From NCBI RefSeq assembly GCF_000002985.6, contig NC_003283.11, positions 7,068,001 to 7,132,000 of the forward strand: a stretch of 64,000 nucleotides of DNA, written 5' to 3'. The translations under genes and the position numbers were made by a program. The first letter of the stretch is position 1; every line of letters starts with the position of its first letter. The notes under the pieces were generated by a model. The model searched no databases. It was not told the origin of the DNA and saw only the letters and a program-made list of their open reading frames with translations. Shown one piece after another: positions 1 to 64,000 of this stretch. The stretch is from Caenorhabditis elegans (taxonomy: Eukaryota > Nematoda > Chromadorea > Rhabditida > Rhabditidae).

Positions 1-1747
1 AGAAAATGGAACGGTAGCAAAATAAAGAGAAGAAAGGACACATTTTCTGTTTTTGACGACCCGGCAGGCAATTTATGGAAGAAACAAGTTTCGATGCCCC
101 GTACCTTTTTCTTATTCTCTCGTTTTCTTCTTCTTCTTCTTCTGAAGACTTCACGCCTTGAGGCATTCAAAAATTGGGCCAATAAAAATAGTTGATCAAG
201 GCAGAGGATGGCATCGCTTACTTTTTATATTGCACGTCTTAAAATCCGATTAAGAAGAGGACAATGGCATGCTAGTTTAGTATTGAAGGCTTTTGGTAGA
301 TGGAAAATGACTTTTTTGAAAAAAAAAAAGGGAAGTAGGGGAGTAGAGAAATGAACTAATCGAATTATACATCCATTATCCGGAATTCGGCTTCAAGTTC
401 GACAACTTCACTTAAAAATTGTAGTAGAAGAAACTTCTGTTTTTTGAGTAAAAGTCCGGGATTTAATAATAAAAAATTTACATCGGTCTATCGGTAAAAC
501 CGCCTTTGGAAGGTTATCAAAACTAATTTCATTTTAAATTTTCCCGACATGAAATATTGTACATTAGAGGCCGCCTGAAAGCCTATTGCTCATTGCTTTT
601 TGGTCGGTCATTTTTCGAAAAAATCAGTTATTTCAACGATTCCAACAAATTGTCTTAGAATTTGATTTAAACAATTTTTATTAAAATTTAGTATCAAACG
701 AGTTCTAAATTAACTTAAAGAGCTTTTCTTTAAAAAAATTTGACAACTGTCAAAAAATTTTGAAAATTCGTAATCTTATCAAATATTCAAGAAAAAAAAA
801 TTTCAGATTTATAACATTAGGAGAATTGTAGGAATTCATCAAATTTGTTCTGGAAATTAAATTTTCAAAAGTGCACTTGAATTATGTTCTAACTATTTCA
901 ACGCAATGAAACTAGATTAATCCGGAAAATTAGACGCCTATGAGAATAGTAATTAAAAAATGAAACACCGACTCTTGACACATATTCTTGCAAATTCTCG
1001 AGAAAGTTGCGAATTGAACAAGGACACAACGGAGAAAGTCGGACGGACGGGTGTCCTGAAGAAAACCAATCTAGATTTTCATCGAACAACATGAATATAA
1101 TCCACCCAAATAATAAGAATAGAATCGTTGCGCCAGGATACATCAAGAGGTGAAAGTACAAATTACGATGCATGCTGACCGCAAAAAAAGCATCACTCGC
1201 ACAAAAAAAGTCATGTTGAATTGAAAGAGAATTGGTCATGAATGGCGGCTCGTGGCGACCGGACACTGTCTTTTCTTGCCTCTTCGCCACGAATGCAATT
1301 CCCAACAGTTATCTGATCGAAAAAGGACGGAAGACTGGATGTGTTCGGTTGAGAACAATATGACTTTTACGTTTTTTTTTCTGCAAATTATTATTTTGAA
1401 ATAGAAAGGAAATCTTACTAATCTTAGGATTAATCGGCAAATTGTGTGTTTCGGTTTGCTTGCTGAAGCGGATGATTGTTCAGGAACGTGAAGGTTTTGA
1501 TTCAAAACGATTCAGTTTTAGCTTTTTCGAAATGAGAATTACAAGAAAAATAGGATCGGAAGTTTCATGAGAAACAACACCACAGGAGGGAGGGCGTCGA
1601 TTATTTGCATTTCGCATTTCGCGACGAGCTGGCCAACCTTTTCTCTTCGTCGATCAAAAGAAGCATTGTTATGTTTTCTTTGAGGCTTCTCGTGTTCTTT
1701 TCGGATTATCATTAGTGTGGTTGTTTTAGAATGCAAAAAAAATAAAC
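1..1747. other. Non-coding stretch, no gene recognised
   Basis: AT-rich sequence with homopolymer runs. The open frames here have no plausible splice-site partners, no signal peptide and no recognisable domain. There is a TTC-rich run at about 128-142. It may belong to the flank or introns of a gene left of the window, but nothing shows this. Confidence 0.5.
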
Positions 1748-1818
1748 TTCCCATGCCGGGAATCGAACCGGGCCGCGTGGGTGAAAACCACGAATCCTAA
1801 CCACTAGACCACATGGGA
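1748..1818 (-). tRNA. tRNA-Glu(UUC)-like gene with a one-base T-arm deficit
   Basis: Read on the minus strand, the sequence starts TCCCATG and ends CATGGGA, which form a 7-bp acceptor stem followed by an A discriminator. The D arm contains TAGTGGTTA. The anticodon arm is CGTGG-TTTTCAC-CCACG, giving anticodon TTC (Glu). The T arm reads CCGG-TTCGATT-CCCGG, so one base, the G that should pair with the first C after the loop (position 53), appears to be missing compared with the usual 72-nt eukaryotic tRNA-Glu. The B box TTCGATTCC is present. It could be a working variant or a tRNA pseudogene. Confidence 0.8.
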
Positions 1819-4800
1819 GGACGAGAAAACTCGTTTTCCGGCTCAACAGGAGGGTCAACATGGGACAATGAAATGTATCACTTTTTCATGTATTTTATTT
1901 TGGGCTTCGTATAATAAAAGATGACATCGGAAATAAGAAAACAAGGTGAATATACCAGCTAGTTACGGATTAATGCAATTTTCCTCAAAAAACCGCGACC
2001 TACTGTCCTGTCCCGAGCGAAACTTTTCATCTACCGTACTAGCGAATGCAGAAACTTAAAAAAATATATATTGTGGTTTCCTCTCATTTTTTTTTTGTAT
2101 TTCTAGATACTTACTTGACGCAATTTTGATAATTTCCAAATTAATTTAAGACTAAAAGGTATACTTAAAATGGAGGACGAGCAAAAACGGACAATATTGC
2201 GAAATACTCGCGGGTACGGTAGCTGAAAATATTCGTTCGGGACAGGAGTTCTGGGAAACAAAGTCGAATTTTGGTGTAATAACCATAAGATATTTGCAAA
2301 ATATAAAATAGTTTTCACAGTATACATGGCTTAAAAGGGAATGTAAATTGAGGTGAAATCTAGATTCATTTAGTGAAGCTCGAAAATGAGTTCAGTTTTT
2401 TGTTGATTTCAAAATGGGAAAACGATATGAAAAAGGGGTGCAAAGTGGTTTCGCACGCGGAGGGCTCTTCCCACCTAATAACAAAAGTGAGCTCCCACTT
2501 TGAGTTGACACCAGCGAGCACTGTTTGATGGGTGAGACTCTCTCGCGTGCGGGAGCGAATAAATAGAACGCGTACATTTAGGTGTGTCGATACGGTGTGA
2601 ACTTGTGAAATGAATGAAATTGTCTGCGGGGAAAGAATGGAATAATGGCAAAATAAAAAAGAAAATGAGTGATTCAGTTTAGTGTTGTAAAATGGAATAA
2701 TTTGCATCCGGAAGAAGGTGTCGCGAAAACTGAAATTGTAGCCTGAAGGTATGTGAAGAATCTGGAAAAAAACAAATAGAAAACTGGAGAACGAAAGTGA
2801 GAGAAAAGAGAAGCGCTCTCGTTTTTCATTGCCGAAATGCCCTTTTCTCGCTTATTACTGCAATTATAACTGCGATGTGATGGTGGCGGTGTGGCACCAT
2901 TAAACGGAAGAGCCATTGTCGTTGTCGTTTTGCCTTTCTTTCCGTTTTGTCCCGCTTCTGTTTCTATTGTTCATTTAGCCGTTTCCCGGGTGAAGCACAG
3001 AATTTCTGAATGGACAGAGAAGGAATGTGGAAGAAAAAAGAGTTTGTGAGAGCCTCGAAACAAGTGACGCAGCAAATTGCATTTGGGCACCGGTTCGAGA
3101 TTATTTGGGATCGGACGAAGGAAGTGACATTGAGTGACCATTTACCCAAATTTGCTAGTTTTTAGGATTCGAATGGATTCCATTGCTAGCAGATATCTTT
3201 AAAATCTGAAATACTGAATAGCCTCCATATTAGTATGGAACTAGTTTTGCATTAACTTTTTTGTTATAAAACTGCTTCACGAATTTCAATATTTTAACAA
3301 TGATGTTTTGCAATAACTGTTCACGAAAATACAAAAATGCTGAAATTACTATAAATAACAGTATACAATCGAGGATTTCAATGAAAAATGTCTAATTTGC
3401 CCAATAAATTCCCGTAAAACGCCCGTAGAACATCCGCAAAATGGCCATAAAACATCTGAAAAAACAGAAGAACCTACACTATATTTTTTTAAACCTACAT
3501 ACAATAAACGCCCGCAAAACGCGCCTAAAACACCTGTAGAATGCCTAAAACGGCCATAACACGCCTGTAAAAAACCTGAAAATACAGAAAAACCTACAAT
3601 GTATAAAAACGAATTTTGCGCATTCATTCACAAAAAATCTTTAAATTAGTATACGTCATGTTTGTGTCTTTCCGAAACGTTGATACGCCGGAAATTGAAA
3701 TATAAAGTCGCTTTATTTCAATAAAATTGACATTTTCTGCGGGAGTTATTTCGGAAGCTCGCTGACAAAGTGGTCACCCGTGACGACAGTCAAAATATAT
3801 ATTTATTGAATGCACATCAAGTCATTCAATGTTTTATTAAACTTTAAATCGAAATTCAATTGTTAATTGAATATTCTGTTTATTGTAGAAGTTATTACTT
3901 TTTTGGTTGCTTTTTGGTTTCATCTCTATTTTTTTACAACAGTCAAACTTTTGCATGCAAAAAATTCAAGTCGTAGCTCTGACTTTTTTTGAAACAAAAA
4001 TAGTAACAAAAAGCCACATTTACTGCTCAAGCATAACTGGGTTTTTTCCCTGAATTGTTATTGCCACACATTATTACACTTCTCAAAACTCTGCGGGTTT
4101 CTTTTGGTTTATAAAATGATTTATGGAACAACGGCGTTTCTTTTCAAACTTTTTGTAACTCAATTCACCAGTTGTACTCTATTATCCTATTGTTGCACTG
4201 GTTTCATAACACATTTTGTGTGCTCTAATCTAGATCGCCGACGTGATGCTTGATTCTTAGTTTCTCATTGCTCGATTTTATCATCCCACCATCACCCATT
4301 TCATTTTCTCTCGCCCCAATTGGCAAAAGCTTCGCCTCGTTTTTCTCTTATGTGTGTCTTCCCGAAAAAGGGAGGAAGAAATGAAAGATTTTATTGGGCA
4401 AGAAGCAGAAGGAGCTAGCGACACATTCCTGCACGTGTTTACCCGTCAATCCTTCTCTGGATCCTGTACTCTTTCATTTGTGAGCTCTAAGTTGCCACGT
4501 CATTAAGCGTATATCCCTTTTTGATGACTCCGACCTCATAGTGCAAACTTGCTTTCTGCTCACGAAAAACTTATACTCTCCATTATTATGATTATGATTT
4601 TTACTCTTTTTTAGAGCGAGGAGGAGACGTCTGTTGTGTGGCTTCTTCATCGAAACTTCGCCCTCGCGGCTTACAACTTTCACACGTGAACCCACTCTGA
4701 CTAATGAAATTAGAAGGCAAACGAGGCGAGGAAGGCCGAAAAGGTAAATATTCTTTATATGCCTATGATATACCCTTTGCAAGACCGAATACCTCTGGTA

Positions 4801-6923
4801 TTTCCATCAAAAGTGCGATGTAGCAGGTAAGGCATGGGCTGGGTGAGTTTATTCGAAAAGTTGAGGGCTTTAAGAAAGTCTGAAAATCTTTTTGCACTAG
4901 AGCTTTGAAGCATTCGACTGGAAAATTTGGAAGCCGATGATGAATTTAAATTTCAGTTTTACCGCGTTTTTGCTAATGCAATAATTTTCAAATCAAAATA
5001 TTATTATTTTTAATATTCAGAAAACCACCGGTTGGCCTGTCTTCTAACATCATTATTTTCGAATGTTGACCAGAGTAATTTAAAAAAATACAGCTGATTT
5101 TTTTTTGATTAACAAAAATATTTGCAATATTACAAAATAATGTGGAGGCTTTTTTATATCCCAAATAACTACTGATGAGATTCAAAAATAATTTTAGAAT
5201 CTTCAAGCTAACTTTATTTTCCTCCCCACCTTCAAGTGTTCCTGGATAACCGTTTAACAAACTTGAGTTTTGAAGCTTGCATATAAAGGAGTCCGTAGTC
5301 TTATTTCAAACATACCTAATGCCTGCCTGCCTAAATGCCTGCCTAATGATTCAGAAGCTTTTAACTAAAATCTTTATTTTTGGACAGTTTCTAAATTTGA
5401 TTAAACTCCTTGAAAAGAATGTTTCTGTTTTTCTCACAAAACCAATTTAAGGGGCTTTAAATTTCCATAATCCCAAGCATGACACTATGTTGAATAGTAT
5501 TTTAATTTTGACGAAAATCAAAGGAATCATCCAGGGAATCCAATTGACTCCTTTGTGACGATTTGAGGAAACGGATTTCATCAGTCGATTTATCATTTTT
5601 TGAGTAATTGTCTGAAAATATATTTTGACAATTTCATGCTTTGGAATTATCTAGCACCTTTTAAAAAAAAACAATTTTAAAGTAGTATTGCTACCAAGAA
5701 CTCCCGTTTAAAAGAATTAGTTTAAAACTTTTCAGAAATCTGCTCATTTAACCAGAAACGCGATACTCTCAAAAGTCCCACTTACTGAGTGTCTGACATC
5801 TCGTCATGGTCTATTTTAATCCAAAAAAAAACAAAATAACGTAACCAGAAACCACTACAGAAATTCCTAGCTATACAACTGCTTAAAAAATGAATCCGTA
5901 CTTAAATTTTCTAAACGCTAGATTATAAAATTAATTCCTAAAATAATGTTCATAGTAAAACTTTCCAAAGAATTTTTTGAACACTTTTTATTTTGTTTCA
6001 AAATGTGGTAATTTCTCAGTTTTGCAACTTTTATGGAAGTCGTCGATCAAAAAAAAATTACCTCCAAATGTTATGTTTCAAATGATGAATATTCAAATAT
6101 TGTAAGGAATCAAATATGCGACCGTGTTTTAGATTTCTCACTTTACTATGATATTTGGCCAATTTGGCACCACGGGCGGTGCTCCACTTTTCCTTTCCAA
6201 AGTTCTCCCGAAATGTTCAAGAATTCCCAAGGAACTATTAACAATCGTCACCTCAGCCAAAAAGTGTCTAATTGTTGTCTAGCGACCTTCTGGGAGTATA
6301 GAAAAACTAAAAACAAACGAAGGTAATCACAGTCGTCATACTCATCATTATGAGTATTGTGTGGCTCTTACCCTTTTTCTTCGCATTAAATTTAACGACA
6401 TTGTCAACGTTTTCAAGAAAACGAAAAACGTTTTTTTTTCAACATAAGCCGCATTGTTTCTCTTTCTGTTTCTTTACTGCCCATTACCGAGCAGAAAAAG
6501 CATTCACATGTTTAATTCGCTTTCTGGTTCCGCTCTTCAAAGTGTCGGATTTCGAGCCGCTGTCACAATTTTCTCAAAAAATACTCGTCGAGAAATATGT
6601 GTGTTTTTCTGCTTTTCGACGGCGATGTACTTTGATGATGATGACTTTTGTCGACAGAATACCAATTCAAGCATTTCTTTTTGTTTTTTGTATAGCCTAA
6701 AAACTGAACCGTTGACGCTTCTCTCTTTGCGTCAGCACGTCTGAAAGTGAAAAACACTTCATAATGAGCAACGTCTTCAAAATGTCCTTTTCATTTCTTA
6801 CACTTTAAAATTTCTGAAGATAACCATGAAGCATTTGGGCAATATTATCATATTTTCTATGAATAAAATTGCATAATCAAACTGTTTTTCAGGTACCTCC
6901 TCCTTCATTCTTTCTATTTCAAA
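1819..6923. other. Long non-coding stretch
   Basis: No exon chain with compatible phases was found on either strand. There are GC-richer islands near 2440-2580 and 4440-4700 that could be regulatory, and a short CCTGCCTAATG-type tandem run near 5310-5345. Just before the next gene a TTTTTCAG acceptor-like site sits near 6893, which would suit a trans-spliced leader or a 5' UTR exon. Confidence 0.45.
3410..3606. repeat. Degenerate tandem repeat block
   Basis: Two roughly 100-bp direct repeat units. Each is built from short variants of GCCxxTAAAACxxCC and ends in an AAAACCTACAxTxTA motif. The inner 12-15 bp subunits are imperfect. No coding capacity is evident. Confidence 0.6.
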
Positions 6924-7643
6924 ATGGTCCGCTCGATCGTGCTGTTGCTCCTTTTGGTAGCTCTTGTTTCTGCTACATATTCCCGTTTTGGAAGCAACAA
7001 GGCTAACAAGTAAGTGGGCAAGAAGTTTCAGAAAAAGCTGAAATATTTAAGTAGTTAACTGTCAGTAGAAGAAAAATTACAATTTTTGCAATTGCTGAGA
7101 TTGGCAAACATTTCCAAATACACTCCTGTTTACAGTCAAAGATTCGGTAAATTGCCACATTTTTGAAAAAAAAACTTGAACTTTTTGGGTAATTTTTGAG
7201 CAGATGTGTAAATTTGGATTTTTAACAACAACACAAGGATTAGAACACAAGGATTTTTGGTAAATTTTAAAAATAATGATTGGTGTAGCCAATAACCTAT
7301 TGCAAATAAGTCAATAACCTATTGTTTTATTGGTCATTTTAGCAACATAAAAGTGACTAAACATGTTCCTCACATGTGATATATCAAAAATACACTATAA
7401 ATCCAATGATCTTTCAATGTAGTTTTTCCCACTTCCTCATTTTCATTTCCAATTTCCTAAATAATTATTATTCCAGACCAGAAGAGGCGCATCCAAGTAT
7501 CAATGACCAAATAATGCAGGGCTCGCACATTCGATATTATGGCCGATTCAGGTTTGAGAGTTATCATTCACATCATTCTGATAAGAATCTTTTACAGAGA
7601 TGGCTCGGATGATGTGCTGAATCGCTATTTCAATCGTTTGTAG
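6924..7643 (+). CDS. Small secreted peptide, 68 aa, 3 exons
   Basis: Exons 6924-7009, 7477-7551 and 7598-7643 join in frame through GTAAGT and GTTTGA donors and TTCCAG and TTACAG acceptors. The start codon is the first ATG after an upstream TTTTTCAG site and is immediately followed by a strong signal peptide (residues 1 to about 17, a leucine/valine-rich core ending LVSA). The mature peptide of about 50 residues is polar, has no cysteines, and contains HIRYYGRFRDGS and a C-terminal NRYFNRL. It has no amidation motif. I do not recognise the family. It could be a neuropeptide-like or extracellular peptide precursor, but only secretion is supported. It lies about 300 bp upstream of the polyprotein gene in the same orientation. 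Confidence 0.75.
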
Positions 7644-7960
7644 TGTGTGCATCTCTCACAAGAGAATCTCATCATCAACAGCAAAATCATGAAAAAGAAA
7701 ACAAATCATTTGTATCTGACGACTCAAGGCTGAAGCTATTTCGCTGAAAAATAATTAATTTTCCTTTGCTTTTCTTTCCTCACTCGTTGTATCTCTGTCC
7801 ATTTCCTCCACCGCTCGATAAACTCTGTTTAACACAAACCATGTTTGTTGAATCTACCGAAAACAGTCCGAAATTATAGTGTGACTGATAAGCGAGCACG
7901 ACAGTGATAAGCTTTTGAAACGGCGCTGCTCGCCATTGGTCTTCTATTTCACACTGAAGG

Positions 7961-10900
7961 ATGGCCGTCACTAGGTCACTTCTATTTTTATTTTTAATTG
8001 CGTCGGTAAGTTACACAATTGTTTTCCTGGTGGTAGAAATTTTTCCATACTTTTCGTTAAAAATTATTGAGAAAGCTTTGCATGTGCAAGCAATTTCACG
8101 CTAAAATTTTTCAGTAGCTTGCATGTTAGCTAATCCAAATGTAAGTTAGAACGTGACGTCTAAAAACTAGAAATTAACTTTTCGACTCTCTTCACTTTAC
8201 GTTGCTGAACTCTTGAGCTCACAAACTTCAACTTTTAAACTTTGTGCATCTAGTTTGTAGTCTATAAAAAACACGATTTTATCAGTGATAATCACACATT
8301 TATTTAGCGATTTCCACGCAACACACTAACCACAGTATGTACTATTTCAGGTCGCATTGGCCGGCAATCACAACCGTCATCACAGGTAATGCCGTTTTTT
8401 GTTTACGATATGGGCACAGCTCTGTTTTAAGATAACAGAGAGAAGCATCTGGAAACATAGAACACAACAGGGTCAAAGTATAGAAAAGTTTCAGAAACCG
8501 ACGGGATAATGATCTCCACGATTGGCTAACAGCTGAACAAAAAGAATCTTTAAAGGATATTGCACAAGGAACTGAAGAGTTCAAGAAGAAGGTTGCAGTT
8601 TTCTACAACGAGCTGCCAGCTGAAAAGAGAGCAGAGTGGGACAAATTCTATAAGACTCACTGCTTCGAGTGGACTGCCAAAGCTCAAGGAGCTGACGAAG
8701 AAACTGAGTTCCAAAAGAATCTTGCTGATAATGATGTGGAAAAAGTCAGACAAAGAATCGGAGAGCTGAAAAAGGATTTGGATGAGAAGGCAAGAAAGAA
8801 CGTTGAGATGTGGGAGGACGATTGCTACAAACTTGTGAAGCCAATGAGAAAGAGAAGAGAAATTGAAGCTGAGTTCCAAGATTTCGTTAAGTGGATGACC
8901 CCAGAACAACTTGGCGATATTAACGCTTTGAAGACTGCCGGAAAAGACAGTGAGATTCAAGATAAAGTTAAAGAGTACTTTGCAAAGCTCCCAGCTGATC
9001 AACAGAAAACTCTTACTGAAGAATTCAAAGGAAAGTGCAAGGTTTACTTCACCCCGCTCATGACCTCTGATGAACTTGAAAAGATCAAGACATTGAAGGG
9101 AGACAAGGAAGCTGCTGGAGCACTTGTGAAAGGAGTAGTTGACAGACAAGATGGCGAAGTCAAAGTGATTGCCGAGAAGATGCTCTCTGTATGTACCTTT
9201 AATAAATTTACGGTAAAATTGTATCTTTCAGGTTTGTGGAGAAGTCTACAAGGAGTCTACCCGGAAGCGCAGAGAAATTGAAGCTGCATTCCAAGACTTT
9301 GTTAAATGGATGACCCCAGAACAACTCGGGGATATCACTGCTTTGAAGGCAGCTGGAAAGGACAGTGAAGTTCAAGCTAAAGTAAAGGAATTCTTCGGAC
9401 AGCTCCCAGCTGATCAACAGAAAACACTGACCGAAGAATTCAAGGGAAAATGCAAAGTTTACTTCACTCCACTTATGACTTCTGAGGAGCTTGAGAAGAT
9501 CAAGACATTGAAAGGAGACAAGGAAGCTGCTGGAGCTCTTGTAAAAGGAGTTGTTGATAGACAGGAAGGTGAAGTTAAGGCTGTTGCTGAAAAAATGCTC
9601 ACTGTAAGTTTCATCTAGTGACATCATTGTCTTACGAACAATTTCTAATTTTCAATAGGTATGCGGAGAAGTTTACAAGGATTCTAGCCGTAGACGTAGA
9701 GAGATCGAGGCAGAGTTCCAAGATTTTGTCAAGTGGATGACCCCAGAACAGCTCGGTGATATCAACGCTTTGAAGACCGCCGGGAAAGATAGTGAGATTC
9801 AGGATAAGGTTAAGGAATACTTCGCACTTCTGCCATCTGACCAGCAAAAAACTCTGACAGAGGAGTTCAAAGGAAAGTGTAAGGTTTACTTCACTCCACT
9901 CATGACTTCTGAAGAACTCGATAAGATCAAGACAATGAAGGATGATAAGGTGGCTGCTGGAGCACTTGTTAAAGGAGTCGTTGACAGACAAGAAGGAGAA
10001 GTTAAAGCTATTGCTGAAAAGATGCTCTCTGTAAGGGAAAGTATAGTTAGTGAATCTTATCAAACTAGTTTTCAGGTTTGCGGAGAAGTTTACAAAGATT
10101 CTAAACGCAAGCGAAGAGAGATCGAAGCTGCATTTAAAGATTTTGTTCACTGGATGACACCAGAACAACTTGGAGATATTACTGCATTGAAAGCTGCTGG
10201 AAAAGACAGTGAAGTTCAAGCTAAGGTTAAGGAATTTTTCGGACAGTTGCCGGCTGATCAACAGAAAACTCTTACCGAAGAATTCAAAGGAAAGTGCAAG
10301 GTTTACTTCACACCATTGATGACTTCCGATGAGCTTGCAAAGATCGAAACTTTGAAGGGGGATAAGGAAGCTGCTGGAGCACTTGTCAAGGGAGTAGTTG
10401 ACAGACAGGAAGGAGACGTCAAGGCTATTGCTGAAAAGATGTTGACTGTAAGGAAAAAGTAATAGTTATAAAAATACTGAATTATTCAGGTATGCGGCGA
10501 GGTGTACAAGGATTCTAGCCGTAGAAGACGAGAGATCGAACCAGCATTCCAAGACTTTGTCAAGTGGATGACCCCAGAGCAGCTCGGACACATCACAGCA
10601 CTCAAAACCGCTGGAAAAGAAAGTGAAGTTCAAGATAAGGTTAAAGAGTATTTTGGACAATTGCCAGCTGACCAACAAGCTACATTGAAAGAAGAGTTCA
10701 AGGGAAAGTGCAGAGTGTTCTTCACTCCATTGATGACCTCTGAGGAACTTGACAAGGTGAAGACATTGAAGGCTAATAAAGAAGCTGCTGGAGCACTTAT
10801 GAAGACTGTGGTAGATAGACAGTCAGGAGAAGTAAAGGCTACCGCTGAGAAAATGCTTGGAGTTAGTTTTACATGTTTTTTTGCTAGCTCAATCATTTAT

Positions 10901-13454
10901 TTTCAGGTTTGTGGAGAAGTGTACAAAGAGTCGAGTCGTAAACGCAGAGAGATCGAGGCCGCATTCAAAGACTTTGTTCAATGGATGACCCCTGAACAAC
11001 TGGGAGAGATCACATCAATGAAGGCCGCAGGAAAGGAAGGACCAGAACTTCAGGCCAAAACCAAAGAGTTCTTCGAGCAACTTCCAGCTGATCAGCAAAA
11101 AACCTTGAAGGAAGAGTTCAAAGGAAAGTGCAAAGTTTACTTCACTCCATTGATGACTTCTGAAGAGCTCGAGAAGATCAAGACATTGAAGGGAGATAAG
11201 GAAGCTGCTGGAGCACTTGTGAAGGGAGTAGTTGACAGACAAATGGGAGACGTGAAATCTATTTCAGAGAAGATGCTTGCTGTAAGATAGACATAGTTTT
11301 TAATCATATCTGATAGCTTGTTTTCAGCTGTGTGGAGAAGTCTATAAAGACTCTAGCCGCAGACGTCGAGAAATCGAAGCTGTGTTCCAGGACTTCGTTA
11401 AGTGGATGACTCCAGAACAACTAGGAGATATCACTGCTTTGAAGGCAGCTGGAAAAGACACTGAGGTGCAAGAGAAGGTGAAGGAATACTTTGGAAAACT
11501 CCCAGCTGATCAACAGAAAACACTTACTGAAGAATTCAAGGGAACTTGTAAGACTTACTTCTCCCCTCTGCTCACTTCTGAAGAGTCTGAAAAGATCAAG
11601 GAACATGTTGCATCCGGAGACAAGGAGGCCTCCAAAGCACTTGTCAAGGGAGCTGTGGATAGACAAGAAGGAGAAATCAAGACAATTGCCGAGAAGATGT
11701 TTGGAGTAAGCATTAAATTTAAAACTGAATGAAAACCAAACTATCTTTCAGATTTGTGGAGAAGTCTACAAGGAGAGCAAGTCTAGACGTGACGTGGCTG
11801 CTAAAATCGAGAAGCATTTAAGTTGGCTTCAAGCCGAGGAGAAGGAAGAGATTCTGAAAATGAGCAAAGAAGGAAAGAGCAAGGATGACATCAAGAAACG
11901 TCTGTTCGAGATGGTTGAAGCCAAGGAGAAGGATGCAGGAGAGAAGGAGAAAACCGTAAAACTGTGCTACGCTTGGATGGATGATGTAGCTACAAAGGAA
12001 GAAATCGAGGGGCTTCACAAGTTGCACCATGTTGATCATGGAGCATGCAAGAAGAAGGTTCGCGAGTTCATCGGAAGACTTCCAGAGGAGAAACAGAAAG
12101 CTGTTGAAGCTTCCCTTCCATTCTGTGAAAAGCTCTGGTATGGAGATCATGCATCTCATGAGGGACACGAAGGACATGGAGATCACTCTGGACACAATCA
12201 TCATCACATAAAGAGACGTCATTTGGCTGTAATTGAAAAGTACATTGAGTGGCTTGATGAGATTCAAAAGGGAGCGATTAGGGAGTTGGAAGCATCTGGA
12301 GCAGATTTCAATGTGATCGCTGATAAAATCAAGGAATTCTTCCATCTTCTTCCAGAACAGAAACAAACTGATGTTAAGGAGAAGTTCCAGAATCAATGCA
12401 TGACTTGGGCGAAAGAAGTTTCAAAGCCAACCGAATGGGAAGAAATCAAGAAATTGCACGCTGCCGAAGACTTCAACACATTGAAGCTGAAGCTTGTAGA
12501 ACTGGAAGAGCGCCTTACAGAGAATCAGAAGCATACAATTGAGCACGTGAGAGGAGTCTGCTATAGACTTTGGGGAATCAAGAATCTTGCCAGAAGACGT
12601 CGTGTTCCAAACTCAGAAGCTTCATTCCAAGAGAAAGCGGCCAAGTATTTGGATTGGATGAACGAAGAACAATTGAACGAATTGAAGAGATTGAAAAGTG
12701 AGGGAAAGAAGTCCGAGGTGATGAAGGCCATTCTAAAGTTCTACGATGAAACAACCGGAGATGCCAAGGAGAAGGCCGAGGGCAAGTTGAAAGAAGCTTG
12801 TAAGGAGTATTCGGTTAAGGCTTTCGGAGAGGAGAAGGTGGCTCAATTCAAGGCTCAATACAAAAAATTGAAGGATGAAAATGCGGAACAGTCCGAGATT
12901 GAGAAGTTGTCCAATCAATACATTGACGAGATTGAGGATGAACAGAAGAAGGACTTTGCAAAGGCTGTAAGTTATTAATTATGGGGCCGCAGCAAGCGCG
13001 CTTCAATGCCAAAGGAAAACGCTCCGCCTCCTAACGTTAGGTCTCGGTAGGAGGCGGCGAGACTGTAAATTCAAACTTTTTCACTATTTTTTCGATTGTT
13101 TTTTGTTGTTTTACATATTTTTTATGTCGAAATGATGTTTAAAATACTTGTCGTTTCGAAATTATAATATAGTCAGAAATAACCGAAAAAATAACAAATT
13201 CCTAACGGGACCCAACGTTTAGGGGCGGAGCACTTTTCGTTTTACATTGGAGCGCGCTTTCGCTTAGATTTCAAAAAACTCTATAATATACAATTTTGGA
13301 TTTTTTTATTCAGATTGTTAAAAATTCGAGTCCTGAAATTAATTTTTTGAATATCTTTCAGGTTGTCACTGGCTGCAAGCATGTCTACGCCTCAACTCGT
13401 TCCCGCCGTGATCTGATCGCTCAGGCGGTTGCCGAATATCTTCAGAACGCTTAA
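7961..13454 (+). CDS. npa-1: Nematode polyprotein allergen/antigen (ABA-1/NPA family), 1,440 aa
   Basis: NPA polyproteins are secreted and cut into about 15-kDa helical carriers of fatty acids and retinoids. Exons: 7961-8005, 8351-8385, 8495-9188, 9232-9603, 9659-10030, 10076-10447, 10490-10861, 10907-11281, 11328-11705, 11752-12966, 13362-13454. A signal peptide (LLFLFLIAS) opens exon 1. Units are separated by basic sites: RNRR, RKRR, RRRR, KRKRR, IKRR, RRRR and SRSRR. I count 11 units plus a short tail. Most middle exons carry exactly one unit (372-378 nt) with phase-0 introns before VCGEVY. Each unit shows the conserved Trp (KWMTPEQL) and two Cys (KGKCKVYF, CGEVY). Units 3-6 are very similar, while units 1 and 9-11 are divergent. 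A His/Gly-rich stretch lies at about 12150-12210. The gene is convergent with mys-1. The identity is strong; the symbol comes from family and neighbourhood. Confidence 0.95.
12989..13264. mobile_element. MITE-like inverted-repeat element in the last npa-1 intron
   Basis: The left arm begins AAGCGCGCTTCAATG (12994) and runs through GCTCCGCCTCCTAACGTTA. The right arm is its imperfect inverse (AACGTTTAGGGGCGGAGC then CATTGGAGCGCGCTT, ending about 13259). The arms are about 45-60 bp and the centre is AT-rich. There is no open frame. The element explains why this intron (395 nt) is much longer than the 40-60 nt introns between the repeat-unit exons. Confidence 0.8.
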
Positions 13455-13757
13455 TGATTAGAAAACTTCACTTTTGCAGTTATAAACTTACTTGTCTATA
13501 TGATGAATTTTAATTATTTGAACTGCAACAAGAAGATTATGAAATTCAAGAATAATTTCATTAAAAAAATAAGTGACTAATAAGTCAAATTATTACACAG
13601 AACAAATGAAATGAAATGAGGCGTACGCTCTCTGAGCGGTGTGGGAATGATAAAGGGATAGCGTAAGCTTTTCGGTGTGTAGATGCGAGATAAAACGGAG
13701 TGTTATATTTTAATGTACAGGTTGAGATCGTCGTGGCGAGAACACATGTCGTTGTTG

Positions 13758-16653
<2,896 letters not shown>

Positions 16654-18031
16654 GATAAATATCTGGAAATAGTACAATTTTGTGTGAAAAATTCAATATT
16701 CAATAATATAGCAATCAAATGTGAACGATAGTACTTTCTTGCGTGCATAATCCATGAACAACATCTAAAAATCGATCCAAAAATGAACAAACTAGTTTTT
16801 TAATTTTAAAATAATATTATCCGTTGTTAGTTTTACTATTTTATCAATAAAAAACTTTAAAAATGCAAGAAATAATTGTGAAATCATGCTCGAAAAAAAT
16901 AAAACGCGCCGGCTGGCCTAGAAACCAACCTCGGCCGCACTGCGCCGGCCACAGGGAAAAAGGGCGGCAATTCAAAAAAGAATAACAAGGGTGGTTGAAA
17001 ATTGACCGCGGCATAACGTTTCAAGGCAATTATTTTGCGAAATGATCTTGAATTAAATTATTCGAATTGAAAAATAGTTATTTATAATGTACGATTGTAC
17101 TTTCAAAAAAAAAACGATCACAAGAAAATTAGGAAAACGCAAATTTTTGAAGATGCTTAAAAAATGAACTGAATTCAGTGGTAAAATTTCAGATATCTAG
17201 ATGTCCATTGCACTGTTGAGCCACGAACAAAAAAATTTAAATCAATGCTGCGCGAAAAGGTGTGCGCCTTTAAATGGTACAGTAGCCGAGTTATTGTTCA
17301 CGAGATTTTCTCTGAAAAACATAATTTTGTTGAAAACCGAAATTGAAAAGCATGAAAAATGAAAATAAAACAGCAAAATTTTAGCTTAAAAAATCTAGGA
17401 AAAATCAAAAATCGAAGAAAGTTGCGAAATAAGAGAGAATGGATTACTGTACTTTTTCATCAAATTCCAAGTTTCCAACTTCAATTTTTCCTACATACTT
17501 TCGAGTCATGTGTTGCAAGAATGTATCGGTCTTGACCCTGCAAGCTTTAGATTCAAATGAATTCCTTCAATTTCAAAATTCAAATGTTACATTCAAATGT
17601 TGAATCCGGCATCATCGGAGCAACTACGAAGCACACAAAAAATCCGAAAACAAAAAATCAAATATCAAAAAGCGACAAGTGACAGGATGAGATGAAGAGA
17701 CGAAGAGTTGAAAATCATTGAACTGATTGAACGCGTCACATCAAAACACCTGTTCGAACAAGATTGATAAGAGAGCCTCTTCCTCGTTTATTTTTCCTCT
17801 TTTTCTTATTATTCTTCCTTCTTCTTCTTCCCATTTTCCGATCATTATGATTATCATAACACTCGTGAAAGAATACGACCTTCTTTGTAATCTATATATC
17901 TTTTTCGTCATTTCTTTTCTCTTTCGATCACAGAAAGTAATTGATCGTCGTTTCAGGTTTACCGCCGTCTCCGTTTACTTCTACTATTTTCCATTTTCAA
18001 TTAGAGAAGACGGTTTGACCCATACTCTATC
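16654..18031. promoter_or_regulatory. Divergent intergenic region between mys-1 and the NPA/EGF gene
   Basis: About 1.4 kb separates two divergent start codons, so promoters for both should lie here. It contains GC-rich repeat-like sequence at about 16905-16965 (GCCGGCTGGCCTAGAAACC and GGCCGCACTGCGCCGGCC) and another at about 17240-17300 (GCGCGAAAAGGTGTGCGCC followed by TTTAAATGGTACAGTAG). Both resemble dispersed Caenorhabditis repeats. A CT-rich tract lies near 17780-17840. No specific factor site is claimed. Confidence 0.5.
17236..17300. repeat. Dispersed repeat-like segment
   Basis: Contains AATCAATGCTGCGCG, GGTGTGCGCCTTTAAA and TGGTACAGTAGCC, a combination I associate with an abundant dispersed C. 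elegans repeat. There is only one copy in the window, so the call rests on recall. Confidence 0.4.
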
Positions 18032-20765
18032 ATGTCACTATATTTTATACTAATTGTTACTATAATAATCCCACAATTTGAATTTATTCATTCACCTTTA
18101 TCTGAAAAGGATATTGTTACATTCCGCTTCAATTTGGTAAATCGTCTTGATCAGTGCACATTATGGAGATCAAAACTAGATAAAAAAGTTTCAAATACGT
18201 TAGATCATTTTTTAATGAACTCAAAGTTTGATGAATTTCGAGAAGCATCTACACAATTAGCTGCAGATATATACCCGGAAAGTATTGACTGCCTTGACTC
18301 TTGCTCTTATGATATTGAACAATTTAATGATTTCGTGAAATCTGAAAGTTTAACTACAAAGAATGATCTTGGAGACCTTCTTGATAACGAGCAAATTTAT
18401 CAGTTGCATATGCTTTTGGAGAAAACAAAACGGCCGGATATCGTGGAAAAAGGGGTGAGTTATTGAAGTTTCAATTTTAATTTTAACGATTAAAATTCTA
18501 TATAACAACTTATGTTGTTTTATAATATTTTTTATGGGAAATGGATGAAAAAATTTCAAAAATTGTGTAATTGAATTGTAATTAATTTACTATAAATAAA
18601 ATGTGCTAATTCCAGAAATGATCCGATGAAAAAGCTATACATTTTTTGGACAGTCTTCACAGTCTTTGACACTATTTTTTTTTAAATTATATTTTTATTA
18701 ATTTTATATCAGTTTGTTTTAGATATTCTTAAAACCAATTTGAATCAAAATGAGATGATAATTTTATTTGACATCAAAAATAGTTTTGTGCCTTTTTGTG
18801 CCAAAATGAAAAATATTAAAAAAAAACATTAATTTGTGTTTTTTATAGATTTCCTCTAAAACTGTCCATAATTAATAATCTCTAGATTCTACAACATCTA
18901 CATGGAATTCCTGAAAAACGACGCCAGGAACTTCTCTCAGAGTTTTTCGCCTCAAAGCCATCTCGTGTTCGTCGTTCAACAATGAGCAGAAAAATTGCAC
19001 GTGAGCCAACTCCATTAACTCCTGACATGCTGTCATGGCAAACTCCACGCCATAAAAATGTGCTCAATAAACAGAAACTTACAAAAGGATCTCAATGGGA
19101 TGCTATGAACACTATCGGTGATCAGTATTATCATTTGAGAAAAGCTGTACGGGTGAAATATGATGGGTAAGTTGTTCATTAAAAATCTTCCCCAATATTC
19201 GGATTTTCAGGAAATTCATGAAATATTGCAATGAAAGTTTATTGGAAATCATCGGTCGTGACAATTTTGCAACGCTTGAAGAAATGGTTCAGGATAGTGA
19301 GCAAGTTGAGCACATTTGGAACAAGTATCATCAGATAATTGGTTACTTGAAAAACGAGGAAGACCAGTTAACTGCAGAACATTACGGTCAATTCTGTCGT
19401 AAAATCTACCGTCTTCTACCAATTGAACAAGCTGATCTCATGTCTTGGTTACGACCGGCACAAAGGTTCCGTATTGCGGAAATGATTCAGGATCGGGAAG
19501 TGAATGATTCTCAAGTTTATGAAAAGGTATTCTAACAGTGTTCTCATCATCAATTCATTCTTTGCTTTCTATAGCTGTACGAGTTTTTCAATCAAGCAAG
19601 TGGCGATGCAAAAGACGATGCTGACGAGGTCATCACTCTTGGATGTCGAAAGTTTATCGCCCATCATTTGGGAGACCAAGTGGCTGAGGTGAATGATTGG
19701 AATTTGTGAGGATGAAAGAATGATTCGAACAAAAATTTTTGCAGGATATTGAAGATTTGAGAGTGGCCGGTGGAACCGGAAGTAGTCATCATACGGCAGC
19801 AATGTTGCTTGTCAAACATAATGAAATTGCAGAAGCCGGAGCATTGGCACATCAGAAACGAATTGAGTGAGTTGGGTTAAATAAATAATGAACAGTCTTC
19901 CTGCACTCTGAGTAAGTTTGGGCATCTTTAAAAAAACGGCGACAATAAATTTCACTGCTACTCAAAAATACTAGTTTCCAATAAGTTGCAACTGAATACT
20001 TATTTGACAACTTGCTCAACGTTATAGTTGTGAAACTATTGTATTGCACTGCATACTCACCTCGGAAATTTTTAAAATGGTTCTAGAAAGCTTACTATAA
20101 TAGTGAGGCGCTTTAAAATGTTCTTAAACATTATATGGCAATTCCAAAGTTCGATATAAACCAATATTACCTAAACATTCTACAAAAGTGTATGTTTTTT
20201 TCAGAGAATCAGTTTCAATTTGCAAAAGAATCTACCTTGACTATGATGGATCGTGTTTCTGTAATGGTCGATCCACTATGTGCGATGAGAAGACCCATGT
20301 TTGCCAAAACTGCACCGGTGGAACACTTGGCATCCAATGCGAAAAGTGTCCAGAAGATCTCAGATTAGACAAGACTGGCAAATGTGTTCCAGGATTGGAT
20401 CCCGACTGTTTTTGCAACAGTCACTCCTATGAATGTACCGATGGAATATGCACAGACTGTGAGAATAACACCACTGGTGATCATTGCGAACTTTGTGATA
20501 TTGGGTTCTATGGAGACCCTACAATGGGTAGAGGCTGCACAAAATGCCCATGCCCGTGAGTTTTAAATCGAATTTAAATTTGAATGAAATCGAATAAATT
20601 TCCAGCAAAAACGGAGAATGCTCCTATAACACTGTGACAAATAGAATCGAATGTAACGATTGTCCAAAAGGACATATTGGAGAAAGATGTGAAGATAGTG
20701 AATCCTCGTATCAGCCATTCACAACGGAAGCTTCAACAATAACTTTAGTTGATAATCAGTTGTAG
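18032..20765 (+). CDS. Secreted protein with NPA-like helical units and laminin-type EGF modules, 588 aa
   Basis: Exons 18032-18454, 18886-19166, 19211-19526, 19575-19688, 19745-19866, 20205-20555 and 20606-20765 join in frame. A signal peptide covers residues 1 to about 18. The N-terminal ~415 residues are helical and contain segments resembling the units of the neighbouring polyprotein: DNEQIYQLHMLL followed by LHGIPEKRRQELLSEF (compare AEQKESLKDI, YNELPAEKRAEW), and WLRPAQRFRIAEM then FFNQASGDAKDDAD (compare KFYDETTGDAKEKAE in the last polyprotein unit). A basic RVRRS site follows the first unit. The C-terminal part has two full and one partial laminin-EGF-like modules (CFCNGRSTMC, CENNTTGDHCELC, CPKGHIGERCED) and a short Thr/Ser tail with no membrane segment. 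Gene structure is firm; homology to NPA is an inference from pattern. Confidence 0.85.
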
Positions 20766-21614
20766 AATGATTTGAAAGTCATGTTGCTACTATTTTTGCG
20801 TCATGACAACATTGTACATTTACCGGTATCTCATTTAATGAACATTTTCCTTGGAAACATTATCAAAACCAAAGTTTTGAAATCCCAAGCATTCCGGAGT
20901 TTATTCCAGTTGTAAAAAACTGTTGTGAAATTTTTGAAAAACCAAAACACGTATTGCCATGATTTTCGAAACCCCTGTTTATCTCTGGTTCCTGAAAATA
21001 ATATCTTAAACCGAATTTTGACAGAATACTTTCTACTTTTGTATTGGACAAGGTTATCGCTCACACAGTCTGTCTATTTTCGTGGGACTCGAGAAAATAA
21101 TTTATTTGTCATTTTTAGACACTACTCAAGTATTAGAAGTTCGTGTGGCGTCTCCCTAAAATTTGAATAACAGCTCCATGGATAAAAACATAACCATCAG
21201 AAAAAAGCCGTAACTTCGGAGAAATAATTGATAAAAGCGAAAAATATATTTTAATTATTGCTGTTGGAAGATTTTTATTTTCAAAAAAGTGGTATTTCCC
21301 CCTCGAATCTGAAACCTCCAGTAATCATTTCATTGATCATCCAAATTTACGGCAGACTACGTTCTAGTGAGTTGCGAGAGAAAACTGGTTTTCATGATTC
21401 TTACAATCACAGCATATAAAAACGTGACCTCCAATGTGTTTACCACATGTGCGAATTATTTCTTACAACCTACAAATTGCACGTTTATTGAACTCTTTGA
21501 TCATTCATTAATTACACTATGTTGTCAGTTGAAATACTGATTTTACCAAAATTAAAAAATAATTCATGACGGTAGGAAATTTAAAAAAAAATCTATAAAT
21601 TATTATTCTTCCAT

Positions 21615-23540
21615 TCAGCCCTCGTTTTTCTTAAAATTTGGACCGTCCACCATTGAGTACCAATCATCTGTTCTTGTTGCAATTAACTTATAAAGTCCAC
21701 CCAGTTGCAATTCCTCTTCCAGAACATCGATTCCTCGTTGAATAGACGGCAATAACAACATGTTCTTAGAGAACCGGAAGCAATAGTCTTCAGAATTAGA
21801 ACTGCACAATTGCTTGCAAACAGCATTCAGTTCACGGAAGAGTTCTTGTCGAATTGTTTGACAAAATTCAATGCAATCATCAGATTGATAGTCGAGACCA
21901 ATATCAAATAGGCATATTGCACATAGGAGCAGAAATTCGTGAATTGAAAGTTTCGCATCAATAACTGGATCGACCAATGTTTTACGGAAATCCGCCCAGT
22001 ATGGGGAAAATATTCTGAAATGAATTTAAGTTATATAAAAGATTCAACAAAAAAATTAACTGAATTTAATAGACGTTAATTGACAACTTAGAAATCAGAG
22101 AGAATTGAGGAAAATTGCCAGTATTTCCTCCGGTTTTTACAAAGAAAGTGCAATGTAAATTCATACCTTGATACTTCATCTAGGCTATAAGAAGTTGGAG
22201 TGCATAAATGACGTGTATAATATACCCCGACTTCGTCCACAATGTCACCTGTTGGCAAGTGATATGTGTCGGGTTTTCCTGCAATTTTGATCTCAGTTAT
22301 TACATTAATCAAGGTTTTCCCAACTACCTAATAAAACGGCTAGATACGCCGGCTCAAACACTGTCCATTTCATATAAAAATTCCGGAATAGAATCCTTTG
22401 CTGATCTGGTTCCAAAACTCGAGAAAATTCGGGAAATGTGTGGTTAATCCAATCGACAACAAGCCTAACATCTTTTCTGAATATTGTCAAAGCTTCAGCA
22501 TGATGAAGAGTTTTTGTAGCTCTTCGTTTAGGAAATCTGACTTTTCGAATTTGGAGCATTTCCGTGAAGTTGAGATGTAAAGATTTGAGACGCATATTGT
22601 TGTAGTCATAAGTTGAAGAACATTGTAGCTCATTCGGAAGTATGCTCACTTTTGAATAGCAAGCTGGTACCAGCGCTTTCTCCGAAACTTCGTCTTTCTT
22701 TTTCAACTTATCATTGTCGTGCTTATCCCTTTTGCTTTGAACATCTGAAATATAAATTTCTGAGTCACAAAGTAAACTCCAAAACTTACTTGAAATCCTC
22801 ATACCAATCTGCAAGCACTTTTCCATCCGACATGCTTTACACTGCCTTACTTCACGTTCACCTGCAAAATTTGAAATAAAACATGGGGTTACTTGAAAAT
22901 CAGTTTACCAGTGATTTCACATGAGCCAAGCTGATCACAAGTAGCTGGGAAACGTGAGAAAACTCGACGACGGAAAAATGCAGCACATGCTCTGGAAGTT
23001 GTATTTAGGTTGAAAATGAGAATGTTCTTTCAATTTTTTGAGCAAAAACTAACAGTTCAATTCTTGATTTTGAGAAATAACCGCGGAATGGGGTGACTTG
23101 CAAATTAGCAGTTTTTTTAATCTCTAGACTGAAAATGACTTCGCTATTATAATATTTTATGCCACTTTTGTAGGTGGTTTTTAATATCAATTTCAAGTTT
23201 TACAATTGTTCTTGAATTATGTGTTGCTTCACTATTTTATAAAACTTTCACATTTTTAGAACACCAATGCTCTGAAGACCACAGAGCAGGTTCAACCTTC
23301 ATACATACAAATTACCGGAAATTGTATAAATATTCGATGTTTCTTGTCTTCTTACCACAAAAACAAACATGCGCAAACCCTCCGATTACATTCCCTCGTT
23401 TCTCAATCGAGATCAAAAGATGACTCTCAAACTACAGTAAAGTTTCCGCCTGCCGTGACTCACCTACACACATCTGCACCGTAATGTGGTTCAGTTGATG
23501 GCGCTTTACACACTAGACATTCAAGTTCAGTGATATCCAT
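21615..23540 (-). CDS. Nuclear hormone receptor (supplementary NR), 386 aa
   Basis: Ligand-type transcription factor, nuclear. Exons in transcript order: 23464-23540, 22909-22991, 22790-22861, 22328-22744, 22167-22278, 21615-22014. The start MDITELEC is the only ATG in frame before the first zinc-finger cysteines. The DNA-binding domain covers residues 8 to about 78: CLVC, the recognition helix region CRACAAFFRR, CDQLGSC, and the second-finger motif CKACRMEKCLQIGM. A Lys-rich hinge follows (DKHDNDKLKKKDE). The ligand-binding domain extends to the C-terminus, with LRLVVDW-type and YLPTGDIVDEVG-type motifs of the expanded nematode HNF4-derived family. It is tandem with the next receptor in the same orientation. 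The exact nhr number cannot be read from sequence. Confidence 0.93.
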
Positions 23541-23806
23541 TTTTAGTTGGGAGACCGGAAAAAAATGACAGACTGAAAATGCGAAAATTGGAGGAATGAG
23601 TGAATCGATTTCCAGAGAATAGGAGACACAGACAACGATAGTTTCCGGCAGGTGAATAACCTTTTGTTTTCCCGCATTTGGAAATAATTTGCAAAATAAT
23701 CTAGAAGACAGAAAAAAAAGAAATGCATTTATTTCCGTTTCTTAAGAAAACATCATAATTACATAAATTACGGCAAGAAGAGCTTTCAAATTTAGATTGG
23801 AAAATC

Positions 23807-25730
23807 TTATAACTGCAAAGAATCGTTAATTATGAGACACGCTTCTGGGTCCAAATTCTTATAAATCTCGAAGAAACCACACATTTGAAGTTCCTCTTGA
23901 TATTTTCCAAACGATTTTTGAACCGAGGAAAGTATCATCATAATTTGGCCGAGTCGGAGACACGGATCGTCAAGTTTCTTCACATTTTTGTAGTAGAAAT
24001 GAATTTCACCGACTAATTTTTCTCTCATCGCCCGGCAGATTTCGATGCTTTGATCGCTAAGCCCGTCGAGTCCTGAAATAGAAAATAATTTTAGCTAGAA
24101 CAACAAAAAACAAAAGTTCATACAAGTTTTTTCGCAACCGAAAAATAATTATATACAATTTAAAGCTATTTCGCACCTTTTTTTTCGTACTTGTGATCTT
24201 TTGAATTTTCAACGCAACAAAATATAAATTAACTTTTGAATTTGCGATTTCCAGGAAAATGCCATCTTTGATTTGAAATATATGAATTAAAACACCCACC
24301 AGTATCCCAAAGGATCAAGCCGGAAACTGTAAGAAATTCGTAGACGTCTGGTTTCAAAAATGAAACGTCATCAATCACAGTCCTTTTGTATTCATCCCAA
24401 TATGGCTTGAACAAATGTACCGCTTCCTCCTTTTTAACATTTATTGTCGAATAAAAAGCTCCCAAATCTTCATCATAATGATCTCCATTTGGAAGCATCA
24501 TTTCCTTTCTTCCAGCTGATATGCTAAGAAATGGAGGCTCAACAAGCATGTATTTTATGAAAAAATTCAAGAATACTTGCTTCTGAAAAACCCTTAGTCA
24601 GTTTATGGCATAACATTTTGATAGCCCACCTTTTCCAAATGCCCAAGTTTACCAATTTCTGGATAGGCACCATCTATGAAGGTTGACACTAGTCGCATAT
24701 CTTTTTTCAAAATCTCGATGAGCTCTACCATATTTCTTGACTTTGGTGGCTCTTGATTTTGAAACTCAAGTTTCCGAACACTTTCCAGATTCTTGAAATG
24801 TACGCTGAGTCTATGGAGTCGCGGAATGTCACGAGAGCAACTTTGAACTTCGTGTGTATACGGACTCTGAACTGAATAATATTGTCTTGCCACGTCACAC
24901 AGGACTTACTGAACTGTAGCATGAACTGGTTTCCGAGTCACCTCTATCTTCACTATATTTTTCTCTTGGCGGTTGGACAGCAGTGGTCTTCATGCCAGCC
25001 AGCACGCATCGTTCCATACGACAGAATCGACAGATTTTTGGGTCTTCTAGAAATTTTATAGAAAATTTTTTTTGAGATTTTTTTTGAAGTTCACATTATA
25101 TGTCTGAAGTAAAATTAGAAAAAAGTAATTTATTTTTTGCAAAAAAATTCAACTAAAAAAATGTTGGATAATCCATATTTAATAGTAAAAGTCAATTTTT
25201 GACCAGCCAATAACAGACTTTGCAAAAAATATCGACCAAAGACTTACTGTAGTGAATGCGACACGATTTATCTTTCCGGCATTTTATAGCAGATTTTGGA
25301 GAGAGTACGTAACGACGGAAGAAGGCGGAGCATGCTCTGAAAATCTAGTTTTAGTTATTTACGTTATTTTGGTGTATTATTTAAATTGACGTGTATTATT
25401 TAAATTGAACCCCAAAGATCTTGATATGATTTCTAACAAAGTGGTTTACTTTAAAAAATACTGAAGAAATTGAGTATATTGTCAAATCTAGAAACCAATG
25501 TTAAAAATACCATATCACGTATAAGTATTTGATCTCTTCTTACAAATGTGTTCACCGATCAACTACAAACTATGCGCAATTCTAAATCTACACAAAAAGT
25601 CACGTCTCGGACTGTGATTGATATCCACTATCAATGTATTTGTTAACTAGTACCTGCAGATTTGAGATCTAGAGCCAAAGTGACACTCATTGGCAGGCGA
25701 ATTGCAGACAAAACAGGGATGTGGAGACAT
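23807..25730 (-). CDS. Nuclear hormone receptor (supplementary NR), 362 aa
   Basis: Exons in transcript order: 25654-25730, 25248-25336, 24910-25046, 24630-24866, 24300-24582, 23807-24072. The DNA-binding domain lies at residues 6 to about 72: CFVCNSPANECHFG, CRACSAFFRR, CRKDKSC and CRFCRMERCVLAGM. The ligand-binding domain follows a short acidic/Ser hinge (SEDRGDSETSS). First-exon length (77 nt) and phase match the neighbouring receptor exactly, so the two are tandem duplicates that have diverged. Intron 3 is only 43 nt and ends in a tandem acceptor TTCAGTTCAG. The second AG keeps the frame; the first would shift it. Specific nhr number not assigned. Confidence 0.92.
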
Positions 25731-28700
25731 CTACAATTGCAATGATCTGATTAGATTTGGGAATGATTATAAAAAAAAGCAAAAAAAAAGAAGAAAGGAG
25801 GAGGAGATAATGGAGGAGACGGAGGTGTGGTTTTGATTGTGACTGGAACGACGATTGACTACCAAGTATAATTGAAACGTGCGATTAATCGATAAAAAAG
25901 CACGCACATTATATGTGAAAGAACGACACTCTCATTCCCACACACACTCGCACGTACACACACAGAAATGCCGCAGAAATCAAAGTATGGACGGTGAAAG
26001 TGATGGAGAGAAAGAACACGTGAGAAGAAGACACATACACAAATAGAGACCGTCGAAATTTAGACTTAGATGGAAAAAGGACGAAAAAAAAATGATAGGC
26101 GGAAAAGACTGTGCTTTTCGTGATTAAATTGATATGGATTTGTTTATTTAATTTCTTACAATAGTTGATCCGAATTATTTTGGATTTTCTAGTGTGCTAT
26201 GCTTTTTGTGATCAAATTGAGTTCAAGTAACATGTGCTCCAAAATTGATAAGACTTAGATCCGTTATATGTTGTAGTCATAGTGATCTTACAGTGTTTTG
26301 GAATCTTCAATAGTATCTAATCATATAAATGACTAGACACTACTCCCGCAAAAACGTTTTAGAGAAAAAGTTATATGGTTTGTGCTCATAATAGTAGTGG
26401 ACGGTAGACAATCTTTATATTGAGGTGTAGCATTCGTATTCCAATTTTTCAACGTTATTAATATGGTAAACGCTGTGCAGGGTTGGAAGCATATCTTTTT
26501 TACAAAACATAATGTTCAACTTTTCAATTTAGTGGCAACTTTTCCACAATTTTCAAATGTTTTAAAACAAATAGTTTCCAAGTTACTGCCAGATTGTTAT
26601 CAGATTACTGCCAGACTTTTCAATGGAAGTAACTTGATTTTAAAAAAAATACCTTGCAAAAAGCTGGTGAATGATTGCAAGAGCTTGCCGAGATCTTTGA
26701 AACTATAACACATAACATTAAAAAATGCCTAGAAAATTATATAAAATTTTATTTAATGGCTTTCCGTACTTAAAAAACAGTAGGTAAGCCTTCGCAAGTA
26801 GTCATTGATCCTCCTTCTTGGCCAGCTTTTGGAGAACTTATGCGCAGCGGACCTTTCAATTTTTGTTTAGCATAAAATGAAAAGCTAATACTAACAAAAC
26901 TTCTAATAAAACATATCTAGTTTGTGCCCGCAAATCCGATCATAAATACTTACTATGTTAGATTTGTGATCTTACGAAAATTAAAGCAGAATTTTCTAGA
27001 AACTAGAAATCTAGATTTTTATGTGAAAATCGATATCAATGAATCAGTTATAGAGAAAAAATAGATTCAGGGAAATGCAAAAGGAAACAACAAGAATATG
27101 AAAAGTGTGCTAGAGCAAATCAGAATGATATGGCTTCCAATATTTTAGGATTACGAATACATTTTTTGATCTTACGAATTTATGACTGATCATGTTTTTT
27201 GTGTAAGTTCAAAACATTATTTAAACGTATTATATATTTAAAGAGAATGCTGTTAGAAATCTGTGGGCACATTGGAAAATATATTTATCATGAAAAATCG
27301 TTAGTAACTCAGAAACTGATGCGTTTTGTTTAAACATCTAAACTACAAATCAATTTTAAGAGTTGTGCACTACACCAAAAGCTTCTGACCCGGACGGGAA
27401 CACAAATCACGATATTTCTGTTTTAGAATCAAATCAAACAACGATTATTTATCAAAAAACAAACATATATCTACACACTTAGTCAAATATTTCCGAGCAC
27501 ACTGATTAAAATTGATAGCGGGGGTTTGTGATCACCTAGCGTGAGGCTCTTGGGAGAAAATCCAACATCACTCCGGAGTGGGAGTGAGAGAAAAACTTGC
27601 AGCAGAGAAAGGGTCTCGTATTTTGTAGTCTGGACTAAAATCAAACAAATGAATTGAGACACAATATATTACTAACTTTTTTTCTGTTGCGAACATATTA
27701 TATGACAAAAACGAAGATGGGGTGTGCGTGTGAAAGAGTTTTGTTGAGTCACCCAACGGACACTTGAAAACACCTCTACATGTCGGAAGCACGTGAACAG
27801 AGATGATCAGTCAAAGTGGCTACGAAACACGATTCTATGTTGTAGTTTTAATGTAATTATAGAAAAGAAATCCTTAATTCCGACCTTGAATGATCTGTTT
27901 GAACTAAAACTGAAATTTAATTCAAATTTAAATTTACAATAAAATGGAAACTAGAAATTATTTATAGATTGTGTGACACGTAGAGCAAATTGCACACGCG
28001 CACACAGAATACACAATTTCTTGTTGTGTTCATGATATTGGGCTTCACCTTTCCAATGGGTGATGCTACGAGCGATAAAAACTATTAAAAGTGTTGTGCA
28101 AAATGTTAAAAGTATTTGTCATTTCTAGATTCCGGCAAAGATCAAGAACAAAATTGGAGGTGGTTGTTGGGCTTGCGTAAACATTATAAATTGTTGGATT
28201 TTTCCTGTTATATATTTTGAAATAAGCTTTCAAATAGGGATAAACTTAAGAAAACCTCAAATTTTAAGTTCAAAAACTTTGAAATGAGTCAAAATTCATT
28301 GGAAATTGTAAAAGTTACTAATTTGATTTCGCGTCGATATACACTTTCATAGGAAAACGAGAAAACTTAATTTTACGAAAATAACTTCAGTTTCGAAACT
28401 TTTGATTAAAAAAAAAGTTCACATAACCCTATTGAGTATTACATTTTGGGCGTGCAAGACTGATATCGAACACGATAATAATATAGCAAAACGTGTGGCA
28501 TTCATAAGTAAATAAACACAAAATATGTCAAACCATGACACAACATACAGCAACCATCAAAAAATATTACGACTCTACTTATATGACGGTCAACTTGATA
28601 TTATTGACTAAATATCATTCAGTTGAGACCATAAAATACGAAATGATTAACTATAAGCAAACTGTTTCCATATTATTTTTTAGTGCAGGAATCATTATTT

Positions 28701-31700
28701 GACAGCATATGAAAAATGTTTTAATAAGACAACGAATAAAAGGTTTTGAAAAATATTCAAGAAGAATGGTATTTTTAAACATATTAGTATTTTGCGACAA
28801 AATAGTTTCCACTCAATAAAATTTCAACACAATGCTTTTTTTTTCAAAAATCTGGGCAATGAAAAATTTAAACTATCAACATAAGGAAGTGGAACATTTG
28901 CAGAACCAAGCAGATAATAGATACAAATCATAACATGACTGAAAAATTTCATTACAATAGACGCTATAAAATACGAAAAGTCGAAAACAGTGATAACATC
29001 TCAAGGCTGGCAGACAACAAACTACGAAAATAAAGTAGTGTCGTAGCTAGCAAGTGTATTGTTTAATGAATTGAAGTTTTCGAGAAATTGGGAATTCGGT
29101 GAATTAATATTATTAATTCGAATGCTGTATGATAACATACATGCTATGATTCAAACTGATGGTTTAAAAATATAGTAAAGTATAAAACAGACACATATTG
29201 TGGAGAAAATGACAAGTAACACATTCGATTGAGCAATTAATAGTTAATAATGCATAATTCAAATTTTGCGTGCCGAGAAACACATTTGGTGATAAGCGCA
29301 CAGATATTTTTCACTCAGGCATTAAACATCTTCGAAAATCCTATTAAAAACATCAGTTCTCTAACAAAATCTTGCAATATTTCAGAAACAACCCTGCATT
29401 AAGAAACTGCCCACATTGCTAATACCTTCTTCACCCACCTTCGCATCTTTCTAGCATCAGTGACCGACTAATCCGAATGGCCGTTCAAGCTCTCATAACA
29501 TCAACTCGTTTCTTTCTTCTATCAAGGCACATCTCTTCTGCTCCTAATCCGTTGGAATTAACTGATAACTATTCTTAGCAAAGAAAAATACGACAGGATT
29601 GACACACAGATGATTTACGAGTCTGCGTCTCCAGTCAGCACCCTGCAATCTAATTTTTCCAATTAAGCAATTTGAACATTTTTGAAACCCGACCTGGAAT
29701 CATTCAGTAAGTTATCAGTACTTTTGATTGTTTTTTAACTTTAAAATTTAGATTTTTAGTCAACCTCAACCTTTTTCCGTCCATTGATATCTAATCTTGA
29801 CCGTGTTTTAATTCTAGTTTGAATCAGTGAAGTTTTACAAGAAAAATGCATGTTTTGAAATTTTTTTAATTTTTCGATTGTTTAAGCTTATAGAGTTTTG
29901 ATCGCCTTAACATAATATATAGATATATTAATTTTTTTGAGGGATTTCATAAATGTTGCCCAAAAAACGAAAATAAAAAAGATTTAGTTTCAAATTGTGT
30001 GTTTAAGCATTCTATTTTGCGTAGAAACTCATTTTCTTTAGAATTCAAGAAAAAATTATAGATGCAAAAACCCATAGTTTTTTGATAGGGCATTGATCAT
30101 TATAGGCGACTGAAATCAGCGAAATACCTCGAGACTAATTCTATTGAAAAATGAAACTTAAAAAATATGGAAATAATTTGAATACTTTAAACTACTTTTT
30201 CCATAGTTTTTAACTTTTGAAATGAATTCTGAAAACAGATGCTAACAAGTTTTTTTGTAGTGAAGCATAAGACATCTCCCGAGTTTCGCCACCAGTTTTG
30301 CCTAACTGCGCCTTTTTGAAACCAGGTAGAAGTGGGGTGCTTGCAGAAACTTTTATTCCATTTAATCTTTGCAAGGAGATTTAATCAGGCTTTGGACAGG
30401 CATTGGTCAGGAGAACCATACCTGTCTCCACTTCCAGACCAACATTTTCAATAATGACTGTAAAAATTCTGTTGAAACAATTTCCATTAATTTCGCTGTG
30501 TCAGTGCTGATCATAAGAAAGATTATAAGTTTGTAATCAAACTGCACCGTAACAAATAAGTCCCTCAACATTGTCTTTTCATCTTTAGAATATGTTTCAA
30601 GATCAGAAGTTTCTGCTTATCCATCCATCCATGTGCCAACCTAATCTTTTTTATAGCCCCCGAGGCGCTCGGTTGGCTCAAATTCAATTTTGTGTTGGAA
30701 GGGGGGGGGGGGGGGGGTGAAAATGGAAAAGCGAGAGGGAGCAGTGTTTCATTAGAAGTGTGAATGAACTGCTGCTACTCGATGTGAGAAGAGAAGCACG
30801 ACCAAATCGTTTCCGCTGTTGTCGAGACACGTCGACTTCAAGTCGTGATGAGCTGCTGCCACGCTCCTCGATTTCACCGAACTTATTTTCAGTTTGGTTT
30901 CAAGAGGGAAATGATGGGGTGAATAAAAAAAACGTTGGCCTTCTTCTTTTCATTGGTTCTTTTTTCGAAATTCCCTATGGACATACATAGTCAGGTATAA
31001 TAAAATGTGTCCTTCTTTTGCCGATGCACTAGCCTTTACTTCACTTTGCCGCGTTTCCCAAAAGTGTCAAAATGATTCTAATCCTTGGGTCATTCGTCTT
31101 TTTGAACGGGAGAGCCCAACTGCGCCCCTGCTCCCATCTTTCTTTTCACCACCATAGCTCAGTTTTAGTATTTATGAGCCCCGTTGGGACCGACCAAACC
31201 TCTAGAAAAACTGAAGTTGAGAAATCTGAGTTGACCGTCCGTCTGTTGACCTGTTTGATGGTCAGATAGGTAGTTATAATGCTCCAGTCATTTTGAAATA
31301 ATGTGCCGTATCCTGATGTATTATTAAAATCACTATTCTAAATTCTAGAGATCATAGAAGTTTAGGATAAAATTCGACGAAATTCAATTTAGTGAGGTGC
31401 AATGTTCGATGTTCATAAATACTAACATAAATGCCTTGCTGTCCGACATGCCGTACAATCTCTAAAGAAAGATTAATTTAATTAAAGTTAGGATCAAAGA
31501 GCGACTGACAGAATTTCATTAGCCTGAACACGTTTAAAAAATACATTTTGGATGTAAGTATTTTGTAATCTACAAACTCCCAGAACTTTAATGAATGGGA
31601 GGCCCGTTTTCAAGTCTCTGTGCATGTTTTTTCTGGTCCCGAGTTTACCGAACATTTTAAAAGTTGCGTTGTGCTGAATAGTACTATTCTTCGTAGAAAA

Positions 31701-34700
31701 TGAAGCGTTTCACTCAGACACCGGGAGTTTGCATATATTGAAATTTTCGGCAATTAATAGCATCTCGGTAATTTTTATTTTCAAACAAGCACCAACCAGC
31801 GGAATTCACGCCAAAATGCAAAAAGGTGATAAATAGGCACATAGGCATGCGGGCATCACTAGGCTTTATACCGCTGAAGAGGTGCATCAAGAAGATAAAT
31901 AAGCTCAAAATCAACTAATTAGAGAAGATTAGAAGTAGGCATAACATTTTTCAAATAGTGTTTTGGTATTTTCTTCAATAGTATACGTTTAAGTTTTTGA
32001 AATGCCCCCATTATTCCGTTGCTTGCTTGTCAATATATTTTACAACAATTTGTCATGATTGCAACCTCCTGTGGACCTCCATCCATCATAATCTTCTTGT
32101 TGTTATCATCTTTTTCTTTTATTCTCCATTTCTCCAGAGAATGAAAGACACACAGATTCAAACAAATATAACTCTACCTAATACTCATCAAAAATTAACA
32201 ACTCGTCTGAATACACAAGCTTCGTCGTTCCTTTTTGAAATGTTTGTCTTGTTTACCTACTCGAAATTGAGTCGAATGAAGGAATAAGGATGTATGGACA
32301 CTTTTTCCCGTTTACTTCGTTCTCTCTTTTTGCAACACTCGTTAATTCACTAATGTGACATTTCATGGCACCTCTACACTATTTTCTAATGTAAATTAGG
32401 GAAGGTGCGGATGCTCACAAGCCAAGACGCACGGCTCTATACTGATTTACTGCTCCGTGGAAAAGAAAGACAAGCAAAAGGAGACGCCTCATCTTCCTTT
32501 TTCTTACTATTGTTCGGCACGCGATTCTGTAAAAGATGATGCCGTGATTCTAGATTACTACCCAGATTTCCTTTTTTACATTTTTTCGCTTCCTTGACAA
32601 TCAGTACAAGGTACGCCGCTTTTAGTTTCCAGTTGATGTCTATTCCAATTTTTCATAGCTTTTTCATAGCTTTTTCAGAACTTTCCACATAATGTTTCCT
32701 AGTTTCATAACTGTCTAATGGGGTCATCGAAATGTTATCCAAAACTTATACAAATTCCCTAAAAATTACAAGCTTATGTATTATTTGTAGACCGTTTATG
32801 GTCGGAAAATCTCTTAAATTCCAATTGAATTTTATTTGTTTGGATTTTTTGCTACATTCAATAAACTATTCTACGAGAAAATTTAATAAGATTAAAGAAT
32901 TTCAATTTAAGATCATTTCAAAACACCCAGTTGTTTTATGCTATATTTAACTTACAAAAACGTTTTTAGACAAATTAAAATATATTGGAACCGGTATCTA
33001 AAAATTACTTTTATCTATATTTATTTTAAATTAATTTTATCTGTGAGTTAATTGAACTGATACTAGTCAGCATTTCACCCTGATTTCTTGCTCATTTTTA
33101 CCCAAAAAATATAATTCCAAATAAAAAAAAATATTAAAAATTATCTCACATACTACACAAAGAAATTGTCTGAAATGTTTGTCTTGATTATCTCACATAC
33201 TACATTTTTATATCTAATTCTCATCCAAATCTTTAAAAATGTGTTATGGATGGTTCCAGTTTTGCCTTTAACGTCTCGACATGAAAACAACTTTTGGATA
33301 ATTTTATTACAGATAATCAGAAAAATGAAATCAATTGCAACCAAAAAACTGCAAAAAATCTATCGATTTAAATGAGAATTTCAAGTTAACGGTTCTAGTT
33401 ATTTCTACAGCCGTGCATTCCATAGAAGGCGCCCTTGAGCTTGTTTTCTAATTTATTTATTTCCATGTGTGTTCCTATTCGTTTGTGACAATTGGTTTAG
33501 CAACCAACACCACGTATTTCTGCCATTAGAGAGCACCTTTTTGCCACCTTTCGACTCCCTTACTCTCTTTGTATTAAATGGCCTTTACCTCTTGTCTAGT
33601 TGTTGCTCCTTTTATTTGTCCATTGCTCCAGCCGCTTTTCATTCGAGGTCATGCATTTCTGTGGTGCTCCATTTTCTATTTTTGCTTCTTCGTTTTCGTC
33701 TTCTTTCCTTTTGTGGCTTCAACCTCAATTATTGGAACCTAAGGTGTGGTAAAGAATGATGGAAAACTCGAAAAAGTTTGTAAGTTTTAGTAGTCGCCGT
33801 GACTTCACACCCTAGATGCTCCCTTCTTTTTCTTCCATTTAATTCAAACAAGAGTCATGAAATAAATTTAATTAAATGATTGAAAAACTGAGATAAGCAA
33901 GTGCCATTTCTCTTGTTGACCCTCTTTTATTCACTACTATTGTTTTGAGTTGTTGCTATTTACAGCTTTTGCTAAGCCTTTTGTTTGCAACCTTTTTACC
34001 TCCCGTTTTTAGGTAGATTTGAAATTGTTTTCACGAGTAGGAAGAATTACGCAGAAATGTTATATACGAGTGTTGAAAATTAACGAACATTAGAAGTCTA
34101 ATGGCAGAATAAGCTCAAAAATATTACAATGGAATGATCGCAAAAAATATTAATCCAAAATGATGTTTCAATTTTATCGTGCTCATGACCACATTAGTGA
34201 AGAAACAAAAGTTCTGCAAGTTCCAGAATAAATTTTTCGAACATCATTGCTTTTGGTGGCAACTTTTTACACAAGCTTAATCCAAGCTTAATCCAAGTTT
34301 AACGTAACTTTTGGCAAATTTCTTACCAAAGTCTAGTTCGACTTTTGCCCAAGCTTTCCAAACTTTTGAAATACATGTTTTTGGGTCCAACTTGGGAGCC
34401 AAATGCAGAGATTTCAAATTAGTTAATGTTTTGATACATTTACAAAATAGTTTTCTCTACAACTGAAACGCCTGGAGATGGATTTGGAGGTTCTAGTCAT
34501 TTTTGAAAAATTCAATACAATTTCTACACAAATCAAAATTTCACGATCGCCGAAACGTTAGTAACAAATATTGCCGGCTTCACAAACTGCTGATTTGGTT
34601 GGTTAGGCAATTTCTGTAATTTCGGTGTAATTGCTAACAAAAATATTCTCACTTTAGTCAATTTCCACCCGGCAATCTATATTCATCCCTTAAAAAGTTA

Positions 34701-35696
34701 CTTTTGCTCCAATATGTTGAATATTTCAATCTCCGGATGCAGTCTCACCTTGTCTTTAGAAGAATTCGGAAATTGGTTTAACCTTTTTTATCCCGTCACG
34801 AGATACTATTTCCTGTCACTCGGAACCAGACCGACCCTATTCGTCAACTTTTTTCTTTGTACTAATTGTCACCTTTTTCATTTTGTACTGTTCCAATTAT
34901 GTGTTTGCTCAAAAAGAATACTTCTCCGGGATAAATGGGGGATGCGCCTTGTCGTCGTTTACTTACCCGTGATTCTTTCTTCGTTTTCCGACGCCTCCCG
35001 CAATTACTATCACATATTCTATCCGACGATGTGCCCCTAATCGTGTTACTCACACTCTTTCACTCCTTCTTTTAGTTGTCTTTACTTGACTTTAGATTTT
35101 CTAAAGAATTATTTTGAGCCATTTTTAGATATTTTTATTCGATGATATTTTTGTAAGTATGTATCACTTGAGATATACTTTTTACAACAAATTTCAAAAT
35201 AACAAGTATTTTATTACACTACAAGCAACTTTTCAGAAGTCATCAAAATATGCTCCAGAACTAAATTGAAATTTAAGATTGCATCATCTTTTTCAGAAAA
35301 TTTTCAGACTCCAGCCGTTCAAATAATCCTTGTAAAATCTAAAGTTTTTCCAAGTTTTTGGGTGTACTATCTGCTCAATTCAAACATTGCGGAGCATGCA
35401 TCAATAATTTGCGTTTTTCATGTTTCAGACCATTACCATTAAACTATTGTTTTAGCTTTAATATTTCTCAAACGTTTTGCTTTAATATCTGTTGTACCGT
35501 ACTCAATGAATTTCTATTTATAAAGCTTTATTATTTACTTTCAGATTCATCCCTTGGTATTTGAAAATTTGCAAAGACATTCAGCAATATTCTCAAAATC
35601 TCTTCTGTCTCGCTATTTTCACGTGTCCCAAAATTCCCCAATTAAGTTGGTCAACTTCCAAAATTTACATTCGGAACATTTATATTTCAGACAGAA
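25731..35696. other. Gene-poor 10 kb, probably 5' flank or introns of the odr-2 locus
   Basis: AT-rich with scattered CT-rich stretches. No chain of exons with matching phases or protein signature was found on either strand. A GC-richer island at 30690-30900 follows a G17 tract. Since the next plus-strand gene has widely spaced first exons, more upstream exons or enhancers may hide here, and the acceptor directly before 35691 suggests at least one upstream non-coding exon or a trans-splice site. Confidence 0.45.
30701..30717 (+). repeat. Mononucleotide G17 tract
   Basis: Seventeen uninterrupted G on the plus strand in otherwise AT-rich DNA. Such monoG tracts can form G-quadruplexes and are known in C. 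elegans as deletion hot spots when the DOG-1/FANCJ helicase is lost. Confidence 0.95.
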
Positions 35697-35844
35697 ATGC
35701 ACCTTCCATTGTCGAGCCTGCACCCAATGGGACTTCTGTTTCGGCTCCTTCTCTTCTGGAATACAATTGTTCTGGCGGCACGTGAAAGATCGAATACAGA
35801 ATATTGGAAAGATCAGCATCCACAACAAAGATGGAGAATTTATT
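35697..35844 (+). other. odr-2: Candidate odr-2 first coding exon A (with signal peptide)
   Basis: Begins MHLPLSSLHPMG and has a leucine-rich signal peptide core (LLFRLLLFW) with a likely cut after VLA. It ends in a perfect GTAAGTAT donor in phase 1, so it splices in frame to the shared Ly-6 exon. It is preceded by TATATTTCAG, an acceptor just 6 nt upstream of the ATG. Unspliced, the frame runs on to 35930 and would give a 77-aa secreted peptide; the strong donor makes that less likely. Confidence 0.75.
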
Positions 35845-38800
35845 GTAAGTATGGGCAAGGGTCCGAACAATTATATGGGAATGGCGGCAAATTTGATGAA
35901 AGATTCATGATGATGAGAAGGACTAAATAGAGGACGTACTGTTTCCGGTTAGAGGAACTAAAAATGAAAATGCTAAGAACACAGAAATCAAATTTTCTAA
36001 GGATATCCCAAATTATTAATAGTCAGTTGTATGCGTAAAAGCTGTTTAAAAAGGACAAAAAATCCCAGACATATAAAATTCGGTTATTTCATATCAAGTT
36101 TTGAGCCAAGGTAATTGATTTGATTAATGTTACTTCGAAGATCACAGCTGTGATTTTTTTGTTCTCTATCAGTTAATAAAAAAAAGTTCTGAAAGTGCGA
36201 AAACAACCGTTCAACAATCCAACATCAGAGTTTTATAGTACTTCTGTTTTTTACAAAGATTTCATATTTTTTGGTTTTGTTCTAATAAATGGAAAGATGA
36301 ATTTATCAAATTTCGAATGTATGTATTGCAAAATATGAAATCTGAGCCTAAATATTGGACTACCTTAGACTTAATTGAGACATAAGACGTAATAATACAA
36401 ATTGATTGCCATAATACAAAAATACTTATTCTCTTTAAAAATTAAAAAAATATATAAGTAAATACCTATTAGAACATTGAACCAATTCTTGAAAGTATTC
36501 CCAAAGATTTGTTTTTTTTCTAAAGTATTAATTGAAATATGCCAAAAAAAATCATTTTCAGAAATAAAATCTGAAAGTGCACCTAGACTTTGGATTTTGG
36601 AAATTATATTACTTTTAATTTGACTTTGAAAATGTTTGAAGGGCAAATAGCTACTGTTCTTCAGAAAACTCGTATTTATAGTTTAAGTTTTTTTTTTTTA
36701 ACTTTCAGTCGAAGATTTTTAGTTTCCAAGTTTCGGAAATATTTGAGCTTTTCATAAGCAATGTCATATATTCCCATCCCCACAATGTTTCGATAAAAAT
36801 ATTCAAAACATAATAAAAATATGAAATTCGTAGAAAAAACGATTGAAATTTTTCGGTCGACTTTCAAATTTTTGGGTGGCAAAAATTGAGAAGTTACCAT
36901 TTTTTACCACTTTGATTATAAAAAAGTGCTCGAAAGTTTAAGTGTTATATATTATTTGGTAATTTTAGCAACCTGATGCTACATGTTTTGATTTCTTGTT
37001 CTTCAGCACATACCCGTCAATAATTTTCATTTTCACTTTTCGAACTCTTTCCATAACTCGTGTTGTCATTTCTCCGTTGTTTTATTTCCGTTGCTCAACC
37101 CACACTCAATGCCACCGATTTCATGAATTTCCGATTGGCGAATAAAGAGAAAAAGAGAACCCGAATCCGTGTTGAAAGCCGTTTTTCACTTTTTGGAAAT
37201 TGCTCCCCGAGGCCAAATTTATTAGTGTCGTTTGGTGAATGTTTTCCTGAAACGTCCTCCAAGCGCGAACCCTTTTCAATATTTTATTTATCATCGGCAA
37301 CATGTACAAGTGCCACTCGTCGATTAGTAGTCTGACCAACTACTTTTTAAAAAAAAGGTCAAGAATTGCTTTGATTGAGGAAAAAACATGCAAAACACGA
37401 AGAAAATGCTAATTTATTTTATGACGACGAATGAGGGAAAAAGAAAGGTGATTAGCTTCATCGATGTGTAAAACAAAACATGGTGTAAAATTAGACCGCA
37501 ATTCCTGCTCTTAACGCCACGAAAGAGTTCATTTGATTATTCCGGTGGATGGCTGATGTTGTTTGGTGGTTCTCCTTGATTTTCACTTGCAAAACTGATG
37601 ACTATACACATATGAAGAATGAGCAGAGAAAGTTTTGCAAGAAAAATGGTATTATGGTATTGGGGTTTGTTTAAAAAAAAACATAAGTAGCAGACTCTCT
37701 AGAAATATATGTAACGTTGTCTAAAAAGGGAAAATCACGAACTCTTCAATTTTTACGGGATATCTTTCTGAAACTCGCCGAAAATAATCTTAAAAATAAC
37801 ATCTACAGATCTGACAGTTAAAAAACTTTTGGATTACTATATGTGATATTTTTCCGACCGCAATAATAAAAATTTTTGTGAGAAAAAGAAACTCAAAAAA
37901 TCACTCTGCTCTGTGCAAGATTCCATTTTAAGCACAAAAACGCCTGTCTTTGAAAAGAATTACGCCTGCCTAGTTGCCTAGATTAATAAAAACGCCGGAC
38001 TTTACGCACAAAAAACGGGCAGGCACATTTGATGGAAACCTTCAGAAAATAAAAAACTACAGTACAGTACAGTAATAACTTACAGTAATCCAAAAAAGAT
38101 ATGTCCATAATTAAAAACAATTCTCGTTATCATTGAAGATCTCTAGTTATGGTGCATGTCAGAAGTTCGAAAATTTGTAAAGTGGAAATAAAGAGTCCCA
38201 TCAACAAAATCCTCGCTGGGAAATAAACTTCAATAAATTGGAAGGTTTTAGGTGGCTTATATGGAAATTACTATTCAGTTATTTTGTATTCCCGGCATTT
38301 CAATAGTTTTAATTTTATTGTTTCTGTAATCTTTGAAAACTATATCGAAAGTTTTGATTGATTACGAAGACTTGAGCAATCTGAACGCTTCATTTTGATT
38401 TTTCATGGTTAAAAAGCAGTCGGCGGATAAGCTTTAGCGAAGTTTTTACTATATGTGAAGCGAATTTACGATGGGATGATCCAGATGAAGAGGGATTCTT
38501 TGTTTTCTCTGATTCATTGCACTCCGTCTTTCTGAGCCCACTTCACGACTCTTCTACAAGTTTTCTCTATTTTCTTTCACAAAGAAGCCTAGAAGAAGTA
38601 GAAAAACGGGAAGATCTTCAAGAATTGAATTCAAGTATCGTCTCTCACAAAAACACAGAGCAACGAAAAGGAGCAGAAGAAAAATTGTGAGAAGAAGGAG
38701 AGGCTCTTGTCTTTTTTTTTTTGTTCATGCCCAAATATTTGTGGGACCCCGTGCACAGAAGGCGCCGGCGCAACTGCATACGGACGGCCCCATCATTTTG

Positions 38801-41800
38801 TCCTTGTGTGCATGTGTTTCCTCGTAAGCATGTATGGAGCAGCACATCCAACCGAAGGGCAGGCCTTCTTCGTTTTCTCGCCTCGTCTACCTCGAAATTG
38901 GCATTGCGCAAAGCGCGTCAGACCCCGCCTTGTCGACTAGAAACGAAGAAGTCTCCGCCTACTTCTCACGTCCTCCACGTCAACGCGACCGACTGACTGA
39001 CGACGCACCGGCTCAACCCAAACAGGCAATACTTGCTCACTGGAGCACTTGGCTGGTTCGAATTTGTGTGTGAGCGTTCCTAGGGAGAGTGGAACAGGGT
39101 CTCTCACAGTTTGTCGGGATGCCCGATGACCTCCCAGTTCACCAAGCTCTTCTCGTTTATTCTTGCCAACGTTCATGATCCTGCGGCACCAGAAGATGCA
39201 GGTATGCACTTTTATTAGTGGAAAATATTTTTTTGAAATTGATTCCAAGGAAATTGATTCAATTATGTTAAAATTCGATTTCATGAATGCCTCTTCAAGA
39301 TCAAACCCTCGCCGGTTTGTATGAAAAAAAAAACAACAAAACAAACTGATTTAAATAAAAATTGAGAACGCTTGTTGCATCGTTCCTTTTGCATCGTTCC
39401 TTTTAAAATTCAAATTTAACTGTTCAAATATCTTAGGAAATCAAAAAAGTTCAGTCTCACTGATTAGTGTTATTGAAAAGGATGCTTATACTTTTGTAGT
39501 TGAGGTGTTTTTAAAACAAATAAAATGTAAATCACGTATTTGTGAGAGTATGCCTATGCCTACTGTTTTGCACTTTGGTACATCATTAGGTGGGACAAAA
39601 ATAAAAACGAAATAATTTAACATTAAATATTGATGAAATTAACTGAAAAATCTGAACATTACGATTCGTGTCAACCACCACAAACACCAACTTATTCAAT
39701 GATTTCAAAAGAAAAGCGCGGGGTGGTCACCTTAAGGTAAATAAGTCAGGAAAATATCAAAAGACACTGAAACAAAACACTGCAACGCCGTCCATCGTCC
39801 ATTCTCTCGTCCTCTCTATTGCGTGTCATCCGTTTATAAATCCGCTAATCTTCATCTCGTTCCTATCTACATATCAACAGAGAAATGCCTTCTTCCAGTA
39901 GTGTCATATTTTCTTCTTAGAATCGTAGTAATAACTGCTCCTTTTAAGTGCTTTGGCTCTCTTTCACTTCAAATCATCATCATCTCAAATCAGTCAAATT
40001 TGAGAGAATAAACGATTTAAGAAGATGATGATGATGATGATGAGGTGCCAAGAACGCATCAATCTCAAAATTGTGACAAGTGTCCGCGTGTTCCGTCATT
40101 TGAGCATCATTTTTCTTTGTTTTCTTGTCATTTGAAATCGAGACATTACTTTTTTCTGAATTTTTTTTATAATAAAACCTTCCTGATTTTTCGATAGACT
40201 GAATTAGTTCCTTTTAACTTATTTCTTTTTTACGAAGCTAATAAAAACCCCTTGTAAAAACGAAAAAAAAATGTCAAGCTAATCAAGAAATAGTGCATTT
40301 TAACTTATTTTTAGCAGTGTATAAAAGTTTTGCAAAACACAATTAAACATTTTTTTACATTAATAAAACTAGAAACTAGAAACTAAAAAAATTGGAAAAA
40401 ACTATTTTTTGGAAAAAAACTCAAAAATAAGTATTTCATTATTTACTGTTACTTTTAAATTCCTTTTCTTTTTGATACAATTTTTGAAATATTTTATTTA
40501 GAAAAAAATCCTCTAAATTTTTTTAAACTAAAACCACTGAGAAAATTAACAATAAAAGTTGAATTTAAAATTTTTTTCAGCAGATTAATCGAATTTTCAA
40601 TTAAAAAAAAAGTTTATAAATTTTTGGAATTTTTTGGTTATTTAATACAATAATTTAGCTTACTATTAAATAAATAAAAGTTTTATTTTTGATGGTTTTT
40701 TTTAACTTTTTATTAGTTTTTCAATTTTTAAAAATTAATTGTTTACAATTATCGAAAGAAAATATATTTGAAAAAACCAAAATTCTTCTACATTTTCTCT
40801 TTAATATCAATTTTTAAACAAAAAATTTAGAAATAATGAGTTTCTAATATCAGTAATTTGTATCCTCAAGTTGCTAAAAATGAACTCTTTATGTGTTCCA
40901 CTTTCCAATTCACATCAAAGATGAATTACTGATACTCTGGCTCAGTTGTGCAGAGCAACCGGAACTTTGAGCGGAACTCGTCCAACAATAGGCATCGCCC
41001 TCCGGCAGCACATCGTCTCTATTCGTCCTGAGTCGTTTAGCTCACCCCAAGAACTCTCAGTTCTAATTCTTTTCCATATCTTATCTAGTACGTCGTTTCT
41101 TCAAAAAGAAGAACCCATTCGATAGAGGAGTCCCCAGATTGTCTTATTCTGTGTGGCGCCATCGCTCAGTGCAGAAGTGAACAAAAAAGACACGCAAAGA
41201 TGCTTTCAAGACTTGTCACTCATCCATAGACCAGCCAGGCTGCCCTTCCATATCCTCCCGTTTGGACCACTTCTTCCCATTCGTCTTGGAAATATTTTTC
41301 TTCAGGACAATCACTCACTTTTTTTTTCATTTTCCTATTTCTTCTACTTCTACTTCTGCTCCTTATTCTTTTTATTTCTCGTATTTTTGGTGTTGCATTC
41401 CATCTCATTCTGCCCTTGCACTCCGCAGCCTTCAACAATCAAGTTATTCGGGGCGACCCCAGCAGTTATTTGGTGGTGTCGTGCCCGCATTTTGCTCTTT
41501 TCTAAAAGTGGAACCGAGCCTACATTTGGCTGATGGATGGCGGCCGATGTTTTGCAAATTGTCTCTTATCTTCTTGCTAATGTATCGGATTTCAATTCGG
41601 GTAAGTTTTGACTCAAAATCTGATTTTTCTCTGGTGGCTCCTGGGAACTATTCATCTTCGTTAAGATACGAAATTCGCTTCAAGGTTCTAAATTCCTCCT
41701 GAAGGCTTACTGGGTAAAAATAGAATCAGGGTAGGCTTACAGTAGATTTCATGTTTTGTATGCAAATTGTAAAGTGAATAAACACATTCATGTTAAACAA

Positions 41801-44800
41801 TGTCCATAAAACTGCACAGAGGTCGTGTGGAAGAGGAATGACGTCACAATTGGTGGTCGCAGCCTCGTCGGGCGGTGTGAGCTGTTGTACAGTGACTAGG
41901 GGTGGCGATACAATAGGTCGACCTTTCGGCAGCCCTATCATTGACTTATTTTTTTGTTGAAACTTTTGAAAAGTTGATCTTATAATTTTGGAAAATATAT
42001 TTTTTAATTTCAAACTGAAAATCATTAATTAAAATTTATAATAGAGTTCATTCCAGTCTTAAAATTTTTGATAATTTTTGAAGCCTAAAATGAGTGGATT
42101 TTTTTTCGATGTTGGATCTCTAACTTTTAATATGCACTTTTTGAATGATAACTCGTTTTTCCGCTTCGGAAATTGAATTTATTTTTGATATTATGGGAAA
42201 AATACAAGGTCAACAAGTTACTGAAAAAACTTATTTTTAAGAACAATTTCGCATAATATTATATAGGTTCCAATTTTTGTTCTCTTCTTCCCTTTCCTAT
42301 CATCTATTCTCTAATTAGATTAGGTCACCAAGAACCCAAAATCCGTCAGTACCCTTATAAGAAAATTGATTTCATGCTCAGACGAATTTATCTGAAATGG
42401 AGCACGAATAGCTAATGAGGTCAAGATTTTTGAGTCACGATTTCAAACTTTCAACTTTCGAAACTTTGTAAAACAAAAAAAAGGTTGAAGCATCTCATTT
42501 CGAATTGAAATTCAAATTTACTCTTCTCCTTCTGCAACCGTTTTAGAAGATACGGCTCACGGTGGCGTGTGCTCTCTCTCTGTCTCGGAAACGTCCCAAA
42601 AACAAGTTTATCTGTCCATCTCTCTTTCTCCTCAATATTAGTTTTGGCGCCCGCTTTTGCCCGAGTTTCTAGCACCAACACAAGGAGAATTCCCTACGGG
42701 GGATCGTGAATCTTGCACGGACACAGGAAACTTATTCGTGTCTCTTGGAGACCTCCCCTCCCATCCTCACAACAATGTGTTGTATGCACCAGAAGAACAA
42801 CAGAAGGCTAAAAAAAGAGAAATGAAAGACCCTGTCATGATGAATATGTACCGGAAGTTTACAAAAATAATGGCCTACGGGCCTTCACTGATGGTGGTGG
42901 CTTCTTCGCGCTATACAATTTCCTCACTCATTCATCATCAAGTGAAGTGTATAAATTGGCGAGTAGCTGGATTTTTTGGAATGTTCAAAACAAATGGATA
43001 TCGGGAACTTTTTGTTCGGAATTTTAAATTACTAAAAAACAAATTTTACGTAATTTTCAAAATGCAAACAAGCATCGCTAACTCCAATTTTGTCGGCCGT
43101 ATGCCGTAAATCATAAATACATTGCTCCGAAGAAAAACCAAAGTTTTTACGAATTTTGTCATTGCAAAATAATTACTGCCTACAACTTTAATTGACCTAA
43201 AAATCCGGCGGAACCATTCACTTTTACTTCCTGTCCCCGTTTTTTTATTTGCGATTTCTTCAAAATTCAAAAAAAATACACAGAAACTTCATAAGTGCCG
43301 TTTTCCACGTATCGTTGTGGTAATCATTTCAACATCTTTAGAAGAGCATTTCCTTTTTCCTTCTATTGAATAACTCTCACTCTTTTGATTCTATCCTTCT
43401 GACAAGGAGTGACTGAAGCCGCCGCCCGCGCCGCAGTAACTCGTTTTGCCATTGAAGGTACACGTTGTGTCTGAGCTCTCTTAGCCTCTGTACACTGTCT
43501 AAATCCCGAAATTTTGACCCGACAGTTATTAGATTTGATTGTTGTATGTGAAAAGAAAAAAAACGACGAAAAAAGGGAAAGTGAGAGAAAGAGAAAAAAT
43601 TGCAGGGATTTGAGAAGTGGGAAATGTGAGAGAGATAGACATATAGAGTGCGATGAGCAGTTTAAGAAACAGATGAGCTCAAAAAAATTAAACAGAATGA
43701 ATATATAATTAAAATTTGTTTAAAAAAAAAGATAGACGTGGTTTTAAATAAATTTTGGAAAAATAATTGCATTTCTGTTAATTTTGAACTAAAAATTAAA
43801 ATTCAATTTTTTTTTGTTAAAAATATTTATTAAAAATTTGGAATCTCGTGCACCATAGGCACTTTTTATTTGTGTTAAAAAATAATATTTTTTCGTAGTT
43901 TTTTGCCAAAAATTTTTAACTTTTCAAGTCGATAACTTATAAGCTTTTCTTCATGTCCAGACTGAAATGTTCCAATTTTCTGTTCACAATAGTTCAATCT
44001 AGAACATATCAGCATTTCATTTTTTCAATAACTTCATAAGCTTTGAAAAATGTCCAGACGTAATCAAAACTCTTCGTAAATCTTCTGATCTTCATGATCA
44101 TCAGTGCATTAGAACTTTTTGTCCGCCAAACCTAAATTTTTCTAATAGTAAGCGTTTTATCTGGATGATTTCTGATGTTTGAGGGGTTCTTTACAACCAA
44201 ACACTTCAATTCTTGTCTCTTTTTTCTCTCCAAAAACCTAAAATCCACGTCATCCGTTTGTTAATCGGGATATCTTCTTTTCCAACATTTCAAGAAATTA
44301 ACGATATCGTAAAACTCAGGGTATTCATTGAAAAAGGAGTTTTTGGTTTGCACTCTTAACCCACAAAAAAGGCAATTGAATTCAGTGTGAAAAGCTATAA
44401 AACTGCAATTTCGTGCATCGTCTGTTGATCCGTTTCTCATCCTCTCGGAATAGCTTCCTCTTTTTTCCACATTTTCTAAATTAAACGCCACTATTCCGGT
44501 CATAAATCTCATGAGTTTTACGTATCGACAATTGCGCGCAGGGACTTTTCTTTAAAGAAATACTCGAATAAATTGACATAAATGTTGAAGAAAAAAATGG
44601 AGAAGAGAATGGTGAAGTGCGAAGTGGGTGCTCGAGAAGCTTCTGAGACGAGCACCACTCGAATATACAAGGGGAGAACAATCGGTCAGAGACCAATGAG
44701 GGAAAAGTACAGTGAAAAGGACAAAATATAGAGTTTCAGAATTTATCGGCCTTAATAAAAGGACACAAAAATTTTTGAAAAATGACTTAAAGCTGTAATT

Positions 44801-46245
44801 ACTAAAATTTGTGAGACTATTGTAAAAGAGAAACATAACTAACTAAACGTTTAATTCTATCTCCTAATATTATTTTTTCAGCACTACGTCTACCATGTTA
44901 CTCCTGCATGAGCCCATACTTAGAAGACCACTATCCATACATATCACACTTGTACCGGAAACCACTTTCTTTCGACACTCATTGCGATAAACATAGGTAT
45001 GCCTTCTATTCGAACAAATGTTCTATTGAAGACTTCTCTTTTTCAGTCTAGAAACAAGTTATCTCTACTCAAAGAACTGTTCCGATATGTGTGTTACTCT
45101 TAGGATCAACGATGTTGTTGGGGGTATGGAATATTTAAACTTTAAAAATGTAGATTTCATTATGAACAACTGTGATTTTAGGGAGGCGGCGACACGGTTA
45201 CATGCGGGGTTGCTTATCGGATTTGCATGGTTACAATCACTCATTGATTCGAACGTTGGCTGAAAGGCAGGGATGCTTGGGTGAGTTTTATGAATTTTGA
45301 TACATTTTGAGATAAAAATTATAACAGTTTTCCGTTAAAAATTTCACAAATAAAACAAAGTTCCGGATTGAAAAATATTAATTTTTTTAATTTTTAAAAC
45401 GAATAAAAAACAGTGTTCAAAATCTTCTTCGGAAAATTTTAAAATATTGAAAGCATTGAAATAAAACAAAATAAACATTTCTGTAATCGAAAATAAGAAA
45501 TACAATTTTTCAAAATAGTAACGAACTGATGCATAGTCTTACTTCAAAAATTTGCATTATGTTAAATCAAAATTTTCAAAATTTTCAAAAGTCAAAACTG
45601 CCAAATTGTATAATTACAGGAACCTGACTCCAATGCAATTTACAGAAAAAAAATGGTGAAAACACATATGGGGATTATTTTTTTATTAATGCTTATCTGA
45701 TTGTCTTCAGATTTATATTTAAAAAAGTTTAAGATTCTTTTCTTATAGTTTGATATTCAACTTTTCATTGATATCTTCAACACCAACCAAAACATATTTT
45801 TGAAACGGTAGCAATGCAGCACTAATAGAAAAAATATTTATCTACGAAAAATTTTCAGGTTTAAATTTATATTCCAGTTGAAAATCCATCGCAAAAACCA
45901 ACATTGAAACTTTTACCAGAATAACATTAGAACAATTGGGATAACTATCAAGATCTAATAAAGATAATATTTTGACTATTTTTTGAGTTTTTTGAGTTTT
46001 TGTAGAGTTTTTGAGTCTCCCTTTAAAATATTCAATTCATTTGCATAAACTTACTCCTCAAATTTTCAAAAATTTCAGACACAACAGCTCGTGAGCTCTT
46101 CCTTCCAACTGCTCAACGCCAAGAACTCGAACCATCGCGTCTTTCACTTTGTGCATGCCATAACAATCTGTGCAATTTCTCCGTGTCGCCGCCTTGTTTC
46201 TTTATTTTTCTCTTTGTAATTCTTGTCATTTTCCTAATGCGTTGA
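35697..46245 (+). CDS. odr-2: Ly-6/uPAR-like GPI-type neuronal protein with alternative first exons
   Basis: ODR-2 is a Ly-6-superfamily membrane-linked protein needed for odorant responses. Shared exons are 44882-44996, 45047-45123, 45182-45280 and 46079-46245. They encode a cysteine-rich extracellular domain opening LPCYSCMSPYLEDHY, then KNCSDMCVTLR, MRGCLSDL, RQGCL, the Ly-6 signature CACHNNLCNF and a hydrophobic tail (FFIFLFVILVIFLMR) fitting a GPI signal. The first shared exon needs a phase-1 donor. Three upstream exons supply one: 35697-35844 (201-aa product), 39126-39201 (177 aa) and 41537-41600 (173 aa). odr-2 is known to have alternative 5' exons and to neighbour the LysM chitinase gene, which supports the name. 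The shared exons are near certain; use of each first exon needs cDNA. Confidence 0.88.
39126..39201 (+). other. odr-2: Candidate odr-2 first coding exon B
   Basis: Begins MTSQFTKLFSFILANVHD and ends EDAG|GTATGC in phase 1, compatible with the shared exon. It lies downstream of an unusually GC-rich 400-bp island (38740-39120), which may be its promoter or 5' UTR. It has only a short hydrophobic stretch, not a classical signal peptide. Confidence 0.6.
40024..40042. repeat. GAT microsatellite
   Basis: Six uninterrupted GAT units inside the odr-2 first-intron region. Confidence 0.9.
41537..41600 (+). other. odr-2: Candidate odr-2 first coding exon C
   Basis: Begins MAADVLQIVSYLLANVSD and ends TTCG|GTAAGT-like in phase 1 (exon ends ATTCGG, donor GTAAGT). 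It shares the LANVxD pattern with candidate exon B. A different frame of the same exon from the ATG at 41547 would give a strong signal peptide, but its phase-0 end would hit a stop in the shared exon. GC-richer sequence at 40930-41110 may be the promoter. Confidence 0.55.
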
Positions 46246-46659
46246 TATGGTCATCAACCAACCGATTCCAAACGTTTCTTTCATTTTTTCTCAACGAACA
46301 ATACAAAATTTCGTTGGGATTTTTAAATCTTCTTCTTTGAAATCAAACCGATCCACTTTTAAATGTTACGGGTTTTTCACCACGTTTTGCCTCTATTCAA
46401 GTTTTTCTCTTGTGTTTCATGAATAAATCGTAGCATAAAAATAATTGTTTATCCTGTTGAGCATTTCCATACGGAAGCGCCAAGGTACCAAACAAATAAA
46501 ATGTTTTTAAAGCATTTTTTAACAATATGTTGTTAATATTTAACTGTTCCTGTACATATCTCTGAAACATTTTTTAAAATTTAATCAGTAGTAATAAAAA
46601 TATATTGGTAAATATTATGTATAAATTCATAACCTTCCTGAACAGTAAGTAGAAAACAA
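46246..46659. other. odr-2 3' UTR and tail-to-tail spacer
   Basis: Contains an AATAAA-type signal (GAATAAATCG) near 46421 that would suit odr-2 polyadenylation. The spacer then meets the 3' end of the minus-strand chemoreceptor remnant. Confidence 0.5.
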
Positions 46660-46743
46660 AAAGATCTTTATTCAAAGCTCAAAATAGTTATTGGTTGACA
46701 GAAGCAACTCTAGTAACACTAACTTCCTTCCGTCTAACGATTA

Positions 46744-47749
46744 TCATTACTTATATATAAAAAAATATTGTGGGTCTGTCCATAGTTTGTAGTCTGTGAC
46801 GTCACACTTTTCAGAGACAATGTGTTTCAGGCATTTGAAGTTATTATGGGTTGGGGTTAATGGTGGGATATGGTCGGGGTACTGTAGTAGTACTGTAGAG
46901 GTACTGTAGGGTTACTGTAGGATTACTGTAGTTTGGGAAAAATTGACTTTTCGTCTGTTGAAAGGATATTAGAAAAATCGTATTGTTCTACAACCTTCAG
47001 TAAATTTTGAGAAAATGCTGGAATGTTCTAGAACCTTCTGGAAAGTTCAAGAGAATTCTGGAATGTTCTAGAACCTTCTGGAAATTTTGAGAAAATTCTG
47101 GAATGTTCTAGAACCTTCTAGAAATTCTCAGAAAATGCTGAAATGTTCTAGAACCTTCTGGAAAGTTTTGGAATATTCTGGAATATTCTAGAACCTTCAA
47201 GAAAATTCGAGAAAATTCTGGGATGTTCTAGAACTTTCTGGAAAAATCGGGAGAGTTCGAGACATTTCACGAAATTTCTGGAAAATTCTAGACTGTTCCA
47301 GAACATTCTGGAAAATTTGAGAGAATTACTGTAGAAGTAATGTAGGATTACTGTAGGATTACTGTAGTTTGGAAAAATTGATTTTTCACCTTTTGAAGGG
47401 ATATTGGTTTGAGGTTAGTGGAAGGTTATGGTCGGGGTACTGTAATATTGCTGTAGGGATTCTCAAATTCAAGAAAAAGTGAGTTTTTGTCTTTTGACCT
47501 TCCTTGAAACTTTTACAACTTTCTAGAAAATTCATGAAAATTCTAGAGTAAAGCCTAGAAAAATCAGAAAACGTTCAGAAGTTCTAAAAAAATCTAGAAA
47601 ATTTAGTAAGCTACTAGAACTTTGTTGAAGGTCCGCAAAACCCCAGAATAAAAAATCCAACTTTACAAAAGTCTTAGTACTTGACAATTTTTTAAAATAA
47701 TTTAGCGTACGCCAGTCGGAGCACGCGCTGTGCGCGTGCGAACGGCTGG
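46744..47749. mobile_element. Non-autonomous Helitron
   Basis: Begins TC after a host A (GATTA|TCATTAC) and ends with a GC-rich hairpin (GCACGCG-CTG-TGCGCGTGC) eight bases before CTGG (CTRR type), followed by a host T. Host sequence on both sides aligns continuously to the intact receptor paralogue at 49376-49510, so the ends are defined by an empty-site comparison, with no target duplication. It has no Rep/helicase frame. The interior carries TACTGTAG-rich runs and a 40-bp satellite. Confidence 0.85.
46980..47324. repeat. 40-bp satellite of heat-shock-element pentamers
   Basis: Copies start at 46980, 47020, 47060, 47100, 47140, 47180 and 47220, exactly 40 bp apart, with degenerate copies after. 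The core GGAAT-GTTCT-AGAAC-CTTCT-GGAAA is five alternating nGAAn/nTTCn pentamers in perfect 5-bp register, the binding form for trimeric HSF-1. Flanking blocks (46876-46932, 47329-47370, 47433-47460) are runs of TACTGTAG variants. Confidence 0.9.
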
Positions 47750-48540
47750 TTTTTCTTATATCTTTGTTATAAACTACTTTGAAAAGACCACCAAACATTG
47801 CATTTAAATTGCTTTCATGATATCGATAGTGACATCGATGACGACAATAATCAAAAAAGAGAGTAATTTATCATTAGTTGGCTGGCGCTATAAATATTAT
47901 TGATAGTGGAAACAGTAGTTTTGTACCATCACTATAGTGGATATTGTTCTTTAAATTTGCCTCAACTGACCCAACAAAAATAATTTCGGCAAAAAAAAAC
48001 AGTTGGAATAATTGTGATTGCTTCTAATTTATTATTGTTAGTTAAAATGCTCGAGAAAAAATTATCCAGTAAAAAGTCTAAATAGTCTTATTACCTTATT
48101 AAAATTTCAAAAAAGAGATTTAGTTCAGTTTTCGTAAAACTGGAAACGATCATATTCAGCAAAATTGTTTGTATGTTGCGCAACTTACAAAACAATCATT
48201 GGAGTAATGTAGAGAAAATACACCGTAAGATAAATTGCATCAAAAAATGACTTGACAAGTGTCAGTATCATAAATGGGCTTAAAAGTGTTTCTGCTCGAA
48301 TTAAAATGACAGTTACACACCAGTTAAGGAACATCCCAAATAGGGAAATTGGGAACAAAGACATTCCAACAAATTGTGGCTCTTGCATATTTTTCTTGTT
48401 GAATTGAGAAATGAAAATTATTTATTAGTAGAATATATAAAAAATATATGGTCTATTAGTTTTTTCCCGAGCATATATAATTCATTGTCACACGAAAATC
48501 AGATAAGAAATAAGACAGAACACCAGCTGATTAGTCAGTT

Positions 48541-48755
48541 TAATTAAATTTTGGTAGCAGTAATTCTGTAGCGTTTCTTCCTTTTATGAAGTTTTCAATT
48601 CTGACGCCTTCCGCAGCGTGAATTGTACTTTAAAAAACATGGATCAATGGAAAACCACGTAGCCATTCTCGAAAAGTTTAGATGGAAAATAGTAAACTAT
48701 GATTTGAATTGACATAAAGAGTGTTTAGCCGAAATTTTGGAGAAAATACTTTTGA
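48541..48755 (-). pseudogene. Relic last exon of a second srx-type receptor
   Basis: Aligns along its length with the last exon of the gene at 51063-52268 (shared TGGTAGCAGTAATTCTGTAG near 48553 and 51080; shared TTGACATAAAGAGTGTTT near 48707) but has deletions and frame breaks. The rest of that copy is not recognisable between 48760 and 49389. With the remnant at 46660-48388 it shows that a two-gene block was duplicated in tandem and one copy decayed. Confidence 0.75.
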
Positions 48756-49389
48756 AAGCCATAATTGGTGGGGATGTCCTTCGGTTTGAATCTGGCTATG
48801 TGACCCATAATTTTTTTAACGGTTAACACCTCCATATTTTCAGCGTATACCTTTGCAGTTCTATGCATTGTTTACCGCTGCAACGAATGCGCGTATAATT
48901 TTTTTGAGAAAATGTTAAGATTTCCAACAGTGCCAATATCCGCGCTTTTGGCGTTTTTAAAGCTTGCTAACAGTCTTTTGAAAAATGGAGATCTGCGCTG
49001 GAAATGTTGCGGATAGTATTGACTAGGGAACCCAGTACACAGTTAAGGGTGGTAAAATGCCAAAATAACTGATAACGTAGTTTATGAGACACACTAGATT
49101 GTTTAAGATTGAAAAATCTGGTAGTGGAATCAACAATCCTATTATCTATTTTTCGAGAAAACGTTTGCGTGTTTAAAAACAATATTTTGTATTTTTTATA
49201 CCTTGAATTACCCTCATTTTTTGGATCAACTTATGTTTATCGACCCCATCCCAAAAAGAATCAGAAATTCAATTACGAGTAGTAAAAAAATTAAATGATA
49301 GATAATATTTCTTTCCTGAAAATTTTCCATCACCCGAACAATGAGTAGAAAACAAAAAAAAAACAATATTTATTCAGGGCTCAAATAAA

Positions 49390-50896
49390 TTATTTTTTTG
49401 TAGGAACAACTGTAGTTACACTTATCTCCTTCGGTTTCACAACTCTTCTTTTTATATCTGCGTTATAAACTATTGTGAGAAGACCATCAATCATTGCTAT
49501 CATAGCCCAACTAACCAGTGACATAAAGAACGCCACGTATCTGTTTGACATCATTTCAGGAACCATCAAGTAGGAAGTATAGCACATCAAATAGCAAAGA
49601 GCCTGACCTAGAGTCTGTAATTTTGAAACTAAGCGTTGGAGCAATTATTGATTGTTTTACTTGTTTTAGAAAATCGGTTTCCTTCTTAGTGTAATTCTCG
49701 GAGCGTTTTCCATTTCGATATTGCTTTCTCATTTTCTGGATTTTCAGAAGAGTTATGATATCGATAATAGCATCAGTAAAGACAACAACCAAGTTTTTCA
49801 AAAAGTCTACGTAATATGCGTACCAGGCGCATATTGTAATTGTGACATCGTAAAAGGAAACCCACGTTTCTGGACGATACTCCAAGCGGCACCCAACTAA
49901 AAATTTGTATTGTAATATTTTATTGACTTATCAAAATTAAAACTTACATCCAAATATAACAGTTGTCATCATTGTAAAAGAAAATATTGCAATAGCAGTG
50001 ATATAGATTTTTGTTGCGCATGGGCTGTAATTTAATTAGTTTCTTTTTCACATGCGTAAAGTAAGCTCAAAGTTTACCTGAAAATGTTCTTGTATGAAAA
50101 TGGAAAGAAAACTGCGATAAATCGATTGACAGAAGATAGAAAATGCGTGTGAATGGATATTTCATAGCAAACGATGAGCACGTACCCTGCCCAATGAGAG
50201 CAATATATCATTAATTGACTGGCGCTAAAAGTATTGTTTTGTTATGGGAAGAAGGGAGTGCAACAAAACTGGACGTGCGGGTTTTTTTGGATGCAAAAAG
50301 TCCTGCACACGTTTTTCGCCAGACAATGCTTTGTTGCGGATGCCTTCGTCTTCGTGTTCGAGTCAGGGCTCGCCGTTTTCTTTTTTACTCGGACACGAAG
50401 ACGAAGGCATCCGCAACCGGATTGTCTGGCGATATATCCAAAGTAGAGCGCGGAACCCGTGAGATATCCGGATATGATATTTTTCGGGGCCCAGAAAATG
50501 GTCATCAAAATAAGGGCGGGCCAAACTTGAAACCTGCCCAATTCTCAGATTTCGCATTTTCGCAACCCGGTAGAGGATCAGGTTTGAACAAAGTAAAACT
50601 CAACGCCCGGTGTTCTAGCCCTATTTTTGATCTATTATATGTTTTGAAAAAATTTATCATATTCAGATAATTTTTTTCATATTTTGCTCAACTTACAAAA
50701 TAATCATTGGAGTAATGTACAGAAAATAAACCGTAAGATAAATTGCATCAAAAAATGACTTCACGAGTGTCAGTATCATAAATGAGCTTAAAGTTGTTTT
50801 TTCTCGAATTAAAATGACAGTGACACACCAGTTGAGGGCCATTCCAAATAGTGAAATTGGGAACAAAGACATTCCAACAAACTGTGGATCTTGCAT
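49390..50896 (-). CDS. Seven-transmembrane chemoreceptor, srx type, 294 aa
   Basis: Rhodopsin-like nematode chemosensory receptor, expected in ciliary membranes of sensory neurons. Exons in transcript order: 50697-50896, 50078-50224, 49948-50024, 49661-49896, 49390-49614, all with consensus borders and matching phases. Hydrophobic segments are spread along the whole protein. Family landmarks: an early NWCVTVILIR (TM1/2), YITPMI at the end of exon 1, SSVNRFIAVFFPFSY after TM3, an extracellular Cys (FGCRLEY), KKETDFLKQ before TM6, and AMIDGLLTIVYNADIKRR after TM7. No defect seen. The first intron carries a palindromic repeat. Family could be srx or a close relative; the individual number is not assigned. 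Confidence 0.88.
50316..50432. repeat. Foldback repeat in an srx intron
   Basis: The left arm 50316-50362 (starts TCGCCAGACAATG, includes TTGCGGATGCCTTCGTC) and right arm 50388-50432 (ends GATTGTCTGGCGA) are near-perfect inverses, separated by a 25-bp loop. The sequence is GC-rich compared with its surroundings. It probably belongs to a longer MITE-like insertion in this 470-nt intron. Confidence 0.85.
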
Positions 50897-51062
50897 GTTT
50901 ATTTTGTTGATTCGAAAAGTGAATTAGCAAAACTAAAACTAATTTGTAATTTCTAAGCCTAGGCGATCTGCCTACTGCTTTTTGATTTTTTTTTCTAAGA
51001 ATTTATGATTTATTGTCACACGAAAATCAGATAAACAATAGGACAGAAACCCAGTTGATTAG

Positions 51063-52268
51063 TCATTTTAATTGAATTTTCGTAGCAGTAATTCTGTAGC
51101 TTTTCTTCCGTTTTTGAAGTTTCCGTCTGATCTCCGAATTGTAGATCAACGTGATGACACCTTCGGCCGCGTGAATCGTACACCAAAGAAACATTGAGAA
51201 TAGAAAGGCAAAGTATTCATTTTCGAAGCTTCGAGGTGGGAAATAGAAAGCAATTATTTCAATTGACATGAAGAGTGTTTGACCGAACGTCTGAAAAAAA
51301 ATGAAAAGTGAATATGCTAGAAAAGTGGCAGGAACTGTCGAGTATTTGGACAATTCAAGACATAAAAACTACAGACCAAATTATTTCTAACAGTTCAGGT
51401 TTTAAATCCTTATAACTACGTAACTTACCTGTTTCAAAAAATAAGATTCTTGCAAACTGTAAGATCGAGAAACTTGGGTGCGAGCTTTCTGAAATGACTT
51501 TAGATCCTTAACCAAACTATTTCAACACTCACAAATTGTTTCAAAGTAATCACTTTAATCATGGTTATCACATGAAGTATTACATTCACAATCGATAGTA
51601 TAATATTTTTCCCTAAAATCGTTGTCCAGACAAACACATCACAATGATCGCTATCCGTAACCAGAAATGTCCAATGATCTTCATCAAAAGAGAACCGGCA
51701 GTCAATTATGAACAACCAGCAGTTAACAATTAAAAGTGATAAAGTAATAACTGAGAATATGATCACTCGAGTTGTTCTTGGATTGAAGACTGTGTTGTAA
51801 GAAAAAGGTTTGAAAACAGCGATGAATCTGTTAATCGATATCACGACATGAAATAAAGATGTAGTGTCATATGTAATAAGATAAATTGCACCGCATATTG
51901 TTGAGTTCATTTTTAAGAAATTAATGTCACTGAAAAAAGAGATAACTCGTCAAAATGAAGTTCAAAACTTTTAATTACTGATTTTGTCTTAGTCAAAAAG
52001 TTCAACGAATAAATCAACTTACAAAATGATCATAGGACTTGCAAACATTAGCTCAAAACTTGCCATTATTGCATATAGAGATGCAACCGTTGCCGTAAAA
52101 ATAGGAAAAGATCGGTGAAGGTTACGGTATTGGATAACAATTTTTACAATTAACCAATTTGTTATAAACCCGCATAGAGCTGGCTGTAATAAAAATATTA
52201 TAAATTAGCTTGAACTGTTAAAAACCTACTGGAATCAGAAATAAACCAATAAGCTGTTGTCGAAGCAT
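51063..52268 (-). CDS. Seven-transmembrane chemoreceptor, srx type, 294 aa
   Basis: Exons in transcript order: 52230-52268, 52023-52183, 51533-51929, 51429-51488, 51063-51290. The first exon encodes MLRQQLIGLFLIP, the same 13-codon design as the two genes upstream of it on this strand. Landmarks: FITNWLIVKIVI, VVISINRFIAVFKPFSY, a Cys pair in the TM4-5 loop (CRFSFDEDHW, DSDHCDVF), QESYFLKQ, TIHAAEGVITLIYNSEIRR and a basic tail. Compared with its neighbours two introns between TM3 and TM5 have been lost (exon 3 is 397 nt) and one extra small exon remains. No defect seen. Confidence 0.88.
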
Positions 52269-52716
52269 TGTATAATGTTTTCAAGTTTCACGAAGTAGAA
52301 TGACTAAGCAAGCAAACGAGAAAATATATTAATTAATATGTCCAAGTTTGTTCCTGATTTTTACGTTCCCATGGTCTAAACGAAAACACTGGCAAATCCT
52401 GTCACAAAGTAAGGAAGCAAAAACCAATGTTCAGTATGAAATTGACTGTGAATTCGGTAGCATTTCGTCATCTTTCTGTTGATAGGTGTACCGAGAATAT
52501 GCTTCAGAAAGCTGTACACAGTGCGACTGGACACTGACAATCCAAAAAATAATTGATAATGTCACTTACAATCTAAAAAAAATTTAAAAGGCTGATGTTC
52601 TAATGTAAAACTCAAACAATTCCTGAAAAAAAGTTGTCATACTTGGGCTAATTTTCAGAAACTTTTTTTCATCGATCTTTTTTATTGTCAGTACTTGAGA
52701 AATTCGTTTATTAAAA

Positions 52717-54495
52717 TTAATAAGTGTTGGATCTTTTGATAACTAACAAGACTGAATTCTTTCCCGATGAAAAGCTTTTTTTGTATTTTTGAATGATAGG
52801 TTTTTGTATTTCTATATTAAAAACAAGAGTTAAAATGCCATCCATTGCATGAATAGAAGACCAGTAGAACGTGCTCAACAAAAATCCGATCACATCATTG
52901 TGGACTATCATTGGGATGGTAAAATAAACAGGAATGTAGATAAAAAGGTAAATAGCTTGTCCAAACGACTGAAATTATTTTTATAGTTTGTAGTTCTTGA
53001 CAAAATAAAAGTAAAAATACCTGTTTCAAAAGATTTATTTCCTTTTTCTGAAACGTGAGTTGCCCTTGCAATCTTCTAATTTTTCTAACTTTCCAAATTG
53101 AAATGGTGTCAACCACAATATTGAACATGCATAAAATGAAGAATTTCCCAAAATCACCGTAAATTCCATAGTCAAAACATATGGGTACTTCCATATTAAA
53201 AGTGAAACCTAGTGAGACATCGGAAAAGTAATAACGACATGGATCTAAATATCGTTAAAATTGTGGTGAAAAAGATACCGCTTACAGATTTGAAAGAATA
53301 TTGTAAGAACAGTGGTTGAAAAAATAAAGGATATAAATATTACTAACTTGGTCCATTTTGAGCTGGAATCTTCAATTATTCGATTGTTTGAATTTTCGGG
53401 AACTCCGCTCAATAAACAGACAGTCATTATGTTCATATTTTGGGAAATTTCAAATGAATTTACCGTATTTCTTCTATTAATATGGCTGCAATACTATTTT
53501 TCGATGGCCTTCCCGCTTGCAATACTAATAGGGAGTGCAAGACTATAAGGGAGTGCAATACTAATTTTCAGAATATTTTTCTGACTTTGAGCTTACTAGT
53601 TTTTTTTATGAAAAAGCTCGAATCTTATGTAAAAATTCAGAAAATTTGATTTTAATTGTAACATATAAGTTCAAAAACTTCAATCTCGTAGAAATGTTGT
53701 GAAAAACTGTTGCAAAATAGGCAAATTTTTTCGTTGAAATCCTGAAATTAGCGAGATGGGTTTGCAATAAAAAAAGTAAACGCAAGACTATTAGGGATTG
53801 CAAGACTAATAGGGAGTGCCATACTAATTTTCGGAAGGTCTCCGAGGGGCAATACTAATAGGGAGTGCAAGTCTAATAGGGAGGCCATATTAATAGAAGA
53901 TATACGGTAGATTTATTATAGGTGAACCCAAAGTTATCAAGTCAAACGGGGTTCTATCAACTTTTGTGCAAAATAGCTTGTGAGCTTAAATCAGACCTGT
54001 GTGATTCAATTTTCCCTTTTCATTATTAAAAAGTACCTGAAAACATTTTTATACAAAATTGGATAAAATACTGCAAAGAATCGATTTACAGTAATCAATG
54101 CATGGGCCTGCATTGCTCCGTCATAACAAATCAATATTACAAATCCAATAAGATGAGAATTATTTTTCATAAAACTTAAATCTCTGAAATTTTGAAATTA
54201 TAAGAAGTATCAGCATATCAACTTTCAAAACTATCATGGGAATCACATAAATCGTATATATAATTGAAAAGAGTCCGTTAAAAACCGCCTGATTTCCGGT
54301 GAGCAATGAAAAAGCATGATGGAGAGAGCGATTGGTTGATATTGAGAATAATATTAGAAGATTTGAAACTATTCCAATTACTGCTATCTGCATTTTTACA
54401 TTTTTTGAAAGTTTTAGATTCCAAGAATATAACGTTTTGTGGAAATAATTACTTACTGGAATCAGAGTCAAGCCCATCCATTGTAAAAGCATCAT
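52717..54495 (-). pseudogene. Full-length srx-type receptor with a broken splice donor
   Basis: Exons in transcript order: 54457-54495, 54227-54387, 54037-54183, 53286-53362, 53021-53244, 52717-52968. The lengths of the first four (39, 161, 147, 77) equal those of the intact gene at 61707-63074 and the frame stays open for 299 codons. The donor after exon 2 reads TTTT|GAAAGT where paralogues have TT|GTAAGT, so the conserved GT is GA. Retention of that intron reaches a stop soon after exon 3 begins. The nearest GT alternative (AAA|GTTGAT) also leads to a stop. Landmarks such as VNRFFAVFYPILY and HAMDGILTLVFNIEIQ are intact. It may be a very young pseudogene or a strain-specific allele. Confidence 0.75.
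53461..53909. mobile_element. MITE-like element in an srx intron
   Basis: Terminal inverted repeats of about 26 bp: the left starts TACCGTATTTCTTCTATTAA, the right ends AATAGAAGATATACGGTA. The interior contains several copies of CAATACTAATAGGGAGTG and relatives in both halves. No coding frame. It accounts for most of the 674-nt intron between exons 3 and 4 of the surrounding receptor gene. Confidence 0.8.
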
Positions 54496-55657
54496 TTGTG
54501 GTTTCAAAATAAATTTTAATGTTTTTGTTAACACAAAGAAAATGTAAGTTAAAACAACAAAGTCTTAGCCATAAAATAGAACATGTCAGTTTGAGTTGTA
54601 AATTGGAAAAAAAAATCTGAGCCATTCTGACTAATAAGGAAAATTGAGGTTAGTTCTTGGAAAAAGAATTGAAAAAAAACAAAGCGTGATAGTTTCAATT
54701 TGAGAAACGATTGAACATATACGGGAACAGTTTAAAAAAATGACTTGAGATATGTCGGTCATAATTCATAATTGTAGTGAAATGAAAATTAGAACATTTT
54801 TTCAGAAAACTTTTTCTTGATACTTCAACTAGTTTCGGAGCTAAAAAGTTATACAAAATTTATTGCTTCGATAGATCTTTGGATTACAGAAGTGGCAAAA
54901 AAACCAGAACAAATAAGCTTTGATTTTGTTGTACATATATGTATACACAGTTGATTTTCCGTTGGTTTCATATTGGTTGCCACCCACATTGACCACACAT
55001 TTCGCCAACAGCGAAGCGCTGTGTATATATTGAGGCTTGTTTGCGAGTATATATTCTCTTGATCTCGCACTAACAGCGTTTTTTTTTTGTTAGAACTCTC
55101 AATTAGCTCAGGGGGTGGTGGGCACAATAGAAATTGGATGCACTGCATACAGTTTCAACCTTTATTCATAAAGACAATACTTCTTTCCTCGCAGTTAAAT
55201 TCCGCACCTGCAAACACGTTTTATTTATTTTTTTTTCCTATTTATTTAAACGCAAGTCACTATGTTCTTCTTTTTTATACGTTTTGTCAATATTGCGTAG
55301 TAGCTTGTACACCAGCAATTTTTTTTGAATTTTGAAAAAAACATCGTAATTCTTGTTGTTTTTTGGTTTAGGAAAAATAAGTTTCAAACTAAAAATAAAA
55401 TTAACTTTTCAATAATCATGTGCCATTACAGAGGTAACCAATTGAAACTATTCGTGTAGCAGTTAACAAAAATTATAGCAACATATTTTGCCATTCACCA
55501 AACCTTGTAAATTTAAAAACATATATCTTACCGTTTTATGTTCACTGAATATATCTTAATGACACCCTTAACACAAATTCCATATTTTGAAATTGGATCT
55601 TTTAACAGTGGAGTGTTTTTTTTTAAACTTGGCTAACTTTCAAATAATTTAGGTTCC
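54496..55657. promoter_or_regulatory. Divergent spacer between an srx gene and the chitinase gene
   Basis: About 1.2 kb with no exon chain. Both flanking start codons point away from it, so it should hold both promoters. There is a poly-T run at 55080-55090. Nothing more specific was recognised. Confidence 0.45.
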
Positions 55658-58600
55658 ATGAATATTGTTTTGTTTCTACTATTGTTTCCTCTTGTATCCA
55701 CCAAAAGGTACTGTACAACATGGCATACAATTAAATCTGGAGATACTTGTTGGAAAATTGCCTCGGAAGCTTCAATTAGTGTGCAGGAACTAGAAGGGTT
55801 AAATTCAAAAAAGAGTTGTGCCAATTTGGCAGTTGGTGATAAGTAAGAAATTTTTCTTACTGTCATTTTTCTATTGAAAAAAAAAACTTAGGATGTGTCT
55901 AGCTGTATCAGAAGTAAAACCGAGGTGCGGAAAGAAGCAAACAGTTAAAGCAGGCGACACCTGTTACGTCATAAGGTCGTCTTTAGGATTGTCAGAACAA
56001 GAATTCACCGAAATGAACGAAGAGTTGGATTGCAACAGATTGGCAGTGGGAAATGAAATCTGTGTGTCAATTGGAACAGACCTTGACCCAGATGTGAATT
56101 ATTACACCACAACCCTACCAACCCTACCAACAACTACCAGAGCAAAATGTTTGAAAAAAATACATGTGAAAGAAGGCGACACTTGTTATACAATATGGAC
56201 ATCTCAACACTTGACTGAAAAGCAGTTCATGGACATGAATGAAGAATTGAATTGTGGAATGTTGGAAATTGGAAATGAAGTTTGTGTTGATGGTGGATTA
56301 ATAGATGTAGAGAACGGCAATGCACCGCTTCCAATGATTGAAAGTGAGTTCACCGCGGTTTTCTAAAATATTTCAAAATTTAAGCGCCTGAGATATGCTC
56401 TGAATACGCGACCGTAACTCCGGGAAGTTCCTGTTATACGATATCTGCAAGTTATGGATTGAATCTGGCTGAACTTCAAACAACGTATAACTGCGACGCT
56501 CTACAAGTTGGTTCCATAAAGTTTTCTCATCTAAAGTCGTTTTTTTCAGGTGGACGACACGATTTGTGTCTCGAAAAAATTCAGTTGTCAGCATCGCATA
56601 GAAATTTTGAATGGGGACACATGTGGATTCCTTGAGAACGCTTTTCAGACAAATAACACTGAAATGGAAATCGCAAATGAAGGTGTGAAATGTGATAACC
56701 TTCCGATTGGAAGAATGATGTGTGTATGGTCGGCTGATGATAGGAAGCTTCCGAATATGACTTGCACCGAGTGGAAAACTATCACTGATGACTCTTCTGA
56801 CTGCTACAGTGAAGCTAAGAAGTTATCAATTACCATTGATTTGTTCAAGTTCTTGAATCCAAGGGTGAATTGTGTCAATCGACAGAAAATCTTGAGAGGC
56901 TCAAGAATCTGTATAAAGTCTCAATCTACAAAACCATGTACATATTTCCAAATGGTCAATCAGTTCCAGTCTTGCGAGGACATCATGCAACGCAGTCAGA
57001 TTAGTATGAGAAAGTTATTAGAGTTGAATCCAACATTCCGATGTGATAAAATGGCAAAATATGAACAGGTGACCGAAAACTTGTAGGCGTTCGTGGAAGT
57101 TAAATGTTTTCAGATTTGCCTTGGAATCGGTCCTTTCAGACAAGAACAATGCATTTCTTCACGACGAGTCACTCCTGAAAATGATAATTGTGACAAAATA
57201 ATGAGACCTACTGGGTTAAGTCGAGAACAAATTGAAGCTCTAAACCCGGAAGTAAATTGTTGGGAATCTTTTGAATGGGGAACCTTGATATGTACAGCGA
57301 GTTTGGGAGTGGACACGAAAAATGCTCAGAATTTGGTGGTGACAAGTTTAAAAGATGTTAGTCCAGAACTTGCAAGAAAGGTTAGGTTTTTCAATGTTTT
57401 ACTACGAGTTACCTGAAGTTTTTAGTATGATATTTACACCTCCAATCCAACCGAGGCAGCGGAAAACGATATGAATGAACAGTTGGTTCGTGACCTGCAA
57501 AATCCGAATGTCAATTCAAAACTCAAAGAACTTTATAAATCGGATGAGAGAATAAGAAAAATTCTAGATAGTCAACATCCACTACCAAGGCAATCATATT
57601 GTGACGAAATTCAAAAAACCACAATGGGGTGAGAATCAAGGCTGTGCGGCTGGTAAAAAAATTCGGCTGTCGGCTGACGCCGACAGCCGAATCACTTTTT
57701 TTTTTCGGCTCACGCCGACAGCCGAAACGAGCCCAATTTTTCGGCTGTCGGCTGACGCCGACAGCCGACAGCCGCACAGCCCTGGTGAGAATCTAAATAC
57801 ATATGTATGGATAACCAAAACGTTTACCATTGCAGCTACAACATCAAAAGCTGCTACTGTGGAAATGAAGAACTTTTGATATATTGCCAAGTCTTGGTTT
57901 CGAATTTCATGACTGAAGGAGAAGATTTCAATGAAGAATCACAAAATGTGACTACACTGCGAGCATTTAGGTTAAGAGTGTTGTAAAGATTGTATCAAAA
58001 AATGAACTATGTTTCAGATCAAAACGAGGTGTAGGCTGTAATTTCAATCACCCCTTTTCCGGAGAGGATAGTCTTGAATATTTCACAAAAATTCATGGAG
58101 GATGTTTCGGAGGCGGTTGCTCATTTCCGGTTGGCTTTCTAGAAATCAGCATTGACGCAGACATTTGCGCACCTCTAATCAGTTTTGGCATTGACTCACT
58201 GAGTTACTGCACGAAGGATGGCAACGATTGCAATCAAGTGGACAAGGGAGATGCCCCCGGTCTTAAATTTCTCACCGAGAGAAAAGTTGGTGGTAAATTC
58301 AGTCTATGTGCAATTGGTTCGAAGTTGGTTAAAATATTGTCAAAAGGTGGAGTGAGCCTGTGTTGGGACATCGTGGCCACCGACTATTATGGTTTCGTCG
58401 GAAAACTGAGCATATCTTCGGATCTTAACTTAATTGCTTTTGATGTAAGAATTTTAAAAGATAGTTTCTCTATTAAAATTGTTTTTCAGCTGGAAGGTGG
58501 GGCGGTGATGAAAGTTCACGGTCTTGCATTCCCAGAAATTTGTGATCGTGTAGACTTTGAGTGCGAGGACTATTGCATATGGAAAAATAAAAATTGGGAA

Positions 58601-60890
58601 AATGGGAAAGCATACGGATTTTTTAATTTCCGTCTTCTCAAAGTATTTGGATTCGAAGGTATCAAAATATTCAGCGAAACATTTGATGCTCCAAAACGTG
58701 TTGGATGTGATGCTGGAAAAGAGGCTGCGGTGGTGATAAGAAATGAGAGAACTTGTAGAGATGATCAAGATAGAGATGTTGAGAGAAGATGTTGGAGTGG
58801 TGATGATATGGTGAGTATTCTTATCACAGTATGTCTATTAATTATTTGTTACAGATGAATTGGGAGTTTCTTCAATTGGAGTGGGGATTTGCTTTCAAGC
58901 CGAAGCCATTTGGAGGAACTCTTTTTGTTTGCGAATTTATTGATAGACATGAACAGAAGATTGGATTTGACGTGTATGGCGGTAAATCAAAAAACAAAGG
59001 GAAAAATACTTTCTACTATGCTGTAAGAAATGATGGTATCTATTTTGGAACTGAAAAGTACAAAGAGGATCAACTAATGGGATCTTGGGACAATGTCTGT
59101 GAGGAAGACAAAGAATCAGAAGATGATAGCTCGACAGCAGATTCTGCAGAACCGACCGGATCGAGCTCAGTGCCAGCAGCTTCCTGTGGCAAACGAATTG
59201 TTGGGTACTATACAGGATGGGGAGAACGTGAAATCACTGAAAACCAACTCAAGAAATTAACTCACGTTATTTTCGCATTTGTCGCAATGTATGCTGACGG
59301 AAGTGTGAAGTTTGGACCTGTAAGTGCAGATGATCCAGGGCCACAAGCAGGGAAAAAGGCAGAGAGAAGATTTGTGGATATGAAAAAGAAAGCGAGAGCT
59401 GTAAATTCTGGAGTTCGAGTTCTTTTTGCCGTTGGTGGCTGGGATAACTCTCAGTACTTCTCTTCTGTTGCTGCAGATTCCGGGAAGAGAAGGTGAGTTT
59501 TCTTCCCGAAACACAGTTTCAAAATTTCTGAAAATCTATTTTTGTTTAATTTCAGGAACTTTGTTGATTCCGTGGCGTCATTCATAGAACACCACAAAAT
59601 TGATGGCGTTGACCTCGACTGGGAATATCCAGAAATGAAAGGTGGAGACAAACAAAATCATGTCACGTTAATCCGAGAACTGCGAGAACGGTTCAATGGA
59701 ATGGCATCAAGAAATAATAGAAAAGATCCATACTTGATTACATTAGCATCTGCAGCCGGAGAATGGAATCTTCGAGAAGGATATGATCTGAAAGGAATTT
59801 TGAATTATGCTGACTTCATAAATGTGATGACGTATGATTACTATGGAGCTTGGGAATCGAAATGGGGTGCATATACAGGAACACCTGCTCCATTGTATTT
59901 TGGAAGTTTGAAAGGATTTTCTGGAAAACTGAACGCCGACTTCTCAATGAAGTTTTATGCTTGTAATACGAAGAAACCAAGTCAATTAACTATGGGAGTA
60001 CCCTTCTACGGGAGATACTGGAAGAATGTTCTTGAACCAATTGATGCGTCAGATAATATGTGGAGAACTGCTGCACCACAGAATGGAAAATACGAAGGTG
60101 GATATGTTGGATGGAGAAATCTAGAAAAAGAAGGATGGAATAAAGGATCAGCTACATGGCATAAAAAAACTAAAACTCCATATATCATGAATAATGGTGC
60201 TCGAATGTTCTTGGGATTTGAAAATGAAAGGAGTTTGAAAGAAAAAATGGATTACGCCACGAATCGAAATCTTGGAGGCCTCATGATCTGGGCACTGGAT
60301 CTTGACGACGACGCTGACACTCTTCTGAATTTGGTATCTTCTGCCGGGTTATGCTCTGGAGGGAGTGGTGATAAAATAACATATAAATGTGTTCCGATTG
60401 ATGACGTCAGATGGTGGACTCCTGAGAATTCAGACGAAAACAGGCAAGGACAATGTGGAAAATCAGCTCCATTGATAAATGGATTCTACCCTGTTTGTGA
60501 TCCAGATGATCCAGGGTTTTCTTGTTGCGGAGCAGCTGGGTACTGCGGAAGCGAAGAGGAATACTGTGAATGTAAAGGTTGTGTGAATTATCGGAAAGAC
60601 CCAGATTTGATTGTCAAGGAGCCTGTAAAACCATCGAGAGAAATTCAATGGTACACACAAGATGCTCCAGATGGAAAGAGGGGAAGATGCGGAAAAGATA
60701 TTGAAAAAATCAATGGAAAGGTAAATTTATTGTTTCATATTCTAAAAACCAGATTTTCATTTTCCAGATGCCAATTTGCAATCCCGATGATGATACTAAA
60801 TATTGCTGCTCCAATGGTGGATATTGCGGGATCGGAGACGAGTATTGCAAGTGTGATGGTTGTGTTAATTACAGAACTACAAATGGCTGA
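55658..60890 (+). CDS. Secreted LysM/GH18 chitinase-like protein with hevein-type modules, 1,518 aa
   Basis: Exons: 55658-55842, 55892-56343, 56385-56506, 56550-57068, 57114-57380, 57426-57628, 57836-57970, 58018-58444, 58490-58810, 58855-59492, 59556-60720, 60768-60890; total 1,519 codons, frame-consistent. A signal peptide covers residues 1-16. Next come eight LysM-like modules (KSGDTCWKIA, KAGDTCYVI, KEGDTCYTI, TPGSSCYTI, LNGDTCGFL, then three weaker), to about residue 550. A Cys-rich region (about 580-980) is unrecognised. GH18 runs about 988-1350, with IVGYYTGWG, the intact active site DGVDLDWEYP near 1106-1115 and GGLMIWALDLDDD. Two hevein-like chitin-binding modules follow (CCGAAGYCGSEEEYC; CCSNGGYCGIGDEYC). 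Expected activity is chitin hydrolysis outside the cell. The architecture resembles fungal subgroup-C chitinases. I recall this as T01C4.1; no symbol assigned. Confidence 0.93.
57638..57783. mobile_element. Foldback insertion with flanking direct repeats in a chitinase intron
   Basis: The ends are inverted (AGGCTGTGCGGCTG and CAGCCGCACAGCCCT). The interior repeats TCGGCTGTCGGCTGACGCCG and its inverse several times. The 10-bp GGTGAGAATC occurs immediately outside both ends (57628-57637 and 57784-57793), as expected of a target-site duplication. The left copy is the splice donor of the exon ending at 57628, so the insertion duplicated the donor. Confidence 0.85.
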
Positions 60891-61328
60891 TATACAAACA
60901 ATGAGTTATTGCTCTGGGAAACAAAATTTCGAAATATTTTGAAAATAAATTGTGTTAATTAGTGTTAGTATTGCAATTTGAAGCAAACCACTCAGCACTG
61001 TAACAGAAATATCATATAATTTAAGCTATTTTTACGCTCTTTGTATTTATTGGACACTCACATACAATTTTTTATTGAAAAATACAAGGATATAGAGAAA
61101 TTGCATGATTTGATCAAACAGTATGTAAAAGCGGCACATAAGTCTTCAGAAATTCGGAAAACGTTCAAAGATAAAAGTGAAGACAATATCTAGCATTCGG
61201 AACAATTGCACCAAGGGCCTGAAACAATTTTATTACATCAATAATGTTTTGACAGAAAACTTACATTGCGAATGCCTTTCCAGTAGCGTTCGCCGCAAAC
61301 TTCAATAATTTCCATCTTTGCGCAGTTT

Positions 61329-61593
61329 TATCAAATGGAGCTGATTTTCCACATTGTCCTTGTCTGTTTTCGTCTGAATTCTCAGGAGTCCACCATCTGA
61401 CGTCATCAATCGGAACACATTTATATGTTATTTTATCACCACTCCCTCCAGAGCATAACCCGGCAGAAGATACCAAATTCAGAAGAGTGTCAGCGTCGTC
61501 GTCAAGATCCAGTGCCCAGATCATGAGGCCTCTAAGATTTCGATTCGTGGCGTAATCCATTTTTTCTTTCAAACTCCTTTCATTTTCAAATCC
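61329..61593 (-). pseudogene. Inverted partial copy of the chitinase gene
   Basis: Minus-strand copy of 60217-60481, covering the end of the GH18 domain and the linker (NERSLKEKMDYATNRN, GGSGDKITYKCVPIDD). Only one or two base differences are visible by eye, such as NLGG in the parent and NLRG in the copy. The copy ends where the first hevein module would begin and has no start, signal or active site. A GTAGGCTAGGTAGG microsatellite abuts one end (61600-61626). Confidence 0.9.
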
Positions 61594-61706
61594 CCGCTGG
61601 GTAGGCTAGGTAGGATAGGTAGGCTAAAACATGAACGTAGAGTAAAGTAATGCTTAATGTGTTTATCAAAGCAACATAATTAAACATATAGATTTTCTGA
61701 AAATTT

Positions 61707-63074
61707 TCATTTCAGTGTTATTGCATGCGACATTCCTCCATTTTTTGTAATATAATTCATTGATGCCACACTTGTTTTGGAACAATATTTCAATAAAGAT
61801 CTTTGAATTTCAGTGTTGAAATATAAAGTGATGGCTCCGTCCAATGCATGAATCGTTGGCCAAAAGAAAGTACCCATTATTAATTCAGCAACTGGATTTG
61901 TAATATACATTGGGATAATTACAAAACAGGAAGTGGTTACCAGCAAATATATTGCTTGACTGAACGACTAAAATTCCAATTGGCATATTTTTAACAATAA
62001 TAACTTTTAATGACAACCTGTTTCAAGAAATCAATTTCTTTGTTTGTAAATTTATGTTTTCCATGTTGACTTCGTACTTTTCTCACTTTCCAAACTGTGA
62101 TCGTATCAATTATTACATTAAAAATGCTAAATGAAATCAATTTTCCAATATCTCCATATTTAGAGTAAGTCATGCAAATTGGCAAATCTGTATATACAAG
62201 TCCTAACTCTTTGTTATAATACATTTGACATGGATCTATAAATTTAAAAAATTAAATTAAGTTAAGAAAAACCGGATTTGTTAGTCTTACAAATCTGGAA
62301 TAAAATTGTCAAAAACGCCAGAGAAAGGATAAATGAAAAAGCAATTATAACTTTTGTCCGTGTTGAACTAAAAATTTCAATTTGTAATTTTATATTAAAA
62401 ATTTTATAATGATACCTTAACAACGTTTTGTATGCAATTGGTAAAAACACCGCACAAAATCGGTTAATTGTTATTATGGCGTGGGCATGGATCGAAGCAT
62501 CGTAACAAATTAATAGAATAAATGCAACATGATGTACGTTCAGTTTCATAAATGAAGAATCACTGTAACCTATTTAAATTTGAACGTACATCATAAGACA
62601 GGACACGTTATTTTTTTGTTATTTTTGAGAGAATTTAAATGTACAGTAATACAGTGTGCGGCTCTTTTTCCCTTCTTAAATTTCCTACAGTAACCAAATT
62701 AGAAATGACGTCCACTTTTCAACAAATTATGAATTTCGAACTTGTTGAACACCTCAATCATATAAATATTAGGTAGTAAAAAGAAATCTAGGCTTTGTAC
62801 AACTTACAAAAATATCATTGGCACTACGTAGACGAGGTATACAACTGAGAAAACACCATTGAATATAGCTTGATTGCTGGTGAGAAGTGAAAATGAATGA
62901 TTCACGGTTTTATTCAATATGATTGCAGTTACCACCAGCCAATTTGTGACTATTCCGATCATGTTTACCTATGAGTATTACACATTTGCCGCAGCGGTCA
63001 TTGCCCATTCAATTTCATATCAAATAAAAACTCACAGGTATAATCGCAAGAATCAGCCATTGCTCAATATGCAT
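61707..63074 (-). CDS. Seven-transmembrane chemoreceptor, srx type, 300 aa
   Basis: Exons in transcript order: 63036-63074, 62808-62968, 62416-62562, 62291-62367, 62018-62235, 61707-61967. All borders are consensus (GTAAGT, GTGAGT, GTATCA, GTAAGA, GTTGTC donors) and phases fit. Landmarks: MHIEQWLILAIIP in the 13-codon first exon, MIGIVTNWLVV (TM1), IITINRFCAVFLPIAY, the PCQMYY loop after TM4, NKEIDFLKQ, and FFWPTIHALDGAITLYFNTEIQ at TM7. It is closely related to the partial gene at the window edge and less so to the cluster at 49-54 kb. No defect seen. Confidence 0.88.
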
Positions 63075-63594
63075 TTGTCGCGTATGGCTTCTCGATTTGT
63101 GGTTTGATTTTTTTTATGTAAATACTTGGGGTTTTTTTTTCAGATTTGGTTGACTAGGAAGTTGGTTCAGGAAGTAATTAATTAACAAGAGAACACGTGA
63201 CTACTTGGGAAATTCCAAAAAGGAGTTATGTTTTCTGGTTTAGTAAAACAAGGTTCTGAGACATTGGCGTGTCATATTTTAATTAGATTGTTGAAGTCAA
63301 AATGAAGTTTTGATTTAAAAAATGTACATTTTGTCATCGTCAAAATGTTATCAACTTCAGCTGAATTAAGATTGCATTTATTTAAATCGTTCAGGTCGGA
63401 ATTTGTTTTTAAAAAATTACGAATGGATAAAAACATTAATATGTACACACATGAATAGAATTTTCAAGTTAGTCTTGTTGCAGTTGAAATTTTTCCATTC
63501 ACCGATATATCGGTGAATGAAGATGCAACTTCTTTGACACACTGCTTCCTGATTTCCGAACTTCCGTGAAATTTTCAACTTTTGCAATAGAATT

Positions 63595-64000
63595 CTATGA
63601 CGCAGCACTTGTTTTCGAACGATGTTTTAATAAGGAACTTCGAATTTCAGTGTTAAAATATAAAGTGATGGCTCCATCCAATGCATGAATTGTTGGACAA
63701 CACAATATGCTCATTACAAATGCAAAAAAAGGACTTGTCACGTACATGGGGAGAATTATATTACAAGAAACAGTTAATAAAAGATATATTGCTTGACTGA
63801 ACGACTGAAATATGAATTGGCTAGTTACAAACAATAAAACATTTTTACTGCAACCTGTTTCAAGAAGTCGATTTCTTTTTCGGTGAATTTCTGCTTTCCA
63901 TGTCGACTTCGTATTCTTCTCACTTTCCAAATTGTGATCATGTCAACTATTACATTAAAAATACTCAATGAGATAGATTTTCCAATATCTGCATACTTTG
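63595..64000 (-). CDS. Seven-transmembrane chemoreceptor, srx type, 3' part only
   Basis: Last exon 63595-63804 (SFSQAIYLLLTVSCNII to TEIRSSLLKHRSKTSAAS) and the 3' part of the preceding exon 63855 to beyond 64000 (IRSRHGKQKF, TEKEIDFLKQ). The TM7 signature CPTIHALDGAITLYFNTEI is almost the same as in the gene at 61707-63074, so these are recent tandem duplicates. Its 5' exons lie outside the window. Confidence 0.85.

Follow-up and report, generated by a model that had tools for sequence, protein, structure and literature searches.

The NPAs are a family of lipid carriers known only from nematodes, where carriers of this kind occur in body fluid; they are cut from polyproteins, and the cutting of an NPA polyprotein occurs at basic tracts. 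The units released in this way bind fatty acids and retinol, and a Trp and two Cys residues are described as absolutely conserved across the family, the Cys residues except in a truncated unit (PMC3079579). Two statements in the literature concern the C. elegans members directly: npa-1 has no N-glycosylation sequons according to PMC10187950, and PMC12238268 mentions a His-rich stretch in connection with CELE_VC5.3, an NPA gene of this species. The latter paper also describes p43 (dorylipophorin) of Trichuris, a secreted nematode lipid binder that binds matrix proteoglycans as well; its structure is unlike that of the NPAs by the same description.

The window analysed is a stretch of 64,000 nucleotides of the C. 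elegans genome (chromosome V, contig NC_003283.11, positions 7,068,001 to 7,132,000 of the forward strand), and all coordinates below are counted from its first letter. Sequence analysis demonstrates that a gene in this window, probably VC5.2, has a predicted product in which two NPA units are joined to laminin-type EGF modules, two of them full and the third partial. The predicted protein has in common with npa-1 and Ascaris ABA-1 the family profile, the residues Trp15, Cys64 and Cys120 (ABA-1A numbering), the tandem arrangement of units and a secreted-type precursor. It differs from npa-1 in having two clear units rather than 11 and no RR-type tract between them, and from NPA/ABA-1 proteins in its fusion to laminin-type EGF modules. 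With laminin, netrin and perlecan it shares two 8-Cys modules that match both EGF_LMN_ATRN and EGF_laminin, but it has only two and a half such modules, and Pfam, which matched three families in all, found no other domain of those proteins. The resemblance to p43 is one of idea only. Both kinds of domain were already known and the gene had already been named; no description of an NPA-EGF fusion was found in the titles, abstract beginnings and passages searched, and protein databases may show it.

Gene structure and identity

The coding region (18032..20765, plus strand) was assembled by eye from splice signals as a predicted model of seven exons: 18032-18454, 18886-19166, 19211-19526, 19575-19688, 19745-19866, 20205-20555 and 20606-20765. 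All seven are in frame, the introns run from GT to AG, and the joined exons encode 588 residues and a stop. The predicted joins are internally supported, because the hallmark residues of the two NPA units (A and B, see below) are spread over exons 2, 3, 4 and 6 and come into register once these are joined. The first 20 or so residues (18032..18091, plus strand) are hydrophobic and signal-peptide-like, as judged by eye from the translation, and the protein carries five N-glycosylation sequons, at 242, 333, 454, 506 and 507. The sequence-only reading of this locus had proposed a secreted protein with NPA-like units followed by laminin-EGF modules, and that order of parts is upheld by the Pfam matches to NPA, EGF_LMN_ATRN and EGF_laminin in the 588-residue model.

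The gene is probably VC5.2, since its neighbour is npa-1, recognized by its NPA units and a His-rich stretch (compare CELE_VC5.3). The same reading had placed it next door but one to npa-1, and indeed one minus-strand MYST acetyltransferase gene lies between them (MOZ_SAS 285.9, zf-MYST 78.1 and Tudor-knot 58.7 bits). The two NPA genes are on the same strand, with 4,577 bases from the npa-1 stop to the start of the VC5.2 candidate. Directly downstream of the candidate is a minus-strand nuclear hormone receptor gene (21615-22904), in which two open stretches match Hormone_recep with 71.5 and 41.1 bits.

Two NPA units

Applied to the 588-residue protein, Pfam matched the NPA family (PF16469, curated cut-off 27 bits) over two stretches with 94.3 bits and an E value of 1.2e-26. 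Unit A (19024..19412, plus strand; residues ~188-302, exons 2-3) contains W192, C241 and C297, and unit B (19431..20238, plus strand; residues ~309-430, exons 3-6) contains W314, C364 and C425. Scanned separately, each exceeds the cut-off by itself: A with 41.4 bits (E 2.7e-10, positions 10-123 of the 123 in the profile) and B with 57.6 bits (E 2.6e-15, positions 9-123). A phmmer search led to the solved ABA-1A unit 2XV9 with an E value of 7.5e-7, the best among the 29 sequences listed, so that the proposed membership in the NPA/ABA-1 family has passed the profile search.

A chance control used a profile made from the 11 npa-1 units only, with 5000 shuffles per piece. The piece with A scored 34.2 bits and that with B 41.2 bits; no shuffle reached either score, the maxima being 10.6 and 11.8 bits, respectively. 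Residues 25-432 taken whole scored 73.6 bits, against a best of 15.2 in 2000 shuffles. In an alignment of nine units (A, B and 7 of the 11 from npa-1), the Trp and the two Cys were the sole invariant columns, 9 of 9, and in A and B they map to the three ABA-1A positions named above. The near-invariant Gln20 is Gln in unit B and His in unit A; this residue affects the stability of ABA-1 rather than its binding (PMC3079579). Identity to ABA-1A is 21% for A and 25% for B. The presence of two near-complete NPA units in the predicted protein is thus confirmed at the level of profile and hallmark residues. Of the two patterns that the sequence-only reading had cited, GDAK is present in unit B, from residue 344.

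The N-terminal region and the cleavage sites

That reading had extended the NPA likeness over residues 1-415. It holds clearly only for residues ~188-430; residues 20-171 have no Pfam match. A genome search for a paralogue of residues 20-171 gave two matches, both from the VC5.2 candidate itself, and the prokaryote library NCBIfam had no match in the first 235 residues. A possible degenerate NPA half-unit, without the Trp, spans intron 1 at 18356..18948 (plus strand; residues 109-162). With the npa-1 profile, residues 105-171 scored 13.1 bits, which none of 4811 reported shuffles reached, and the half-unit score was reached by none of 5000 shuffles of residues 25-172 and by 1 of 4913 reported shuffles of residues 25-171. 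With the broader 14-unit profile, residues 105-171 scored 4.8 bits (reached by 15 of 4762 reported shuffles) and the half-unit score was reached by 219 of 4865. Because the signal weakens in this way under the broader profile, the half-unit is kept as only suggestive. The second cited pattern has its nearest counterpart within it, in PEKRRQE from residue 150, which is alike by eye and inexact. The second half of an NPA unit was also sought at residues 25-108 and rejected: the npa-1 profile gave 0.4 bits, a score reached by 1329 of 4829 reported shuffles, and the 14-unit profile 0.1 bits, reached by 1452 of 4769. A single-sequence structure model of exon 1 alone was helical but poor (mean pLDDT 50.7), and is uninformative on A and B.

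Upstream of unit A, a pattern scan located a furin-type site, RVRR (18964..18975, plus strand; residues 168-171), which is the sole R-X-[RK]-R and the final RR in the 588-residue protein, and at which we infer cleavage. The same scan found no RR after residue 171, and hence no basic tract of the npa-1 kind that would separate unit A from unit B, or B from the EGF modules. What follows RVRR is six lone KR or RK pairs, at 176, 226, 298, 365, 416 and 426, the first of which precedes unit A, the other five lying within A or B. In npa-1, all 11 units are preceded by a basic tract that ends in RR, and nine of these tracts are of the form R-X-[RK]-R.

The laminin-type tail

The C-terminal part of the predicted protein matched EGF_LMN_ATRN with 60.1 bits over two stretches (cut-off 27) and EGF_laminin with 28.8 bits over three (cut-off 21). 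Two complete modules were located by Pfam, each with 8 Cys, the first at 20254..20385 (plus strand; residues 436-479) and the second at 20407..20538 (plus strand; residues 487-530). They are followed by a truncated third EGF-like module with 6 Cys (20545..20690, plus strand; residues 533-564) that runs across intron 6; scanned by itself, exon 7 matched no Pfam family. Among the solved structures matched by phmmer are laminin, netrin-1 and perlecan. A search of the genome with the EGF part gave 12 matches at E values up to 0.01, two of them from the gene itself and the other ten at 38-54% identity. The best relatives elsewhere, at 41% identity with E values of 4.3e-11 and 1.8e-9, lie in loci that we take to be the laminin chain genes lam-2 and epi-1, and the perlecan gene is presumably also among the best.

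The two parts of the protein meet within a single exon. C425 is the last Cys of unit B, and the Cys residues of the EGF modules begin 11 residues later, at 436; both positions are in exon 6, so that the NPA and EGF domains abut. The term fusion, as proposed from the sequence, is therefore supported, since unit B ends inside an exon that encodes EGF modules.

Relationship to npa-1

The npa-1 model used here runs from the first NPA unit to the stop (8502..13454, plus strand), with the 5' exons outside it. A search with PF16469 covered one nematode genome (100,286,401 bases in seven contigs); 14 of 14 candidates were scored, and the 12 matches were the 11 units of npa-1 and exon 3 of the VC5.2 candidate, which by itself reached 26.4 bits. 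This search reads exons singly, and units of another NPA gene that are split by introns can escape it. A shared local origin of the VC5.2 candidate and npa-1 is likely, being the simplest reading of a search that matched two neighbouring genes only.

The earlier suggestion of a local NPA duplication fits the map of two neighbouring genes, but the phylogenetic and intron data are less decisive. In a tree of 14 units, which does not place A or B, the near-identical units 2-8 of npa-1 cluster together (98/99) to the exclusion of both, so that neither A nor B has the look of a recent copy of them. The AU tests did not reject a pairing of A with B (p-AU 0.24), of B with unit 11 of npa-1 and ABA-1A (0.424), or of B with units 2-8 (0.215). 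Intron 5 of the VC5.2 candidate, beside the second Cys of unit B, is in phase 2 and lies 16 bases ahead of the codon for that Cys. In npa-1 the intron beside the second Cys is, at 7 of 7 junctions, in phase 0 and one codon before it, and the last such npa-1 intron is four codons before. Intron position is thus no proof of descent, being close to the npa-1 position but different from it.

Several features of npa-1 itself were observed in passing. Seven of its unit-end introns (9189-11751) are 42-55 bases each, and their likeness in size, phase and position points to an array that expanded as a module of exon and intron was duplicated. The end of unit 9, ahead of its basic tract, is rich in His (GDHASHEGHEGHGDHSGHNHHH, 12142-12207); metal binding has been proposed for His-rich stretches of this kind (PMC12238268). 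The last intron (12967-13361) contains an imperfect inverted repeat, with arms of 26 bases at 12994-13019 and 13234-13259 that are 85% complementary, and two shorter inverted repeats are nested inside it. The repeat could represent a small mobile element of the palindromic kind.

A lipid binder held in place?

Because no RR-type tract divides A, B and the EGF modules from one another, we propose an NPA protein that is held by its tail. After removal of the signal peptide, a furin-type protease would cut at RVRR and release an N-terminal pro-region, and A, B and the EGF modules would stay together as one mature chain. Units A and B would fold like ABA-1A and hold ligands of the fatty acid or retinoid type, more surely so for B than for A. 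The laminin-type tail would retain this chain within the matrix or at a cell surface, unlike single NPA-1 units, which can move freely, and the protein would store, buffer or present lipid locally without itself moving. As to origin, one local ancestral NPA gene was probably duplicated to give npa-1 and the VC5.2 candidate, with the EGF tail probably gained by one of the two copies. We hold this entire scheme, an uncut lipid binder with a laminin-type tether and a local-duplication origin, tentatively, at somewhat short of an even chance.

Alternatively, the two NPA units could now be purely structural helical domains in a matrix or surface glycoprotein that no longer carries lipid, which is possible but, in our estimation, doubtful. 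In its favour, the end branches of both units in the 14-unit tree are long (A 3.51 and B 2.15 changes per column), and VC5.2 has been grouped with perlecan, not with lipid carriers (PMC3774775). Neither unit has Leu at position 42 (Gly in A, Tyr in B), and ABA-1 altered at this position no longer bound its ligands (PMC3079579). However, this position may be poorly aligned, since among the four npa-1 units compared Leu is found there in unit 11 only, with Lys or Ala in the others. At the core positions of ABA-1A, which were taken from PMC3079579, unit B is hydrophobic at 10 of 10 in core I and 9 of 12 in core II; unit A, from which several core residues are gone, is hydrophobic at 6 of 10 and 9 of 12, and the 11 npa-1 units range over 7-9 of 10 and 6-11 of 12. 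By this measure unit B looks like a sound NPA unit and unit A like a more worn one. Both Cys are also kept in A and in B, and the binding of ABA-1 was ended by reduction plus alkylation (PMC3079579), which again speaks against a purely structural role.

Another uncertainty lies in what the tail would do. EGF modules of the laminin type often serve as spacers, and a run of two and a half does not have to act as an anchor, which counts against a tether. The tail could instead be a handle by which a soluble carrier is targeted or bound to a receptor, so that it delivers lipid to particular cells; the shortness of the tail would suit such a role, as would the signal-like N-terminus combined with the lack, by eye, of a transmembrane-like stretch near the C-terminus. 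Modules of this type are nevertheless typical of matrix proteins, and we regard the handle as improbable.

Far less probable still is an error in the gene model itself, by which an NPA gene would end in intron 5 (19867-20204) and a separate EGF gene would follow. This intron contains AATAAA at 19880 and 19944, and read-through of its donor meets an immediate stop after residue 419. An NPA-only product of this kind would, however, be without the invariant second Cys of unit B, which is encoded in exon 6. The frame of exon 6 is open upstream to 20128 and Met-free there, and since its first in-frame Met lies inside EGF module 1, a separate EGF gene would be without a signal peptide. VC5.2 has moreover been treated as one gene, with similarity to perlecan, in mutant work (PMC3774775) and likewise in reporter work (PMC10802606). 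The same AATAAA motifs and the stop past the donor make a short, NPA-only isoform of the fusion gene conceivable, ending at residue 419 and so without the second Cys of unit B. Finally, we give virtually no credence to a helical part that is unrelated to the NPAs: pairwise identity of A and B to other NPA units is indeed low (10-25%), but a chance resemblance is refuted by the family E value, by the failure of all 5000 shuffles for each unit, by the passing of A and B alone, and by the three hallmark residues in place in both.

Returning to the tail-held lipid binder, a more specific version can be formulated, in which a carrier that is mobile elsewhere in nematodes has been made immobile: laminin-type modules would fix a pair of uncut NPA units to the matrix, where they would locally store or present fatty acids or retinoids, for example in the remodelling male tail tip. 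A VC5.2 promoter reporter was on in the male tail tip and absent from the hermaphrodite tail tip (PMC10802606), which counts in favour of the tail-held binder. Against it count the lack of any difference in this reporter in dmd-3(-) males, described in the same paper, and the statement in PMC3774775, with data not shown there, that VC5.2 mutants had no D-type motor axon defect. We consider this version speculative and, taken as a whole, unlikely.

Significance

The VC5.2 candidate may bear on the origin of npa-1, since the two genes are neighbours and are the only NPA loci that were matched in the genome search. Because it resides in a genetic model organism, a second NPA gene of this kind would allow a tractable test of a matrix-fused NPA. 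If the reading proposed here is true, an uncut NPA gene fused to matrix-type modules would represent a different way of working for the family.
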